DNA of 64,000 bases from a bacterium (GTDB lineage Bacteria > Cyanobacteriota > Vampirovibrionia > Gastranaerophilales > UBA9971). How positions within the stretch are numbered: position 1 is the stretch's first letter; each line of letters opens with the position of its first letter. Positions 1 to 64,000 of the stretch are shown one piece after another. The translations under genes and the position numbers were made by a program. The stretch spans positions 1 through 64,000 of the forward strand of contig JBAWVS010000007.1 of NCBI GenBank assembly GCA_037147175.1. The letters are read 5' to 3'. Under the pieces are notes generated by a model that searched no databases, was not told where the DNA came from, and saw nothing but the letters and a program-made list of their open reading frames with translations.

Positions 1-76
1 TTATTGCAAATTACTCCAAATTCTTAAAAATTAGCTGCTTGTGCATTGGTCTTAAGTGGGTCTCTTATAAATGGTA

Positions 77-1681
77 TTAAAAAATTACTTGAGAAATATT
101 AATAGTTCCGCTATTAGGTGATTTAATATTATCTAGTTTATCAACTGCAAGAGAAATTGGCATTTGTGTTGAAATACCGTTAAAAATGCACGTTCCGACT
201 GGCAATGTGGGTATTGAATCAGCTGTTATCCTATCTATATAGGATATTGAAGTTTCAATAGATTTTAAATCATTTTGATTTACTAATCTATGTATAAAAT
301 AATTATGAGCTTGAGATATTATTGTTGAAGATATATCAGACGGTCTTTGACTGGAGATAGTAATAAAAACCCCAAATTTTCTACCTTCTTTTATAATTTC
401 TTCAAAAGTTTCCAACCGATAATCTTTCCATGTCTCAGATTCCCTAGAAGAGTCTTTAGATAATATATTATGCGCTTCATCAATTATTATATTAAGAATT
501 TTATTAGTATATTTTTTTTGTTCTTCATATAAAAATTTAGATATTATTAGAGGAACTATTTTTTTCATTCCTATATTTACATTTTTTAAATCAACAACAA
601 TAATGTTTTGATTTAACCAAATATCAGATGAATCAATAAATTCAAATATTTTATCAATATCTTTTTTTCTTGATTGTAATCTGTTTATAACTGGTGCAAT
701 ATGTTCATTTACAGACCTATTACTTAAAACATCTCCAATAAGTTGCAAATATAAAACGCTTATAATCATATCCAATAAATTTTCTTTAATTTTAAAGTTA
801 TCAACTCTTTTATAAATTATAGTATTTGGAATTTTATCAGGATTTGTTCTTAAATAGCTATTTGTAGGTTTAAATACATATTCTGAATTCTTGTTATTCC
901 AATCAATATCACAGTCAATATCTATGATATTATCCTCGTCATAATCTTTTGGAAGTATATTTCTCAAATAATCAATTAACAACACAGCTTTTTCTTTATC
1001 TGCCATTGTTAAAATAGCGTTAATACGCTTTCTTATAATATTTTTCATATATTCTTCTGGATTGTCTGAATCTTTTATTCTTATGTAAAAGTCTAAAGAC
1101 CTTTTAATAAACGGCTTTTGTGTTTTATCTGTAGCTTCAGCAATTATAGAAAAGAAACTATTATCTAAAATAGTATTTACAGGCAATTTTATTTTATCTC
1201 CACCCTCAAGTTTATATGTGGATAACTTATAAACTTTTTTATTGCAACAAATACAGTCATTTGAAGAATATTCACCATTAAAATCAAACAATAAATATTT
1301 ACAATTGTCTTTAAACTTTTCATTGCAATTAATCTGTGGATGATTGAACAAAGAACTATATAATTTAGCTAAAGTATTAGATTTACCGCTTCCTGTATTT
1401 CCAAATATAGCAATATGACTGCTGAATAATTTATCAACACTAATATTTATATCCATTCCTTCATTTGGCGTTTTCCCAATAGTTATAGTTACATAACCTT
1501 TTCTAACTTGAATAAAACTTCCAACTGAAATATTTTTTACTATTTCCCCATTGAAAAATAAATCAGATGAATTTTTGGACTTATCAACTTTAATTAATAC
1601 TTTTTGTCCACTTACTTCTGATACTTCACCAACTTTTAATACGGAGTCTCTTATTAAAATGTTTAAATTAGTTTCTGGCAT
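77..1681 (-). CDS. herA: HerA-type ATPase of a SIR2-HerA defence pair
   Basis: This is a 534-residue P-loop ATPase of the HerA/FtsK superfamily. Residues 1-80 look like the small beta-barrel (HAS barrel) that opens HerA proteins. A Walker A motif GNTGSGKS lies at 94-101, a Walker B motif IIIDEAH at about 398-404, and the HerA-type motif SSQRPSDI at 443-450. Bacterial HerA proteins form hexameric DNA translocases. Beside a SIR2 gene they form the SIR2-HerA anti-phage complex, which is established for that gene pair. Its start overlaps the end of the upstream SIR2 gene by 14 bp, so translation is probably coupled. The ATG at 1679-1681 is the first plausible start. It appears intact. Confidence 0.88.
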   Translation of the reverse strand: MPETNLNILIRDSVLKVGEVSEVSGQKVLIKVDKSKNSSDLFFNGEIVKNISVGSFIQVRKGYVTITIGKTPNEGMDINISVDKLFSSHIAIFGNTGSGKSNTLAKLYSSLFNHPQINCNEKFKDNCKYLLFDFNGEYSSNDCICCNKKVYKLSTYKLEGGDKIKLPVNTILDNSFFSIIAEATDKTQKPFIKRSLDFYIRIKDSDNPEEYMKNIIRKRINAILTMADKEKAVLLIDYLRNILPKDYDEDNIIDIDCDIDWNNKNSEYVFKPTNSYLRTNPDKIPNTIIYKRVDNFKIKENLLDMIISVLYLQLIGDVLSNRSVNEHIAPVINRLQSRKKDIDKIFEFIDSSDIWLNQNIIVVDLKNVNIGMKKIVPLIISKFLYEEQKKYTNKILNIIIDEAHNILSKDSSRESETWKDYRLETFEEIIKEGRKFGVFITISSQRPSDISSTIISQAHNYFIHRLVNQNDLKSIETSISYIDRITADSIPTLPVGTCIFNGISTQMPISLAVDKLDNIKSPNSGTINISQVIF

Positions 1682-2798
1682 ATTGTGGTAAACCTTTAAT
1701 TAATTCACCGAAAAGCAAATTGAAGGCTTCGAAATTCAATTTATCTTTATCATTATAAATAACAGTTACATTATTGTAAGAGTTAAACCGCTCTCTATAT
1801 GTATCTAGCTGATTTATGTCGTAAGCAAAGATAAATAATTGCAAGGTTGGATTAGTTTTTAAAGCTTTTTGAACGAGTTCTTTTATGTGTTCATCATTAA
1901 AAGAGAATCCTAATGAAATAAGCATTGAATTTTCTCTATCTAATTCATTAGCTAAAAACCTTAAAAGACTATAATACACTTGATTCATAACAGTTGTCTC
2001 AAACTTATTCTTTGAAGGAATAACAATTGCAATTTTTTTCAATAAATCATTTATTTGAGTGTTTAGTTCAAAATCATTTTTAATAGGTTTTGAAATCCCT
2101 TGTTTTATTATTGAAGATATTTCTTTTTCTTTATCCGCAATGTTTATAGAGGCAAAATTGTCTACTAACTTAATAGTTCTATCAAGTACAATAAAAGAGT
2201 CTTTAATAAGCCAATGCACTGAACCATGCAGTTTTACAAGATTAACACTTGGTAGTGTTGTTTTATGCTCATATAAACAACCACAATAATTTATTGATTT
2301 ATTAAATTCAGAAACCTCGAAAACACTATTTAAAAAAAGTTTATTTTTATTTCTAAAACCATCATTATAGTGAAAAAATGAACCTAGTTGCTCACAAGCA
2401 TCTTCCATAAATAAGTCATAATTAGTTGTAAAAATATTTGCAGAAGGTTTTGTAATGGCATTTTTTCTATTAATGAGAGCTTTGTTCAAGAGTTTCATAA
2501 ATTTAGTATAATTGTTTTTTGTAACCATAATATCCCCGTTATCAAGGGAATGGAACAACATTTTATTTATGTGAAATATTTCTTTCAAAAATGAAAATAG
2601 AACATGTTTTGATAAATTTACAAAATCTTGTTCTTCTATTTTGTTAATAATGTTTTCAATGTCACCTAAGACGTTTATCGCAGGAGTTGACAAACCTGCA
2701 CCAAATAAGAAATTTATATTGGCTGATTGAAAACCTTTAAATAGAGTTGTTTTTAATTCTTCAATATCATTCTCTGAGTTTAAGTTTATTTCTTTCAC
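1668..2798 (-). CDS. sir2: SIR2-family NADase/effector of a SIR2-HerA defence pair
   Basis: This 376-residue protein has the SIR2-type NAD-binding signature FLFGAGLSTPA at 30-40, TTNYD at 124-128 and KLHGSVHW at 189-196 (probable catalytic Asn126 and His191). A late GFSFNDEH motif is typical of defence SIR2_2 proteins. It has no zinc-binding module like that of deacetylase sirtuins. SIR2 effectors in such systems deplete NAD+ on infection and can contribute nuclease activity. Here the gene comes first in a two-gene operon with the HerA ATPase, which is the known arrangement. All signature residues are present, so the system looks functional. Which phages it recognises cannot be read from the sequence. 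Confidence 0.88.
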   Translation of the reverse strand: MKEINLNSENDIEELKTTLFKGFQSANINFLFGAGLSTPAINVLGDIENIINKIEEQDFVNLSKHVLFSFLKEIFHINKMLFHSLDNGDIMVTKNNYTKFMKLLNKALINRKNAITKPSANIFTTNYDLFMEDACEQLGSFFHYNDGFRNKNKLFLNSVFEVSEFNKSINYCGCLYEHKTTLPSVNLVKLHGSVHWLIKDSFIVLDRTIKLVDNFASINIADKEKEISSIIKQGISKPIKNDFELNTQINDLLKKIAIVIPSKNKFETTVMNQVYYSLLRFLANELDRENSMLISLGFSFNDEHIKELVQKALKTNPTLQLFIFAYDINQLDTYRERFNSYNNVTVIYNDKDKLNFEAFNLLFGELIKGLPQYARN

Positions 2799-3051
2799 TA
2801 TTAGTAAATCCTTGTTGTTGTTATTAAAATTTATATAAAGACTTTCATTTTTATATTTATACTAACAAAAACAATTACAATTTATTATTAAATTATTATA
2901 AACGAGAAGATCCTTTTATAAGAGTGTAGGCATACTCTGCACATTTATGTTTTTTTTCATGTTCAAATAAAAAATATCTTGCCATTGTGGACAATATTTG
3001 TTTAAAATCAAACCTTAGAACACAAATAAAAAGTTGTGAGAAGTTAAAAAA

Positions 3052-3453
3052 ATGGCAAGAATAAAAAAGCAGACAATCGGATTCACGCAACAGGATGTTA
3101 AAGCGAGAGAAAACAGTTTTAGCTTATCAAGCTACGAGCGAGTCACAACCTTTAATTTCAATGAAGAAGATAAAGAAGCAAGCATCTATACATATAATAA
3201 AACTTTAATAACAAAGCTGGATAAGTATTGTGAAGAATTCCCGAAATTATACAAATTAACAAAAACGGATAAATACGGAAAATATATTTCTAAAACTTAT
3301 TCTGTTCCCAAAGATATGATTTCTGTAAGATTCCCGACAGCTTTGCCTATAAGACAAGACAACGTTTTAAATAATATGGCAAAGAAAAGAATCGATTCTG
3401 ACGCTCTAAAGCAGCAAAGTTCGGTTCAATTAAACCTGTTAAATATTAAATAA
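3052..3453 (+). CDS. Mobile-element-associated small protein of unknown function
   Basis: This 133-residue, lysine-rich soluble protein has no catalytic motif I can name. The central run with YTYNK and a later TYSVPKDMISVRFP stretch resemble a family of unknown function that is common on Firmicutes conjugative elements and prophages. There it follows the pattern YTYNK..KL...P..Y.L...YT.PK. The family assignment is from memory of that pattern. The gene stands alone between the SIR2-HerA operon and a radical SAM gene. Its ATG falls inside an inverted repeat (a CTTGCCATT arm near 2979 and AATGGCAAG at the start codon), which could be an operator. It may be a leftover of a decayed integrative element. 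Confidence 0.6.
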   Translation: MARIKKQTIGFTQQDVKARENSFSLSSYERVTTFNFNEEDKEASIYTYNKTLITKLDKYCEEFPKLYKLTKTDKYGKYISKTYSVPKDMISVRFPTALPIRQDNVLNNMAKKRIDSDALKQQSSVQLNLLNIK

Positions 3454-3489
3454 AAATAATTACGACTTTCTGAAAGGCTCAAGATTAAG

Positions 3490-4392
3490 TTATAATCCTC
3501 TTGAAAATTCAAGTTTCAATATATCAGGATGCTTAAGCGCATAATCAATACTTTCAATAAGCTTCTGTTTGTTTTTTGCCAGATTATTTGACTCTAACGG
3601 CAAATAATTTGAAGCGTGATTTGACCTGAAGATACATTTTTCAAGGTCATTATCAAGATGCTCAAGAAAAATCTTTAACTCGTGAAGAATTTCAATATTA
3701 CTCATAGGCAGAAACTCGCCATTTCTTTTTTGCTCATAGAGATGAGTCTTTGGAGGAATCATCAAGGTTAATGCCGAAACATACCAAGGCACAGCAGGTT
3801 CCGGTTTTATTCTGTTTATTAACTCAGCGGTCTTTATTGCATGTTGAATGCTTTTTTCTTTATCATTACCGGCTAATCCTAAAATAATAGTTGCTGAAAG
3901 AGTTATTCCTGCTTTGTAGAGTTTATGACAAGCCTCTGTTATTTCAGCAGAAGTTACGCCTTTGTTAATCTTCTTTAAAAGTTCATCATCTCCTGTTTCT
4001 ATACCAAGATACAGAATTTTTATACCTGCATCAGAAATAGCCTTTAATTCCTCATCACTTTTGGACAAGATATCCTGTGCATGAGCATAAGCTCCGATTC
4101 TTGTTAATCGAGAATGAGTGTTATAACTATGTTTTGCTATTTCTATAAGTAAATCCGTCTTCATCACAAAAGCATTGCCATCAAGGAGAAACATTTTTCT
4201 GACATTATCTCCATACTGCATTTTTGCAGTATTTATATCCTGCTTTATCTCTTCAATGTTTCGGATAAGAAATTTCTTTCCCTCATTTCCGATACAAAAA
4301 GTACATTTATGAGTACATCCCTCTGTTGCTTGAATAAGCAGGGAATTTGCTTCTGAAGGCGGTCTGTAAACCGGCTCTTTGTAATAGATCAT
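3490..4392 (-). CDS. Radical SAM protein (Elp3/B12-type TIM barrel)
   Basis: This 300-residue radical SAM enzyme has its [4Fe-4S]/S-adenosylmethionine cysteines in CTHKCTFC (Cys26, Cys30 and Cys33 from the chosen start). A glycine-rich strand GAYAHAQD and the segment YLGIETGDDELLKKINKG are typical of the Elp3-like radical SAM fold. The substrate is unknown and no auxiliary cluster cysteines are obvious. The frame stays open to 4428, but the ATG at 4390-4392 is preferred because AAAGAG lies just upstream and family members usually begin near this point. The gene stands alone, reads towards the 3052 gene and ends 36 bp from it. Confidence 0.8.
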   Translation of the reverse strand: MIYYKEPVYRPPSEANSLLIQATEGCTHKCTFCIGNEGKKFLIRNIEEIKQDINTAKMQYGDNVRKMFLLDGNAFVMKTDLLIEIAKHSYNTHSRLTRIGAYAHAQDILSKSDEELKAISDAGIKILYLGIETGDDELLKKINKGVTSAEITEACHKLYKAGITLSATIILGLAGNDKEKSIQHAIKTAELINRIKPEPAVPWYVSALTLMIPPKTHLYEQKRNGEFLPMSNIEILHELKIFLEHLDNDLEKCIFRSNHASNYLPLESNNLAKNKQKLIESIDYALKHPDILKLEFSRGL

Positions 4393-4523
4393 AATCTCTT
4401 TACCAATCGAAATTTTCAGAAAACTCAAGCTATAAATTCAGATCTGACAAACCGCATTTGTGAATTTTTGCATCTTGTTCAAGCTGAATCTTTAAGCTGC
4501 AATACTCCTGATTGTAACTTGCA

Positions 4524-4958
4524 TTAACTCCACCAACACTGACCATTCTTGGAAATTTTCCGCCAAATTTCTTGCCAGTGCCATTTTTCTAATTCTACAT
4601 TTCTTTTTAGAATATAAGTTTGTTTTGAAGTAAGTTTTCGATTTAACCAATCTTGTATAGGTAAATTGGTTTCTTCCTCTGTCACATAATCACCGGCATA
4701 TTTTTCAATATTTTTATAATGATCAATATGAGAGAGAACTTCTTTTATTTTCTTTACATCTCTGTCTTTGTGGAGATGATAACTATATTTGTCAATATTT
4801 TTCGACATTCTGTTTAATTTAAATCTAACAATTTCAAGTAAATACTCGAAATCCCAATCTTCATCCCTCCATAAAACAGGAATCCAAACAAAAAGCCTTT
4901 CCATAAATCGGAAAACTTTTTCTGGAAAATATAACATTTTTCTAAATACAGATTTCAT
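4524..4958 (-). CDS. Phage-type hypothetical protein
   Basis: This 144-residue, Trp-rich basic protein (EDWDFEYLLEIVRFKLNRM, later WHWQEIWRKI) is predicted to be largely helical. Proteins of this composition, with W.D.D.. followed by LL..KL.RM, occur in phages and prophages with no known role. It sits directly after the truncated higA-like fragment on the same strand. It could have replaced the original downstream neighbour or belong to the same decayed element. No signal peptide or membrane segment is visible. Confidence 0.5.
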   Translation of the reverse strand: MKSVFRKMLYFPEKVFRFMERLFVWIPVLWRDEDWDFEYLLEIVRFKLNRMSKNIDKYSYHLHKDRDVKKIKEVLSHIDHYKNIEKYAGDYVTEEETNLPIQDWLNRKLTSKQTYILKRNVELEKWHWQEIWRKISKNGQCWWS

Positions 4959-4962
4959 TATT

Positions 4963-5133
4963 TTAACCGTACATTGCCTTTATATTATCAACATTCGTTG
5001 TTTTTCTTGCTTGTGCTAAATCATATTGAGTTTGCATATTAATCCAAAATTCAAGAGTAAAATCACTTGACAGCTTATATTTAAGGTCTTTTAATCCCGG
5101 TAGAGTCTTTGTGAATGATGAAGTTATAAACTT
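4963..5133 (-). pseudogene. HigA-type antitoxin, C-terminal remnant
   Basis: The minus strand reads an uninterrupted C-terminal piece of a HigA-family antitoxin. The stretch LEFWINMQTQYDLAQARK is the hallmark that follows the HTH in HigA (normally PEFWLNLQ..YDL..A). It ends at a TAA at 4963-4965. Reading upstream, the frame meets a stop at 5134-5136 and the helix-turn-helix half is missing. No higB-like toxin is recognisable next to it. It is a truncated toxin-antitoxin relic in a decaying accessory region. Confidence 0.7.
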
Positions 5134-5224
5134 TTATGACTCGTTAAAAAATTAGAGAATTTTTCAATACTTTGGATTTTAAGGAAATCGTGCCGTAAGA
5201 TTTTTGACTTTACAGTGATTCGTC

Positions 5225-5410
5225 TTACCCGATTTTTTTATGTTTTGAAAAATCGTATTCGTTTACAATATCACCGTTAGGAAGTTCGTAAACTATTTTG
5301 CCGTTGACTGAATAGACATTCGGCAACCCGTTTAAACGGTTATGCTCCTGAGCTTTTTTAACCGCTCTGTTTCCGATTTTTGTTATTTCATCTGATAATG
5401 TTTGAGTCAT
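5225..5410 (-). CDS. Small conserved partner protein next to zeta-toxin-like relic
   Basis: This 61-residue acidic/basic mixed protein has a helical N-terminus (TKIGNRAVKKAQEHN) and a beta-rich end (VYSVNGKIVYELPNG). Similar small proteins with the V.Y..NGKIVYELP.G pattern follow zeta-toxin-like kinase genes in cyanobacteria and relatives, in the manner of an antitoxin or partner. That is recollection of a pattern, not a search result. Its ATG overlaps the stop codon of the upstream kinase fragment (ATGA), so the two were once translationally coupled. The kinase is broken, and this gene may now be an orphan. Confidence 0.55.
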   Translation of the reverse strand: MTQTLSDEITKIGNRAVKKAQEHNRLNGLPNVYSVNGKIVYELPNGDIVNEYDFSKHKKIG

Positions 5411-5555
5411 TTACTTATATCCTTTACAAATTCATTATAAAGAGCATCGTTTAATATTTCAAGCCCGCTGTCTTCATTTTTTGCTATTAAACTATAATTT
5501 GAAATACCGTTGTAAAACAAATCCCAATCATCAACTATATCTTTGTATTTTATTT
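5407..5555 (-). pseudogene. Zeta-toxin-like P-loop kinase, C-terminal remnant
   Basis: Reading the minus strand into the ATGA overlap at 5407-5410 gives about 48 codons: KYKDIVDDWDLFYNG, then SLIAKNEDSG and a short tail. The pattern 'D.W.L..N....LIA' is the usual C-terminus of zeta-toxin/UDP-N-acetylglucosamine-kinase-like ATPases. The rest of the gene, including the P-loop, is missing because the fragment is joined directly to the 3' end of the MATE gene. A deletion or recombination probably fused these segments. Confidence 0.5.
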
Positions 5556-6872
5556 TAAATCAGCAAAGCATTTTTTAAGCTTTTTGATTAAGACTGCGCT
5601 GAAAATAAGCGAGCAGGTAAAAAGAGCAACAGCAAGTCCTATCCAGAGCCCGTATATTTTAAGGTGTTTAACAAATGCAAGATAAATTCCTAACGGCAAT
5701 CCGACTGCCCAGTAACCGAACATCATGGTAAATAGAATTGGTTTAGTACTTCCAAGACCTCTTAACGCTCCCGACAGAGTTATCTGAGTTCCATCAAATA
5801 TTTGAAATAAAGCTGCTATAAATAATAATCCCGAGCCGGTCAGTATGATGTTTTTGTCAGTCGAAAATATAGACATTAAGCCTTGCGGAAAGACTAAAAA
5901 CATTAAAGCAAAAATACTCATAACCGATAAGGACAGACTTAGTGCCGCAATTAAATTGTCTTTTATATCCTGATAATTCTTAGCACCGTAGGCATATCCG
6001 ATCCTTACACCAAGTGCGTTTGATACAGCAAGCGGAACCATAAATGTAATTGATGCGAATGTAAAAACAATACTGTGCGCCGCAACTTGAACAGAGCTTA
6101 TGTTGCCGACAAGTATAGTGACAAAACTAAAAGCTGAAAGCTCAAGAAGCAGACTTAACGAGATCGGGTATCCTATGTTTAGTATTTTTTTGAGGTATTG
6201 TTTATCAAAGTAAAAATCTTTTTTGAAAAACTTATGACAATAAACTATAAGAGCAAGTCCCATTAAGCTTCTTACAACAAGTGTTGCTATCGCAAGTCCC
6301 TGTACTCCTATTGACGGGATAAATTTACAGCCGAATACAAGTATCCATGCAATCAAAAGATTTAAAAATACTGCAATTATTGCAACAGTATTGGCAAACA
6401 TAACTTTTTCATAAGATTGCAGGAATTCTTTCAAGGCGTGATAAATATACGCACCGAGAAATGAGAAACTGCAAATATAAATATATTCTTGAATATTCGG
6501 CACCAATACTTTTTCAAAGCCCATATAAGGGATTATCGGCACTAAGCTTAAAGTTATTATCATAAAAATCACCGATAAAACAGCAGCATAAAGAAGAGTA
6601 ATATTTAAAAATTTGTTAATATCAGTCTTTTTACCTCTTTCTTTTGATAAAACGGGTGATATGCTTAGCAATAGTCCAAAGCCTGTCATAAAGATAATGG
6701 TTATTATTGCATTTGCGATGCTGATTGAAGCTACGGTATTTACTCCGTGTCTTGCCGCAACAAAAACATCCCCTGCTCCGATAAGCATTTGACCGAGTTG
6801 ACCAAAAATTATCGGAGAAGCAAAAACCAGCAAACTTTTTATATTCTTAAAAAAATTCATAAATAATGCCAA
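5550..6872 (-). CDS. MATE family multidrug/cation efflux transporter
   Basis: This is a 440-residue polytopic inner-membrane protein with about twelve hydrophobic segments. It shows the two-fold repeat of MATE exporters: SPIIFGQLGQMLIGAGDVFVA near the N-terminus, and the second-half counterpart with GYPISLSLLLE and LGVRIGYAYGAKN. MATE proteins export cationic drugs or metabolites with Na+ or H+ antiport, and the substrate cannot be inferred here. The frame can begin at TTG 6872, while an ATG at 6858-6860 gives a start at MNFFKN. Neither has an ideal ribosome site. The 3' end abuts a truncated zeta-toxin-like fragment. Confidence 0.9.
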   Translation of the reverse strand: MALFMNFFKNIKSLLVFASPIIFGQLGQMLIGAGDVFVAARHGVNTVASISIANAIITIIFMTGFGLLLSISPVLSKERGKKTDINKFLNITLLYAAVLSVIFMIITLSLVPIIPYMGFEKVLVPNIQEYIYICSFSFLGAYIYHALKEFLQSYEKVMFANTVAIIAVFLNLLIAWILVFGCKFIPSIGVQGLAIATLVVRSLMGLALIVYCHKFFKKDFYFDKQYLKKILNIGYPISLSLLLELSAFSFVTILVGNISSVQVAAHSIVFTFASITFMVPLAVSNALGVRIGYAYGAKNYQDIKDNLIAALSLSLSVMSIFALMFLVFPQGLMSIFSTDKNIILTGSGLLFIAALFQIFDGTQITLSGALRGLGSTKPILFTMMFGYWAVGLPLGIYLAFVKHLKIYGLWIGLAVALFTCSLIFSAVLIKKLKKCFADLK

Positions 6873-7028
6873 AAACCTAATATCAGCTTATTAAAATAAT
6901 ACCTTAAATATCAGTAGAGATTATTTCACGGCTTTCAACTTAATTTTGAAGAAGTTTCATATTAACTCATGGAATTAGCCTATTCTTATATAATTACAGT
7001 TGTTTTTATTATAATTCTGTAAATATGA

Positions 7029-7057
7029 TTGCAATTATCCTGATTAAAGGGTAATAT
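7029..7057 (+). promoter_or_regulatory. Sigma70-type promoter of hup
   Basis: A TTGCAA -35 box at 7029-7034 and a TAATAT -10 box at 7052-7057 are separated by exactly 17 bp. They lie 31 bp upstream of the HU start codon, leaving a short leader that contains GAGAGG. Confidence 0.6.
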
Positions 7058-7088
7058 ATCCAAGTTATCAATATAAGAGAGGTTTGTC

Positions 7089-7391
7089 ATGAACAAAGAA
7101 GAATTAGTAAAAGAAGTTGCGAAGAAAACCAAAATGTCACAAAAAGAAGTAGCTGAAATTATCGGTGCTACCGTTGAAATGATTACTAAAACCGTTTCAA
7201 AAGGCAAAAAAGTTACTTTAGTCGGTTTCGGTACATTTGAAGCTCGTAAAAGAGCAGCAAGAACCGGTAGAAACCCTCAAACAGGCGCAGAACTTAAAAT
7301 AGCTGCTAAAACTGTTCCTGCTTTCTCAGCCGGTAAGAAATTCAAAGAAATTGTCAATCCTGTAAAAGTTGCTGCAAAAGCTTCAAAATAG
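7089..7391 (+). CDS. hup: HU family nucleoid DNA-binding protein
   Basis: This is a 100-residue HU/IHF-family histone-like protein. The N-terminal helical dimerisation region is followed by GFGTFE (46-51) and the beta-arm signature RNPQTG (61-66), whose Pro intercalates in bent DNA. A lysine/alanine-rich tail after residue 90 slightly extends the usual 90-residue form. It compacts the nucleoid and supports replication and recombination. A clear ribosome site (GAGAGG) precedes the ATG, a good promoter lies upstream and a hairpin terminator follows, so this is a monocistronic, probably strongly expressed gene. Confidence 0.97.
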   Translation: MNKEELVKEVAKKTKMSQKEVAEIIGATVEMITKTVSKGKKVTLVGFGTFEARKRAARTGRNPQTGAELKIAAKTVPAFSAGKKFKEIVNPVKVAAKASK

Positions 7392-7410
7392 TTTTGACTT
7401 AACTTTAACC

Positions 7411-7446
7411 AAAAATAGCTGAGTACGTAAGTATTCGGCTATTTTG
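7411..7446 (+). terminator. Hairpin terminator after hup
   Basis: An inverted repeat with arms AAAATAGCTGAGTAC and GTATTCGGCTATTTT (two G-U pairs) and a 4-nt loop sits 20 bp past the hup stop codon. It ends in a short T run. Confidence 0.7.
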
Positions 7447-7516
7447 TTACGGAGACAAATTTATAATAATATCTGCTATTATAAATATTGAATTTAAAAC
7501 AACGGGAGAGACGTAA

Positions 7517-8314
7517 ATGCAAAACAGAAACGCTCACGAAATTGACTATAAAATCTACGGCGATGATATGCAGCTTATAGAAATAGAACTTGACCCTCAA
7601 GAAAGCGTCATAGCAGAAGCCGGAGCAATGACAATGATGTCGGAAACGATAGGAATGAATACAATTTTCGGAGACGGTTCAAGTCAAGAAGAAGGATTAA
7701 TGGGAAAACTTCTTGGTGCAGGCAAAAGACTTCTTACGGGCGCAACTCTTTTTATGACAGTTTTTACCAATAACGGACAAGGAAAACAGCACGTTTCTTT
7801 TTCTGCTCCGTATCCCGGTAAAATTATTCCAATGGACTTAAATTTGCTTGACGGAAAAATCGTCTGTCAGAAAGATTCGTTTCTTTGCGCCGCTAAGGGT
7901 GTTTCTATAGGGATGGAGTTCACTAAAAGATTGGGTGCAGGTTTCTTTGGGGGAGAAGGTTTTGTTCTTCAAAAACTTGAAGGAGACGGCTTGGTTTTCG
8001 TTCATGCCGGAGGAGCGATTATAGAAAAAACATTACAGCCCGGTCAAGTCTTAAGAGTAGATACAGGCTGTATTGTTGCTATGACAAAAGACGTTGACTA
8101 TGATATCCAAATGGTCAGCGGTATAAAATCAATGCTCTTTGGCGGTGAAGGATTATTCTTTGCTTCATTAAAAGGACCCGGAAAAGTATGGATTCAATCA
8201 TTACCTTTAAGCAGACTTGCTAACAGACTTTATTCAGCTGCTACAGTAGCAGGAGGAAAAAGCACAGAGCAGGGAAGTGTTCTCGGCAGTTTAGGAAATC
8301 TTTTACAGGATTAA
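7517..8314 (+). CDS. TIGR00266/AIM24 family protein
   Basis: This 265-residue protein matches the TIGR00266 (AIM24-like) family. It has the early QLIEIELDPQESVIAEAGAM segment, the glycine-rich FTNNGQGKQHVSFSAPYPGKI core and a conserved HAGGAIIEKTLQPGQ near the middle. The family folds as a beta-sandwich of unknown biochemical function, and no catalytic residues are recognised. Length is normal. An ATG preceded by GGGAGAG marks the start. It is followed 22 bp later by a small cupin gene on the same strand, so the two may share a transcript. Confidence 0.9.
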   Translation: MQNRNAHEIDYKIYGDDMQLIEIELDPQESVIAEAGAMTMMSETIGMNTIFGDGSSQEEGLMGKLLGAGKRLLTGATLFMTVFTNNGQGKQHVSFSAPYPGKIIPMDLNLLDGKIVCQKDSFLCAAKGVSIGMEFTKRLGAGFFGGEGFVLQKLEGDGLVFVHAGGAIIEKTLQPGQVLRVDTGCIVAMTKDVDYDIQMVSGIKSMLFGGEGLFFASLKGPGKVWIQSLPLSRLANRLYSAATVAGGKSTEQGSVLGSLGNLLQD

Positions 8315-8336
8315 AATTTATAAACGGAGAAAAATA

Positions 8337-8609
8337 ATGGCAAAAATTCTTGTTAAAAAACTCACTGAAGAAGAATTAAAATCTTTAAATCTTGATAATT
8401 GGGGCTCATGGACTTGCGAAGTTTCAAGATTTAACTGGGAATACTCGGATAAAGAATCCTGTTATCTCTTTGAAGGGGAAGTTGTTGTTGAAACAGATGA
8501 AGAAACCGTGGAATTCGCAGCCGGTGATTTTGTTGTCTTTCCGAAAGGTTTAAAATGTATTTGGGATATCAAGAAACCTGTCAGAAAAGTATATAAATTC
8601 GGGGATTAA
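8337..8609 (+). CDS. Small cupin-domain protein (EutQ-like, DUF861 type)
   Basis: This single-domain cupin of 90 residues has a GSWTCEVSRFNWEY start, the core FEGEVVVETDEETVEFAAGDFVVFPKG and a C-terminal WDIKKPVRKVYKF. That is the layout of the short cupins annotated as cupin_3/DUF861. It lacks the full His-rich metal site of classical cupin enzymes, so a small-molecule or structural role is as likely as catalysis. A GGAG ribosome site precedes the ATG. It is probably cotranscribed with the upstream TIGR00266 gene. It ends 8 bp from the convergent phosphoesterase gene. Confidence 0.85.
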   Translation: MAKILVKKLTEEELKSLNLDNWGSWTCEVSRFNWEYSDKESCYLFEGEVVVETDEETVEFAAGDFVVFPKGLKCIWDIKKPVRKVYKFGD

Positions 8610-8617
8610 CTATTTTA

Positions 8618-9409
8618 TTACAAGCTATCAGTATCAATTATTACTCCATAACTTGAAATATCTTTATTATTTTCGTTGTAATATCCCCAAGGGCAACAAA
8701 CTACCCTTGTTCCGTACTTTGTAAAATCTACATCGCTATGCACATGTCCATGGCACCATAAAACCAGATTGTCATTTTCTTTCATTATCCAATCTAAATT
8801 ACTTGCAAAAGCGGCACTTAGTCTATCTTCTTTGTATTCTTCGCTTATGCAGTCTATACTTGGAGCATGATGAGAAACTACTACAATTTTCTTATCAGGA
8901 TAGCTCTTACAGGTTTTGTTTATAAAATTAACACTCTTTTTATGCCATTTTACTGTATCAGTTACGTACAATGTTCTTACTCTATCTTTGTCTTTGACAT
9001 TCACATATCTAAAATCATTCATTGATTTCCAAGCCATCCTAGAGCAGTAAATAGGATTACCGAACAAAGAAAAGTCTGTATATAAAGTGCAGCCTATAAA
9101 AACAACATCTTCAACAATGTGTATATTGTTTTCTAAAAAACGAACATTGCCTTTTTTGAATTTATTTTTTAGATATTTTATTGAATGCTCTTTTGTATCA
9201 CCTGAATCAAAAGTAACTTGGTTGTATCCCAAATGATTACCTTCAACAAATATGCCGTTTTTAATATTAGATTTTATCCATTCTTCTGTTGCAAATCGGT
9301 CTCCTGATATATCTCCGCAAGCAACGACAAAATCATCACCAAAGTCAAATTGGTAATTTTTCTTTTTGTTTATATCAGTATGAATATCGGATATTAGTCT
9401 AAGCTTCAT
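8618..9409 (-). CDS. Calcineurin-like metallophosphoesterase
   Basis: This is a metallophosphoesterase of about 263 residues. The dimetal-site motifs appear in order: SDIHTD at the N-terminus, GDISGD, GNH, HHAPS and HGHVH. They define a calcineurin-like phosphoesterase acting on an unknown phosphoester (nucleic acid or small molecule). The frame extends upstream to 9469, but those extra 20 codons lie in a direct repeat and look non-coding. The ATG at 9407-9409 puts SDIHTD at residues 7-12, as usual in the family. The repeat copy immediately upstream may mark an insertion boundary. Confidence 0.85.
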   Translation of the reverse strand: MKLRLISDIHTDINKKKNYQFDFGDDFVVACGDISGDRFATEEWIKSNIKNGIFVEGNHLGYNQVTFDSGDTKEHSIKYLKNKFKKGNVRFLENNIHIVEDVVFIGCTLYTDFSLFGNPIYCSRMAWKSMNDFRYVNVKDKDRVRTLYVTDTVKWHKKSVNFINKTCKSYPDKKIVVVSHHAPSIDCISEEYKEDRLSAAFASNLDWIMKENDNLVLWCHGHVHSDVDFTKYGTRVVCCPWGYYNENNKDISSYGVIIDTDSL

Positions 9410-9427
9410 GTTTATTTTTCCAAAGTA

Positions 9428-9515
9428 GTCAAAACCGTTTATAGCGCAAAGACAAACTGAAAACCACAATTAAAAATAATTCTATAAATATTTTTCAATA
9501 ATATCTTGTTACTAA
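9428..9515. repeat. Direct repeat DR-A, left copy (88 bp)
   Basis: This segment, beginning GTCAAAACCGTTTATAGCGC and ending TATCTTGTTACTAA, recurs at 10841-10942 almost letter for letter. The right copy differs by one substitution and a 14-bp insertion. The two copies bound the GIY-YIG gene and the orphan abiEi gene. Confidence 0.9.
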
Positions 9516-9561
9516 AGATATCTTTTTAGCTGGGTATTCGGCTATGGAACTTTCAAATTAA

Positions 9562-9888
9562 TTATCTTTCCCCGCAAAGCTTTCCATCTTCAAATTTATC
9601 CCTTAAATCTTGCTCAACTTCTTTACGAATGCGAATATCACAACCTTTTAGGTACTTAATAGCATAACAAATAGCACCGTTTGCTTTTTTATGCCAATCT
9701 TGTTTTCTATCATGGCTAGTAATTCTTGCTTTAATATCTCCCGATTCACCAATATCAATTGGTTTATAATTACCGTTATGTTTATCATAAACAACATAAA
9801 CGCCTTGATATGATTCAAGCTCTGATGGGGTCTCAAAATATCCCTGAAGTTTGTAATTCGTACCTGATTTACCTTTAATTTCAACCAT
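9562..9888 (-). CDS. GIY-YIG-like nuclease-fold protein
   Basis: This small protein of 108 residues runs from the ATG at 9886-9888, which has a strong AAGAGG ribosome site. The frame itself extends to 9945. The order GVYVVYD, then DIGESGDIKARITSHD and a following Trp fits a single-domain GIY-YIG fold, with the second motif as DIGES and an Arg plus His further on. Such stand-alone domains occur in phages and accessory DNA and may nick or cut DNA. The activity here is not certain, because the canonical GIY/YIG tyrosines are partly substituted. It is divergent from the orphan abiEi gene and shares its upstream region, which holds an operator-like repeat. Confidence 0.6.
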   Translation of the reverse strand: MVEIKGKSGTNYKLQGYFETPSELESYQGVYVVYDKHNGNYKPIDIGESGDIKARITSHDRKQDWHKKANGAICYAIKYLKGCDIRIRKEVEQDLRDKFEDGKLCGER

Positions 9889-9959
9889 AATGAACCTCTT
9901 CCCCTTTCTTGATTTGTTTTTATCAGTGTTAGCTATAAAAATCAATATAAAGTCAGTTT

Positions 9960-10020
9960 AACATACGTTTTCACATCCATGTGGCTAAAGTTTATAGCCA
10001 AACGGTCAAAGTTTTTTGGT
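9960..10020. promoter_or_regulatory. Operator-like block, copy 1 (upstream of orphan abiEi)
   Basis: This 61-bp block is shared with 15044-15104 (52 of 61 positions identical by direct comparison). It holds two copies of YGGYYAAAGTTT starting at 9982 and 10003, 21 bp (two helical turns) apart. It also has a perfect stem TGGCTA/TAGCCA at 9982-10000. It lies in the divergent promoter region between the GIY-YIG and abiEi genes. AbiEi antitoxins are known to bind repeats in their own promoters. Confidence 0.6.
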
Positions 10021-10038
10021 CTAAAACAAGATTAAAAC

Positions 10039-10066
10039 TTGAATGGTTTAAAAAAGATGATATAAT
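10039..10066 (+). promoter_or_regulatory. Promoter of orphan abiEi, probably giving a leaderless mRNA
   Basis: A TTGAAT box at 10039-10044 and a perfect TATAAT at 10061-10066 are separated by 16 bp. The start codon ATG begins at 10073, only 6 bp after the -10 box, where transcription should begin. No ribosome site can fit between them. Confidence 0.6.
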
Positions 10067-10072
10067 TAAACC

Positions 10073-10828
10073 ATGAGTATAGATGTTTCAGCAAAAATAA
10101 ACCAACTGTTAAAAAAAGCACCTCATAATGTTGTTTTAACGACTGCATGGCTCGCAGAACAAGGAATCAGTTCTCAATTAATGGCAAAATATGTAAAATA
10201 TGACTGGTTTACTTGTATTGCTAAAAGTGCATATATTCGTTCTGAAGAAAAAGTGACTCTTGAGGGCGGGCTTTTTGCTCTGCAATCACAATTAGGACTT
10301 TCTATACATATCGGAGCCACAACGGCTTTGTCTTATCAAAATATAAGTCATTTTCTCAAAACTAATAACGAGAAAATTTTGTTTGGAACCAGAAAAGAAA
10401 CTCTTCCTGTCTGGTTTGAGAAATACTTTTCAAATTTTAAAATTATTAAAACTGAGTTTTTGCAAAAAGATGTGGGAATTATTGATTACAATGCAGGTGA
10501 TAATACTATAAAAATATCTTCAGTTGAAAGAGCAGTATTAGAAGTTTTATACCTTTGTCCTGATAAAGCCAGTTTAAAAGAATCGTATCAACTTATGGAA
10601 ATGTTGGTAAATGTTCGACCCGGTCTGATGCAGGAGCTTCTGGAAAAATGTAATTCTGTTAAGGTTAAACGACTATTTCTTTATATGGCAGAAAAAATAA
10701 ACCACGACTGGCTTAAATATATAGAAACAGATAAAATAGATATAGGAAAAGGGAAAAGAGTTGTTTCGAAAAATGGAAAGCTTGATAAAAAATATAATAT
10801 AGTTATAGAAAATCTGGAAGAAATTTAA
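10073..10828 (+). CDS. abiEi: Orphan AbiEi-type antitoxin (type IV toxin-antitoxin)
   Basis: This 251-residue protein of the AbiEi family is built as an N-terminal winged-helix domain (about 1-60), a middle AbiEi domain (HIGATTALSYQ) and a C-terminal domain ending in the typical GKGKRVVSKNGKLDKKY. AbiEi represses its own operon and neutralises the AbiEii nucleotidyltransferase. Here no abiEii follows. The gene ends 12 bp before a direct-repeat copy, and the next pair downstream uses a different, DUF6088-type antitoxin. It is full length, so either the toxin was lost or it controls the neighbouring systems. Its promoter suggests leaderless translation. Confidence 0.85.
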   Translation: MSIDVSAKINQLLKKAPHNVVLTTAWLAEQGISSQLMAKYVKYDWFTCIAKSAYIRSEEKVTLEGGLFALQSQLGLSIHIGATTALSYQNISHFLKTNNEKILFGTRKETLPVWFEKYFSNFKIIKTEFLQKDVGIIDYNAGDNTIKISSVERAVLEVLYLCPDKASLKESYQLMEMLVNVRPGLMQELLEKCNSVKVKRLFLYMAEKINHDWLKYIETDKIDIGKGKRVVSKNGKLDKKYNIVIENLEEI

Positions 10829-10840
10829 TGTTTGGAAGTC

Positions 10841-10942
10841 GTCAAAACCGTTTATAGCGCAAAGACAAACTGAAAATCACTACCCGCGTTCAATAATTAA
10901 AAATAATTCTATAAATATTTTTCAATAATATCTTGTTACTAA
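10841..10942. repeat. Direct repeat DR-A, right copy (102 bp)
   Basis: This is the second copy of the 9428-9515 repeat, in the same orientation. A 14-bp insertion (TACCCGCGTTCAAT) lies in the middle. It starts 12 bp after the orphan abiEi stop codon. Confidence 0.9.
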
Positions 10943-10978
10943 TCAGTTTAAGTTACAAAGTTCAAGTGCTCAAAAGTA

Positions 10979-11008
10979 TATTTTTCCACTTAGTTTGACA
11001 TATTTTTA
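10979..11008. repeat. Direct repeat DR-B, left copy (30 bp)
   Basis: The 30 bp beginning TATTTTTCCACTTAG match 12793-12822 at 26 positions in the same orientation. The two copies bracket the abiE antitoxin-toxin pair. The left copy contains a TTGACA that could act as a -35 box. Confidence 0.65.
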
Positions 11009-11065
11009 CACATTGATTTTCCAGAAAAAATATGTTATTTTTATGGAAAAATAGATGGAGTAAAT

Positions 11066-11683
11066 ATGAAAAAAACCGCAAAGAATCTAATAATTTCACG
11101 AATTTATGGAAGGGGCAGGGGTTGGGCATTTACCCCAAATGATTTTATTAAGGATTTTAAGCGTTGGGAAGTGGATGACTCTCTTGAAGATTTAACAAAT
11201 GAGAATAAAATTCGCAGAATTATGCGCGGACTTTATGACTACCCATTATATAGTGAGATTTTAAATAAGACTGTAGCACCTGATATGGAACAAGTTGCAA
11301 ATGCTTTGGCGCGCAAGTTCGGTTGGAGAATTCAGCCAACAGGAGAAACTTCTCTAAATTATTTAAATTTATCAACACAAATAATGGGAAATTACATTTA
11401 CTTATCGGATGGTCCAAGCAAAAAATATGATATACTCGGGCAAACTTTAGAATTTAAACATACAACGTTAAAAGAAGCTACTTTGCAGAATAAAATTGCA
11501 GCTACAGTTGTTCAAGCAATTAAGGCAACAGGAGAAAGCAATATTACTCATGAATTTCTAAATAAACTAAAAGAAAAATTCAGCAATGATGAATGGCAGA
11601 AAATCAAAAAGGATAGCGTTAAAGCTCCTATATGGGTTTATAATTATATTTCTGAAGTTGCTGCAAAAAAGGAGAATGAATAA
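11066..11683 (+). CDS. AbiE-system antitoxin (DUF6088 type)
   Basis: This is a 205-residue antitoxin of a type IV toxin-antitoxin system. The N-terminal winged-helix part contains the signature GRGRGWAFTPNDF and a later IMRGLYDYPLYS, typical of DUF6088 proteins that precede AbiEii toxins. The middle GETSLNYLNLSTQ segment fits the AbiEi effector domain. It is expected to repress the operon and neutralise the toxin. A GGAG ribosome site precedes the ATG. Its stop codon overlaps the toxin start by one base (TAATG), so the two are translationally coupled. Confidence 0.88.
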   Translation: MKKTAKNLIISRIYGRGRGWAFTPNDFIKDFKRWEVDDSLEDLTNENKIRRIMRGLYDYPLYSEILNKTVAPDMEQVANALARKFGWRIQPTGETSLNYLNLSTQIMGNYIYLSDGPSKKYDILGQTLEFKHTTLKEATLQNKIAATVVQAIKATGESNITHEFLNKLKEKFSNDEWQKIKKDSVKAPIWVYNYISEVAAKKENE

Positions 11684-12660
11684 TGTTAGAAAAAATTGCG
11701 GCGGCGGCATCAGCAGAAAGAAAAGCAATTTTTCTTGAAGCAGCCTCTATAAAAAATATTAGTGCAGCTATGATTGAAAAAGATTTTTGGGTTTGTTGGA
11801 CGTTAAATAGACTCTTTTCTGATTCTGAATTACAAAGAACTCTTTGCTTTAAAGGAGGCACATCTCTTTCAAAAGTCTTTGGAGTAATCGAACGCTTCTC
11901 TGAAGATATAGATTTAATTTTGGACTGGAACACTATTACAAAGGGGAAAGAGGTCATACAGCCATCCAAAAATAAACAAAATAAGAAAAATGAAGAAATT
12001 AACGAAGCTGCTCAAAATTATATTTCCACAACTTTAAAAGATAAAGTCTCGAAATTAGTTGGCGACATTTGCGCTATAACTGTAGATGAATTTGACAAAA
12101 ACACTTTACAAATAGAATATCCTAAAGGTATTTCAGATTTATACTTGCTGCCGCATATAAAACTTGAAATAGGTCCTCTTGCTGCTTGGACTCCAAATGA
12201 AAAACATCCTATAAAACCTTATATTGATAACATAAATAAAAATATAAAAATTGCTGATATTATAGTGCCTACGATAATTCTGGAACGCACCTTTTGGGAA
12301 AAGGTTACTATTCTGCACAAGGAACATTTTAGAACAGTAGAAAAGGCTAATCCTGAAAGATATTCGCGTCATTACTATGATTTATACAAAATCGGAAATT
12401 CTAAACTTTTTGAAGCTGCATTATCAAGAATAGATTTATTGGAACAGGTAGTTGAATTCAAAAAAAGATTTTATCCTTGTGCTTGGGCAAGATATGATTT
12501 AGCTTTGCAAGGAAGTTTAGAATTATTACCGACAGAAGAAAATATTAAATATTTAAAAGATGATTACGAAAAAATGAAAGGAATGATTTTCGGTGAATAT
12601 CCAAGCTGGGAAGATATTTTAGGGTACTTGAAAGAATTGGAACGCAAACTCAACTTATAA
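11683..12660 (+). CDS. abiEii: AbiEii-type nucleotidyltransferase toxin
   Basis: This 325-residue DNA-polymerase-beta-fold nucleotidyltransferase has the AbiEii signature FKGGTSLSK (56-64) followed by RFSEDIDL (71-78), with catalytic Asp75 and Asp77. Downstream it has the conserved ERTFWEKVTILH and SRHYYDLYKI segments. AbiEii toxins halt growth during phage infection, and relatives add nucleotides to tRNA 3' ends. The gene is second in the operon after its DUF6088-type antitoxin and appears complete. The pair lies between two 30-bp direct repeats. Confidence 0.92.
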   Translation: MLEKIAAAASAERKAIFLEAASIKNISAAMIEKDFWVCWTLNRLFSDSELQRTLCFKGGTSLSKVFGVIERFSEDIDLILDWNTITKGKEVIQPSKNKQNKKNEEINEAAQNYISTTLKDKVSKLVGDICAITVDEFDKNTLQIEYPKGISDLYLLPHIKLEIGPLAAWTPNEKHPIKPYIDNINKNIKIADIIVPTIILERTFWEKVTILHKEHFRTVEKANPERYSRHYYDLYKIGNSKLFEAALSRIDLLEQVVEFKKRFYPCAWARYDLALQGSLELLPTEENIKYLKDDYEKMKGMIFGEYPSWEDILGYLKELERKLNL

Positions 12661-12792
12661 CATTTAAAGAAACTTCTAAAGAGATTAATTGAAAATTGTA
12701 AATAATAGTAAAACTTCAAGTAAAATCTTTACACAGCTTTATTTGTTTTTATAACAATATAACAACCCTTAACGCTCTTTTGCCGACCTTGC

Positions 12793-12822
12793 TATTTTTC
12801 CACTGAGTCTGACGTATTTATA
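12793..12822. repeat. Direct repeat DR-B, right copy (30 bp)
   Basis: This copy of 10979-11008 (26 of 30 positions) begins about 130 bp after the abiEii stop codon. The rest of 12661-12902 shows no gene. Confidence 0.65.
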
Positions 12823-12902
12823 TATAAACAACAACAAAAATTATTTTCAAGATATATGTAAATCAGAGCAAACTATATATAAACAAAACAGGGGTTTCTA
12901 TA

Positions 12903-12949
12903 CGCTCATAACCCAAAGGTCGTTGGTTCAAATCCAGCCCCCGCAACCA
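12903..12949 (+). tRNA. 3' fragment of an initiator tRNA (fMet) gene, attachment-site scar
   Basis: The segment begins CGCTCATAACCC (CAT anticodon and 3' anticodon stem). It continues with AAGGTCGTTGGTTCAAATCC (T-arm) and ends CCCCGCAACCA (acceptor strand with CCA). The order matches the 3' 60% of bacterial initiator tRNA. The D-arm and the 5' acceptor strand are absent upstream, so this is not a functional gene. Tyrosine recombinases commonly integrate at tRNA 3' ends and leave such a duplicate, so this is most likely an att site. A full tRNA-fMet copy is not in the window. Confidence 0.85.
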
Positions 12950-12952
12950 ATC

Positions 12953-12991
12953 ATAACAAGGGTTTCGCCGATTAAGCGAAACCCTTGTTAT
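12953..12991. terminator. Perfect 16-bp hairpin after the tRNA fragment
   Basis: Arms 12953-12968 and 12976-12991 (ATAACAAGGGTTTCGC and its exact complement) enclose a 7-nt loop and are followed by TTTGTTTTTG. It begins 3 bp past the CCA end and is probably the original tRNA terminator. It could alternatively be part of the integrated element's end. Confidence 0.75.
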
Positions 12992-13155
12992 TTGTTTTTG
13001 TCCACATGTTGTCCACTTGATAACTTTGTAGCCTATAAAAATACTAATAAATTTTATATGTTTATTCGGTAAATGAAAAGGCGGAAGCGAAAGCAAAAAT
13101 CAAGTATAGTGTGCCTTTTGGGCATGTTTTAAGGTCTGAGATGACTTTCCATTAT

Positions 13156-13191
13156 TTACCAATACTTACCAGCCTTTACCGTTTTGTTACC
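13156..13191. repeat. Phased TTACC repeats (4 copies, 10/10/11 bp apart)
   Basis: TTACC occurs at 13156, 13166, 13176 and 13187, almost exactly one helical turn apart. Further copies lie at 13207 and 13285, and an inverted copy at 13276. This is the first of three phased arrays in the gene-poor stretch 12950-13773. Confidence 0.6.
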
Positions 13192-13397
13192 GCTTTTTTT
13201 GAAAAATTACCATGCTGGGTTTTAAATATTACTCAAAAGGTTTATTAAATAAGGGTTTAAGGCATGGCGTATAACGGTAAACATTTACCGCTTTTCATTA
13301 TAGAGGAATGTCCCATTCGTAACTTGCAAAAAATCGCCGCTTAAATGAAACGGTGCGGCTCTTGCCCTAGTTTGTCGGTCTGCTTAAAATGTCCGAA

Positions 13398-13436
13398 ATG
13401 GGATATTTATGGGACTAGAATGGGAGTAAAATGGGA
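13398..13436. repeat. ATGGGA direct repeats, four copies at exact 11-bp spacing
   Basis: ATGGGA begins at 13398, 13409, 13420 and 13431, with AT-rich spacers. Single inverted copies (TCCCAT) flank the array at 13311 and 13514. Exact 11-bp phasing puts all sites on one DNA face, as in operator or iteron arrays. Confidence 0.8.
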
Positions 13437-13670
13437 CTTGATAATTTTTTTATCTTTCGCCTTTATCCCTAACACATCTATCATACAGGCATATTTTTTG
13501 CAGTATAGTAATATCCCATTTTTTTGCGGAGGGGGAAGTTTAGGGAAGTTTGGGTTATGAGCGGGTTTTAGCACCTTAACTTGTTTTAATAAATATTAGC
13601 AGTATTTAGTCATACCAAGGTTTTGCAAGGTTCGTTAAATCCGATTAATATTTATTAAAATACAAAAATA

Positions 13671-13703
13671 TACACCATATCTGCACCAAATATGCACCAG
13701 ATT
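13671..13703. repeat. TRCACCA direct repeats, three copies at exact 11-bp spacing
   Basis: TACACCA at 13671 and TGCACCA at 13682 and 13693 follow each other every 11 bp. A fourth TGCACCA sits at 13748, just upstream of the ribosome site of the small gene at 13774. Confidence 0.7.
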
Positions 13704-13773
13704 TTTAGGTCTAAAAAATGATTATTATTATAAAGTTATAAAAAACCTGCACCAAATTTTAAGGAAAAAGAAT

Positions 13774-13935
13774 ATGCCAAGAAAAAAACAAGAACCAAAA
13801 TTTATTAAAAAATTTTCAGAAGAAGAATGTTTACCTCCCAAAGAATTTTGGGAAGGATACAATGCTTTGATAAAAGTGCTAGTTCACCATTATAAGGAAT
13901 ATCAAGATATTGGCAATGAAAATACTTACAATTAG
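13774..13935 (+). CDS. Small basic/acidic protein, 53 residues, unknown function
   Basis: This short reading frame starts MPRKKQEPKFIKKFSEEE and continues with LPPKEFWEGYNALIKVL. A good ribosome site AAGGAAAAAG lies 4 bp before the ATG, and the frame has a helical, charged composition typical of small plasmid or phage proteins. It is the only convincing gene in the 1.3 kb between abiEii and the HEPN gene. It lies immediately downstream of the TGCACCA array, which could control it. No family is recognised. Confidence 0.55.
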   Translation: MPRKKQEPKFIKKFSEEECLPPKEFWEGYNALIKVLVHHYKEYQDIGNENTYN

Positions 13936-13965
13936 GTGTAATTAGATATAATTAAAAATTATAAA

Positions 13966-14367
13966 TTAATTTTGACAAATTTTGATATAATTTTCTATCG
14001 TATTAATAAAACCTTGAGCATCTTCAAAACATTTATTTACTATATCTTTATCAGGCTTGTAAGTAAACTCATAATCGCTTTTCATCCTGTTTTCATAAGC
14101 GGTTTTATAGGTTATGAATATTCCGTTATCAAATATATTATTTTCATGAATAAATTTTTTATTGAACCAGCCAAGCAATTGGCTATGTTTTGAGGTTATA
14201 AAATCATTTAAATACCCAAGAGCCATAACAGAATAAAAAATAGCATAATAAATTCTGTTTTGTGCAGTATTTAATCTTGCTCCTTCTAAAGCATACTTGG
14301 CATCATCAAGAGCTTCTTTTGACTTTAATAGAGAATTTGCTATAAGAATATCCTTATGCTGCTTCAT
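13966..14367 (-). CDS. HEPN-domain toxin of a HEPN-MNT pair
   Basis: This HEPN-family protein of about 133 residues has a four-helix-bundle composition. The conserved motif is AYENRMKSDYEF (R...DY form of the HEPN RNase motif). An N-terminal SKEALDDAKYALE segment is typical of HEPN proteins paired with minimal nucleotidyltransferases. In such pairs the HEPN protein is an RNase toxin that the MNT partner inactivates by adenylylating the Tyr of the motif. The start at 14367 (MKQHKDIL) overlaps the MNT gene by 14 bp. A longer frame to 14385 exists but is less likely. Confidence 0.85.
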   Translation of the reverse strand: MKQHKDILIANSLLKSKEALDDAKYALEGARLNTAQNRIYYAIFYSVMALGYLNDFITSKHSQLLGWFNKKFIHENNIFDNGIFITYKTAYENRMKSDYEFTYKPDKDIVNKCFEDAQGFINTIENYIKICQN

Positions 14368-14677
14368 AATAAATACCCTTTTCAACGACTTCTCTTAAAA
14401 AGATAGGGTTTTTCTCTAAATCATTCATGGTATAAGGGTGATAATCAATAAATAAATCACTTTCATATTCTAATAATCCGATAATTCCTGCTAATTTGCG
14501 TTCTTCTTCATAACTTAATTTTTCTGAGAAAATTATGATTATATCAACATCACTATTTTCAGTATAAGTACCTTTAGCCATTGACCCATAAAGATAAGTG
14601 CCGATGAAATTATTAAATACAACGGCAAGTTTTTCATTAAGTTTATTTATAACTATATTGATTTTTTTATCTGGCAT
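14354..14677 (-). CDS. MNT-domain nucleotidyltransferase antitoxin
   Basis: This 107-residue minimal nucleotidyltransferase has the catalytic signature GSMAKGTYTENSDVDI at 31-46 (Asp43 and Asp45) and a third acidic residue in SDLFIDYH (Asp78). MNT antitoxins AMPylate the HEPN toxin to neutralise it. The gene comes first in the operon, with the HEPN gene overlapping its 3' end, which is the common order for this type VII toxin-antitoxin class. All catalytic residues are retained. Confidence 0.88.
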   Translation of the reverse strand: MPDKKINIVINKLNEKLAVVFNNFIGTYLYGSMAKGTYTENSDVDIIIIFSEKLSYEEERKLAGIIGLLEYESDLFIDYHPYTMNDLEKNPIFLREVVEKGIYYEAA

Positions 14678-15043
14678 AAAAATAACCTCAAGAATTATAA
14701 ATATTATTATAACCTATAAAGTTAAAAACTAAAGTTCTGACACCTTAATTAATACAAAAAACTTTAGCCGTCTATCATAACTCAGTTTCAACGATAATCT
14801 TTGTACTTTTCGAAAATATACTCTGATATTAAGTTAATAAAGGTTTTAGTATCTTTTGGTCCTAATGGTACTTGTTTAAGCGTGCAAATATAGTCATTTC
14901 GGATAAATAAAGGAATTAAAAGCCTATAAAAAGTCATAATTCGAGATTATTGATAATACTTATAAATTGTATAATTTCTTTGTTCCCACTTTGTTCCCAA
15001 AATCCTGATAAAAATATCAAACCATTTCTCCGCAAAGCCTTCC

Positions 15044-15104
15044 AACATATGATGTTACATCCATGTGGCCAAAGTTTATAGCCAAATGGCTAAAGTTTTA
15101 TGGT
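15044..15104. promoter_or_regulatory. Operator-like block, copy 2 (upstream of higB-like gene)
   Basis: This matches 9960-10020 at 52 of 61 positions and keeps the two YGGYYAAAGTTT units (15066 and 15087) at the same 21-bp spacing. It lies 140 bp upstream of the higB-like start. The rest of 14678-15243 holds no gene. Confidence 0.55.
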
Positions 15105-15169
15105 TTTATGACCTTTGGATAACTTATTCTTAAACTTATTTAGAATATTTATCTAATTTTGAAATAGGC

Positions 15170-15197
15170 TTGTAATTTTCAAAGAATAGATTATAAT
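15170..15197 (+). promoter_or_regulatory. Promoter of the higB-like operon
   Basis: TTGTAA (15170-15175) and TATAAT (15192-15197) are separated by 16 bp, with a 46-bp leader containing AAAAGGG before the GTG start. Confidence 0.55.
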
Positions 15198-15243
15198 AAA
15201 ATTAGATTGATAAACACTTGTAATTTTCTAAAAGGGTTTTATA

Positions 15244-15537
15244 GTGAAATTTAAAGTAGATAAATTAAAAGAAGTTCAAAAGGAATATAACAGCCTTTCT
15301 AAAGCCCCACAACTCCTTTTGCAGGACGATTACAATATTATTAGTATAAAAGGTATCGAATTTGTTAAAACCAGATATTTAGCACCTAAGCTATTTGAGA
15401 TTAAGACTAAAGATTTACGCTCATTATTCAAGTATGAATCCGACCAAATCATAATAATAGGATTAATTTACGAGAAGGATTCTCAAAAAGCACCTAATTA
15501 TTACATCAAACTAGCTCAAAAAAGATTAAAACCATAG
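15244..15537 (+). CDS. HigB/Gp49-like RelE-superfamily toxin
   Basis: This 97-residue protein has a C-terminal half with the layout of Gp49-like HigB toxins: LFEIKTKDLRSLFKYE, then QIIIIGLIYEKDSQKAP and an ending KLAQKRLK. That is the usual 'R.lf......i.ll..f.Kk.qk.P...i..A..R' pattern. Such toxins are ribosome-dependent mRNA endonucleases. Translation probably starts at GTG 15244 with AAAAGGG upstream. The next gene, 11 bp downstream, encodes a DNA-binding-type partner. The toxin-first order is that of higBA operons. Confidence 0.65.
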   Translation: MKFKVDKLKEVQKEYNSLSKAPQLLLQDDYNIISIKGIEFVKTRYLAPKLFEIKTKDLRSLFKYESDQIIIIGLIYEKDSQKAPNYYIKLAQKRLKP

Positions 15538-15548
15538 GAGATAAAGTT

Positions 15549-15872
15549 ATGAATAAATATGTTTATGTTAAAGATTCAGAAGGATTTGTAACTAAAAAAC
15601 TTGCCGACAAAGTTGAAACTGATGAAACAATTATTAGTAAAGAAAACTTTGAGCAAATTTCAGGGATTGAATATTATAAAAAAACTTTTGGCAGGGGTGG
15701 AGCAAGAGAAGGTGCAGGTAGAAAAAAACAATATACTTCTAAAAAGAGAGAAACCTTTGACCTCGAAGAATCTGATATTATCAGTTTAAAAGAATATGCA
15801 AAGAAACATAAAATCAGCAAAAACAAAGCTCTACATGAAGCTATTAATCGTTTAACAAAGCTAGAAGCTTAA
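15549..15872 (+). CDS. RHH-like antitoxin partner with glycine-rich linker
   Basis: This 107-residue protein has a central GRGGAREGAGRKK segment (49-61), an AT-hook/phage-terminase-like basic patch. A C-terminal stretch (RETFDLEESDIISLKEYAKK and the following helices) is compatible with a ribbon-helix-helix DNA-binding domain. It sits 11 bp downstream of a HigB-like toxin with a GGAG ribosome site and so is probably the cognate antitoxin. HigA antitoxins usually have an HTH instead, so this pairing may be a non-classical one. The antitoxin role is inferred from context. Confidence 0.6.
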   Translation: MNKYVYVKDSEGFVTKKLADKVETDETIISKENFEQISGIEYYKKTFGRGGAREGAGRKKQYTSKKRETFDLEESDIISLKEYAKKHKISKNKALHEAINRLTKLEA

Positions 15873-15874
15873 AC

Positions 15875-15900
15875 AGTTCCTAGCAAGGTGACTAGGAATT
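15875..15900. terminator. Weak hairpin after the toxin-antitoxin operon
   Basis: AGTTCCTAG and CTAGGAATT form a 9-bp stem (one G-T pair) with an 8-nt loop just past the stop codon. A T-rich tract follows about 20 bp later. Confidence 0.45.
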
Positions 15901-15925
15901 GTAATCATTATTCGAATTTTTTTAT

Positions 15926-16237
15926 TTAATATTCTAGTAAATTGCCTAAATTATCCTTTTTAGTTTTATTTGCATCAGTTCTTAGATAATAAGTTCCATC
16001 AATCAATACTTTTTCAACTTTTGCACCTTTATTCCAATTCCCATCACTATTTTTTGTGATAGTACAAAAAGTTTTTCCACTATCAATTTTGGTTATTACG
16101 TCAGTTCTTTTCCAGTCGCTACCTGTACCAACGGAATCATCATTATCTGGATGAACAAATACGCTATCAATGTGTTTAGTAGTAGCTGTTTCTACGTATC
16201 TGACTTTTGAAATAAGATAATCAGCCCATTTTGCCAT
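15926..16237 (-). CDS. DUF3892 domain protein
   Basis: This 103-residue protein opens with MAKWADYLISKVRY and continues HIDSVFVHPDNDD and SDWKRTDVITKIDSGKTFCTI, the pattern of DUF3892. That is a small domain of unknown function found alone in many bacteria and sometimes in archaea. No catalytic residues are recognised. It lies downstream of a Cys-rich small gene on the same strand (52 bp apart), probably one operon. An ATG with an upstream AAAAGGAGT-type ribosome site supports the start. Confidence 0.8.
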   Translation of the reverse strand: MAKWADYLISKVRYVETATTKHIDSVFVHPDNDDSVGTGSDWKRTDVITKIDSGKTFCTITKNSDGNWNKGAKVEKVLIDGTYYLRTDANKTKKDNLGNLLEY

Positions 16238-16289
16238 TTTACATACTCCTTTTTCTCTAAATTCCTAATTTGCTGAGAATATTCGTTTT

Positions 16290-16499
16290 TTATCTGGTAT
16301 GACAAGGCTTACAACAATAATAGCAGCCATCAACATTGCTATAATATTCTTTTGCTTTTTTAACCGCATCTCTACAGTTATCGAAAGCTCCTAGATATTG
16401 TCTATTGAGAACATCTGGCAAATAAGAACATTCCTCACAGTGAACTTCATGTTCTCCAGTTGACTGTGCATTTTGGTTTACATAATAACTTTTAAACAT
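16290..16499 (-). CDS. Small Cys-rich conserved protein, probably zinc-binding
   Basis: This 69-residue protein has the pattern HEVHCEECSYLP early on and a terminal CYYCCKPCHTR. Seven cysteines and three histidines would allow one or two zinc sites. Homologous-looking small proteins with YYVN.NAQ..G.HEVH and GCYYC..CH are widespread but have no known role. It is the first gene of a probable two-gene unit with the DUF3892 gene. A ribosome site AAGGAG precedes the ATG. Confidence 0.75.
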   Translation of the reverse strand: MFKSYYVNQNAQSTGEHEVHCEECSYLPDVLNRQYLGAFDNCRDAVKKAKEYYSNVDGCYYCCKPCHTR

Positions 16500-16693
16500 A
16501 ATTAAACTCCTTTTTTATATCAAACTATTTCCCTTTTTTACGTTATTTCCCCAATACAAGGGCTCTAAATTACTCAAAATGCTTGCGTAACTCCTGTTAC
16601 TTAAGTAATAATAAATTAATAATGGTTTTTAATTTTTGATTATTATAAAATATGAGTTAAAGCTAAAGAAGTGGGATGTTTGAAATAAAATAG

Positions 16694-18175
16694 ATGCGGC
16701 AGGATGAAATGGAAAACACAAAAATTAAGTTTTCAAAAAATAATCTTTTTAGAAAAAATTTATTAAAAGAAGATGGATATATTCATTTTATAGCAATAGG
16801 CGGGATCGGAATGAGCGGTCTTGCAAAGATTTTAATCGAATCAGGCTATAAAGTTTCCGGTTCTGACATAAAAAATAATGCAAACATAGAATCAATAGAA
16901 AATGCCGGAGGCATAGTTAAAATTGGTCATAGTTTCGAAAATATAAAGGACTGCTCTCTTGTAGTTGTAAGTTCTGCTATAAAATCAGATAATTCTGAAT
17001 TAATAGAGGCAAAAAAACAAAATATTCCGATTATTCATAGATCACAGTTGCTAGAAGCTTTAATGTCAGGATTCGGCGAGAGGAAAAAACAATTTTCAAT
17101 AGGCGTTACAGGAACACACGGAAAAACGACGACTTCAGGAATGACTGCTTTTTTGTTCGAAAAAGCCGGTTGCGATCCTTCTTTTGCTATAGGAGGCCAA
17201 CTGCCTTATTTTGATATAAATTCAAAAGCAGGAAATGGAGACTATTTTGTTTCTGAACTTGATGAAAGCGATGGATCAATCGAGCTTTATACTCCTGATA
17301 TAAGCATTATAACGAATCTTGAGTTTGACCATGCCGATCATTATGAAAAAGGCTTTGAGCAAATCCTTGAAACTTTTGAAAGATATGTAAATGATCTTGA
17401 TGAAAACTCAAAAATAATAATAAATACCGATGATTCAGGAAATTTGAGTTTGTTGGAAAGGATTAATCATAAAGAAACTGTTACATACAGCACTAATGCT
17501 GAACATCCCTTGCATAAAATTGCAATTTATAGAGCCGAATCAATTGCAATTGTTCCTAATGCGAAGATGAAAATTTTTAAAAACAGTGAATTGCTTGGAG
17601 AAATTACTCTTGGAGTTCCGGGAGTTCATAATATTTCAAATGCGTTGGCTTCTATAGCTGCTGCTATTGAATGCGGATTAAGTTTTGAAAAAATCGCCGG
17701 TTCTCTTGAAGAATTTACAGGAATGAAAAGAAGATTTCAAACGGTTGGGTCTTTTAACGGTGCAAGAATAATTGATGACTATGCTCATCATCCGACTGAA
17801 GTTCAGGCAACTTTAAAAACCGCTAAAGAAGTTACATTCAACTCAAATAATGGCAGAGTGATAGCAATTTTTCAGCCTCACAGATTTACAAGACTCGCTA
17901 ACTTATGGCAGGACTTTGCTAATTCGTTTAAAGGTGCAGATATTGTTTACTTATGTGACGTTTATCCTGCTGGAGAAGCACCTATTAAAGATGTAAACTC
18001 AAAAAATTTATGCAAAGAAATAACTTATACAGAGTCTTTCTATATTTCCGGAGAACTTGAAGATATTGCAAAAATTGTAAAAGAAGAAATCAGGGAAAAC
18101 GATATAATTCTTACAATGGGTGCCGGAAATATTACCCAATTAGGAAAAATAATTGCAGACAAAAGTCAACTTTAA
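16694..18175 (+). CDS. murC: UDP-N-acetylmuramate--L-alanine ligase
   Basis: MurC adds L-alanine to UDP-N-acetylmuramic acid in the cytoplasmic stage of peptidoglycan synthesis. The 493-residue protein has the N-terminal GGIGMSG loop (36-42) that binds the nucleotide sugar and the ATP-binding GTHGKTTT (140-147). The Mur ligase middle and C-terminal domains follow, including DYAHHPTE and FQPHRFTR. Length is slightly above the usual 450-480 residues because of the N-terminal extension. A second ATG at 16709 could be the true start. No murB or ftsQ follows, so murC stands apart from any division cluster here. Confidence 0.96.
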   Translation: MRQDEMENTKIKFSKNNLFRKNLLKEDGYIHFIAIGGIGMSGLAKILIESGYKVSGSDIKNNANIESIENAGGIVKIGHSFENIKDCSLVVVSSAIKSDNSELIEAKKQNIPIIHRSQLLEALMSGFGERKKQFSIGVTGTHGKTTTSGMTAFLFEKAGCDPSFAIGGQLPYFDINSKAGNGDYFVSELDESDGSIELYTPDISIITNLEFDHADHYEKGFEQILETFERYVNDLDENSKIIINTDDSGNLSLLERINHKETVTYSTNAEHPLHKIAIYRAESIAIVPNAKMKIFKNSELLGEITLGVPGVHNISNALASIAAAIECGLSFEKIAGSLEEFTGMKRRFQTVGSFNGARIIDDYAHHPTEVQATLKTAKEVTFNSNNGRVIAIFQPHRFTRLANLWQDFANSFKGADIVYLCDVYPAGEAPIKDVNSKNLCKEITYTESFYISGELEDIAKIVKEEIRENDIILTMGAGNITQLGKIIADKSQL

Positions 18176-18309
18176 TAAAACTTTTGCTTTGAGAATATTT
18201 CTATATTTGTAATTTTTAAAAATTATTTATTTCATAACCAAAAGCTAATTCATTCCTAATAATTTTTATCTAACATTTTGTTAGATGAGTTTGGGTAAGG
18301 ATATATAAA

Positions 18310-18408
18310 ATGATTCCTGTGGTTCATGAAAGAATAACAGCAAATGCTTTAAAAAGATTTTTTTCGACAAAAGCTCTAAAAGTTATAAATAATGCAAATT
18401 TGGATTGA
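18310..18408 (+). pseudogene. Short N-terminal gene relic, 32 codons
   Basis: A short frame (MIPVVHERITANALKRFFST, then KALKVINNANLD) has the ribosome site AAGGAT 10 bp upstream and stops early. The 'H..IT..AL...FS..AL..I..ANLD' pattern resembles the N-terminus of larger secreted or phospholipase-like proteins, so this may be a truncated gene. The remainder of 18176-18527 shows nothing else. Confidence 0.3.
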
Positions 18409-18527
18409 CTGCTATTTTTTAAAAAGAAAAAATGCAGTTAGCTGTACTAAAACAATAAAATTCTTCTAAAAAATCTGTATAATAACATTAATTAATAACC
18501 CATAACTAAACCAAAAGGAATAACTAA

Positions 18528-20303
18528 TTGAAAAAACGATTGTTCGGGCAATTTTTCCCATCATATTTAATAATTATAATTATCATGCTTTTAATGAGTG
18601 TTTTCTTAACCTCAAAAATTTTAAAAGAATTTTATTTTGATCAGATTAAAACCGATTTAAAAACAAGAGCCTTTTTAATAGAAGAGCAGGTAAACAAACG
18701 CCTTTCTCCTGCAAATGCCGAATATTTAAATAATTTATGCAAGAACCTTGACCAAAAAACTTCAATGAGAGTTACGATAATACTTCCTTCAGGCAAGGTT
18801 ATTGCTGATTCGGAAGAAAATCCTTCCATGATGGATAATCACAAAGACCGTCCTGAAATCATTAAAGCACTTGCCGGTCAAACTGGGGATTCTGTGCGAT
18901 ACAGTCATACTTTAAGAAAAAACATGATGTATGTTGCTATACCTGTTAAAGAAAATCAAAAAATAACAGGATTTTTAAGAGTTGCGCTGCCTTTATTATT
19001 CATAGATAAAGTGCTTAAGGTTATTTATCTCAAGATTCTTGCTGAGGGACTAATTGCAGCTTTTATAGCTGTTTTTATAAGCTTTTTTATAGCCGGACGA
19101 ATAAGCAAGCCGCTCGAAGACTTAGGGCTGGGAGCAATGCAATTTGCAAAAGGGGATTTGAAATACAGACTTTCCATCCCTAAAACTAAAGAAATAGGCG
19201 AACTTGCTATAGCGATGAATGAAATGGCAAATCAATTAGACAGTAAAATAACTCTTATTACGCAGCAAAGCAACGAGCTTGAGGTTATTCTGGCGAGTCT
19301 GGAAGAAGGTGTTATCGCAATAGATATAAACGAAAGAATTATAAAATTAAATCAGGCAGCTGCAAAGTTAATAGGCGGCAATTTGTCGGATATTCAAAAT
19401 CATAAAATACAAGAAGTAATAAAAAATTCCGACTTGAACGAATTTATTGCAAAGTCTCTTTCTACAAAATATCATGTGCAGGAAGAAATTATTTTCTACA
19501 CTCAGGATAAAGAATGTATTATTCAGGCTTACAGTACGGCTCTTCAAAACACTGAAGGCTCAAACATTGGTGCTTTAATAGTATTAAATGACATAACCAA
19601 ACTTAAAAAACTGGAAAATATAAGGCGTGACTTTATTGCCAATGTTTCTCATGAACTCAGAACCCCTATTACCTCAATTAAAGGTTATACAGAAACATTA
19701 ATTGACGGAGCATTGGAAAATAGAGAAAAAGCAGAACAATTTATTAATACTATTTTAAATCAGGCAAATCGTCTTAATAGCATTATTGAAGACCTTTTAA
19801 GCCTTTCAAGGCTGGAGCAGGAATCAAAAGAAAGTGAGCTGGTTACTGAAGAAAGTAAAATAATTGATATTATAAAATCCGCAATTCAGTTGTGTTCAAT
19901 AAAAGCTGAATCAGCAAAAGTAGAAACAGAATTTTCATGTCCTGAAGATATCAGGATGTCGGTTAATTCTTCACTGATAGAGCAGGTCATAGTAAATCTG
20001 GTTGATAATGCAATTAAATACAGTCCTGAAGGAAATAAAGTATTAATCGAAGCATTATCAAAAAACAACGAACTTATTATTAAAGTTACAGATAATGGAT
20101 GCGGTATCCCCAAAGAGCATTTGCCACGGATATTTGAAAGATTTTACAGAGTTGATAAAGCAAGAAGCAGAAAATTGGGAGGCACTGGCTTAGGTTTGGC
20201 TATCGTTAAACATATTTGTCAGGCCCATGGAGGCTATGCAAAAGTAGACAGTACCCTTGGCATAGGCAGCTCTTTTTCAATACATCTGCCGCTTATTCCT
20301 TAA
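18528..20303 (+). CDS. Membrane sensor histidine kinase (PhoR/WalK type)
   Basis: This 591-residue two-component sensor has a transmembrane helix at about 10-30 and an extracytoplasmic sensor region to about 165. A second membrane helix (about 170-190) is followed by HAMP, a PAS-like segment (about 245-355) and a HisKA domain with the phospho-acceptor His375 in NVSHELRTP. The HATPase_c domain has N, G1 (DNGCGIP) and G2 (GGTGLGLAIV) boxes. Translation starts at TTG 18528 with AAAAGGA upstream. The probable partner regulator lies on the opposite strand, and the two 3' ends overlap by 11 bp, an unusual arrangement for a pair. Confidence 0.93.
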   Translation: MKKRLFGQFFPSYLIIIIIMLLMSVFLTSKILKEFYFDQIKTDLKTRAFLIEEQVNKRLSPANAEYLNNLCKNLDQKTSMRVTIILPSGKVIADSEENPSMMDNHKDRPEIIKALAGQTGDSVRYSHTLRKNMMYVAIPVKENQKITGFLRVALPLLFIDKVLKVIYLKILAEGLIAAFIAVFISFFIAGRISKPLEDLGLGAMQFAKGDLKYRLSIPKTKEIGELAIAMNEMANQLDSKITLITQQSNELEVILASLEEGVIAIDINERIIKLNQAAAKLIGGNLSDIQNHKIQEVIKNSDLNEFIAKSLSTKYHVQEEIIFYTQDKECIIQAYSTALQNTEGSNIGALIVLNDITKLKKLENIRRDFIANVSHELRTPITSIKGYTETLIDGALENREKAEQFINTILNQANRLNSIIEDLLSLSRLEQESKESELVTEESKIIDIIKSAIQLCSIKAESAKVETEFSCPEDIRMSVNSSLIEQVIVNLVDNAIKYSPEGNKVLIEALSKNNELIIKVTDNGCGIPKEHLPRIFERFYRVDKARSRKLGGTGLGLAIVKHICQAHGGYAKVDSTLGIGSSFSIHLPLIP

Positions 20304-20979
20304 ATCTATATCCGACGCCTCTTACAGTTTCGATATAATGTTCGCATTTATCAAGTTTTTTGCGCAAACCTACCATTAAAACATCTACAGACCTGTCTGT
20401 AACTTCATAATCATCGCCTTTTATTTGATCTATAATTTGATAACGAGTTAGAACACGACCGGATTGAGATGCAAGCAAATGAAGAGCCTTAAATTCTCCA
20501 TTAGTAAGTTTCAGATGTGTATTGTTCAGCAAAACCTCATATTTAGCAGGATTAATTGATAATTCGTGTATCATTATAATTGAATTATTATCATATTTTT
20601 CATCAATTTTTCTTCTTAATACCGCTTTTATTCTGGAAATAAGAATCTTAGGACTGAAAGGTTTTGTTACATAGTCATCAACACCATATTCAAAACCTTT
20701 TATTATTGTTTCTTCTTCGCCTCTAGCCGTAAGCATTATTATCGGAACTTTATTTGTTTTTTCGGAATTTTTTAGCCTTTTACAAACTTCCATACCGTCA
20801 ATACCCGGGAGCATAAGATCAAGAAGAATTAAGTCAGGCGAGGTTTTAAAAATATTTTCTAAAGCCTCTTCTCCTGAAGAATAAACAGTTGTATTATATC
20901 CATTTTTTATAAGATTGTATTCGATTAATTCTTGAATATCTTCTTCATCTTCAATAATTATAATATTTTGTTTTGACAT
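20293..20979 (-). CDS. OmpR/PhoB-family response regulator
   Basis: This 228-residue regulator has an N-terminal receiver domain with acidic pocket EDEED, phospho-acceptor Asp54 in LILLDLMLPG, the Thr of MLTARG and the Lys of DYVTKPF. The C-terminal winged-helix DNA-binding domain ends in RGVGYRFKE. It is probably phosphorylated by the convergent histidine kinase, to judge by proximity and by the PhoR-PhoB-type domain match. AAGGAAAATTAA before the ATG is a suitable ribosome site. The mRNAs of the two genes would overlap at the 3' ends. Confidence 0.93.
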   Translation of the reverse strand: MSKQNIIIIEDEEDIQELIEYNLIKNGYNTTVYSSGEEALENIFKTSPDLILLDLMLPGIDGMEVCKRLKNSEKTNKVPIIMLTARGEEETIIKGFEYGVDDYVTKPFSPKILISRIKAVLRRKIDEKYDNNSIIMIHELSINPAKYEVLLNNTHLKLTNGEFKALHLLASQSGRVLTRYQIIDQIKGDDYEVTDRSVDVLMVGLRKKLDKCEHYIETVRGVGYRFKE

Positions 20980-21019
20980 TTAATTTTCCTTTTTAATTAA
21001 GATTATTATAAAGGCATAT

Positions 21020-21499
21020 TTAATCTTTATACATATTTTTTCTCACATAAGTAGTTAAAGGCGTAACAATAAGAGGAGTAATAATTCTTTTTGCAAGAAG
21101 AACGCTTCCAAAGAGTGTTGTAAGGATTCTAAAATTATTTTTAACTACTTTGCTTGGATTAAGAGGCATATTTGTGATTTTTCTTGATACTTTTAACAGA
21201 TATTCCTGCGTATTATTATTTAGTAGGATTGATCCCGAGCTAATCTGCACAAGTGCCTCTACTACGCCATTTGTCAATTTATAGGCCTGAAGATATTTTT
21301 TGTTTTGTTTATCTATCTTTTCATTTTTCCCGAATTGGACATAATCGACTACTTTTGAATAAAAATCCACTGCAACAGATGCACCTAATAGTATTTTTGC
21401 ATCATACATTCCATTAGCAACTCTTTTGGAAATATGTTTTCGAGTAGCTATAGAAACTGGCTTCAGTATGTTATTAATGTTGTTAATTTTATTAGGCAT
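21020..21499 (-). CDS. Lineage-type hypothetical membrane-associated protein
   Basis: This 159-residue basic protein has two moderately hydrophobic stretches (about 35-55 and 125-150) and no recognised domain. It follows the 223-residue gene with an 8-bp overlap, so the two are translated from one mRNA and may form a complex. Both carry long, weakly hydrophobic alpha-helical segments ending in positive residues, suggesting membrane association. No family is known to me. Confidence 0.6.
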   Translation of the reverse strand: MPNKINNINNILKPVSIATRKHISKRVANGMYDAKILLGASVAVDFYSKVVDYVQFGKNEKIDKQNKKYLQAYKLTNGVVEALVQISSGSILLNNNTQEYLLKVSRKITNMPLNPSKVVKNNFRILTTLFGSVLLAKRIITPLIVTPLTTYVRKNMYKD

Positions 21500-22163
21500 A
21501 AAGTTTATCTTTTGATTTAAGTTTTAATTTGGGCAAATCTTTATCTTTTTTAATTATTTTTGGAAGAATTTCATTCAACAGAATTCCCGCTAAAGGTATT
21601 GTTAGTACAGTAAGAAATAATGCAAAAATACCTTTGAGTTTACTTAAGTTTTTACTTCCGTTTTTCTTAGCAGGATTAAAGAAGTTTCCGAGTTCCTTGT
21701 CTACAAAGTTACCAAGAGTACCTTTTTTTGCCTGATGATCCAGCACTTTTCCTGCTGCAAAACTTGTCGTTATAGCAGTTACAAAAGAGAAAAATGCCTG
21801 CACAGGATGTAAAATTGCGGAATTTCTTATAGCATCTTTTTTTTCATCTGTAAAAGGAGCAATAGCAAATACCATTAACGGTGAAATTATTGCTTTTCCT
21901 GAATAGTTGATTAAATTAGATGAATTATGTCCTATTTCTTTTTCTAAAACACTGTCATACGTTTTAAGAAAATTCAGCCAGGTTTTTCTTAAAAATCCTG
22001 GCTGAACATCTAATTTATTTAATTTTGCAGCTCCAAAGCTGTTTTTTTGCAAATTACATATAGCTTCAATCGTAGCGGAAGTTCGTTTCCTCTTTGTATC
22101 TTTATGAATGTGAGCACTTATATAACTATTACAAGAAGGTATCAACATAATTTTATTAAACAC
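21492..22163 (-). CDS. Lineage-type hypothetical membrane protein with FG-type peptide
   Basis: This 223-residue protein carries NSFGAAKL at 41-48, one of the SFG-type peptides that recur near the N-termini of several unrelated proteins in this window. Hydrophobic segments at about 90-108, 125-142 and 183-203 are likely membrane helices, and a Lys-rich tail follows. No domain is recognised. It is the first gene of a two-gene unit with the overlapping 159-residue protein. A long inverted repeat (22183-22262) lies just upstream and may include its control region. Confidence 0.6.
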   Translation of the reverse strand: MFNKIMLIPSCNSYISAHIHKDTKRKRTSATIEAICNLQKNSFGAAKLNKLDVQPGFLRKTWLNFLKTYDSVLEKEIGHNSSNLINYSGKAIISPLMVFAIAPFTDEKKDAIRNSAILHPVQAFFSFVTAITTSFAAGKVLDHQAKKGTLGNFVDKELGNFFNPAKKNGSKNLSKLKGIFALFLTVLTIPLAGILLNEILPKIIKKDKDLPKLKLKSKDKLYA

Positions 22164-22182
22164 CCTTTATTTATCTCAAACA

Positions 22183-22262
22183 AAAACAAATATTAACTTT
22201 ATTACTAATAAGTTAAATAAACTTTGTTAGTAATTTATTAGAATTATGTTAATATTTGTTTT
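22183..22262. repeat. Long inverted repeat (15-bp perfect arms, 80 bp overall)
   Basis: AAAACAAATATTAAC at 22183-22197 is exactly complementary to GTTAATATTTGTTTT at 22248-22262. A nested TTACTAA/TTAGTAA pair lies inside. It lies upstream of the 223-residue membrane protein gene and could be a regulatory cruciform or a remnant transposon end. Confidence 0.6.
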
Positions 22263-22425
22263 GATTTTCAGGAAAGAAAACAAAAATAAAAATTGTACTA
22301 AAGCATAAGTGCTAAATGATTTATTAGGTAGCCAAAATTTAGGCCTATACAATATATTACCAAGCCTAAAAAGAAAAGGTTGCAAATTATATTAAAACAA
22401 AATTGCTTTTTTTAATTAAATATCA

Positions 22426-22542
22426 TTATTGTCCAACTGTATTTGCATAAAATCCGCTTGTCCATAAATTTCCACCACATAAAAATTGTTTAATTTCTTT
22501 ATGTCTTGAAAACAATTCCTTCGCTGTTAATTTTTGGACTCA
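22426..22542 (-). pseudogene. IS200/IS605-type TnpA transposase relic
   Basis: The minus strand encodes about 37 residues containing AKELFSRHKEIKQFL and CGGNLWTSGFYANTVGQ. This is the conserved C-terminal part of TnpA (normally LWGG.lWs.gyyv.tVG). The frame then stops twice. The upstream half with the HUH motif and the tyrosine region is missing. It is a fossil of an IS200-like insertion in the 22164-22677 intergenic region, in which no intact gene is visible. Confidence 0.75.
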
Positions 22543-22677
22543 CAATAATAACCAATTCAAATTTTTTTATAGAAAAATTTATCATTAATCATATACAAAA
22601 AGGTAATGATTAAAATTCAAATTATGTTCAAAATAATAAAAAAAGTATAATTAATTTTTTATTATTTTAAGGTAATC

Positions 22678-23493
22678 ATGAAAGTTAACAAGACAACGGT
22701 TGCGGATGCAACTAAAAAGCTTGAAAAATCAAAATTGGTTGATAAACCTCAAATCCCTGCCGATAAAAATCCTCATTGGGCAAAAATCATTGAGCCATGG
22801 GTATATTGGCTGATTGAGCATAACTTTTCTTCAGTGAGGATAAAAAATAAAGAAAACTATAATCGCGGAAATCCAAATTATGCAAACCTTTTATACAGCA
22901 ATCACAGTTGTTTTCATGACGGTCAGGTTGCTTATTATATATGCAGAAAAGCTTTTGATGCTAATTTTTATTTAATGATTCAAGAATTGTACAAATTGCC
23001 TATACTTTCAAAAATAGGAGGCTTTTCTGTTGAAAAAAATTCACCTCTGGAAGCTTTAAAATCAATAAATTATGCTTCAAATTTGCTTTCTGACAAACAA
23101 ACAATGCTATGGATTTTTCCGCAAGGGAGAGTCATGCCGCCTGACTTTAGACCTATAAAGTTCGAAAGCGGATTAACTTATATAACCAGCAAGGTTAAAG
23201 GTGTCAACTTAATTCCTGTATCCATCAGGTACACTTTTTTAAGAGATGTAAAACCCGAAATATTTGCTGAAATTGGAGAACCTATAGAAATAAATAACGG
23301 TATTAATAATAAAAAAGAATTTACTCGTTTTCTTGAAGAAGATTTAACTAATATTGCTGATGCGCAAATAAATAAAATTACTCAAGGTGATTTAAATGGG
23401 TATGAATATATTTACCAGAGTAAATTGCCAATATTTAAAAGATTAGAACCTTTTTTGAAATATATTTTTTTTGATAAAAGATATTTAAATTGA
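22678..23493 (+). CDS. Lysophospholipid acyltransferase (PlsC-like)
   Basis: This 271-residue acyltransferase has the catalytic NHSCFHD motif (NH at 75-76, Asp81) and the later FPQGR block (147-151) that binds the glycerophosphate. The first 35 residues are a charged extension without a clear membrane segment. It would acylate lysophosphatidic acid or a related lysolipid at the inner membrane. The standard motif order suggests an active enzyme, although the exact acceptor is uncertain. TTAAGGTAATC precedes the ATG. It converges with the FAD oxidoreductase gene. Confidence 0.85.
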   Translation: MKVNKTTVADATKKLEKSKLVDKPQIPADKNPHWAKIIEPWVYWLIEHNFSSVRIKNKENYNRGNPNYANLLYSNHSCFHDGQVAYYICRKAFDANFYLMIQELYKLPILSKIGGFSVEKNSPLEALKSINYASNLLSDKQTMLWIFPQGRVMPPDFRPIKFESGLTYITSKVKGVNLIPVSIRYTFLRDVKPEIFAEIGEPIEINNGINNKKEFTRFLEEDLTNIADAQINKITQGDLNGYEYIYQSKLPIFKRLEPFLKYIFFDKRYLN

Positions 23494-23507
23494 AATAATA
23501 AATTTAA

Positions 23508-24791
23508 CTAAGATTTTATCTTTTCAGCAATGTATTTTCCTGCATACTCACCCATTGACCAGCAGTTTGGTTGAATCCTGATAGAAGCCTGCGCTTTAAA
23601 AGTTGCAGAAATACACCTTCCAACGACTAAAAGGTTCTCTATTTTTTCAGGAATAAGGGATTCTAATGGGATTTCGTAATATTGATCAGGCGCAAGGTGT
23701 TTTAGTTCATTTTTACCTTTTTCTTTAGCGTGAATATCAACAGGATAATTTGATTGAGCAACCGGTTTATTGCATTTTTTAGCACTTAAAATATCATCTT
23801 CTGTCAATTTATATAAACCGTTTATTCTTCTTGAATCCCTGATTCCAAGCTGTGGGGCTATTTGGCTAATATAAGCTTCCTCAAATCCTGTCAGGTATTT
23901 TTTACAAAACTCAGCGATTCTTCTAATTTGCTTTCTGCCTTGTTTATACGCATAAGATAGATCTTCAGGGTCTAGCGGATCCAGTTCATGTTTTGCAGAA
24001 ATTCTCGGACAGTTTAAAGCAATACTGTTTTTTTGCCCGGGTATAGAAAAAACTTGAAAATAAGCTGCATCTTCGTCTTTAAGCAGACCTTCTCTAACGG
24101 CAGATCCAAAAAATGGTCTTAATTTCCATCCAAGATTGTCCCACGTGTGCGCTGTCGTTAATAAAATAGTATCATAATCGTGATAATCGATTGCTGTAAC
24201 ACTGCTGTCAGGGTCTAATTCCGTAAGCCATTGAGAAAAAGCGTCTAAGTTCACATTTGTCATAATAAATCTTAAACTCATTGTCTGATGTTCTTTACTC
24301 TCGAAAGAAACACCTGCAAAAGCTGCTAAATCCGCATCACCTGTTGCATCTACATAATATTTAGCCTCAAATTCTGATTTTCCGCCTTTATTAAAGCATT
24401 TGACTGATTTAATATTATTATTCTCAATTTCAGTGCCTATAACTACAGTATCAAAAAGAGTCACCACTTTATTTTCATCGCAAAAATCATCCAGTACACA
24501 CTTTAACATTTCGGGATTAAACCATCCGGGATTTCCGTCATTAAATTTAGCGCTATTACCTGTTTTAGCAAGCCTGTCTAATACTTCTAAAACAATTCCC
24601 TGCGTAAGATTTTTGCCTGCGTCAGTTATATTTTTCATCATAGGAGTAACAAGCGCTGCTGTCGCTGTACCTCCCAGAAAACTGTTTTTTTCGATTATTA
24701 AAACTTTGCAACCTGCTCTTGCGGCTGAAATTGCTGCTGCGACTCCTGATGTACCACCACCTGCTACAATTAAATCGTATTTTTTATTCAT
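23508..24791 (-). CDS. FAD-dependent oxidoreductase (FAD_oxidored type)
   Basis: This 427-residue flavoprotein opens with a Rossmann dinucleotide motif (VAGGGTSGVAAAISAARAG, 8-26) and the acidic strand VLIIEKN. It includes DATGDADLAAFAGV in the middle and a C-terminal LLVVGRCISATFKAQASIR that completes the FAD site. This layout matches the FAD_oxidored family, often found next to envelope or sugar-acting genes. The substrate is unknown. It sits 12 bp downstream of the spoIID gene on the same strand, so the two probably form an operon. Confidence 0.88.
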   Translation of the reverse strand: MNKKYDLIVAGGGTSGVAAAISAARAGCKVLIIEKNSFLGGTATAALVTPMMKNITDAGKNLTQGIVLEVLDRLAKTGNSAKFNDGNPGWFNPEMLKCVLDDFCDENKVVTLFDTVVIGTEIENNNIKSVKCFNKGGKSEFEAKYYVDATGDADLAAFAGVSFESKEHQTMSLRFIMTNVNLDAFSQWLTELDPDSSVTAIDYHDYDTILLTTAHTWDNLGWKLRPFFGSAVREGLLKDEDAAYFQVFSIPGQKNSIALNCPRISAKHELDPLDPEDLSYAYKQGRKQIRRIAEFCKKYLTGFEEAYISQIAPQLGIRDSRRINGLYKLTEDDILSAKKCNKPVAQSNYPVDIHAKEKGKNELKHLAPDQYYEIPLESLIPEKIENLLVVGRCISATFKAQASIRIQPNCWSMGEYAGKYIAEKIKS

Positions 24792-24803
24792 AATTGACCT
24801 CTA

Positions 24804-25688
24804 TTAGTACTGAAGTGAGTACAGTCTTACGTTCTGGTAAAAATATCCTAGTATCTGGTATGCGCTATAACCTGCATTAGCCAATATATTTGCTCCATTC
24901 TGGGACATGCCTATTCCGTGTCCATTTTTAGGGATACCCTCATCATAGGCTTCTACAGCTCTTATAAACGGTAAGTCTTTACCCCATACTGCACCGGAAG
25001 GCAATGTATGACCTCCTGAACTAGCATGATAATAGGCGGGTATCACTTTATTTCCATAAACAAGTACCTGTCCTCTTGTCGCTTTTACAATTTCATTAGT
25101 TTTAATTGTTTCGGCAGAAGCGCCTTTATAAACCTGATCCTGAGTTGTATCATTTACATCAAAGCCATAACGCGCTCTTTTTCCCATATTTGCAACAGCA
25201 AAGCTTCTTGCCGCTATAGCCTGTGCTTTCAAAGCTTCTGTATTCCAACGTGCAGGCATTTCTGAAGGGACAACTCCCTGAATATAACTTTCAAGATCTA
25301 CTTCATTAACCAATATCAGACCATTTCCCGTATTATATACAAGAAAACTCCCTCTGTACCAGCGTTTTTTTGCATAAACAAGACCATCAGTCCCGTTTGG
25401 TTTTATTGTTACTGCATTAGAATTTAGCTGGAAATTTTTTCCACCTGTGGAAATTATCATGCCATTTCCGTTTTTAGAAAGGCTATAAGGTTTCATTTGG
25501 TCAATAGCCATAAGATTTTGGCCTGATTGTGCATCAGAAAGCATACCACCTTTGGACCCACCAAAGACGACCTCATTTACACCGTTATATAATCCGACTT
25601 TAAAGGCTTTTGCAGGTCTAACATTGTTTGTAAATGCTAAAACCAGCAAAAACATAATGATTATTATTTTGTATATTTGTTTGTTCAT
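24804..25688 (-). CDS. SpoIID/LytB-domain cell-wall protein
   Basis: This 294-residue exported protein begins with a signal peptide (hydrophobic 6-22, ending near AKA). The SpoIID/LytB domain includes ESYIQGVVPSEMPARWN, EALKAQAIAARSFAV, YYHASSGGHT and GHGIGMSQNGAN. SpoIID enzymes are lytic transglycosylases that cut peptidoglycan glycan strands lacking stem peptides, and LytB relatives enhance amidases. Outside spore formers the family is common in cyanobacteria, so this is not evidence of sporulation. The FAD gene follows 12 bp later. Confidence 0.93.
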   Translation of the reverse strand: MNKQIYKIIIIMFLLVLAFTNNVRPAKAFKVGLYNGVNEVVFGGSKGGMLSDAQSGQNLMAIDQMKPYSLSKNGNGMIISTGGKNFQLNSNAVTIKPNGTDGLVYAKKRWYRGSFLVYNTGNGLILVNEVDLESYIQGVVPSEMPARWNTEALKAQAIAARSFAVANMGKRARYGFDVNDTTQDQVYKGASAETIKTNEIVKATRGQVLVYGNKVIPAYYHASSGGHTLPSGAVWGKDLPFIRAVEAYDEGIPKNGHGIGMSQNGANILANAGYSAYQILGYFYQNVRLYSLQY

Positions 25689-25929
25689 ATTATTCAGCCA
25701 TATATTAAAGTCTATTAATTATAGTCCTGAGAGATTTAATATTCATCAATTATTAATATGAATATACCCGCAAATTTTAAATATTAATCTGTTCATGTGA
25801 AATATTGAAAAAAAAATTTATAAACAAAAAATTAATTCTTCAGGGCAATAAACTTAATGTTAATTTAACTTAAATTATTATACTAATTCTCAATTAAGAC
25901 AAATTCTTATGTGAAATAGGGAGATTTTT

Positions 25930-26523
25930 ATGATTAAAATATTATCAATATTATTTTGTTTGCTGATTTTTGCTTCACTTCCTGTATTTTCACAAAATAT
26001 TGAATTAAATAACAAGCAAAATGCAAATACTTCATCCAACGTCAAAAATATTGACTGCACAGATTATCCTGTTGTAAGCGGCTTAGAACGAAAAGCTTTC
26101 GGAAGTACATTTCTGAATGAAAATATATATAATAGGGTAAACAGGCTTGAAAACGAAATACTGGGAACAACATTTCCACAGGAAGCTCTATGTGACAGGA
26201 TTGATAGGATAGCTAAAGCAGCAGCCAGCTCTGAGACTTACGCAAATAGTGATACATCTCCACAACAGTCAGTATATCAAACAACATTGAACTCTGCTAT
26301 GCAAAGCATGTCAAATAGTTTCAGTAGCAATAGTTCGTGCAACAACCAATTTAACTCAACTCAAAATACATCAGCACTCCAAAAGGTACTTAATTTTGCC
26401 ATGCCGTTTATTAACGGATCAAATACTAATTGGAATAATTCATTTTACAATCCAAACTTTTCAGATAATTATAGCGGTATTCAAAATTCAAGTTTTGGAG
26501 CCGGAGTCAAAATACTTCACTAG
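25930..26523 (+). CDS. Exported protein with tandem LE..FG repeats
   Basis: This 197-residue protein has a signal peptide (hydrophobic 5-21, cut after VFS). Two short tandem motifs follow: SGLERKAFGSTFLNENIYNR, then VNRLENEILGTTFPQEALCD and a final RIDRI. The LE...G..F....R..RLE repeat resembles exported proteins of cyanobacteria-related bacteria. The rest is Ser/Asn/Gln-rich and low in complexity (112-190). A strong ribosome site (AGGGAG) precedes the ATG. The role is unknown, and exposure at the envelope or outside is likely. Confidence 0.65.
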   Translation: MIKILSILFCLLIFASLPVFSQNIELNNKQNANTSSNVKNIDCTDYPVVSGLERKAFGSTFLNENIYNRVNRLENEILGTTFPQEALCDRIDRIAKAAASSETYANSDTSPQQSVYQTTLNSAMQSMSNSFSSNSSCNNQFNSTQNTSALQKVLNFAMPFINGSNTNWNNSFYNPNFSDNYSGIQNSSFGAGVKILH

Positions 26524-26672
26524 ATAAATAATTGCATCAACAATGATTGATGCAACAAATACATATTCTGTAAAGATTTTATTGCCAATGCAATTATTGC
26601 CTAAGCAACTATCAATAAACTTTTATCTGGTATTATTATTTATAAAATAATCTAAGATTTGGGGTGAGTATT

Positions 26673-27761
26673 TTGGAATTTGTTCCCGTACATAGCGAAA
26701 GTCAAAATAAAAACGATATAACAAAAGCAACTGAGCAGCTTGAACTCATTCCTATTACTACAGAAGACGGAACTGTCAGTCTGTATAATTTTACTATAAA
26801 TGACGTGTATCACAGCAAAATTGGAGCTTACACCGAAGCTTTATATAAATATACTGTGCCTTCCGGTATTTTGGAATTTGTAAAACATAACAATGAAGTC
26901 AAAATTCTAGATATTTGTTTTGGATTAGGTTACAACAGTAAAGTTGCGGTTTCAGAAATTTTTAAAATTAATCCCGAATGTAAAATTACAATTAACGCTC
27001 TTGAAATCGATCCAAAAGTTCTGGCGCTATCATGTATTTTATTTAACCAAACAGACAATAATTTTATAGAGAAAGCATTTTTTGATGCAATTAGTAAACA
27101 AATAAATGTAGTCGCTGTACTTGAGGAATACACAAATAATGTCCTCAAATACAGCCCTAATTTGACCGAAATATTACCGTCCTGCTATAAAAGTATTGAC
27201 GCGGTCGAAATAAAACAGAAATTACATAATATATATTATCGGACTATATCGTCTAGAAATAGTAGAGGGCTTAAAACTAATCCTTTAAAAGATTTATTGA
27301 CTATTAATATTTTTACGGAAGATGCAAGAAAGGCAATAAAGCTTATCAACACCGAACATGACTATATTTTTCACGATCCTTTTACCCCTTCAAAAGCTCC
27401 TGTTCTGTGGACAGTGGATTTTTTCAATGAATTATTCAGAATTTTATCTCCGAACGGAAACTTGACAACTTACAGTTCATCAGCTCCTGTCAGGGCTGGA
27501 CTAATTGAAGCAGGATTTTTTGTAGGCAGAACTGAACCTGTAGGAAAAAAAACTTCCGGAACTATTGCATACAAAAACATTGAGCTTCTTAAAAACTTCT
27601 TAACTTCTAAAGAAAAGGGGCTCTTGGAAACAAATGCGGGAATTCCTTATTATGACGAAAATCTTATCAACTCTTCTGAATCAATCTTAAAAAATAGAGA
27701 GTTAATACAAAAAAACTCTGATCGGGTTTCATCAAGTAAATTTTTGAAGTCATTCTTATAA
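26673..27761 (+). CDS. MnmC-like tRNA-modifying methyltransferase
   Basis: This S-adenosylmethionine-dependent methyltransferase has the binding loop VKILDICFGLGYN and an acidic strand in NALEID. A second signature is DYIFHDPFTPSKAPVLWT, the D.(F/L)DPF.P..nP.lW motif of the MnmC methylase (DUF752). MnmC-type enzymes finish 5-methylaminomethyl-2-thiouridine in the tRNA wobble position. The oxidase half of fused MnmC is absent. The frame opens at GTG 26664, but TTG 26673 fits better because GGGGTGAG then has correct spacing. The next gene, ispG, is 48 bp downstream. Confidence 0.85.
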   Translation: MEFVPVHSESQNKNDITKATEQLELIPITTEDGTVSLYNFTINDVYHSKIGAYTEALYKYTVPSGILEFVKHNNEVKILDICFGLGYNSKVAVSEIFKINPECKITINALEIDPKVLALSCILFNQTDNNFIEKAFFDAISKQINVVAVLEEYTNNVLKYSPNLTEILPSCYKSIDAVEIKQKLHNIYYRTISSRNSRGLKTNPLKDLLTINIFTEDARKAIKLINTEHDYIFHDPFTPSKAPVLWTVDFFNELFRILSPNGNLTTYSSSAPVRAGLIEAGFFVGRTEPVGKKTSGTIAYKNIELLKNFLTSKEKGLLETNAGIPYYDENLINSSESILKNRELIQKNSDRVSSSKFLKSFL

Positions 27762-27809
27762 CTTTTGTTATGATAAACTTATGTTAAGAAAGCTTGTAGT
27801 GATATAAAA

Positions 27810-28868
27810 ATGAAGAAAAGAAGAGTTTCAAAAAAAATCAGAATAGGTAATGTTGAAATAGGAGGAGATTCCTCTATTTCTATACAATCTATGTGTACAA
27901 CCGACACTAGAGACACGCATGCCACTATTGAACAAATCCACAAGCTTACTGATGCAGGTTGTGAACTTGTCAGAGTAGCGGTATTAAATAAAGAAGCGGC
28001 AGAGTCCATTGGTGAAATAAAAAAACATATTAAAATCCCACTTATTGCAGACATTCATTTTGACTACAGGCTTGCACTGGAGGCTATAAATCAAGATATA
28101 GATGCCTTAAGGCTAAATCCGGGAAATATCGGAAACAAAGAAAACATTGAAAAAGTGGTTAAAGCCGCAAAAGAAAGAGAGATTCCTATAAGAATCGGGA
28201 TAAATGCAGGCTCACTTGAAAAAAATTTAAGTGATAATCACGATAAAATCCATAAAAATCTGGTTAAAAGTGCGTTAAAACACGTAAACATACTTGAAAA
28301 CCTTGATTTTGATCTTATCAAAATCTCCCTAAAAGCAAGTGATGTGCCTACAATGATTAAAGCTTACAAAAAAATATCTAAAAAAGTTGATTATCCGCTT
28401 CATCTTGGAGTAACCGAGGCAGGAACTATAAAAACAGGTTTAATAAAATCATCAATCGGCATTGGAGTGCTCTTAAATCAAGGCATAGGGGATACTATCA
28501 GGGTTTCGCTTACAGAAGACCCTGTAGAAGAAGTTTATGCGGCATGGGAAATTCTAAAAGCACTTAATATACGAAAAAAAGGGCTGAATTTAATTAGTTG
28601 TCCAACCTGCGGAAGATGTGAAGTTAATCTTATCGAACTTGCAAAACAGGTGGAAGAAAAATTCAGAAATATAGACAAACCTTTAACAATAGCGGTTATG
28701 GGCTGTCATGTTAACGGGCCGGGTGAAGCAAAATCAGCAGATATTGGCATCGCATGCGCAAAAAAAGAATCTTATATTTTCAAAAAAGGCGAAATTATAA
28801 AAAAAATCCCTTTTGAAGACGCATTACAGACTTTAGAAGAAGAAGTAAAATCTTTATTAAGTCCCTAA
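27810..28868 (+). CDS. ispG: 4-hydroxy-3-methylbut-2-en-1-yl diphosphate synthase
   Basis: IspG (GcpE) makes HMBPP from MEcPP in the MEP isoprenoid pathway. The 352-residue protein has the N-terminal TIM barrel (IQSMCTTDTRD, LIADIHFDYRLA, LRLNPGNIG). The C-terminal cluster domain has ligands Cys264, Cys267 and Cys299 and the Glu306 of NGPGE. The short two-domain bacterial form is complete. The MEP route fits a bacterium of cyanobacterial affinity. Confidence 0.97.
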   Translation: MKKRRVSKKIRIGNVEIGGDSSISIQSMCTTDTRDTHATIEQIHKLTDAGCELVRVAVLNKEAAESIGEIKKHIKIPLIADIHFDYRLALEAINQDIDALRLNPGNIGNKENIEKVVKAAKEREIPIRIGINAGSLEKNLSDNHDKIHKNLVKSALKHVNILENLDFDLIKISLKASDVPTMIKAYKKISKKVDYPLHLGVTEAGTIKTGLIKSSIGIGVLLNQGIGDTIRVSLTEDPVEEVYAAWEILKALNIRKKGLNLISCPTCGRCEVNLIELAKQVEEKFRNIDKPLTIAVMGCHVNGPGEAKSADIGIACAKKESYIFKKGEIIKKIPFEDALQTLEEEVKSLLSP

Positions 28869-29033
28869 ATTATAATATTAAGATATGTTAAATTTAATTT
28901 GGTATACCGTAAATCATTGATGCTATTGATTTTAAGTCTAATTGTGTAAAATTAATTTTAAATTCAACTATCAACTTTTTTTTTGAGCAGTTTTAAATTT
29001 AATAGTCGAGTATTATTTGAGGGATCAAGGTAG

Positions 29034-31583
29034 ATGAAAATAAACAATTTAAACAAAATTCAATTTGTAGCGCCAATTAATTCTGATGACAAAACAACTA
29101 AATCTGTTTTAAATAATAATATTATTTGTAATAACCAGACTTTTGACAGAAAAATGCCAAGCTTGCATAACTTGAAAGCTAACTATCTTGTGAGTTTTGG
29201 AGTAGAACGATCATTTAATCGACCTGAAGTAGGTTCGAGAAAAAATGAAGAAAAATATTTAAACATACCATTTTATGAAAAAAATGCAAATGATCTGGCA
29301 ATATTGCTTGGTCCTGACAAGGATGCAATTTTGACTTATGACGATAAAACTGCTTTACCGGAGTTGTCATTTCATAGATTTGCAAGCAATGTAAAAAACG
29401 GCAATTATAGAAAACAAGGCTTTCAACCTGATACAAATATAGTAATTTTTAGTCCAACAGACTGGATACGTATAAATAAAGATCCTGAAGTTGCTTTAAG
29501 AACTGCAATAAACAAACTTCCAGATCCCGAAGCAAAAACTGTTGTCCTTATAAAGGATATGAGAACATATTTAGAATATACAGTTGGAAATAAAGATGCA
29601 CATTCTCTTTATTCAGGTAAATTTTTAGGTGATAATGTCCAAATTGTTGGATTGATGGATAATTCTTCCTATCAAGAAATAAAAGAATCAAGTTCAATTA
29701 AAAAGGATATTAATTTCCTTAAATTGTTCGGAACAGTGAATTTAAGTGTTCCCGGAGAAACTGAAACAAAAGAAATACTAAAAAAACAGGGCAAAATATT
29801 AAATACTATTATAAAAAGATACGAACCTACAAAAGTTACTATATCCGATAATGCTATTGATAAAGCTGTTGATTTGTCAGCTCAAAAAATTGGCGGAGAG
29901 TTCCCCGGAAAAGCTTTGAATGTAATAGATTTAGTAATTTCAGCAAAAGTTAATGAAGTGAAACAAAAAAATCCTAATAACCCAATAAGCGTCAATAGTT
30001 CAGACGTTACAAGATTTTTCGAAAAACATTATGGTATTTTAGAATCACTTGTTGACAAAAATTCTCAATTTAAAAAAGTAGAAATTCCTAAAACAAGATT
30101 TTCAGATGTAGGCGGTGCTTCAGACGTAAAAGAAATTCTTAAAGACGGAATTTTAGCTTATATAAAAAATCCTAAAGAATATTTAAAACACAATACAAAA
30201 GCGCCTAAAGGCACATTATTTTACGGTGGTCCGGGCACAGGAAAGACATTATTAGCAAGAGCACTTGCAGGAGAAGCAGGAGTGCCTTTCTTTAACGCCA
30301 CAGGCAGTGATTTCGTAGAAGTATACGTTGGAAAAGGAGCTGCAAGGGTTAGAGAATTGTTCAGAGAAGCCAAAAAAGCTGCTGAAAGTTCTGATAAGAA
30401 AACTGCAATTATCTTTATAGACGAGATTGACGCTGTTGCAAAAAAACGTGGTAATGGTGAAGGTGGAGGAGCTCAAGAGCATGATAATACATTAAATGCG
30501 CTTCTTGCTGAAATGGACGGATATAATAAAGACTCCAAAACACATGTTATCGTTATTGGTGCTACAAACCGTAAAGATATTCTTGATCCGGCTATTCTGC
30601 GTCCGGGAAGATTTGATGATTCTCTTGAAGTCCCAAATCCGACAAGGAACACAAATAGCAGGCTTGAAATATTAAAAATACATACTAAAAATGCACCGTT
30701 TAAAGATGCAGCTGATAAAGAGAAAATAATAAACGAAGCTGCAATAATATCAGCAGGATTGAGCGGAGCAGAATTAGCTGATATGGTAAGCAAGGCAGCA
30801 AAGGTAGCAACTAAAAGAGAAAATGATAAATTTATTACTCATAATGACTTAATAGAAGGATATCTTCAAGTAAAAGCAGGTCCTATTAAGCATTCGGACG
30901 AATCTGACTTAATTAAAACTGTAACTGTTGCACATGAATGCGGACATGCAAGCACCGGTATAATTCTTAATCATATACTTAAACAGGATATATCATTTAT
31001 TACTCAGCAGGAAAGAGGCAATTTTCTGGGAGCTGTTTTCTATAAACCGGGTAAAGATATGGGTCAGCCAAACTTTGATTCAGTTATTGCTTCTGCTGCA
31101 ATGAGTTATGCAGGCGGCATAGCAGAAAGCAGATTTCAAAGCGGCGGACATGATGCAGGTGTTTCTGGTGACCTCAGTAATGCTACAGAATTAATAGAAA
31201 AGGCTGTTGAAAATTGGGGATTAGGACCTAATGTAGGTTTTACAAAGGTAACTGACAAGAATCGAGATTTATATAAAACTGAAATTAAAGATGATGTTAG
31301 GCTATTTACAAAAACCGCAGAAAAAATATCTAGATTAATTACTGACTATAACCGAGATTTTATAAGCAAGTATGTAGTCGACTATAAAGCTAATATTGGT
31401 AAAGCAGGGAAAACACTGTCAGGTGAAGAATTTAAGAAACTTCACGATGAATGGCTAAAAAAATCAGGTAAAGATAAAGAAGAGCCGCTATTGCAACAAA
31501 AAATCAGTATCTTAATAGATTCTGCAAGAAACGGCAAAATACTAACTGATGAAGAATTAGATAACAAAATTAAAAATAAATAA
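29034..31583 (+). CDS. FtsH-like AAA+ zinc metalloprotease with atypical N-terminus
   Basis: This is an 849-residue AAA+ protease. The ATPase core has Walker A GGPGTGKT (398-405), Walker B IDEID (462-466) and an FtsH-type second region of homology ending in LRPGRFD. The protease domain has HECGH (His634, Glu635, His638) and a third metal ligand Asp713 in SGDLSNAT. The usual HEAGH reads HECGH here. Residues 1-340 have no transmembrane segments like those of FtsH. They start with an [12 protein letters not shown]-type peptide and contain a novel mixed domain. It is probably cytosolic or peripheral, and this is a paralogue rather than the housekeeping FtsH. Confidence 0.88.
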
Positions 31584-31586
31584 TAA

Positions 31587-31624
31587 AAAAAGCGGGTAAT
31601 TGATTTCAGTCATTACCCGCTTTT
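31587..31624. terminator. Bidirectional terminator
   Basis: AAAAAGCGGGTAAT and ATTACCCGCTTTT form a long stem between the convergent FtsH-like and 31629 genes. It has A-rich and T-rich flanks suitable for both directions. Confidence 0.85.
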
Positions 31625-31628
31625 AGTT

Positions 31629-32546
31629 TTAATCAAATTTTAATTTAAAAACATCAATTTGCTTATCGTTCATTAAATAAATCCCTCTTGAATAAAGCTT
31701 TATATTATTATTTTCCGATAAGGTAAGCCTGTTTTGCAAAAGTTCGCTTACAAGAATGTCTCTCGGATTGCAAAGATTCAGGATTTTAGAAGTTATTTCA
31801 ATATCCACAGAAGTGCTTGCATCACTGAAACTGCAATGACAGGCGATTTTGTAGTCAAATTTTATATTTAAATCTTGCATACCTTTATTAACTTCTTCAA
31901 CACGTTCTTTGAAAAAAAGTAAAAATGCTATGAATTTATTTATATCTGTAAATATATAACTGTTAAGATTATTTATTCCGCCGACATTTCCATAAGTTTT
32001 GCCTGAATACTTTTTATAAGCATTTAGCAGTGAATTTTCATAAGCTTCAACGAGACCGCTAGAGAAAAAATCAGAATCTTCTTTTTTTATAAGATATGAG
32101 TCTGTTGGTTGGTTTCTAACTAATTTTAATATTACATAAACAGTATTGTTTTTTTGTATTTCATTTATAAAATTTTGTTTTTCTTCCTGTTTTTTTCTTA
32201 GCTTCTCTTTTTCTTTTAATTTTAATTTCATTTTATCTACAATTCGATCAACAAAGTTTAAAATATGTCCGATTAAAGTAAACATAAACGCTATGACTAA
32301 AACAACTCCTGCGAAAAATAATATAGTGTAATTAATAGTAAAATTATTATCATACGTGACACTATATTGAATATAACTTCTAAATGGAGCTACAAGAGGA
32401 TCTATATATTCACTTAAAATAGCTACAAAAGGCTTAACAATATCGAGATTAACAAGTGTTAATGTCCAATATAAAATAACAACAGGAATTAAAATAAATA
32501 AAATTCCTTCAATTAACTTAAATAAACCTTTAATAAATTTAATCAA
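31629..32546 (-). CDS. Membrane protein with degenerate nucleotide-cyclase-like domain
   Basis: This 305-residue protein has two N-terminal membrane helices (about 8-30 and 72-93) and then a Lys/Glu coiled coil (105-130). Its C-terminal domain ends like class III cyclases (CNPRDILVSELLQ, then LYSRGIYLMNDKQIDVFKL). The metal-binding aspartates and substrate-binding residues of active cyclases are not evident, so the domain may bind a ligand without catalysis. This is fold resemblance, not certainty. It converges on the FtsH-like protease gene and shares its terminator. Confidence 0.55.
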   Translation of the reverse strand: MIKFIKGLFKLIEGILFILIPVVILYWTLTLVNLDIVKPFVAILSEYIDPLVAPFRSYIQYSVTYDNNFTINYTILFFAGVVLVIAFMFTLIGHILNFVDRIVDKMKLKLKEKEKLRKKQEEKQNFINEIQKNNTVYVILKLVRNQPTDSYLIKKEDSDFFSSGLVEAYENSLLNAYKKYSGKTYGNVGGINNLNSYIFTDINKFIAFLLFFKERVEEVNKGMQDLNIKFDYKIACHCSFSDASTSVDIEITSKILNLCNPRDILVSELLQNRLTLSENNNIKLYSRGIYLMNDKQIDVFKLKFD

Positions 32547-32610
32547 TATCTAACCCCAGCTATAGATGACATAATATTCAGTTTAACAATTTTTTTAATA
32601 AATGTATAGA

Positions 32611-33474
32611 TTAAATTAATAAATTATCAATTAATCTTACTGTTCCTACTTTTGCGGCTATAGCAACAAGGGTATTTGTTTTCAATAAATCAATCGATTT
32701 TAGGTTATTTGCATCTAAAATTTCAAAATATTCAAGTTCTGCCTCAGAACTAAGAAATTGTAAAGCATTATTAATAACCTCTTTTCTTGAAGTTATTCCT
32801 GCCTTGTAATCATCTTGAACTTTTCTTAAAACTTTCGACAAAGTAAGAGCTGTTATTCTCTCACTATCAGACAAATAAGCATTTCTTGAGCTGCATGCTA
32901 GACCATCAGTGTCTCTAATTATAGGACAACCAATAATTTCAATCGGAATATTTAAATCTCTGACAATTTTTTTGATAATTATGAGCTGTTGAGCGTCTTT
33001 TTGTCCGAAATAAGCTTTGTCAGACTGAACAATGTTAAAAAGTTTTAGAACTATAGTTGTTACACCGTCAAAATGCCCTATTCTTGATTTTCCGCATAAT
33101 TTGTCCTGATAAGAAGAAGGCGAAACAACTTTTGTTAAATCTTTCATTTCAAAATCGGCTTCAGGATAAATTTCTTGGGGTGTCGGTGCAAAAATAAAAT
33201 CCACATTATTTTTTGAACATAATTTTTTGTCAGCTTCAATTTGTCTTGGGTATTTGTCGTAATCTTCGTTAGGACCAAACTGAATAGGATTAACAAAAAT
33301 ACTGACAACAACCCTGTCGCATTGCTCGCGCGCTTTTTTTATAAGGCTTTCATGCCCGATATGAAGAGCACCCATCGTTGGAACAAAGCCTATTACAAGA
33401 TTTTGGCTTTTCCACTCTTTTATAATTTCTCTTAAACTATTAATTTCTGTTAGTATTTCAGTTGATGTTTTCAA
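32611..33474 (-). CDS. panC: Pantoate--beta-alanine ligase
   Basis: PanC condenses pantoate and beta-alanine with ATP in the last step of pantothenate synthesis. The sequence has GFVPTMGALHIGHESLI (nucleotide-binding HIGH-type motif), FVNPIQFGPNEDYDKYPR, the KSRIGHFDGV loop and YFGQKDAQQ. The C-terminal domain with CSSRNAYLS follows. The frame opens at 33498, but a TTG at 33472-33474 preceded by AAAGAGAT gives 287 residues and suits the family better. Either way it overlaps panB, so the two are translationally coupled. Confidence 0.95.
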   Translation of the reverse strand: MKTSTEILTEINSLREIIKEWKSQNLVIGFVPTMGALHIGHESLIKKAREQCDRVVVSIFVNPIQFGPNEDYDKYPRQIEADKKLCSKNNVDFIFAPTPQEIYPEADFEMKDLTKVVSPSSYQDKLCGKSRIGHFDGVTTIVLKLFNIVQSDKAYFGQKDAQQLIIIKKIVRDLNIPIEIIGCPIIRDTDGLACSSRNAYLSDSERITALTLSKVLRKVQDDYKAGITSRKEVINNALQFLSSEAELEYFEILDANNLKSIDLLKTNTLVAIAAKVGTVRLIDNLLI

Positions 33475-34309
33475 GTTTATCTCTTTCTTTTTTATCAAGG
33501 CTGAAAACTTCCTGTTCTGAGGGGAATTTTTCAGAAATTACATCTTCTATATATGAAGAAACAGCTTTTTTTGTTATTTCGCAAATATTAGCATATTTTC
33601 TGGCAAATTTTGGAGTAAAGTCTTGATATTTGCCCAAAATATCGTCTATTACAAGAATTTGACCCGAACAATATTTGCCTGCTCCAATCCCGATTGTTGG
33701 GATAGAAAGTTTTTCTGTTATATACTTTGCAGATTCTTCAGGAACCATTTCCAGCACTAATCCGAAAGCTCCTGCTTTTTCTATTTCTTTTGCCTGCTCG
33801 AGTATCTTTTTTGTTGCTTCAAAATTTTTTCCCTGAACCTTAAACCCGCCCAGTGTCTGCAAAAATTGCGGTGTAAAGCCCAGATGTGCCAGTACCGGAA
33901 TGCCGGCTTCGACAGATTTTTTTATACAATTAATTATATGCTCGGATCCGCCTTCATATTTTACTGCATTAGCCCCTGCTTCTTTAATAAAACGTCCTGC
34001 ATTAAATAAAGCTGTCTTTTCATCAACTTGATAACTCATAAAAGGCATATCAGCAACAACCATTGAAGTTTTTACTGCTCTTGTAACAGCTTTTGTGTGG
34101 TGCAGCATCTCTTCCATCGTTATCGATAGAGTATTCGGATGCCCTAATGCAACCATCGCAAGAGAATCCCCAACAAGTACAATATCTATTCCGATTTCAT
34201 CCAGTGCTTTTGCTGTAGAGTAGTCATAAGCAGTTAATGCAGTGATTTTTCTGCCTGATTTCTTGTATTTCAATAATTTATTTACTGTAACAGGTTTTAT
34301 ATCAGTCAT
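33458..34309 (-). CDS. panB: 3-methyl-2-oxobutanoate hydroxymethyltransferase
   Basis: PanB converts alpha-ketoisovalerate to ketopantoate in pantothenate synthesis. The 283-residue protein has the TIM-barrel signatures TALTAYDYSTAK, DIVLVGDSLAMVALGH, MPFMSYQ, VKYEGG and VLAHLGFTPQ, and C-terminal GIGAGKYCSGQILVIDD. It is complete. It lies between yvcK (11 bp upstream) and panC (overlapping), all on the minus strand, and so is probably the middle gene of a three-gene operon. Confidence 0.97.
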   Translation of the reverse strand: MTDIKPVTVNKLLKYKKSGRKITALTAYDYSTAKALDEIGIDIVLVGDSLAMVALGHPNTLSITMEEMLHHTKAVTRAVKTSMVVADMPFMSYQVDEKTALFNAGRFIKEAGANAVKYEGGSEHIINCIKKSVEAGIPVLAHLGFTPQFLQTLGGFKVQGKNFEATKKILEQAKEIEKAGAFGLVLEMVPEESAKYITEKLSIPTIGIGAGKYCSGQILVIDDILGKYQDFTPKFARKYANICEITKKAVSSYIEDVISEKFPSEQEVFSLDKKERDKLENIN

Positions 34310-34320
34310 ATTGCCAAACT

Positions 34321-35661
34321 CTAGTCATTTTGCTCTTCATAGTATTCACAAGTTTCATCGGCAGAATTTTTATCAGACCCTTTATACCAACTGTAAATTA
34401 TTTTTGTAATTCTTTGCGCACTGTGGCGAACATAACCTTCTTTATTTTCTTCTGTTAATCGTCTGATTAATACTTTTAGTCCGAGATCTTTAACTTTATC
34501 TAAATCATATTGAACAGGAAATGAGTTTGCTACTTTGTACTTATTTGCCAGATTTTCAGGCAAAGTGTCATTTATGAGCACAGTATCAATAATATTTTCG
34601 TGTTTTGAGTGATCAAGAATTGCTTTTACATGATCATACACGCTATATCCGTCTGTTTCACCGGGTTGGGTCATTATATTACATATATATATTTTCTTGG
34701 CAGTCGATCTTGAGACGGCTTCGGTTATTTCAGAGATTAAAAGATTAGGGATTACACTTGTATAAAGGCTGCCCGGCCCCATTATAATAATGTCAGCTTC
34801 TTCTATAGCATAAATTACATCATCTAGAGCTTTTAAGTTTTCCGGCGTAGCTCCTAACCTTTTTATTTTTCCTCCTGCATCAGGAATATTTGATTCCCCG
34901 TAGACTATGCGTCCATCTTCCAATTCCGCATAAAGCTTCATATCATCCAGAGTAGAAGGCAGTACTCGTCCTCTTATCGCAAGAACTTTTGAAGATTCTT
35001 TGACGGCAGAAACCATATCGCCGGTAATTGCACACAAAGCAGTCAGAAAAAGATTTCCGAAGCTATGTCCTTCTAAGCCATGACCGTTTACAAATCTATA
35101 TTGAAACAACTCTGTAACGAGATTTTCTTCATTAGCAAGAGCCGCAATGCAGTTTCTTATATCACCGGGAGGCAAAACGCCCATTTCTTCTCGTAATCTG
35201 CCAGAACTTCCACCGTCATCACCGACAGTAACAACGGCTGTTAAGTTTCCTGTTATATGTTTTAAGCCTTTTAGTATAGTATTTAGCCCTGTACCGCCGC
35301 CTATTGTGACAATTTTTGGTCCTCTATTAAGTTTTCTTTTGAGATAAAGATTTTGAAGAAGATGCGCACTGGGGTCTATAGCGTTTATTATCGTGTTGTT
35401 TACTCTTTTCCATCCCAAAATATAGATCATAAGACCGATTAAAATAGCAAAACCACCGGTATAGTTTGTTGGAAGTTGTATTGCTATTGTTTTAATAAAT
35501 TCCATAAACTGATGAATAGGGTGCAGGTCAAGCAAAATTGCTATCCCTATAATAAGAAAAACTGTTCCGCTAAACATTAAAAACAGCCATCTCTTTATCT
35601 CAAGTCCCGGTAAAAACCAGGCTAAAAAATCGGGTTTGTCGTTTCTCATTTTATAACTCAA
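34321..35661 (-). CDS. YvcK/CofD-like protein with N-terminal membrane anchor
   Basis: This 446-residue protein has a CofD-like nucleotide-sugar-binding core: KIVTIGGGTGLNTILKGLK, VTVGDDGGSSGRLR and GDIRNCIAALA, then GHSFGNLFLTAL and GPGSLYTSVIPNLL. YvcK proteins bind UDP-sugars and steer carbon flow and cell-wall precursor synthesis. Two membrane helices at about 25-45 and 70-86 precede the core and would anchor it, a form seen in cyanobacteria and Gram-positives. It leads the yvcK-panB-panC operon, which links coenzyme A supply and envelope control. Confidence 0.9.
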   Translation of the reverse strand: MSYKMRNDKPDFLAWFLPGLEIKRWLFLMFSGTVFLIIGIAILLDLHPIHQFMEFIKTIAIQLPTNYTGGFAILIGLMIYILGWKRVNNTIINAIDPSAHLLQNLYLKRKLNRGPKIVTIGGGTGLNTILKGLKHITGNLTAVVTVGDDGGSSGRLREEMGVLPPGDIRNCIAALANEENLVTELFQYRFVNGHGLEGHSFGNLFLTALCAITGDMVSAVKESSKVLAIRGRVLPSTLDDMKLYAELEDGRIVYGESNIPDAGGKIKRLGATPENLKALDDVIYAIEEADIIIMGPGSLYTSVIPNLLISEITEAVSRSTAKKIYICNIMTQPGETDGYSVYDHVKAILDHSKHENIIDTVLINDTLPENLANKYKVANSFPVQYDLDKVKDLGLKVLIRRLTEENKEGYVRHSAQRITKIIYSWYKGSDKNSADETCEYYEEQND

Positions 35662-35892
35662 TTCTGAATATCATATATTTTATCTTTAAAATAATGATTA
35701 CCTACGAATTATCTTACATTTTTCTGATTAAATCAGCACATATATACATAATAGTTACATATTGAAATAAAAAAACTAGCTTAATATATCTTAATAAATT
35801 CCTTTTTAAAAAGCAATTATTTTAGATATATTGTTTTTATATATATATAAGATAATAAAATAATATTTGTTATATAAAATTAAGGAGAACAA

Positions 35893-37374
35893 ATGAGCAT
35901 TCAGAACCTTTACAATTCAAACTACCTTAACAATTCCGGCTCTTATCAAAGTTATGCTTATGCGCAGGCAGGAATGTTTGGTTTTCAACAACAATCCACT
36001 GTTTTTGGAAATTGTCTACCTCAGCAAGCACAACAAGGCAGACATCCACATCATCAACGTCATCAGCATCCTCATCACCCTCAACAGCAAGCTAATAATG
36101 CAAACCAAAATATGTCTTCACCTCTTAATTCACTATTACCAATGTTACTTAGCTTATTAGGAAATAATCAAAACTGCCAAAGACCAGGTTATCCTCAAGG
36201 TTATCCTCAACAATATGCCAACCAAGGTGGCAACCAAAATTCATTATTAAGCGGATTAGCTTCATTATTTAGCGGACTTGGCTCAACTCAACAAGGTTAT
36301 TCCCCATATCAAGCCAACTATGGCAATGCAAATAACGGATTTGGCGGATTTGGCGGATTCAACCCAACACAATCATATTCGCCTCTCCAAGGTAATTTCG
36401 GTTTTGCAAATAATGGATGCGGTAATACAAATAACGGATTTGGCTCTGCATTCAACGGATTTGGCGGAACACAAGGCTTTCAAGGTGATTTCAGTAATTC
36501 AAGTTTTGGATTAGCTTTATTATACGGAGAATTTAATTCATCACAACAAAATTATCCAACATTTCAAGGTAATTACGGAAATATAAGTAATCATCATAAT
36601 GCTTGCTCAAACAGCTATACAGAAAATGCATGGCCTCCAATTACACAACAAAACGATTACGCAGAATCTAACCAAGAAGCAACCATACCTCCTATGTGTT
36701 CACATCATGATGCCGTAGGATGCAGACCTACAGATATTGAAACAAATATCAGCGATACATCTGTCTGGGGCGATCCTCACTATCAAGCAAAAGGTTCCGA
36801 CGGTACTACTGACATTAACTTTACTCATAACGGTACTACAGGCGATACATATAACGTATTTCAAGGCGACGGATATGAAGTAGACGGAAAATACGGATTA
36901 GCCGGCAATGACGTAAACAAAATATTAGACGCAAATATTAAAGACGGCAATGATTTGATTAATTACAATGTAAATGGAGAAACATCAATCAACGGAAAAA
37001 AATTAAATGATGGAGAAACAATAACACTGGCAGACGGAACAAAAATTAGCCAAAAAGGTACAAATATGACAATGGATACCAAAGATGGTAATTCTTCAAT
37101 AGGTTTCAGAAATAATGATGGTATCTGCCTTGATCCTACAGGAAAATTCACCAACATCGGCGGTATACTCGGAACAGCAATAGCTCAAAATAAAAATCTA
37201 ACAGAAGAAGAAGCAAATAAATTCGATATTACAAACACCAAAACAGCTGCTTCAGACGCAAAAACAACTGCTGCCGATACAAAAGCAACCGCTGCTGATA
37301 CAAAAGCTGCCAAGAAAAAAGAAACTACAAAAAAAGAAACTACAAAAAAGGACACAGCTACCACAAAAGCTTAA
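35893..37374 (+). CDS. His/Gln/Asn/Gly-rich protein with VWD/DUF1521-like domain
   Basis: This 493-residue protein has several distinct parts. Residues 1-250 are low-complexity, with a His-rich patch (GRHPHHQRHQHPHH) and many Gln/Asn/Gly/Phe. The middle (about 290-440) has SVWGDPHYQAKG, TYNVFQGDGYEVDG and NGKKLNDGETITLADG and resembles a VWD/DUF1521-type beta domain. The tail is made of repeats of AADTKA and TTKKE-like units. No signal peptide is seen. The ribosome site AAGGAG is strong. It may be a surface or aggregation-prone protein. The function is unknown. Confidence 0.65.
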   Translation: MSIQNLYNSNYLNNSGSYQSYAYAQAGMFGFQQQSTVFGNCLPQQAQQGRHPHHQRHQHPHHPQQQANNANQNMSSPLNSLLPMLLSLLGNNQNCQRPGYPQGYPQQYANQGGNQNSLLSGLASLFSGLGSTQQGYSPYQANYGNANNGFGGFGGFNPTQSYSPLQGNFGFANNGCGNTNNGFGSAFNGFGGTQGFQGDFSNSSFGLALLYGEFNSSQQNYPTFQGNYGNISNHHNACSNSYTENAWPPITQQNDYAESNQEATIPPMCSHHDAVGCRPTDIETNISDTSVWGDPHYQAKGSDGTTDINFTHNGTTGDTYNVFQGDGYEVDGKYGLAGNDVNKILDANIKDGNDLINYNVNGETSINGKKLNDGETITLADGTKISQKGTNMTMDTKDGNSSIGFRNNDGICLDPTGKFTNIGGILGTAIAQNKNLTEEEANKFDITNTKTAASDAKTTAADTKATAADTKAAKKKETTKKETTKKDTATTKA

Positions 37375-37385
37375 CAAATAAGATT

Positions 37386-38000
37386 TTATAAATAATTTTC
37401 TAAAATCTTAATCACATCAATATAGACATTTTCAATTTCCTGATTTGCGTCAATTACCTTGATTCTGTCAGGAAATTGTTTTGCTAATTCAAGAAATCCG
37501 AACCTTACTTTCTGATGAAACTCTTTTGCTTCTGACTCAAGTCTGTCTTTTGTTGTACCGACACGAGTTTGAGCAACATCTGTACTTACATCAAAAACAA
37601 ATGTTAAATCAGGCAAATATGACTTAGTGACTATATTATTCAACATTATTATTTCTTCTATATCCAAACCCCTTGCATAACCTTGATATGCAACAGAAGA
37701 ATCTATGTATCTGTCACATAAAACGACTTTGCCTTCATTAAGTGCAGGGATGATTTTTTGATCCACATGCTGCGCTCTGTCAGCTAAATATAGAAATAAT
37801 TCGCATTTATCAGCAATTTTACCTTCGTGATGAAGTAAAATCTCTCTTATCTTTACACCAAGAGGTGTGCCGCCAGGATCTCTCGTTGAAACAACTTCAT
37901 AACCTTTTTTTTGAAGAAAATCGGCAGTCATTTTAAGTTGAGTTGACTTTCCTGAGCCGTCCGCCCCTTCGAAAGTTATAAATAATCCTTTTTTAATCAC
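37386..38000 (-). CDS. tmk: Thymidylate kinase
   Basis: dTMP kinase makes dTDP for DNA synthesis. The 204-residue protein has the P-loop EGADGSGKST (11-20), the DR.iDSSVAYQGYARG segment and the VFDVSTDVAQTR stretch typical of bacterial Tmk. Translation begins at GTG 37998-38000 with AAGGAATAAATGA upstream, because the nearby ATG opens only a four-codon frame. It is followed at its 3' side by the low-complexity 493-residue gene in convergent orientation, only 11 bp apart. Confidence 0.95.
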   Translation of the reverse strand: MIKKGLFITFEGADGSGKSTQLKMTADFLQKKGYEVVSTRDPGGTPLGVKIREILLHHEGKIADKCELFLYLADRAQHVDQKIIPALNEGKVVLCDRYIDSSVAYQGYARGLDIEEIIMLNNIVTKSYLPDLTFVFDVSTDVAQTRVGTTKDRLESEAKEFHQKVRFGFLELAKQFPDRIKVIDANQEIENVYIDVIKILENYL

Positions 38001-38083
38001 TCATTTATTCCTTTTCATATCATATATTTAATCATAATTGATAAAGGTTTATTGTCTACACTTAAAAAGATTGCTTTAGCAAT

Positions 38084-38123
38084 AATTGTCTAACTAACAA
38101 AGTAATATACAAATTAGACAATT
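38084..38123. promoter_or_regulatory. Inverted repeat between tmk and pgsA
   Basis: AATTGTCTAA (38084-38093) and TTAGACAATT (38114-38123) are exact complements 20 bp apart in the divergent region. They could be an operator. No T-run follows. Confidence 0.35.
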
Positions 38124-38200
38124 CCATTTTTTGAGATAAAATTAATGATATATCTGGACATTGCTGTTTGAAGCAGGCTGGTTCAGGAGGACAAAGAAAA

Positions 38201-38224
38201 ATGGAGAAACGGGAAATTGGCTAA
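38201..38224 (+). other. Seven-codon leader frame overlapping the pgsA start
   Basis: ATG at 38201 follows a consensus AGGAGG (38185-38190). It encodes MEKREIG before a TAA at 38222-38224, which overlaps the pgsA start region. It may couple translation to pgsA, or it may mark a frameshift. Confidence 0.4.
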
Positions 38225-38804
38225 TTTTATTTCAATATTAAGAACAATTCTGGCATTTGTGGTTATAGCAATGCTTTTTATTAAAGGTGATAAAGTTTAT
38301 TGGTCTGCTTTCGGATTAACTATTATTGTAATCTGGATGGACGGACTTGACGGATATATTGCCAGAAAATTCAATGAATGTTCAAAATTTGGAGCGCTTC
38401 TGGACATATTAAGCGACAGAATTGTTGAAAATGTTTTCTGGATATCCTTTGCTGTATTAGGATGGATTGGCTTATGGATTCCTCTAGTGGTCATGACAAG
38501 AGGAATTATCACAGACAGCTTGAGAAGTCTTGCCCTTGAACAGGGATATACGGCTTTTGGCTCAACCACAATGATGACAAACAAAATCGGAAAGTTTATT
38601 GTAGCTTCAAATTTTTGCAGATTTACGTATGCTGTTTGCAAAGCCGTTGCATTTGCTCTTTTGATTGCTGCTCACGTGCCTGCTGATTACCCTTATAAGT
38701 CAGTTGTAAGTCTTATTGCTTATGCAAGTGTTTATATTTCGGTGTTCTTTTGCGTTGCTAGAGGAATCCCCGTAATTATTGAAAGTAAAAGATTTTTAAA
38801 ATAA
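38217..38804 (+). CDS. pgsA: CDP-diacylglycerol--glycerol-3-phosphate phosphatidyltransferase-like
   Basis: This 195-residue CDP-alcohol phosphatidyltransferase has the family signature MDGLDGYIAR followed by G59, D63 and D67 (D42-x2-DG-x2-AR-x8-G-x3-D-x3-D) in a polytopic protein. It probably makes phosphatidylglycerophosphate at the inner membrane. The start is TTG 38217. A strong AGGAGG at 38185-38190 serves an upstream ATG (38201) of a seven-codon frame that ends over the pgsA start, so the true initiation is uncertain. trmL starts 2 bp after its stop, so they form an operon. Confidence 0.88.
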   Translation: MANFISILRTILAFVVIAMLFIKGDKVYWSAFGLTIIVIWMDGLDGYIARKFNECSKFGALLDILSDRIVENVFWISFAVLGWIGLWIPLVVMTRGIITDSLRSLALEQGYTAFGSTTMMTNKIGKFIVASNFCRFTYAVCKAVAFALLIAAHVPADYPYKSVVSLIAYASVYISVFFCVARGIPVIIESKRFLK

Positions 38805-38806
38805 CA

Positions 38807-39268
38807 ATGAATAAAAACGCTTTTAATATTGTTTTATATGAACCTCAAATTCCGCAAAACACTGGAAATATTGCAAGACTGTGTGCATGTACGGGAAGTT
38901 CTCTTTTTTTAGTCGGCAAATTGGGTTTTCATATAACTGACAGGCATGTTAAAAGAGCAGGTCTTGATTATTGGGACTCTGTAGACATCAATACAGTTTC
39001 AACACTTGCTGAATTGCAGGAAAATTTCCCAGATAATAATTTTTATTTTTTAAGTACGAAAGCCTCCAAAAAATATACCGAAATATCCTATAAAAAAGGA
39101 GATTTTTTAGTTTTTGGCAGTGAAACTAAAGGATTGCCCGAAGAAATTGTTTTCAACAACATAGATAACAGTCTGACAATACCTATGATAGATAACCAGA
39201 GAAGTCTTAATCTCTCAAATTCTGTTTCTATAGTAGTTTATGAAGCTTTAAGACAAATTAATTTCTAA
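38807..39268 (+). CDS. trmL: tRNA (cytidine(34)/uridine(34)-2'-O)-methyltransferase
   Basis: TrmL methylates the 2'-OH of the wobble base in certain tRNA-Leu species. The 153-residue SPOUT-fold protein has the family signatures FNIVLYEPQIPQNTGNIAR, DRHVKRAGLDYWD, FLVFGSETKGLPEEI and the knot segment LNLSNSVSIVVYEALRQ. The length is normal. It lies between pgsA (2 bp) and a membrane protein gene (17 bp) in a likely operon. Confidence 0.95.
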   Translation: MNKNAFNIVLYEPQIPQNTGNIARLCACTGSSLFLVGKLGFHITDRHVKRAGLDYWDSVDINTVSTLAELQENFPDNNFYFLSTKASKKYTEISYKKGDFLVFGSETKGLPEEIVFNNIDNSLTIPMIDNQRSLNLSNSVSIVVYEALRQINF

Positions 39269-39285
39269 ATCAGGAAAAAATTAAC

Positions 39286-39969
39286 ATGCTAAAAACAAAA
39301 AAACCTTTTAAACTCTTAATAAATATTTTTAAAGATAATTTTCGGCTTATAGTATTTGCTGTATGTATTTTGGCGGTGGTTGCCTTAATTTCATACCAGA
39401 TGACCAGGTTTACTTTTCATGATTATGCCCCGAACCTTCTGGCAGAGATCACAGGTATGTTTTTGAGCAATATTTTCACTTTGCTTATTATTGATCAATA
39501 TTACAGAATACAAAAAGAAAAAGAATATTCAAAAACACTAAAAGAGCTTAAACATAAATTAAAATATTTGTTTCATGTTTATAAAAAGCATTTCGGATCA
39601 GTATTTGAAATTGAAAAGGCTCTCAGTAACACAGATTTTTCAAAAAAACTTTTAAATAAAATTCATTTAATTCAACAAGAAAAAGTAGATTTAAGTTCGA
39701 GCCTGGAGAAATTTGAATTTATTAATTCGTTAGAAGAAATGGGAAACATTTTACAATCAATAATTCATGTTATTAATATTTTACCGAGTGATTTTGAAAT
39801 CAAAGATTTTCTTGTTTCTTTTGAAAAATTACAAACGACATTTTTGTTGTTAAAAAGGCATCTTACCAATTTAGAAGACTTAAATCATCCGATTTTTATA
39901 AATGATATTAAGTACATAGCAGAACAATTTTTAGTAATCAGCATTAATGAAAATTTTAAAGATATATAA
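39286..39969 (+). CDS. Hypothetical protein with two N-terminal membrane helices
   Basis: This 227-residue protein has two membrane helices at about 18-36 and 52-68. A long helical, charged cytoplasmic region (75-220) rich in Lys, Leu and Phe follows. No conserved domain is recognised, and the architecture suggests an anchored coiled-coil protein. It is the third gene of the pgsA-trmL cluster and is followed 48 bp later by rfbA with its own ribosome site, so the unit may include rfbA. Confidence 0.6.
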   Translation: MLKTKKPFKLLINIFKDNFRLIVFAVCILAVVALISYQMTRFTFHDYAPNLLAEITGMFLSNIFTLLIIDQYYRIQKEKEYSKTLKELKHKLKYLFHVYKKHFGSVFEIEKALSNTDFSKKLLNKIHLIQQEKVDLSSSLEKFEFINSLEEMGNILQSIIHVINILPSDFEIKDFLVSFEKLQTTFLLLKRHLTNLEDLNHPIFINDIKYIAEQFLVISINENFKDI

Positions 39970-40017
39970 TATGATAATATATAAAATAAATTATATTTAA
40001 CTGAAAGAGGAAGAAAT

Positions 40018-40899
40018 ATGAAAGGAATAATTCTGGCAGGAGGAAAAGGAACACGGCTTTTTCCGGTAACTCAAACAGTATGCAAGCAGCTTCTTCCGGT
40101 TTACGATAAACCAATGATTTATTATCCACTTTCTGTCCTTATGCTTGCAGGAATAAAAGAAGTTTTAATCATCTCTACTCCGGAAGCAACTCCTATGTTT
40201 GAAAGTCTTCTTAAAGACGGCTCACAAATAGGAATTTCTATTTCATACAAAATTCAGCCTTCTCCTGACGGACTTGCGCAGGCCTTTATTCTTGGAGAAG
40301 ACTTTATAGGCAATGATAATGTCGCACTTGTTCTTGGAGATAATATATTTTACGGTCAGGGCTTTTCCGGCATGCTTAAAAATGCAGCTCAAAGAACTGA
40401 AGGAGCTACGGTTTTTGGCTATAAAGTAAAAGATCCACATAGATTCGGCGTTGTAGAATTTGATAAAACAGGAAAAGTCTTTTCTCTTGAAGAAAAACCT
40501 GAAAATCCCAAATCTGATTTTGCAGTAACAGGTCTATATTTTTACGATAATAAAGTTGTTGAATATGCAAAATCGTTAAAACCTTCGCCGAGAGGGGAAA
40601 TAGAAATTACTGATTTAAATAACGTTTACCTTAATAACGGGGATTTGAACGTGGAACTGCTTGGTAGAGGATTTGCCTGGCTTGATACTGGAACTCATGA
40701 ATCCCTGCTTCAGGCATCGCATTACATAGAGACAATCGAAAAAAATCAGGGAGTAAAAGTTGCCTGTCTTGAAGAAATAGCATATTTAAAGGGATTTATC
40801 AACAGAGAGCAGCTTTTAAAACAGGTTGAATATTACAAAGCCAGTGATTACGGGGTTTATTTGAAAAATATTATTTCACCAGATTACGTTAATGCCTAG
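40018..40899 (+). CDS. rfbA: Glucose-1-phosphate thymidylyltransferase
   Basis: RfbA makes dTDP-glucose from dTTP and glucose-1-phosphate, the first step towards dTDP-rhamnose and other O-antigen sugars. The 293-residue protein has [48 protein letters not shown] and [18 protein letters not shown], the standard layout. It stands alone, because no rfbB, rfbC or rfbD is visible around it. Its 3' end overlaps the convergent 40896 gene by 4 bp. Confidence 0.96.
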
Positions 40900-41498
40900 T
40901 AATACTTACTTTTTGGCAAATTAATCCTGAAATTTGTGGCAAAAGTAACGGTTTTCCCGGGGCTTGCAAGAAAATCAATCCCGATGGGACCTTTTGAAAA
41001 GCCTAATACAGGTACAATCAAAGGGGTTATTCCCCCGATATTGAATTCATAACGCTGATATCCGCGCATTGCCAATAATTTATAGTTTAAATCCATATTT
41101 ACGCCGGCTGGCAGTTCTTTTTCAAATATTTTTCTTGTAATTCCAGCATAATATGTCTGGGAATGGTAACTGTTATTGTAAGTTCCCAATGTATATCCGT
41201 TTAAATCAACACCCACAAGCTTATTTGATTCATTCATCTCTGCTCTGTCTTTTCGGGTATGGTAACTGAACATTAATAGATCTAAAGAATTTTGAGAGGG
41301 TACTCCTTTTACAAAGTCCCAGCTGTTTTTTAAAAATTGTTTATCTTTTAGTTTTTTATTCGTTTCAATATTTAGCTTGATAATATCAAATTTGCCGCTG
41401 CTGATACTTGTGCTATTATCTTCCGGCAGTAAATCCTTTGCGAATACAGATAATGGGTAAAATATAATTATTAATAATAAAAAAAATATTTTTTTCAT
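40896..41498 (-). CDS. Exported hypothetical protein
   Basis: This 200-residue protein has a signal peptide (hydrophobic 4-18, cut after VFAK). A region with repeated aromatic/glycine motifs such as [19 protein letters not shown] and [13 protein letters not shown] follows, as does a PSPGKTVTF-like beta-rich end. It may be an outer-membrane-associated beta protein, but no domain is recognised. No gene is seen in the 333 bp (41499-41831) upstream, which is AT-rich and without repeats worth naming. Confidence 0.6.
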
Positions 41499-41831
41499 TT
41501 CATCTTTACTCTTCGTTAATCAAAATCAAATTTATTATAAGACAAAAAATTAATAAAATTTAAAAATATTTTTATTAATAAATTTAAACTTTTTATTTGA
41601 TAATTTGGCATTTTCACTATATTAATAGTAATATATAAGAATAAAATCGAGTAATAATTTTAAGTAATAGATAAAAAAATCTTTATGTCTTTTTATCAAT
41701 CTGAGGTAAAGTAGAATAATACCAATATTATTGAATCATGAGATGTTTAGTTTTACTTAACATAACAGTTAAATCCCCAGTTATTAAATTAAAAAATAAA
41801 GTTTACCCCAAGATTCAAGGCTTGAAATAAA

Positions 41832-42632
41832 ATGACTAAAACCATAAAAGAAATAATTGATGGTACCACAGGGATTCCTTCTATGCCACAGGTTGTGTCG
41901 GAATCACTTAACTTAATTGAAAACCCGAATTCAAGCATAAAACAGCTGGGGAACATCATTTCTAAAGACATAGCTATTACTACACAGCTATTAAAGCTTG
42001 TAAATTCAGCATATTATGGTTTTCCTACCCAAATAACAACTATTGATAAAGCTATGGCTCTTTTGGGTTTTACTACTATCAGAAGTATAGTGCTTAGCGT
42101 GGGATTAAAACCCATGTTGATGACAAACAGCGGGAAATTGTTATGGGAACATTCCATAAGGACTGCTGTAGCCTGCCAAATGTTAAGCAAAAGTCTTGGT
42201 GGTGTTGATCCTGATGAAGCTTTCGTCATGGGATTACTTCATGATGTCGGAAAAGCCGTTATGGAAGGTGCTAACAAAGATGCAATAAAAGAAATAACAA
42301 GGCTTACCAGTCTTGGTGCAGATATATTACAGGCTGAAAAAATGTTTTTTGGTTTCACTCATACAGAATTAGGCAGAGAACTTGTTGTAAGATGGAAATT
42401 ACCACAAATTATAGGTACAGCCATCAGGTACCACCATAATCCTCTGGCATCAGAAAACAAAGCCCATTCATGTCTTGTATATGTTGCTGACAGAATTTGC
42501 AGAGAACCGCTTAAATATCCTATATTAGACCCTGATATAATTGACTCATTCGATTTCGAAATACAAGATCCAATGGAATTAAGAGAAAAAGTTTTTGAAG
42601 CTGCTAATCACATTATAACAGCTCTTTCATAA
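41832..42632 (+). CDS. HDOD-domain signalling protein
   Basis: This 266-residue single-domain HDOD protein has IPSMPQVVSESLNLIENPNSS, DIAITTQLLKLVNSAYYG and the His-Asp-type block GLLHDVGKAVME, with a later YHH. The HD metal-site residues are only partly conserved, so it may bind a ligand or c-di-GMP rather than hydrolyse. HDOD proteins act as scaffolds in stress, motility and regulation pathways. No effector domain is attached. It stands alone, and the next gene is convergent. Confidence 0.9.
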   Translation: MTKTIKEIIDGTTGIPSMPQVVSESLNLIENPNSSIKQLGNIISKDIAITTQLLKLVNSAYYGFPTQITTIDKAMALLGFTTIRSIVLSVGLKPMLMTNSGKLLWEHSIRTAVACQMLSKSLGGVDPDEAFVMGLLHDVGKAVMEGANKDAIKEITRLTSLGADILQAEKMFFGFTHTELGRELVVRWKLPQIIGTAIRYHHNPLASENKAHSCLVYVADRICREPLKYPILDPDIIDSFDFEIQDPMELREKVFEAANHIITALS

Positions 42633-42674
42633 GTCCAGTTCTTTAGAAAAACACTATAATTTTTCGGAATAATT

Positions 42675-45600
42675 TTATAAATCAGGTGTGAGAATATCTT
42701 TTATGTCATCAAAAGTGATTGTTTTACCGACATTTCTGTCTGTAGAAATGACGCTGTCCAGCAAATCTTTCTTTCTTTCCTTGAGTTTCATAATTTTTTC
42801 TTCAACAGAGCCTTTGGTTATAAGCCTATAAACAAAAACATTCTTGGTTTGACCGATTCTATGGGCTCTGTCGGTAGCTTGATCTTCAACAGCCGGATTC
42901 CACCATGGATCATAATGAATTACATAATCTGCTCCGGTAAGGTTTAATCCTGTACCGCCTGCTTTTAAGCTGATTAAAAATACAGGAATTGCGGGATTAT
43001 TATTGAAATTATTAACTACGGTCTGTCTATCTTTTGTTGATCCTGTAAGATATTCGTATTTAATACCTGTTTTATCAAACCAGTCTTTAACAATATCTAA
43101 CATCTGCACAAATTGGCTGAATAAAAGGACTCTGTGACCTTCGCTGATGATTTCTTCAAGCATTTCTTTGAGATGTTCGAACTTTCCTGACTCGATAGCA
43201 CCCATTTTTCCTTCTTTATCGTAAAGCCTCGGGTGACAACACACCTGACGTAAGCGTAAAAGGGCTGAAAATACTGACATTTTACTCTTTTCAAAACCGT
43301 CCGCATTAACCTTATCAAATATTTCCTGTCTTGTACTATCAAGCACATCAAGATAAAAATCTTTTTGCTCAGGTGTCATTTTACAGTAAGCGATGTTTTC
43401 AATTTTATCAGGAAGATCTTTTGCAATATCTCTTTTCATACGCCTTAATATAAAAGGATAAACTTGCTTTTTAAGGCGATGTTCAACGGTTCTGTCACCT
43501 TTTTCTTGAATTGGTACGGCATACCTGTAATTAAATTCGTTTATGTCATACATAAAGCCCGGCATGAGAAAATCAAATGCAGACCACAATTCTGAAAGTC
43601 TATTTTCTATAGGTGTACCTGACAAAGCCAATTTATGAGAAGCTTTTAGCAATTTTGCAGACTGGGCAGTAAGTGATTCGTAATTTTTAATGTTTTGGGA
43701 TTCATCAAGGATAATTGACCTGAATTCAATATGTTTAAGTTGGTCTATATCCCTTCTTAAAAGAGCATAACTGGTAATTACTATGTCATAATCGTTTATA
43801 TGCTTGAATAATCCTTTTCTTGTTGCTCCCGTCAAGTTCAAACACTTTAATCCGGGAGTAAATTTATCGATTTCTGCTTCCCAGTTAAACACGACAGATG
43901 TTGGACAAATTACTAAGCTTGCAGCACTTCCGTCTGTTTCTTTCGCTTTTTGAATGAGTGTCAAAGCCTGTAATGTTTTTCCAAGCCCCATATCATCTGC
44001 TAGTATGCCGTTTAAGCCATAAGTATATAAAAACCACAACCAGTTAAATCCTTTTTTCTGGTAATCTCTAAATTCGGCTTTAATTCCTTCAGGCAGCGGG
44101 ATTTCTTCCATTGAATTAAAAGAGCTGATTTTATCCCAGAATGTCGCAAATTTTTTGCTCATTTTAATAACAGTTTCCTGCTCGGTTAATTCGGCTATAA
44201 TCCCTGCACGGAAGGTCTTAACTTCATATTTGCCTTCAATTGTTTTAACCGCATCAACCGTAGAAAGACTTTTATTGATTGTCTGGATTTTGCTTGTCGG
44301 TATTTCTATATTGCCTTTTGATTCAAGATAAAAATATTTTCTTCCTTGCTGAAAATACTGGTATATTTCATCAAATTCAATACGTTTTTTCCCAACAGTG
44401 CAGTATAATTCAATTTCAAATGAATCAGCACTTTTGCAAAAATCAATCTTTGCATTAAATATAAGTGAACTTTCAGATATTTTATATTCAGAAAGATCTT
44501 CTTTTTCAATTACCTTCCAGTTTTCACCTGCATTTGGGAGTAAATAGCTGAAAAAATCAATGGCATTATCTCCGTCTATAGCAAGGTTATTAGTTTGCAT
44601 TGGAGCAAATCTGCTCTGCAAAAGCTGTTTATAAGCCTGTTCTTCCAGTTCAAGATTTCTTTTTACCCAGTAAATAATATTTTCTTCAGGTTTTTTTACA
44701 GTTACGTAAGGAGTTTTTTCAGCAAGTTTTCCGTAAGGAACTATAGTTCCGTCATATTCAAACTCAAGAGTGGCTTTAATATTATTCTCATCTGACTTTT
44801 CCAGAGTAATAACATTTATCGGCACTGTATGAAGAAGATCAAGGTTATCCAGAGTATCATAAACTTCCACAGTCATAAGTTTTTTAAGGTTTGGAAGTTC
44901 TTCATAAACGAATTGTCCTCCGTCAGCATCTCTTATATCTGTAAAAGTCGACTTTGTAAGATGGTGAGGAAGTCGGGAAAGAGCTGTATCTAGCGGAAAT
45001 ATTACGCTTTTGTATTTGCCCCATTTTATTGATTTAGAAAAATAAAAAATTTCTTCAAGCGGTAATTCATCATCAGGCTTAGACCTTTGCCAGTGAAGTG
45101 CCAGCAAAACATTGCCCACTATTGAAACATTGACTTTTAACACAAGTTTTAGCGGAACAGATGAAAAAACAAGCCTTTTTTGCGTTTCGCTGTCTGATAT
45201 TTCTTCTACCTGCGCAAGAAATTGCATTAAATTATCAATTTTACTCATTGGAATATTAAACCATACGACATTTTTGTTAATATTTGCATTTTGATAAAGA
45301 TATTGCATCAAAGCCAGTTCGCGTTTCTGCACATCAGTGAGTTCAAATGCTGTCCCTGCTGCTTTTTGCATAGCAACTATTGCTCTTAATACAGGTTCTA
45401 TATTTGTTACTGTTTTGTTCTCATTGCTCCTGTCAAGAACTTGAACTCCAATAAATTTAGGGTTCGGTCTTGTGTTAAGCACAAATTTATAACTCCCTTG
45501 CGGATTTAAAATTTCAGGAGGAGTCTCATCTTCAAAAATAAATTCCTGCCCTGTTTGTTCAGTAACGAAAGTCTCAAAAAAATGTTTTTTTATGCTATAA

Positions 45601-45860
45601 AGTCCTACGCATACAGCATGTTTGCACCATTCTTCTTCGAGAGGGCACGAGCATTCAGCCGTTACTTTTTCTTGAGAAAAATGCAGTTTAATCTCGTAAC
45701 TATCCTGAAAAGACCCTTTTACTTTTGCGGTTAAAATCTCATTTTCAAGTTTTGAACCTAAAACCATTTTTTTCTTGTAATAATCATATCCTCTTCGCCA
45801 GCTGCCCGGTGCTGCGAGGTCTTTTATATATTTAAAGTTGAAATTAATCAATACAGACAA
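42675..45860 (-). CDS. SWIM-zinc-finger SNF2-family helicase
   Basis: This 1061-residue protein has an N-terminal SWIM zinc motif (Cys70, Cys72, Cys79, His81 in CSCPLEEEWCKHA) and a central region without known motifs. The SNF2 ATPase core follows, with Walker A DDMGLGKT (about 620-628), a DESQ Walker B-type motif and RLRQVCCHP. The helicase C half has DRAHRIGQT. These proteins translocate on double-stranded DNA and remodel protein-DNA complexes. A typical length is about 1000-1100. The DESQ in place of DEAH is usual for this family. The gene is alone, with no nuclease partner. Confidence 0.92.
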   Translation of the reverse strand: MSVLINFNFKYIKDLAAPGSWRRGYDYYKKKMVLGSKLENEILTAKVKGSFQDSYEIKLHFSQEKVTAECSCPLEEEWCKHAVCVGLYSIKKHFFETFVTEQTGQEFIFEDETPPEILNPQGSYKFVLNTRPNPKFIGVQVLDRSNENKTVTNIEPVLRAIVAMQKAAGTAFELTDVQKRELALMQYLYQNANINKNVVWFNIPMSKIDNLMQFLAQVEEISDSETQKRLVFSSVPLKLVLKVNVSIVGNVLLALHWQRSKPDDELPLEEIFYFSKSIKWGKYKSVIFPLDTALSRLPHHLTKSTFTDIRDADGGQFVYEELPNLKKLMTVEVYDTLDNLDLLHTVPINVITLEKSDENNIKATLEFEYDGTIVPYGKLAEKTPYVTVKKPEENIIYWVKRNLELEEQAYKQLLQSRFAPMQTNNLAIDGDNAIDFFSYLLPNAGENWKVIEKEDLSEYKISESSLIFNAKIDFCKSADSFEIELYCTVGKKRIEFDEIYQYFQQGRKYFYLESKGNIEIPTSKIQTINKSLSTVDAVKTIEGKYEVKTFRAGIIAELTEQETVIKMSKKFATFWDKISSFNSMEEIPLPEGIKAEFRDYQKKGFNWLWFLYTYGLNGILADDMGLGKTLQALTLIQKAKETDGSAASLVICPTSVVFNWEAEIDKFTPGLKCLNLTGATRKGLFKHINDYDIVITSYALLRRDIDQLKHIEFRSIILDESQNIKNYESLTAQSAKLLKASHKLALSGTPIENRLSELWSAFDFLMPGFMYDINEFNYRYAVPIQEKGDRTVEHRLKKQVYPFILRRMKRDIAKDLPDKIENIAYCKMTPEQKDFYLDVLDSTRQEIFDKVNADGFEKSKMSVFSALLRLRQVCCHPRLYDKEGKMGAIESGKFEHLKEMLEEIISEGHRVLLFSQFVQMLDIVKDWFDKTGIKYEYLTGSTKDRQTVVNNFNNNPAIPVFLISLKAGGTGLNLTGADYVIHYDPWWNPAVEDQATDRAHRIGQTKNVFVYRLITKGSVEEKIMKLKERKKDLLDSVISTDRNVGKTITFDDIKDILTPDL

Positions 45861-45911
45861 ACTCCAGTGATAATCTATACTCCGAAAATTAGAGATAATT
45901 GTATTTCTTAC

Positions 45912-46055
45912 TAATTAACTCGAATTGCTAATTAAATTTATGCGTGATTGAGAGGAGAGGATTTAGACTCTACGAGGCAATCCATTTTATTTTTAATGAT
46001 TGCTTCGATTTGCTCGCAGTGACGATTTTAGCGATTTTGCAATTCGAGTTAATTA
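45912..46055. mobile_element. MITE-like element, 144 bp with perfect 17-bp terminal inverted repeats
   Basis: The ends 45912-45928 and 46039-46055 are perfect complements. Inside, a nested near-palindrome has arms at 45973-45986 and 45995-46007 (CGAGGCAATCCATT and AATGATTGCTTCG). A GATTGCTTCG-type core occurs in intergenic repeat elements of several bacteria. It carries no gene and lies in the 300-bp gap between the helicase gene and the 46162 frame. Confidence 0.7.
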
Positions 46056-46161
46056 TACATCAAATTCGCAATTTTGGCATAATCAAGAGGATCATGAATA
46101 TTAAGATTTGTTTTTAAAATATTCTTCAACTGTCAATTTTTTTTCAGGAGTTTTTATCTAA

Positions 46162-46344
46162 GTGTTGGTTTATAAAATCCTTAATAAGATGAGTAAAATG
46201 CAAATAAATTCTTTTAACAAAAATCAAATTTCATTTACAGGTGTTACAAATACAACTGAAAAACCTATTAGAGATAGAATCAATATCTGGCAGAAAGCTG
46301 TATATCTATGGGGAAATTTTTTGCAGAAGCTGATAAATCTCTAA
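46162..46344 (+). CDS. Small protein with INSFNKNQISFTG N-terminal peptide
   Basis: This short protein (60 codons from GTG 46162) probably starts at ATG 46198 (48 residues). Then it begins MQINSFNKNQISFTGVTN, with the ISFTG peptide near the start. The rest is a basic helical end with WQKAVYLWGNFLQKL. It resembles the heads of larger lineage proteins and could be a true small protein or the remains of one. A GGAG lies 12 bp before the GTG. No function is recognised. Confidence 0.4.
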   Translation: MLVYKILNKMSKMQINSFNKNQISFTGVTNTTEKPIRDRINIWQKAVYLWGNFLQKLINL

Positions 46345-46363
46345 AATAAAAAAATATTCTCAA

Positions 46364-47284
46364 TCAAAGTTTAACATCTCTGGTAAAAAGTCCTATGCTT
46401 TTTACCAGTTTGCTTTTTTTATCTACAATCAATACGAAATTTGTATAATCATACAATTCGTAAAACGAATCTATATTTTCTTTTTTATATTGTTTTTTAA
46501 TAATTTTTAAACACTCCGCAAGCGGTAAATTTTTAGGAATCAAGTTGACCCAGGTTAATAATCCGCTTTCGAACTTTAAAATAGCTTTGTCATAGTAATA
46601 ACCAGCATTTCCTAATTCGTTCGACAAAACATAAATAGAATTTGTTTCAGAATTATCATCTTGATACGGTATTATATTGGGGTATTCACTTGTAAAATCT
46701 CTTTCAAGAGTTGTTCCAGGTTCAATATTCTTAAATTTTTCAAAAAATTTCTGCCTCATTGAAGGAATAATAATCTTTTTTGAATTTTCATCTGTTGAAG
46801 AAAATGGAGACTTATTAAAATAAGTTATACTTTTAGCATTTTTACTTATTTTGTCTGAAGAAATATTGAAAAAATCATAATTATAATAATCCAAATCTTG
46901 ATTATCAGTAACATTTATATCTGTAGAATTTCCGTATATTGACACAAATCTTGAGATTTTTATATTATGAGCAAGATTAAACTCTATCCAATCCAGTTTG
47001 TTATTTTTAAAGCCAACTCTAATTGAGCTATAAACATCACCCGAACAAGGTTTTAACTTCATTATAGTAATGCCGCCTGTGTATACCTCCAAATCAGAGT
47101 CGTTAATTTTTGAAAATATTTTTTTAAATTCTTTGAGTGTTGTATGTCCGTATTCAATTTTTTCAGGAGAATATTTTTTTAAATTTTGCAACTCAGGCAG
47201 TTTATCAGGAAAAACGCAAGCCGAGCTGAAAATTATAATAAGTATTAAAAAAATTATAAGAAGTAGTTTATTTATTCTATTCAT
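46364..47284 (-). CDS. Lipoprotein of unknown function
   Basis: This 306-residue protein has a lipoprotein signal (hydrophobic 7-20, lipobox SSAC with Cys23). A beta-rich body of two similar halves follows (Y.HTT.LK.F.KIF and later P.TTLERDFTSE.PNI). The halves suggest internal duplication, with each beginning in a TTL motif. It is likely anchored in the inner or outer membrane facing the periplasm. No family is recognised. The next gene on this strand is far downstream. Confidence 0.7.
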   Translation of the reverse strand: MNRINKLLLIIFLILIIIFSSACVFPDKLPELQNLKKYSPEKIEYGHTTLKEFKKIFSKINDSDLEVYTGGITIMKLKPCSGDVYSSIRVGFKNNKLDWIEFNLAHNIKISRFVSIYGNSTDINVTDNQDLDYYNYDFFNISSDKISKNAKSITYFNKSPFSSTDENSKKIIIPSMRQKFFEKFKNIEPGTTLERDFTSEYPNIIPYQDDNSETNSIYVLSNELGNAGYYYDKAILKFESGLLTWVNLIPKNLPLAECLKIIKKQYKKENIDSFYELYDYTNFVLIVDKKSKLVKSIGLFTRDVKL

Positions 47285-47585
47285 TTTTTTACACCGATTA
47301 GCGATACAAATTTCCTTATTTTATTTTATAAAAAATATTTGAATTTTTTTACCGCCATAAAGATGAACTCTAACGATATTTGCAATATCTAATACTTTTG
47401 ACCTAGTTATGTTAAGAAATATATAATTCAATATTTTCTTTTTATTTCTGTTTGTTACTTATGTTTAAAAAAAAATTTTTAAATGTAATGTAAATTTTTA
47501 CTCTTGAGATTACTTAAATGAAACAAGATGATTAAAAAATAAATTATATGTAAATAGATTGTATTATAGAACAGGTGGTTGAATT

Positions 47586-47963
47586 ATGAATGTAAGTAGC
47601 ATAAAAAATAGCAATTTAGCCTTTGGCTCCTTTGGCGTTGTTGTACAAAATTTACAGGACGAAAATAAAACATTCGGGATACTTAAACAAAGTATTAATG
47701 AATCAAATCCGGAAACAAGAATAACTCTACATAAAACTAAATTATTTCCGGGATTTAACAGTGAACCCAGATATTCAATATATGAAGTAACCGGACGGAA
47801 TATGGAGATGGAACAGCGTTTGCTTGATACTTTTAAAACTTCAGGACTAAGAGTTATACCTACAGAGGTTTCTCCCGAAACAAGGGCGGCAGAAGGCTTA
47901 AAAAATCTTACAAATGCCGCTAAAGTTCAAGAAGAAATTGTAAAATTAGATATAAATGCTTAA
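47586..47963 (+). CDS. Small hypothetical protein with AFGSFG N-terminal peptide
   Basis: This 125-residue soluble protein begins MNVSSIKNSNLAFGSFG, one of the AFG/SFG-type N-termini shared with other unrelated proteins in this window. The body has alternating beta and helical segments with no known motif. The ATG is preceded by GGTGG at suitable spacing. The ybhB-like gene lies 36 bp downstream on the same strand. No function is recognised. Confidence 0.65.
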   Translation: MNVSSIKNSNLAFGSFGVVVQNLQDENKTFGILKQSINESNPETRITLHKTKLFPGFNSEPRYSIYEVTGRNMEMEQRLLDTFKTSGLRVIPTEVSPETRAAEGLKNLTNAAKVQEEIVKLDINA

Positions 47964-47999
47964 ACTCTATATCTAAATTTAAAATGGGGGTATAAAAAT

Positions 48000-48461
48000 A
48001 TGAAATTATCAAGTGATGTTTTTGAAAATAACAAAACTATTCCTTCTAAATACACTTGTGACGGTGAAGATATTTCTCCGCCATTAAAAATAGAAGACGT
48101 TCCTGAAACAGCGAAAAGTCTCGCTCTGATTTGTGATGATCCTGACGCAACGATAGGAACTTTTGTCCATTGGGTAATCTATAATATCCCTGCAGGCACA
48201 AAAAAAATTAAAGAAAACATTCCGAAAACAAAAAAACTCGCAGACGGAAGCCAACAAGGTATAACTGATTTTGGAAGTGTAAGTTTCGGTTATGGAGGAC
48301 CTTGCCCGCCATCAGGAACCCACAGGTATTTTTTCAAACTTTATGCACTCGATAAATCACTAATTTTTGAGTCTGCTGCAACTAAGTCTCAATTAGAAAC
48401 AGCTATGCAAGGGCATATTATTGAAGAATCAAATTTAATAGGACTTTATAAACGCAAATAA
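48000..48461 (+). CDS. YbhB/YbcL-family PEBP-like protein
   Basis: This 153-residue phosphatidylethanolamine-binding-protein-fold protein has the family motifs YTCDGEDISPPL, ALICDDPDA, FVHWVIYNIP and YGGPCPPSGTHRYFFKLYALD. Bacterial YbhB/YbcL members are soluble or periplasmic and of unclear function. There is no signal peptide, so a cytosolic form is likely. A GGGGGT ribosome site precedes the ATG. It ends 1 bp from the convergent gene at 48463. Confidence 0.93.
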   Translation: MKLSSDVFENNKTIPSKYTCDGEDISPPLKIEDVPETAKSLALICDDPDATIGTFVHWVIYNIPAGTKKIKENIPKTKKLADGSQQGITDFGSVSFGYGGPCPPSGTHRYFFKLYALDKSLIFESAATKSQLETAMQGHIIEESNLIGLYKRK

Positions 48462-48462
48462 A

Positions 48463-48810
48463 TTATGCCCAGTCTTCCGCATAAAATTTATCTATTTCAA
48501 TTATTTTGCCTTCTTTATCACCTTTTATATAAAGTTCTATAAATTCTAGTATTTTTTCACCCGGAATTTTATAATTATATATAAAAGGATGCATTCCCTG
48601 ACTTATCAGGACTTTTACTATGTAATAGCATTCATTTGCACTTTTAATAAGATTTTCTTCATCAAAATGCTTGCCATTTAAATCCGATTTCATACAAACA
48701 AAAAAATATCCGTCTTTGCATCTGTTAATATTTTCATCGTTACAAACAGGTGTACTTTTTTTATTTTTAGCAAAAATATCTATAACTTTTTTATTAATTT
48801 TGTCTGTCAT
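48463..48810 (-). CDS. Hypothetical protein, 115 residues
   Basis: This 115-residue protein has a helical N-terminus (KKVIDIFAKNKK), a Cys-containing middle (VCNDENINRCKDGYFFVC) and a charged C-terminus (ELYIKGDKEGKIIEIDKF). No domain is recognised. It is convergent with ybhB and is preceded by a 319-bp region (48811-49129) that is AT-rich. A hairpin with a T-run at 48864-48895 reads on the opposite strand. Confidence 0.5.
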   Translation of the reverse strand: MTDKINKKVIDIFAKNKKSTPVCNDENINRCKDGYFFVCMKSDLNGKHFDEENLIKSANECYYIVKVLISQGMHPFIYNYKIPGEKILEFIELYIKGDKEGKIIEIDKFYAEDWA

Positions 48811-48863
48811 CTTAGTTGCACCGATTGTTATTAATTAATATATTTTTCATTCTATATCATTAT

Positions 48864-48895
48864 TTTACAAATGTATAATTTGTAAATTTTTTTTT
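48864..48895 (+). terminator. Terminator-like hairpin without an obvious plus-strand gene
   Basis: TTTACAAAT and ATTTGTAAA form a 9-bp stem with a 5-nt loop, followed by a run of T. It reads on the + strand, but the nearest gene upstream is on the other strand. It may end a small unannotated transcript. Confidence 0.45.
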
Positions 48896-49129
48896 ACTTA
48901 TCCGAAAATTAATTAAATCGCCATCCTTAAAAAATAAACATTTGCGGATTCTTCACTAATATTTAGTAGCTAATCTAAAGATTTATATCTTTTTGGTAAT
49001 AATAAATTTATATATTAGTAAAAAAAATTAGTAATCATGGTAATGAATCTAATCAATTTAAATTTAATAATTCCTAAAGTAATAGTGTAATAGAAATTAT
49101 TTTAAAGAAAATAACCATGAGGAAGGGGA

Positions 49130-49633
49130 ATGATAAATAACGCAAAAACTATCGTATCTGGGACATTCAAATCAGAAAAAGATTTATCATTGGCAATAAA
49201 TTGGCTAGATGAGAACGGAATTGCAAAAGAAGATATAAATGTCTTAATTTCTGATAATTGTCCGGATAAAAATTTTAAAATAAAAACCTTAAATAAAGTT
49301 CCTGAAATAACAGTTAGGGGTTTAACTACAGGAACTATAACAGGTGCAATTTTAGGAAGTTTGTCTTTTGTGGGGATTATAATTGTTCCTGCAATAGGTA
49401 TAGCGATAGCAGGGCCTGTAATAGGATTATCAACAGGAATTGCTATAGGAGCAGTTTCAGGCAGCGTTATAGGAGCTTTTGTCGGAATGACAATTCCAAA
49501 GTATGAAGCTGTATTCTTTGATGAAAAAACTGACAAAAGTATTCTTTTAGTTACAAAAGCGGATAAATCTTTGAAAAACATAATAAAAAGGAAATTTAGC
49601 GACCTTGGCGCAACAAATACAGCTACACAGTAG
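49130..49633 (+). CDS. General-stress/low-temperature-like protein with Gly-zipper helices
   Basis: This 167-residue protein starts with MINNAKTIVSGTFKSEKDLSLAINWLDENGI, the common head of YflT/general-stress-type (DUF1269-like) proteins. A central Gly-zipper membrane region (GTITGAILGSLSFVG, then GIAIGAVSGSVIGAFVG) and a short basic end follow. The glycine repeats allow tight packing of two helices in the membrane. It probably responds to stress, but this is inferred from family character. A GAGGAAGGGG ribosome site precedes the ATG. Confidence 0.75.
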   Translation: MINNAKTIVSGTFKSEKDLSLAINWLDENGIAKEDINVLISDNCPDKNFKIKTLNKVPEITVRGLTTGTITGAILGSLSFVGIIIVPAIGIAIAGPVIGLSTGIAIGAVSGSVIGAFVGMTIPKYEAVFFDEKTDKSILLVTKADKSLKNIIKRKFSDLGATNTATQ

Positions 49634-49700
49634 TTATCAAGGGGAATCAGATATCTATAAGTATAAGCTTTTAGATTTTATATTAAGGAGATAAAAAATT

Positions 49701-49727
49701 ATGCATTTTAAGCAAAGTAATCAATAA
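49701..49727 (+). other. Eight-codon leader frame in the SLH gene's upstream region
   Basis: ATG at 49701 follows AAGGAG (49685-49690) and encodes MHFKQSNQ before a TAA. Another AAGGAGG (49746-49752) lies downstream without a start, and a third serves the SLH gene at 49881. It may be a regulatory leader or the relic of a gene. Confidence 0.35.
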
Positions 49728-49880
49728 GTATTAGCAAATATAAACAAGGAGGTATCTATAGATATAGAATTTATTTTACGTAAAAGAATTTAAATACATG
49801 TTTATCAGAACTTATTAATCCCGAAAATATCGGGAAAGGTAAAATCATTATCTTTATTAAATTTGTTAAGGAGGAAAGAA

Positions 49881-52079
49881 ATGAATTTTAAAAAACTATC
49901 ACTTGCTGCAGCACTTTCAATAGGAATTTTAACTGTAAACAGCATAGCAAATGCGGCATGTCCTGTTGCACAACAGTTGATTCCTATACAGCCTGCTGTA
50001 CCGATTGTACAGACAGCCGTACCTATGCAGTTATGCCCAAGATGCCATGTAAATCCATGTACCTGTCAAGCTGTTGTACCACAATATAATGCATGTGACG
50101 CTCAAATAAGCGCCGCTTTACCAAACACTCACCCACATGCTAAAACTTTTGAAAGACAAGCTTTTGCGTTCCCCAGTTTAGGAAATTCATCAGTTGTTAT
50201 GCCTAAAGGAAGTGAACTTGTTCAAATTGGCGGACACCAAGAAGCAATTGCCCTAAGTGATACCTGTCCTTCAGGTTTAGTAGCAGCTCCTGAGTACGGC
50301 GGAGCGCTCACGCTTTTTCCAAAAAATATGACAGGTGCAGCAGCACCATTTGGAGCTGTATGTCCTAATCAGATTATGCAGGGAACGGATATTTCAAGAT
50401 GTAATATTCCAAATTCTACGAGTATTTTGCAATCAAATTATTTAAATTCACTACAAACCGGTGCAGCCGTTCCTATAGAACCTTTTAGCGGAGCATCTGC
50501 AATACTTCAGCCTTCTGTTAGCGGCTTTGCGGCTCCTATAGTACAACAACAATTGCCATCTGGTTTTGCAGCACCATTGTCTCCTTTTAACAGTTTTAGC
50601 GGTGCAGCAGCTCAATTAAGAGGTTGTCCTATCCCTATTGAAACATCCAGCGGTTTGCAATTTCAAAAAACAGAGTTAATTCCTGTTGCACCTATCTCAA
50701 CCGGCGCTGCTTGCCCTGTAGGCGATCAGTATCCTGACGTTAGTTCAAATACACCTTCAGGATGTGATATCAATACAGAAACCTGTCAGGGTGTTCTTGC
50801 AGGTTATCCTGATAAATATTACAAGCCAAATGATTCTCTTAAAAGATCTGAACTTGCTGCTGCTATAGTTGCGGGTTTTGACCTCAGAAATGTACCGGCA
50901 TATTCAAAACAGATATTCTCTGACGTTTCACTTTGCCATTGGGCAAAAGCAGCTATAGATAAGGCTTACAACAGAGGTATAATTACCGGAAATACATGCA
51001 ATAAATTCAGACCTGAAGAATCTGCTACAAATGCGGAAACATTAAGCGCATTAGCAAAATTGATTCCTGCAAGTGTTGCACCATGCGATATACAAAGCGT
51101 ATTAGCAGCATATCCTGATTCAAATGAACTCCCTGATTGGGCAAAAGCTTCTGTAGCTAAAGCACTAAATGCAGGCGTTACAAAATGTTTACCTGATTCT
51201 GCACATATCAAACCTAATTTACCAACACAAAGAACAGACATTGCAACAATGATTAAATCATTGAGAGAAAAACTTTGTCTTGAAACTGCAAAAGTAGCAC
51301 CATGCGGAGCAGCAGCTGTTTGTCCTACATATCAGCCTCAAGTTGTTAGCGGAACAATTCCTACACTTAAAGTTCAAATGGAAGACATTGTAACTGCAAG
51401 AACAAGTTTAATCGGCGATGTTTTTGTAGCAAAAACAATCGAACCGGTAACAATCAACGGTCAATCATTCCCTTGCGGTTCACAGGTTAGAGGCAGAGTT
51501 GTTGAAGTTATCAGACCCGGAATGGGCGATAACGGCGGCATCAGGCTAGGTTTTAACAGCATTAAAAGCGGAAGCTGCGTAGCAGATTTACCTAAAGATG
51601 TACTTTCAGCGACTGTTATTAAAGAGAAAAATCCTAATATTGTTGGAAGAACGCTAGCATGGCCATTCACATGGACAGGTAAAGTTGTAGGTATAGCAGG
51701 CAGAACAGTTGGAACAACAGCAACAGTTGCAGCTAATGCTTCTGAAGGCGTACTTAACAACTTTGGTAACGGCACTAACGAAGTATTCAACGGTAAATTC
51801 CTGGCAGCAGGAAGAAGCTATTTTTCTTCACTCAGAGAAGGCGTAATGGGACCTGTTGACATTGTAAAAACTGCGTTTAGCGGAACAGCAGGTATTCTTA
51901 AAGAATCAGGAGATGAAATTGCTTATGTAGTTTCTCCGGATGGCGCAAGAATAGCTCAAGTTAACCCAAGAGAAAAACTTTCTATTGCCTTTGGCGGTTG
52001 CGGTTCAACAGGTGCAGCTGCACCCATAATAAGCCCTTGCGCACCGGCTTGCGCTCCGGCATGTGATCCTTGCAAATAA
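49881..52079 (+). CDS. SLH-domain envelope protein
   Basis: This protein of about 732 residues starts at ATG 49881 behind a strong AAGGAGG and has a signal peptide cut after ANA. It has a Cys-rich segment (LCPRCHVNPCTC) and a Pro/Ala/Gly-rich region. Three SLH units follow: GVLAGYPDKYYKPNDSLKR, then IFSDVSLCHWAKAAI and YPDSNELPDWAKASV. The C-terminal beta region has KVQMEDIVTARTSLIGD and VGRTLAWPFTWTGKVVG. SLH domains attach to pyruvylated cell-wall polymers, and cyanobacterial relatives are outer-membrane proteins. It ends in a CAPACAPACDPCK cysteine tail. A terminator follows. Confidence 0.9.
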   Translation: MNFKKLSLAAALSIGILTVNSIANAACPVAQQLIPIQPAVPIVQTAVPMQLCPRCHVNPCTCQAVVPQYNACDAQISAALPNTHPHAKTFERQAFAFPSLGNSSVVMPKGSELVQIGGHQEAIALSDTCPSGLVAAPEYGGALTLFPKNMTGAAAPFGAVCPNQIMQGTDISRCNIPNSTSILQSNYLNSLQTGAAVPIEPFSGASAILQPSVSGFAAPIVQQQLPSGFAAPLSPFNSFSGAAAQLRGCPIPIETSSGLQFQKTELIPVAPISTGAACPVGDQYPDVSSNTPSGCDINTETCQGVLAGYPDKYYKPNDSLKRSELAAAIVAGFDLRNVPAYSKQIFSDVSLCHWAKAAIDKAYNRGIITGNTCNKFRPEESATNAETLSALAKLIPASVAPCDIQSVLAAYPDSNELPDWAKASVAKALNAGVTKCLPDSAHIKPNLPTQRTDIATMIKSLREKLCLETAKVAPCGAAAVCPTYQPQVVSGTIPTLKVQMEDIVTARTSLIGDVFVAKTIEPVTINGQSFPCGSQVRGRVVEVIRPGMGDNGGIRLGFNSIKSGSCVADLPKDVLSATVIKEKNPNIVGRTLAWPFTWTGKVVGIAGRTVGTTATVAANASEGVLNNFGNGTNEVFNGKFLAAGRSYFSSLREGVMGPVDIVKTAFSGTAGILKESGDEIAYVVSPDGARIAQVNPREKLSIAFGGCGSTGAAAPIISPCAPACAPACDPCK

Positions 52080-52116
52080 TACAAAGTAATATTTTTAATA
52101 TTTGCAGTTAATAGTG

Positions 52117-52150
52117 GCAAAGAGGCTGGTTTTACAATCAGCCTCTTTGC
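52117..52150. terminator. Terminator between the SLH gene and waaA
   Basis: GCAAAGAGGCTG and CAGCCTCTTTGC form a perfect 12-bp stem with a 10-nt loop, 38 bp past the SLH stop codon. It is flanked by T-rich sequence and is also usable for the convergent waaA. Confidence 0.85.
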
Positions 52151-52154
52151 TTTG

Positions 52155-53426
52155 TTATAAATAACTTCTAAACTTTTCAACAGCAAAATCAAGTGCGCCT
52201 TTGTTTTGCTCAAAAATACTTAAACAAGCTTCGCTTGCTGCTGAGTATTTTTCTTTATTTTTAAACAATTCTCTTATATTTACCGAAAGTTCATCTTCAT
52301 TATTTACAATGGTGGCTGATTTGTTATCAGCCATAAATTTAAAAATATCCTTGAAATTAAAAACATCCGCACCTGAAACAACAGGAATACCGTAAATAGC
52401 AGCTTCTAAAGGATTATGTCCGCCTGTGCCTGAAAAACTTCCGCCTATAAATGCAATTTTTGCCACAGAATAAAGTTTGCTCAACTCTCCCATTGTATCC
52501 AGCAAAATTATATCTGTATTTTTAAAATGACTTTGCTTGCTCCTTAAACCAATTTTGAAGCCTGTTGCACAAATCAATTTTAATACCTGATCGTTTCTTT
52601 CTGGATGTCTGGGTGCAATTAATAATTTAAGATCTTTAATTTCGATTTTAAGCCTTTTATAAACGTTAATAATTGTTTCATCTTCGCCTTTATGTGTACT
52701 GCCTGCAATTAAAATATTGTAATCGCTTGATTTTATTGAGTATTTAAGTTCCTTGATTTCATCTTTAGTTAGTATATTTGCAATATCAAATTTTAAATTC
52801 CCCATAACTTCGACATTATTTGAAGAAGCACCTATATCTATAATTCTGTTTTTATCGTCATCGCTTTGCATGAGTATAAGAGAAAAATTTTTCAAAACTT
52901 TTTTAAAGAAAAATCTGATTTTTTTGTAACCTTTGTAGGAATTAGGAGAAATTCTACCGTTTACAAGAAGAAGAGGGATGTTTTTTTTGTTAACTTCATG
53001 ACAAAAAGCAGGCCAAATTTCAGTTTCGGCAATAACTACGATTTTAGGATTTAAGGCATTAATTGCTGCATTTACTGAAAATTTATTGTCATAAGGAAAA
53101 TATGAAATTATGTCAGCAACATTTTTTAATTTATTTTGAGCTACCTGCTGTCCGGTTTTTGTTACGGTAGTAACTGCTATATTGTATTCAGGAAATTCGA
53201 TTTTTGCTTTTTTTACCAGTGCTTCTACTGCGTTAACTTCGCCAACTGACACAGCGTGGAACCATATAGACTGCTTTGTGATTTTATTTTCTTTTATATT
53301 GGCATAAAACCCTAATTTATTCCAAAAACCAGCTCTGAATTTGGGTTTTATTAAAAAAGCAGCCAGAATTAGCGGGCTAAAAAGGATTGAGAGAAATATT
53401 ACTGCTATGTTATATAATATGTACAA
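52155..53426 (-). CDS. waaA: 3-deoxy-D-manno-octulosonic acid (Kdo) transferase
   Basis: WaaA (KdtA) transfers Kdo to lipid A at the inner membrane. It therefore indicates a lipopolysaccharide-producing, Gram-negative envelope. The 423-residue protein has an N-terminal membrane anchor (about 4-24), WFHAVSVGEVNAVEALV, ETEIWPAFCHEV, the second-domain LIAPRHPER and FIGGSFSGTGGHNPLEAA. Its length is typical. It overlaps nothing and converges on the SLH gene through a shared terminator. Confidence 0.96.
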   Translation of the reverse strand: MYILYNIAVIFLSILFSPLILAAFLIKPKFRAGFWNKLGFYANIKENKITKQSIWFHAVSVGEVNAVEALVKKAKIEFPEYNIAVTTVTKTGQQVAQNKLKNVADIISYFPYDNKFSVNAAINALNPKIVVIAETEIWPAFCHEVNKKNIPLLLVNGRISPNSYKGYKKIRFFFKKVLKNFSLILMQSDDDKNRIIDIGASSNNVEVMGNLKFDIANILTKDEIKELKYSIKSSDYNILIAGSTHKGEDETIINVYKRLKIEIKDLKLLIAPRHPERNDQVLKLICATGFKIGLRSKQSHFKNTDIILLDTMGELSKLYSVAKIAFIGGSFSGTGGHNPLEAAIYGIPVVSGADVFNFKDIFKFMADNKSATIVNNEDELSVNIRELFKNKEKYSAASEACLSIFEQNKGALDFAVEKFRSYL

Positions 53427-53585
53427 TTTTTAAGTTACTTATCCGTATTTATTACCTACAGTGCTATTTTAGCATAAGAGGCTTTTTTGATTACAAAAAC
53501 TTATCTTAATATAACTTTAAACTAACACTTTTTTGCGCAATTTTTTTATTCACAGTAGTTAATTTACATGTAAATAACAATAATT

Positions 53586-54410
53586 ATGGAAATATGGGAC
53601 AAAAATATGATATTAGGGCAAATTAGATTTATTTCACCATATATTTCGCAAAAGCAAAATAATCCAATCAACACAACTAAAACAATTTCTTTTGGAACCC
53701 AGCTTGTTAATGTTGACAACCTAAAATTCACAAACCATGCAAAAGAACGTATGAAAGAAAGAAATATCAGTTTAGAAGATATAAAAAAAGGAATTAAAGA
53801 TGGTAAAGCTTATTACGAAAAAACAAATACTCGTGTTGTAGTCCTTGCAAAAGGAAATGAAGGCAAATCATTGTTTGTAGTTATGGATCCGACAAGAACA
53901 ACCGTTATAACCGTTTATCATTCGAACTACGATAAGTATAACAGTAAATTTGTAATTACAAATAATGGAACACTACTAAAATCAGGTTATAAATTTTTTC
54001 CTTTGTCTGAAACTCACACACCGAATAGAATAGAAACCAGAAACGGCGGTTATAAAGATGTATTAATTGATGGTACTGTTGTTAAAGAACATATAATAAC
54101 GGAAAATGGCGGTTATAAAGATGTATTATCCGATGGTACCGTTATAAAAGAACGAACAATAACAGAGAATGGCAGTTATAAAGATGTATTAAACGGTAAA
54201 GTAGTAAAAGAATATATAGTAACTGAAAACGGCTACAAAGAAATAGGAACTGACGGAAAACCGATGAAAGTTGTTGTTAAAGATAAGAATAATCAATATT
54301 ATTTCTATTTACCGGCAGAAGGAATAATAAAGCACAGAGAAACCAGATACACTAAAGATAAACCTGAATTTAATCAACTTAAAAAAAAGTTTTTTTCTGA
54401 ATATAAATAA
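53586..54410 (+). CDS. DUF4258-like protein with ISFG peptide and 21-residue repeats
   Basis: This 274-residue protein has TKTISFGTQL at 31-40, the ISFG-type peptide seen on unrelated proteins here. A DUF4258/HigB-like domain follows (LKFTNHAKERMKERNISLED and RTTVITVYHS). Then come three and a half tandem 21-residue repeats of the type NGGYKDVL.DGTVVKE..ITE (54042-54290, 63, 63 and 60 bp apart). The start (ATG 53586 or 53607) is uncertain, with no clear ribosome site. A toxin-like role for the DUF4258 part is possible but unproven. No antitoxin is adjacent. Confidence 0.65.
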   Translation: MEIWDKNMILGQIRFISPYISQKQNNPINTTKTISFGTQLVNVDNLKFTNHAKERMKERNISLEDIKKGIKDGKAYYEKTNTRVVVLAKGNEGKSLFVVMDPTRTTVITVYHSNYDKYNSKFVITNNGTLLKSGYKFFPLSETHTPNRIETRNGGYKDVLIDGTVVKEHIITENGGYKDVLSDGTVIKERTITENGSYKDVLNGKVVKEYIVTENGYKEIGTDGKPMKVVVKDKNNQYYFYLPAEGIIKHRETRYTKDKPEFNQLKKKFFSEYK

Positions 54411-54428
54411 AACAAAATATATTTTTAA

Positions 54429-57020
54429 TTACTCTACAAACAGCGATAACTGAGGTGTATCCACATCAGGTTCATCAAAACTTTTTTTCTTGGACGAAAT
54501 TTTTGCAGAATAATCTTTTTGCATCCTGTTCATAAGGTTTTGAGCCCTATTAACTACAGAATCAGGTAGCCCCGCCATCTTTGCTACATGAATACCATAG
54601 CTTTTGCTTGCTCCACCCTCTACAACACGCCTGATAAACTCAAGTTCGCCTTCTTTTTCGGAGATTGTCATTCTATAATTTTTTATTTCAGGGAATTTTT
54701 CACACATTACATTAAGTTCATGATAATGAGTAGCAAATATTGTCCTTGCTTTAATCTTTTGAGAAATGTACTCAGCAACGCTCCAAGCAATAGCTACACC
54801 GTCATAAGTCCCTGTACCCCTTCCAATTTCATCAAGAAGTATAAAACTTCTTTCTGTTGCGGAATTTAGAATATATGAAGTTTCGTTCATCTCCACCATA
54901 AATGTTGATTGCCCCGTTGAAAGATCATCAACACCTCCAACTCTGGTAAATATTTTGTCAACAATACCAATCTGCGCATGAGAAGCAGGAACATAACTTC
55001 CTATTTGAGCAAGGATTAAGATAAGTGCATTTTGGCGCATAAATGTTGATTTACCTGCCATATTCGGACCTGTTAAAATCATAAGAACGGGTAAATTATC
55101 ATCAACAGAAGAAATCAAATCATTATTGCCTCTTATACACAAATCATTCGGCACATAGCTGCCTAAAGGCAAAAGCTGCTCAATAACAGGATGGCGTCCG
55201 TCCTTGATTAAAATGCTTGTTGACTCATTAATTTCCGGCTTAATATAGTTTAATTCTGAAGCAACTTCTGCAAAAGACAGTAATACGTCAAGTACAGCCG
55301 TTGATTTTGCCAAATCCCTGATAGGGTTAACAATTTCTTTTGAATATTCCCTAAAATTGCAATATATTTGGTACTCTAAGCCTATTGATTTTGTTTCCGC
55401 GCTTAAAATTTCTTCTTCATGCTTCTTAAGCTCAGGAGTGATGTATCTTTCGGCATTAGAAAGAGTTTGTTTTCTGATGTAATTTTCAGGAACAAGACTT
55501 GTATTTGAATGTGTAACTTCGATAAAAAACCCGAAAGTTTTGCTAAATCCTACTTTAAGAGATTTTATTCCTGTTCTTTCTCTTTCGTTATTTTCAAAAT
55601 CAGCCAACCATTCTTTACCGTTTCCCAGAAGAGATTTTAAATAGTCTAAATCTTTATTCACGCATGATTTAATAAGATTTCCTTCTTTAATACCGACAGG
55701 TGCAGCTTCGTCTATGGTTTTTTCAATAATACATGCAAAATCTGTAATTTCCTGATTAATTTGCGAAAATTGATTTAGAAGAGGAGATTTCATATTAAAC
55801 AAAATTTTTCCAAATTCGGGAAATAACTTCAACGAATCTCTTAAAGCAATAAAATCACGCCCATTCGCTGAATTATTACTTATTTTTGTTGCCAGCCTTT
55901 CAATATCATATACTTTGTCTAGCAGAGAGCTTAATTCAAATCTTGTTTTTGAATTTTCAATAAGTTCTTCATTAGCTTCCTGTCGTTTTTTTATTTCTAA
56001 AATATTTTGTAAAGGCTGCTGTATCCATTTTCTGAGAAGTCTTGCACCCATATTGGTTTTTGTTCTGTTTATTGCCCAAAACAGGCTTCCTTTGTAATTA
56101 TTATCTCTAACTGTCTGGACAAGTTCAAGATTTCTCGCCGCATTAGCATCTATCGAAACAAATTCGTCCATATTGTACGGAATAATCACATCAAATTTAG
56201 GCAGGTCGGTTTTTTGAGTTTCTTGAAGATAATCAATAATTGCACCTGCTGCAACCAATCCCTGCGTATATTCAGGAAAACCGAATCCTTCAAGCGAATT
56301 AACATCAAATATTTGTTTAATTTTTTCAAGTGCATTTTCTGTAGAAAAAGCCAGTGTAGGTCTTATTGTACAGTTATAATTATGAGTAATTTCTTCGGGC
56401 AAATCTAAAGTTTCTTCAGGGACAATCTGAAATGGTTTTAACTGTTTTTTACCGACCACACCTATTATTTCTGAAGGAGAAATCCTGTTTAATTCGGCTA
56501 AAAGACTATTATAAGTGAGCTTCGAGATTCTAAATTCGCCTGTTGAAATATCAATATAGGCTAAACCGTAAAAATTATCATTTTTAGCTTTGAACACAGA
56601 AGCCAGATAATTATTTTTTGAAGCATCCAAAAGATTCGTTTCTGTAATAGTGCCTGCCGTTATGGTTCTTACTACTTGTCGTTCTACAAGCCCTTTAGCC
56701 AGAGAAGCATCTTCCATTTGTTCGCAAATTGCAACTTTATGACCTTTTTCAAGAAGCTTTGCAATGTAATTATCAGCTGCTTTTTGGGGAACTCCTGCCA
56801 TAGGAATCCTTCCCAGTTTTCCGCCTTCTCTTCCGGTTAAAGTAAGCTCAAGATCTTTTGCAGCTATAACTGCATCTTCGAAGAACATTTCATAAAAATC
56901 CCCCATCCGATAAAACAATATCACGCCCTGATTGTCTTTTTTTATATCAAGGTATTGTTTTACCATTGGAGTGGCGTCTTCAGGGTTAACATCCCTTGTG
57001 TTTAAATAGTCTTCGCTCAT
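54429..57020 (-). CDS. mutS: DNA mismatch repair ATPase MutS
   Basis: This 863-residue MutS recognises mismatches and starts repair. It has the N-terminal mismatch-reading domain with YRMGDFYEMFFEDAV (Phe-x-Glu clamp in GDFYEMF), connector, core and clamp domains. The ATPase has Walker A TGPNMAGKST, a LDEIGRGTGTYDG block and a composite site near AKMAGLPDSV. Length is normal. No mutL lies beside it in this window. The minus-strand ATG lacks a strong ribosome site. Confidence 0.97.
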   Translation of the reverse strand: MSEDYLNTRDVNPEDATPMVKQYLDIKKDNQGVILFYRMGDFYEMFFEDAVIAAKDLELTLTGREGGKLGRIPMAGVPQKAADNYIAKLLEKGHKVAICEQMEDASLAKGLVERQVVRTITAGTITETNLLDASKNNYLASVFKAKNDNFYGLAYIDISTGEFRISKLTYNSLLAELNRISPSEIIGVVGKKQLKPFQIVPEETLDLPEEITHNYNCTIRPTLAFSTENALEKIKQIFDVNSLEGFGFPEYTQGLVAAGAIIDYLQETQKTDLPKFDVIIPYNMDEFVSIDANAARNLELVQTVRDNNYKGSLFWAINRTKTNMGARLLRKWIQQPLQNILEIKKRQEANEELIENSKTRFELSSLLDKVYDIERLATKISNNSANGRDFIALRDSLKLFPEFGKILFNMKSPLLNQFSQINQEITDFACIIEKTIDEAAPVGIKEGNLIKSCVNKDLDYLKSLLGNGKEWLADFENNERERTGIKSLKVGFSKTFGFFIEVTHSNTSLVPENYIRKQTLSNAERYITPELKKHEEEILSAETKSIGLEYQIYCNFREYSKEIVNPIRDLAKSTAVLDVLLSFAEVASELNYIKPEINESTSILIKDGRHPVIEQLLPLGSYVPNDLCIRGNNDLISSVDDNLPVLMILTGPNMAGKSTFMRQNALILILAQIGSYVPASHAQIGIVDKIFTRVGGVDDLSTGQSTFMVEMNETSYILNSATERSFILLDEIGRGTGTYDGVAIAWSVAEYISQKIKARTIFATHYHELNVMCEKFPEIKNYRMTISEKEGELEFIRRVVEGGASKSYGIHVAKMAGLPDSVVNRAQNLMNRMQKDYSAKISSKKKSFDEPDVDTPQLSLFVE

Positions 57021-57077
57021 AAATATTTAACTCAAATATAAATAATTCTTTATTATAAAACTAAACCACACACAAGA

Positions 57078-57101
57078 AAAAGCGTCAATTAAGACGCTTT
57101 T
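57078..57101. terminator. Hairpin between mutS and the 57243 gene
   Basis: AAAAGCGTC and GACGCTTTT flank a short loop in the divergent gap between the mutS start and the 57243 gene. As it lies before both starts, it is more likely an upstream terminator or regulatory hairpin than one for mutS. Confidence 0.45.
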
Positions 57102-57242
57102 AGAGTTGATTTTAAGTATATAATTTATGAAAGAATCATTAAGTATTGTAACGTTTTTCTTATATATTGAATATGACGGCAATATTTTTTTTTTATATAT
57201 ATATAGAGAACAGCGTAACCCCCGAAAACAAAGGACAAGAAG

Positions 57243-57458
57243 ATGGCGATAGGAGCAAAAGACATAGTTGATAAAGCTTTAGTTCTACAATATGCAACTA
57301 TCCAAACAAATAAATTCGATGAAGTAAAAATAAGCCCTGAAGATATGTGGAAAAATATTAATATGATGGCAATGTCTTATAAAGTCCACTCTGATTTAAA
57401 AAGAACAATGAATATCCCGAAACCACAGGTTGCTCTTAAGGCTTTCTGGGATAAATAA
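57243..57458 (+). CDS. Small helical hypothetical protein, 71 residues
   Basis: This 71-residue soluble protein begins MAIGAKDIVDKALVLQYAT and carries an alpha-helical, charged pattern with MSYKVHSDLKRTMNIPKPQV near the end. No domain is recognised. The start is preceded by AAGGACAAGAAG and by a long AT promoter-like stretch. A neat terminator follows, suggesting a monocistronic, probably well-expressed small gene that is conserved in the lineage. Confidence 0.65.
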   Translation: MAIGAKDIVDKALVLQYATIQTNKFDEVKISPEDMWKNINMMAMSYKVHSDLKRTMNIPKPQVALKAFWDK

Positions 57459-57506
57459 AAAAGTTTAGTTAATATTAATTGTAGGTATATGTGTTGTGTG
57501 TGTTTT

Positions 57507-57534
57507 ATCCTCCTAATCAGGAGGATTTTTTTTT
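57507..57534 (+). terminator. Terminator after the small gene at 57243
   Basis: ATCCTCCT and AGGAGGAT form an 8-bp stem with a 4-nt loop, followed by nine T residues. Confidence 0.85.
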
Positions 57535-57559
57535 GCAATAAAACTACACTAATAAAGAT

Positions 57560-59359
57560 TTATCTTAACTTAACCCAGTCTGCTTTACGTATGCGGATGT
57601 TCTCAGGTGTGATTTCCAGTAATTCGTCTTCGCCTATGTATTCAAGACAGTCTTCGAGCGATAATTGTCTTGGAGTTGAAAGAGTTACCATTACATCAGC
57701 CGTAGCACTACGCATGTTTGTAAGTTTTTTTGTTTTACAAACATTAACCAGAATATCCTGTGGTCTGTTATGTTCTCCCACAACCATTCCGCGATAAACT
57801 TTTGTTTTAGGGGTTACAAAGAAAACTCCTCTGTCTTCAAACTGCTGCAAAGCGTAGGGAATTGCTTCACCTGTCTCAAATGCAATTAGTGAACCGTTTC
57901 TTTGCTTTTGAATATCTCCGACAAGCGGTTTGTATGAATCAAAGTTATGATACATAATGCCTTCGCCTCGGGTCATTCTGATAAATTCGTTTCTAAAACC
58001 TATTAAACCTCTTGCAGGAATAACAAAATTCATATTTGTACGTATTCCGTTAGAAACCATGTCAAGCATTTCTGCCTTGCGCCATGCCAGTTTTTCAATA
58101 CAACTTCCTGTAAATTCGTCAGGTACGTCGATTAATAAACTTTCAAAAGGCTCATGTTCTTGACCGTTAATGTTTTTAAAAATTACTTCAGGTTTACTTA
58201 CTTGAAACTCATAGCCTTCACGTCTCATGGTTTCAATAAGTATTCCGAGGTGAAGCTCACCTCTTCCGCTAACTTTAAAAATTTCAGTACTGTCAGTGTC
58301 TTCAACTCTTAAACTTACATTCTTTTCTAATTCTTGATAAAGTCTTTTTCTTACCTGACGTGAAGTAACAAATTTCCCTTCCTGTCCTGCGAATGGTGAA
58401 TCATTAACGGAAAAATTCATTTTTAAAGTTGGTTCATCTACATTAATGAGCGGTAGAGCTTCAGGACTTTCTATAGAAGAAACTGTTTCACCGATTTGAA
58501 TATCGGGGAACCCTGCTATACCGATAATATCTCCCGCATAAGCAGCATCAAGATACGTTCTTTCAAGCCCTTCAAATCCTATAATTTTTGATACCCTGTT
58601 TCTTACAATATTGCCGTCTCTGGTAATAAGGCTTGCCTGCTGGTTATTTTCAATTTTGCCGTTTACTATTCTGCCGATGGCTATTCTACCTAAATATTCA
58701 CTGTAATCCAGAGTTGTTACATGAAATTGCAAATTGCTGTTAATTTTGCCTTTGGGCGGCTTTATATTGTCAATAACTGCATCAAATAAAGGTTTAAAGC
58801 TGTCACTTTCTTCATCGATTTCATTTTTTGCAACACCTGTAAGCGCATTGGTATAAACCACAGGGAAATCGTGATGCTCTTCTTTGTCGGTTAATTCAAG
58901 GAAAAGTTCAAATACTTTATCGAGAGCGGCATGCGGATCTGCTCCCTGTCTGTCTATTTTATTTATTACCACAATCATTTTCAGTCCTAATTCAAGAGCT
59001 TTTGATAGAACAAAACGTGTTTGAGGCATCGGGCCTTCTGCTGCATCAACAATAAGCAAAGCTCCGTCTACCATACTGAGTACACGTTCTACTTCTCCGC
59101 CAAAATCAGCGTGTCCCGGAGTATCTACAACGTTTATTATGTAGTCGCCATAGTTAATACATAAATTTTTTGAAAGAATTGTTATGCCTCTTTCTCTTTC
59201 GAGGTCATTTGAATCCATAACTCTTTCCTGCACAACTTCATTGTCGCGAAAAACTCCGCTTTGCTTCAGCATACAATCAACTAGAGTTGTTTTGCCATGA
59301 TCTACGTGTGCTATTATTGCTATATTTCTTAATTTAGAAATATGGTTTTTATCTGTCAT
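57560..59359 (-). CDS. typA: Translational GTPase TypA (BipA)
   Basis: This 599-residue TypA/BipA has the G1 loop [15 protein letters not shown] switch 1, [12 protein letters not shown] (G3) and NKIDR (G4). These are followed by domain II and the C-terminal BipA-specific part ([32 protein letters not shown]). It assists 50S assembly and stress translation on the ribosome. Length and motifs are standard. A ribosome site AAGGAAGA precedes the ATG. Confidence 0.97.
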
Positions 59360-59460
59360 TTGAAAATCTTCCTTACTTTAATATTTCTGCACTCTTCTCA
59401 TAATCTCATTTATTTCGATTATAGTTTTAAATATTGATCTCTGCCTTTTAATATTGTTTA

Positions 59461-59497
59461 AAAACAAAAAACTTGGTGAATATAAATAATTTACCAA
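59461..59497 (-). terminator. Terminator after mscS (minus strand)
   Basis: On the minus strand, TTGGTAAAT and ATTCACCAA form a 9-bp stem with one mismatch-type pair. A GTTTTTTGTTTTT tract follows it. It sits downstream of mscS and upstream of typA. Confidence 0.7.
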
Positions 59498-59584
59498 AAA
59501 CTTGACTATAAGTATAATAATAATTCCAATAAGACTAAAAATCAAAGAATATCGTAGGATTTAATTTTTCAGAAAAGAATAATA

Positions 59585-60394
59585 CTACGGAATCTGTATA
59601 TTTAGTTCGTCAAATTTTCTTTTCAGCCTGAGATTAAATTCTCTTGCCACCGCCCATTGTTTGATAGGTTTGGTTTTTATCCTTGATTTGATTATTATTG
59701 CCGAATCATTAAATTTTTCCAGACCGAAAATTTCTATTGGCTCTAAAATATCATGTTTATGTTGAGAATTATTTTGTAAATCTTCTCCTATAGTTTTTAT
59801 AATTTCAATAACATTATCGACATTTTCTTTCGAACTTACACCTATATCAAAAACAGAATAAGAATAATCTTTTGTCATGTTCGTAATTATATCTATTTTG
59901 CCGTTTCTAATAAAATGAACATTGCCTTCTATATCTCTTAAAACAACCATTTTTAAGTCAACTTTTTCGACAAGACCGCTTTTGTCTCCTATTTTTATAA
60001 CATCACCAACTCGAATCTGATCGCCAACAAGTATTATAAATCCGCTTATAATATCCTCAACAAGACGTTGCGAACCAAAACCGACAGCTAATCCTACAAC
60101 TCCCGCTGCTGCGAGCATCGGACCTATGTTAATACCCAGTTTTTCAAGAATTATCATCGTTCCTACAGATAAAATCAAAACATCCAGAATTGATTTAGTC
60201 ATTGTACGCAATGTATGGATTCTTTTTTCCAACTCTGAGCCGCAATTAGAACTCACAAAGTTTTTTATAAGTTTTTCTGTAAAGTTGTCTACAAGTTTTA
60301 AGGCAATAATCATTAAAACAGCTATAAATATAATTTTAAGTCCGCTCGTTAAAGCCCATTTGACAAGAATATCCAGATAAAATTGTAAATGCAT
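59585..60394 (-). CDS. mscS: Small-conductance mechanosensitive channel (MscS family)
   Basis: This 269-residue MscS channel protein has membrane helices at about 15-33, 60-82 and 90-115. The pore-lining TM3 has GVVGLAVGFGSQ, followed by the beta domain with GDVIKIGDKSGLVEKVDL and a RNGKIDIITN segment. It opens on membrane tension to release solutes during hypo-osmotic shock. A strong GGAGG ribosome site precedes the ATG. The gene stands alone upstream of a terminator shared with the typA region. Confidence 0.94.
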   Translation of the reverse strand: MHLQFYLDILVKWALTSGLKIIFIAVLMIIALKLVDNFTEKLIKNFVSSNCGSELEKRIHTLRTMTKSILDVLILSVGTMIILEKLGINIGPMLAAAGVVGLAVGFGSQRLVEDIISGFIILVGDQIRVGDVIKIGDKSGLVEKVDLKMVVLRDIEGNVHFIRNGKIDIITNMTKDYSYSVFDIGVSSKENVDNVIEIIKTIGEDLQNNSQHKHDILEPIEIFGLEKFNDSAIIIKSRIKTKPIKQWAVAREFNLRLKRKFDELNIQIP

Positions 60395-60495
60395 AACTAT
60401 TTCCTCCAGCTTTATAAAAAATATTAAAATTTTAAATAATTAAAATCATAACTTAAAAATATAATTTATTATACTGAAACGAGTTTGTTTTCAGT

Positions 60496-60517
60496 AAAAC
60501 CGGCAAAGCCGGATTTT
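60496..60517. terminator. Small GC-rich hairpin near the yhcC-like stop
   Basis: AAAACCGGC and GCCGGATTTT form a compact stem with a 3-nt loop, downstream (minus strand) of the radical SAM gene. Confidence 0.65.
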
Positions 60518-60577
60518 CCTGAAAAGCATCACTCCTAAAAGCTATAGTGCTTTCGCAAAAAATATTTCATTTCTTAA

Positions 60578-61534
60578 TTACTTTTTCAGAGCACTATAGC
60601 TACTAAACTTTGATGACTGAAAAGTTCCGCGTCTTTCTAATTCCCTGTCGATAAGGTTTAAAACTTTGAACTTTTCCGGCAGCCATTTCGGTGCAACAAG
60701 AATTTTTTTTAATCCATTTCCTGCAAGTCTGTGTATTACAGTTTTTTGAGGTAATATTTCCAAATAATCGCAAACAATATCAATATATTCCTCGGCAGAA
60801 ATCGGATTAAATTCTCCCCTAATATACATTTGTTCAAGCTCTGTATCTTTTAAGGCACATAAAAGATGTATTTTTATTCCATCTATACCCAAAGATGCAA
60901 GCACTTTTGCTGTTTCAAGCATTTCTTCTCTTGTCTCAGAAGGAAGTCCAATTATTACGTGAGTGCAAATTTTTATATTTTCTCCGTATTTTCGTGTAAG
61001 TTCTACTGCTTTTATAAAATCTTCAGCAGAATGCCCCCTGTTTATGAGTTTTAAAGTCTTATTGTGTATTGACTGCAAGCCATATTCCACCCAAACATGA
61101 TGAGTTTTTGTATATGAATTTATTAATCTTATTTTTTCTTCATCTACACAATCAGGACGTGTTCCAATAGAAAGTCCCACAACTTCAGGATGTGAAACAG
61201 CTTCGTCATAGAGTGATTTTAATTTTTCTACAGGTGCATAAGTGTTACTGTAGGCTTGAAAATAAGAAATAAATTTTTTTGCGCCAAATCTTTCAGATAA
61301 TTTTTTTATACTTGTATTAAGTTGTTCGTTTATTGAAAGCTTGCCGCAGTGAGCTTGAGAAAACGACCCTCCGTCTTCACAAAAAATACATCCGCCCGAT
61401 GATGTTGTTCCGTCTCGATTTGGGCAGCTAAACCCTGCATCTAAAGTTACTTTATACACTTTGCAGTTAAATAATTCTTTTAGATGTCGGCTATATTGAT
61501 AATATCTTTTATCAGAGTCTTTAAAAAATTCCAA
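60578..61534 (-). CDS. TIGR01212/YhcC-family radical SAM protein
   Basis: This 318-residue radical SAM protein of the YhcC type opens with KRYYQYSRHLKELFNCKVYK and has the atypical cysteine set Cys37, Cys49 and Cys52 in FSCPNRDGTTSSGGCIFC. That wide spacing is characteristic of TIGR01212. Later segments WVEYGLQSIHNKTLKLINRG and THVIIGLPSETREEM fit the Elp3-like barrel. The substrate is unknown. A palindrome (60540-60601) covers its stop-codon region and may influence transcript end processing. Confidence 0.92.
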   Translation of the reverse strand: MEFFKDSDKRYYQYSRHLKELFNCKVYKVTLDAGFSCPNRDGTTSSGGCIFCEDGGSFSQAHCGKLSINEQLNTSIKKLSERFGAKKFISYFQAYSNTYAPVEKLKSLYDEAVSHPEVVGLSIGTRPDCVDEEKIRLINSYTKTHHVWVEYGLQSIHNKTLKLINRGHSAEDFIKAVELTRKYGENIKICTHVIIGLPSETREEMLETAKVLASLGIDGIKIHLLCALKDTELEQMYIRGEFNPISAEEYIDIVCDYLEILPQKTVIHRLAGNGLKKILVAPKWLPEKFKVLNLIDRELERRGTFQSSKFSSYSALKK

Positions 61535-61595
61535 ATAAAACGCTTTTCTTTCTATATTTTATTTAAATATTGAGTAATCAGATAAAACCATAGCC

Positions 61596-61613
61596 CCCTC
61601 TTTCTTAAGAGGG
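61596..61613. terminator. Weak hairpin between the zinc-ribbon gene and the radical SAM gene
   Basis: CCCTCTT and AAGAGGG form a 7-bp stem with a TCTT loop, downstream of the 61648 gene on the minus strand. No T-run follows directly. Confidence 0.4.
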
Positions 61614-61647
61614 AGCAGGTTTTAAACAAATATTTTTGCTGTTTGTA

Positions 61648-61815
61648 TTATCCGTTTGTCTGATCTTTTGGTGGCGGATATACATAATGTTCACCGCAGC
61701 CGGGACACACAACTTCCTGTTGTTTCCCTTCTTCAAGTACAATAACTTCAAACAGGGTTTTGCAGGAGGACTGAACGCATCTTATAGCCCAAACAGGTCT
61801 TACAATTCTTGCCAT
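61648..61815 (-). CDS. Zinc-ribbon-like small protein, 55 residues
   Basis: This minus-strand frame encodes a 55-residue protein beginning MARIVRPVWAIRCVQSSC. It ends with QQEVVCPGCGEHYVYPPP, so it has Cys13 and Cys18 and a CPGC pair that could form a zinc ribbon. A ribosome site GAAAGG lies 8 bp upstream of the ATG. Small zinc ribbons of this type occur near transcription or translation genes, but no specific family is recognised. The longer frame on the opposite strand here is the less likely gene. Confidence 0.65.
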   Translation of the reverse strand: MARIVRPVWAIRCVQSSCKTLFEVIVLEEGKQQEVVCPGCGEHYVYPPPKDQTNG

Positions 61816-61894
61816 AGTAATAACCTTTCCAGTAAAGTATTTTTCACAAAACTATTTTAACAGATTTATATGGATTTACTCAAGTTTTAATATT

Positions 61895-62329
61895 TTACAC
61901 CATTTGTTTGACCATATCGGAAATCCATGGAATTCTTCCATATCTGCCGGTAAAGGCGTAAAATGCAAGGTAAAAATAAAAAATAATTAAAGCTAAACCG
62001 ACTATTGACTGTCCGCCCGGTAAAGGCAGCGGATATTGAACCAGATAATAAATAATATTCATAACCAGAGTGCCAAAAAACGGAATAATCTGCACTACTG
62101 ATGCAATTATATTCAGCAATATACTTGCAACATAAATTATTATAGAAAGAAAAATTGATTGAAAAATATGAAATCTTGCAAAAGAAGACAATGATTTGCC
62201 TCGCAAATGAGTAATTATTAACCAGACAAATCCTACCATTCCGCTTGTTAAGTACGATAAACTGCTTAATATTCTCTCAGGCATATCAATATATTGTTTT
62301 TTAGGAATACTCCCTTTATATCCGCTCAT
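61895..62329 (-). CDS. Tic20-like membrane protein
   Basis: This 144-residue protein has four likely membrane helices (about 25-43, 60-78, 80-100 and 108-126). The pattern FARFHIFQSIFLSIII, then YLAFYAFTGRYGRIPWISDMV, resembles the cyanobacterial Tic20 family, including the 'RFH..Q' and 'IP.IS' motifs. In plastids Tic20 is part of the import channel. Bacterial homologues are of unknown role. Its ATGA overlap with the TPR gene upstream shows they are cotranscribed. Confidence 0.65.
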   Translation of the reverse strand: MSGYKGSIPKKQYIDMPERILSSLSYLTSGMVGFVWLIITHLRGKSLSSFARFHIFQSIFLSIIIYVASILLNIIASVVQIIPFFGTLVMNIIYYLVQYPLPLPGGQSIVGLALIIFYFYLAFYAFTGRYGRIPWISDMVKQMV

Positions 62330-63492
62330 GTGTCTTGCTCCTCTCCCTGATTATTTGTTTTGAGCGGAATTTCAGAGGGGGTAATCTCATTTTCGTTGCT
62401 CTGCTCTTTATCCGCTTCATCTAAATGTTTTATGGCATTTTTTGTATATTCTTCAATTGCTTCTGCATACAAAAGATTAATTTCTTGATTTTCCGGCTCA
62501 AGTTTAAGTGCAATTCGGTAGTGGTTTATTGCATTTTCGAGATCATTTGTTAAAGTCAGTGTATTTCCAAGCGCAAGATGTGCTATTGTGCTTGTATTGT
62601 CGATTTCTATCGCTTTTTCGTAATTTTTTATTGCTTCTTCGTAGTGATTTTCTTCAGCTAAAGTGTTTGCAAGAATAATATATGTTTTTATATCATTCGG
62701 ATTAAGAATTATTGCTTCTTTATAATAATTAATAGCTTCTGCGGTCTTTCCTGATTCTGATTTAGAAATTCCATAGCACAAGAATATTTTATAATAATTC
62801 GGAGCAATATCTATCGCTTTTTCATAATAACTAAAAGCTTCTTCAAATTTTTTCAACTCAGAATATGAATTCGCAATACAAACAAGGGACTTATAATCAT
62901 TTTTATTTAGATTTACTGCTGTAAGATAATTATTTATTGCTTTGTCTAATTCGTAAGTTTCTTCATAAACACTTGCTAAATTTATAAAATATTCAGGATT
63001 TTTCGGATTAATTTTTATCGCTTTTTTATAGCTGTCTATAGCATCCTCATATTTTTGCAGTTCCTGAAAAATAATACCGAGTCCTGAATAGATTTCAGGA
63101 TTTTTCGGATCAATTTTTATTGCTTTTTTATAATTAATTATAGCGTTTGTATAATTGTGTTTTTTAGCGAAAAGCCCTGCCAGATTTAAAAATACCAGCG
63201 AATTATCAGGTTCTATGTTTGCGGCTTTGTTTAGAGTTTTTTCAGATTCGGATAATTCTCCGATTAAAAACAAAAGACTCCCGAGACTGACCAGAGCATC
63301 TGTATTTTCAGGTTCTATCTCAAGGAGTTTTTTATATATTTCTATAGACTCGTTGTATTTTTTTTCGAGAGTCAGTATATTTCCTAATACAAAATAAGAT
63401 CCAGTGTCTTGAGGATTTTCCTGAATCTTTTTTTCACAATCTTTAATTGTTATTTCAGGATCAAAACCCTGATTTTCATACGGATTGTTCAT
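62326..63492 (-). CDS. TPR-repeat protein
   Basis: This 388-residue protein is made almost wholly of tetratricopeptide repeats, about ten units of the 34-residue type ('A...Y.kAI.idP.n...y..Lg.....g.y'). Residues 13-40 start the first, and the last ends near 355. A charged tail follows. TPRs form a superhelix that binds peptide partners. The adjacent Tic20-like protein is cotranscribed (4-bp overlap), so the TPR protein may work at the membrane with it. No signal peptide is present. Confidence 0.9.
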   Translation of the reverse strand: MNNPYENQGFDPEITIKDCEKKIQENPQDTGSYFVLGNILTLEKKYNESIEIYKKLLEIEPENTDALVSLGSLLFLIGELSESEKTLNKAANIEPDNSLVFLNLAGLFAKKHNYTNAIINYKKAIKIDPKNPEIYSGLGIIFQELQKYEDAIDSYKKAIKINPKNPEYFINLASVYEETYELDKAINNYLTAVNLNKNDYKSLVCIANSYSELKKFEEAFSYYEKAIDIAPNYYKIFLCYGISKSESGKTAEAINYYKEAIILNPNDIKTYIILANTLAEENHYEEAIKNYEKAIEIDNTSTIAHLALGNTLTLTNDLENAINHYRIALKLEPENQEINLLYAEAIEEYTKNAIKHLDEADKEQSNENEITPSEIPLKTNNQGEEQDT

Positions 63493-63627
63493 AACTATTT
63501 TTTATATAGTTTTCTATTCTTGGCTAAGATTCCAGTTTTGAGGTATTTATTATTGTTTATAAAAAATTTGCCTCAGTCATGAAAACAAATTCTAACTGAG
63601 TATACTCTTTTTTATAGGTCAATACAA

Positions 63628-63855
63628 CTAACCTTCGAAAATATACGCAATTAAAGCTGTTTCTCTTGCTTTTTTAACAGCTTGCGCTAACATTCTCTGG
63701 TGATAAGAGCAATTTCCGGTAATTCTTCTAGGAATAATTTTTCCTCTTTCGGTTAAATATCTTTTTATTCTGATCGTATCTTTGTAATCAAGATCATCGA
63801 TTTTGTCTGCGCAAAAACTGCAAGGTTTAAATTTTCTTCTGTCTCTTGGGTTCAT
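63628..63855 (-). CDS. rpsR: 30S ribosomal protein S18
   Basis: This 75-residue S18 of the small subunit has Cys12 and Cys15 of the CSFC pair (C+ zinc-type N-terminus), then DTIRIKRYLTERGKI, RRITGNCSYHQRMLAQAVKKAR and a terminal ALIAYIF. It contacts S6 and the central domain of 16S rRNA. It follows ssb on the same strand, matching the common rpsF-ssb-rpsR order. Confidence 0.97.
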   Translation of the reverse strand: MNPRDRRKFKPCSFCADKIDDLDYKDTIRIKRYLTERGKIIPRRITGNCSYHQRMLAQAVKKARETALIAYIFEG

Positions 63856-63911
63856 TCTTTATATTTCCTTATTTATGTGAATTGTATTAGTACATTTACT
63901 TGTTATCAGGT

Positions 63912-64000
63912 TTAAAACGGAATTTCATCTTCTCCGATTAACTCATCAGCGCTGACAGAATCATCAAAATCAAAGTCATTTGTATCTGATTTTGCACTTT
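63912..64000 (-). CDS. ssb: Single-stranded DNA-binding protein, C-terminal end (partial)
   Basis: The minus strand at the window edge reads DFDFDDSVSADELIGEDEIPF and then a TAA at 63912-63914. This acidic tail ending in D-E-I-P-F is the SSB C-terminal peptide that recruits replication and repair enzymes. The OB-fold part lies outside the window. It precedes rpsR by 56 bp on the same strand. Confidence 0.9.
   Translation of the reverse strand, partial: SAKSDTNDFDFDDSVSADELIGEDEIPF

Follow-up and report, generated by a model that had tools for sequence, protein, structure and literature searches.

The 64-kb window, that is, the whole stretch of DNA analysed here, carries the 3′ half of an initiator tRNA-fMet gene (12905–12949, + strand), which runs from the anticodon loop to CCA. 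The 5′ half is missing and ARAGORN called no tRNA in the window, but the fragment matches an intact homologue called as tRNA-Met (CAT) in G006, locus L105, from CTCATAACCC to the 3′ end. It is followed by a tRNA-associated terminator hairpin of the GGGTTTCGCC...GGCGAAACCC type (12954–12991, +), recognized by its self-complementary match; the same hairpin also follows the intact tRNA-fMet in G006. The short sequence TTTTGTCCACATGTTGTCCACTTG comes next (12996–13019, +). It has a near-identical copy in a genome of the same genus, G002, between a tRNA-Val and a long reverse-strand sequence that was read by eye as an integrase gene, and is probably the remnant of a tRNA-inserted integrase element. 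Beyond it lie two modules with helically phased short repeats (13055–13298 and 13299–13555, both +), a third array (13671–13754, +) and, on the reverse strand, a HEPN/MNT-nucleotidyltransferase toxin-antitoxin pair (13966–14677; PF05168, PF01909). A 15-bp exact inverted copy of the tRNA segment CGCTCATAACCCAAA (12903–12917) is found at 13549–13563 (−), overlapping the end of the module 2 homology, and ties the anticodon region of the broken tRNA-fMet to the module 2 breakpoint. No further copies of this segment were found in the assembly, and therefore an intact initiator tRNA gene is either missing or lies in a gap.

The repeats had been listed in a first-pass annotation, and re-reading of the letters bears out all of its positions: TTACC at 13156, 13166, 13176 and 13187; ATGGGA at 13398, 13409, 13420 and 13431 with outer inverted copies (TCCCAT) at 13311 and 13514; and T(A/G)CACCA at 13671, 13682 and 13693. 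Overlooked were inverted copies of the first motif (GGTAA) at 13068 and 13276, extra copies of TTACC (13207, 13285) and one more TGCACCA, the fourth, at 13748. When the window was scanned for 7-mers with one mismatch in at least three copies 10–11 bp apart, four arrays came out; three of the four are those named above, all inside 550 bp. In 60 dinucleotide shuffles, with one mismatch allowed, a mean of 0.77 arrays of at least three copies arose per 64 kb, arrays with at least two registers arose 0.1 times, and four-copy arrays did not arise. Likewise, exact 5-mers repeated four times at 10–11 bp, or 6-mers repeated four times, were absent from 40 dinucleotide shuffles of 64 kb. Chance, which the first-pass annotation had considered as an explanation in such AT-rich sequence, does not account for the TTACC and ATGGGA arrays: they are not expected from shuffled sequence and are far beyond chance. 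The TRCACCA array is weaker taken singly (three copies, three registers). The spacing recurs in related elements, where the first-pass annotation had proposed to look for it, and conservation holds for the ATGGGA and TTACC arrays, whereas the TRCACCA array has no homologue in 146 genomes.

Module 1, with TTACC specificity, is a solo left end delimited by homology to C28 and G006. In a search with 12880–13780 as query, 13053–13296 matched C28:20000–20243 in the same genome (74%). Across 146 genomes of the order, this half also matched G006:C1:15504–15712 (69%), from a different genus of the family. A transposase gene lies downstream of both homologues; in C28 other genes intervene, and in G006 the homologue begins shortly after a tRNA-Ala. 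Module 1 opens with TATATG at 13055. Its terminal site, TTTATTCGGTAAAT (13061–13074, +), is inverted relative to the array and invariant in the window, C28 and G006. The phased array (13156–13211, +) consists of the four TTACC copies plus that at 13207 and is present in C28 as TTACCA in 10-bp steps; the inner site CGGTAAACATTTACCG (13275–13290, +) is identical in C28. The homology ends at the next terminus, so that the end of module 1 is the start of module 2.

Module 2, with ATGGGA specificity, is the left end of a second transposon. It opens with TATAG at 13299 and is delimited by homology to C25 and C22, which is cut off at 13554/13555; within the same genome, 13297–13554 matches C25 at 95% over 258 bp and C22 at 71%. 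The terminal-side inverted TCCCAT (13311–13316, −) precedes the array by 87 bp, the four ATGGGA copies (13398–13436, +) are exactly 11 bp apart, and the inner inverted TCCCAT (13514–13519, −) lies 116 bp after the array start. With at most three mismatches, the full pattern occurs among the 146 genomes only in the window and in C25. The C25 terminus TATAGAGGAATG interrupts an hsdR-like gene, PF11867 homology beginning at the junction, and the transposase follows; in both C22 and C25 the transposase gene is found a few hundred bases downstream of the ATGGGA half. ATGGGA three times at 11 bp was also tried as a stand-alone signature and rejected. A scan of public genomes returned many matches, which were mostly plain tandem repeats in unrelated taxa and, among the matches listed, almost none had inverted copies at both flanks; the direct array alone is therefore not diagnostic. 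ATGGGA at 11-bp spacing also occurs on many contigs of single Bacteroidales genomes (L141, L154, L172, L198, L204 and others in UBA1208; L151, L162, L164, L180 and others in RGIG6559), with the surrounding sequence conserved within each genome.

Across the relatives the motif sequence varies but the layout is constant. A terminus of the type TAT(A/G)G or TATATG is followed about 10–15 bp inside by one motif copy, then, about 80–115 bp in, by a phased block of 3–5 copies in the opposite orientation, 10–11 bp apart; copies inverted relative to the block recur about 115–120 bp beyond its start. Counted from the first copy of the block, the offsets of the inverted copies are −87 and +121 for TTACC in module 1, −87 and +116 for ATGGGA in module 2 and C25, −69 and +103/+114 for TGGGAT in G008, −111 and +101 for TGTCCG in the CGGACA group, and +101, +111 and +121 in the TTGCAC group. 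In elements of the last type, with an array of three and three inverted copies about 100 bp away (L113, 2024–2400; L124, 1560–2000, and L115, about 4437, both reverse complement), the transposase lacks the N-terminal ~90 residues. The terminus is sharp. The same type of start is seen in both window modules, C28, G006, C25, C22 and G008 and in seven other elements with unrelated flanks, and elements with closely similar left regions in unrelated flanks share the same first base, TATGG or TATAG followed by TTTTTCGGACAC. Unrelated genes lie directly upstream of the transposase in several relatives. With other genes between module and transposase, as in C28, the module is therefore an end of the element and not the transposase promoter. 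The right end was not found: beyond the modules, terminus copies, direct or inverted, were not above shuffle level, and a second motif cluster was absent from the roughly 6–18 kb inspected.

Downstream of the module homologues in C25, C22, C28 and G006 there is in each case a gene for a MuA/TnsB-like transposase. The transposase matches PF09299 (E = 3.6e-13) and, weakly, rve; its nearest solved structure is ShCAST TnsB, a weak match (E = 5e-4). The gene order in C22 is transposase, TniB-like ATPase (PF05621 TniB, 1.5e-7; AAA_22, 6e-15), a 255-aa protein and a tyrosine recombinase. The third gene of these elements is usually a winged-helix protein, either the tyrosine recombinase or a protein standing in its place. 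In G137 it encodes a 568-aa protein in which a Mu I-gamma DNA-binding domain (PF09039) is fused to a tyrosine recombinase (PF00589; L075:16650–18356); the corresponding parts are two separate genes in C22. No TnsA was found in the family, and the proteins scanned near its transposase genes, a set that covers part of the cargo, include no TniQ/TnsD. The genes seen in the elements scanned are mostly for defence and toxin-antitoxin systems, and McrBC-, Mrr-, AbiE- and OLD-like defence genes neighbour several of them (AbiE and OLD assigned by Pfam, McrBC and Mrr by eye from translations). The window also holds a SIR2-HerA pair (77–2798) and AbiE-type genes (10073–12660); the DUF6088-AbiEii pair is found downstream of the G137 element as well (L076:1299–2887). 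A gene resembling a terminase small subunit recurs near or within elements (L086:10673–11329, L006:6360–6833), which could hint at phage-satellite biology. MuA/TnsB-like transposase genes are present in 95 of the 146 genomes of the order examined. A search of viral contigs with the transposase gave no match, and literature searches turned up no account of such elements from this lineage.

The contig of the window yielded no transposase of the family, and the module 2 homology stops at 13554; the window therefore carries a relic. Judged from the sequence, the TTACC and ATGGGA modules are best read as leftover left ends of two different transposons, stacked behind a broken tRNA, and the stack comprises two or perhaps three such ends. 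The HEPN/MNT genes downstream look like leftover cargo. The first-pass annotation had thus rightly placed the arrays among the cis-acting sequences of integrated elements, but its single control region dissolves: at least the first two arrays are left ends of two elements arranged head to tail. Stacking is also seen elsewhere. In the window, in C22 and in G106, which repeats one and the same 233-bp unit, an older module is immediately succeeded by a new terminus, and C28 has a 23-bp stub. Other left regions lie behind tRNA-Val (C22, G008), tRNA-Ala (C57, G006), tRNA-Asp (G106) and tRNA-Ile (G059).

What do the arrays do? We favour assembly of a left-end complex by the element's own transposition proteins, at odds a little short of even, with a recombinase resolution site as the main rival; neither role is proven. 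In the favoured model the arrays would be cis-acting left ends of two members of the family. A DNA-binding protein of the transposition machinery, encoded by the element, would bind all motif sites, the phased block and the flanking copies would fold the left end into one complex, and this complex would mark it as the active, oriented end. The position at the terminus, the independence from cargo and the layout favour this role. That the sites are bound, and by which protein, is part of the prediction. Assignment of the array to the transposase by co-variation had to be abandoned, as the motif does not track the transposase N-terminal domain: ATGGGA is common to C22 and G008, which are 48% identical there, while C22 and C28, at 72%, have different motifs. 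This counts against the end-complex model. Ends of the Mu and Tn7 type normally start with TG. Against the model stand also the terminus, which does not start with TG, and the right end, where no counterpart was seen, although ends bound by a transposase are expected on both sides.

The array has so far been found at one end only, which speaks for the rival reading of the modules as res- or irs-like resolution or attachment sites for the tyrosine recombinase of the element, with the phased and inverted copies as accessory sites. New elements would then insert beside occupied sites, as Tn5053 transposons do, which hunt res sites (PMC11406308), and the junctions beside older modules fit such a preference. 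A tyrosine recombinase is indeed the third gene, or comes right after it, in C22, G008, G006, C57, G009 and G137, the ATGGGA and TTTACCG relatives (C22, G008, G006) being among them. Moreover, a serine or tyrosine resolvase is usual in Tn7-like elements that lack TnsA (PMC11406308), and the irs of Tn4430-type elements also combines inverted and direct repeats, Tn5401 having a DR2 copy near each end (PMC7157771). However, the third gene of the elements with CGGACA modules has no recognizable recombinase domain, the motif differs between G008 and G006 although their recombinases are 56% identical, and the segment from array to inner site holds no core-type inverted repeat above shuffles (the C28 and G006 segments, possibly cut at the wrong place, were left out of reliance). 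Candidates that convinced by eye, such as GCCTCTAT...ATAGAGGC in L061, were not above shuffles. We regard a resolution site as unlikely, though well within reach. Less likely again would be operators for an immunity-type repressor acting on promoters within the module, as in Mu, which the transposase may share. The gene order is Mu-like, and inverted sites flank a segment with promoter-like hexamers read by eye, but such hexamers are common in AT-rich DNA, other genes separate module and transposase gene in C28, and the close relatives showed no repressor gene next to the module. The 11-bp spacing of direct repeats had led the first-pass annotation to think of initiator-binding sites of pMV158-type plasmids. 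As iterons of a plasmid-type origin the arrays are very improbable: in all relatives with readable neighbouring genes the array sits at the left end of a transposon with a MuA/TnsB-like transposase, the site is chromosomal at a tRNA, no replication initiator was found among the scanned ORFs at 10.1–15.9 kb, which encode toxin-antitoxin genes or belong to no family, and no rolling-circle initiator gene lies beside the 11-bp repeats in neighbouring ORFs or in the relatives inspected.

The third array, TRCACCA at 13671, 13682, 13693 and 13748, must be judged separately. A TATG-type junction at 13556 (TATGAG) precedes its start by about 115 bp, a distance comparable with modules 1 and 2, and shuffles yield arrays as good as this one about 0.1 times per 64 kb. 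A third, unrelated left-end module starting near 13556 is thus possible, if uncertain. On the other side, nothing convincingly similar was found in the 146 genomes, and the copies, unlike those of modules 1 and 2, all have the same orientation and run up to the ORF start at 13774. We give slightly better than even odds to a chance cluster or a local operator of this 53-aa ORF rather than a transposon end.

Altogether, the arrays are real and conserved, and can be read as a stack of transposon left ends but not as a plasmid origin. It is tempting to speculate, though we hold it for a doubtful generalization, that this family with its one-sided left end uses a standardized nucleoprotein scaffold of terminus, site, phased block and site, whose layout stays constant while the whole recognition sequence is exchanged. 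Insertion would fall preferentially beside an older copy, at its inner or terminal site, and tRNA loci would in this way build up a readable stack of left-end modules. Should the modules be what they look like, phased left ends would be a simple signature by which to spot these elements, which often have defence cargo, as well as their solo remnants and their insertion hot spots, in DNA that is otherwise unannotated. They would also be a natural experiment, in which end-recognition sequences change while the geometry of the complex stays fixed.

Iterons of the pMV158 type are direct repeats spaced by 11 bp. The arrays share this spacing, but stand in a chromosomal, transposon-end context in which no initiator gene was found. 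Also similar are the TnpI irs sites of Tn4430 and Tn5401, with their tyrosine recombinase, direct and inverted repeats and extra recombinase sites near the ends (PMC7157771); here, however, no significant core inverted repeat is present, and the transposase class differs, theirs being of the Tn3 family. The left end and operators of phage Mu resemble the modules in the MuA/MuB-like pair and in having several sites, in both orientations, within the leftmost 250 bp or so, but no phage structural genes were identified in the elements inspected, and their cargo consists of restriction and abortive-infection genes. The likenesses to Tn7-like and Tn5053 elements (TnsB or TniA with TnsC or TniB) are a DDE transposase with a Mu-transpos_C domain, a TniB-like AAA ATPase, no TnsA found, an accompanying site-specific recombinase, a place of insertion downstream of tRNA genes, cargo for defence, and arrays of binding sites, here predicted, at the end. 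The family differs from them in that no TniQ was recognized, the third gene encodes a winged-helix, Mu I-gamma or tyrosine recombinase protein, and no right end was found in the region inspected; its terminus is of the TATAG type and not TG, and its sites are helically phased at 10–11 bp with flanking inverted copies.
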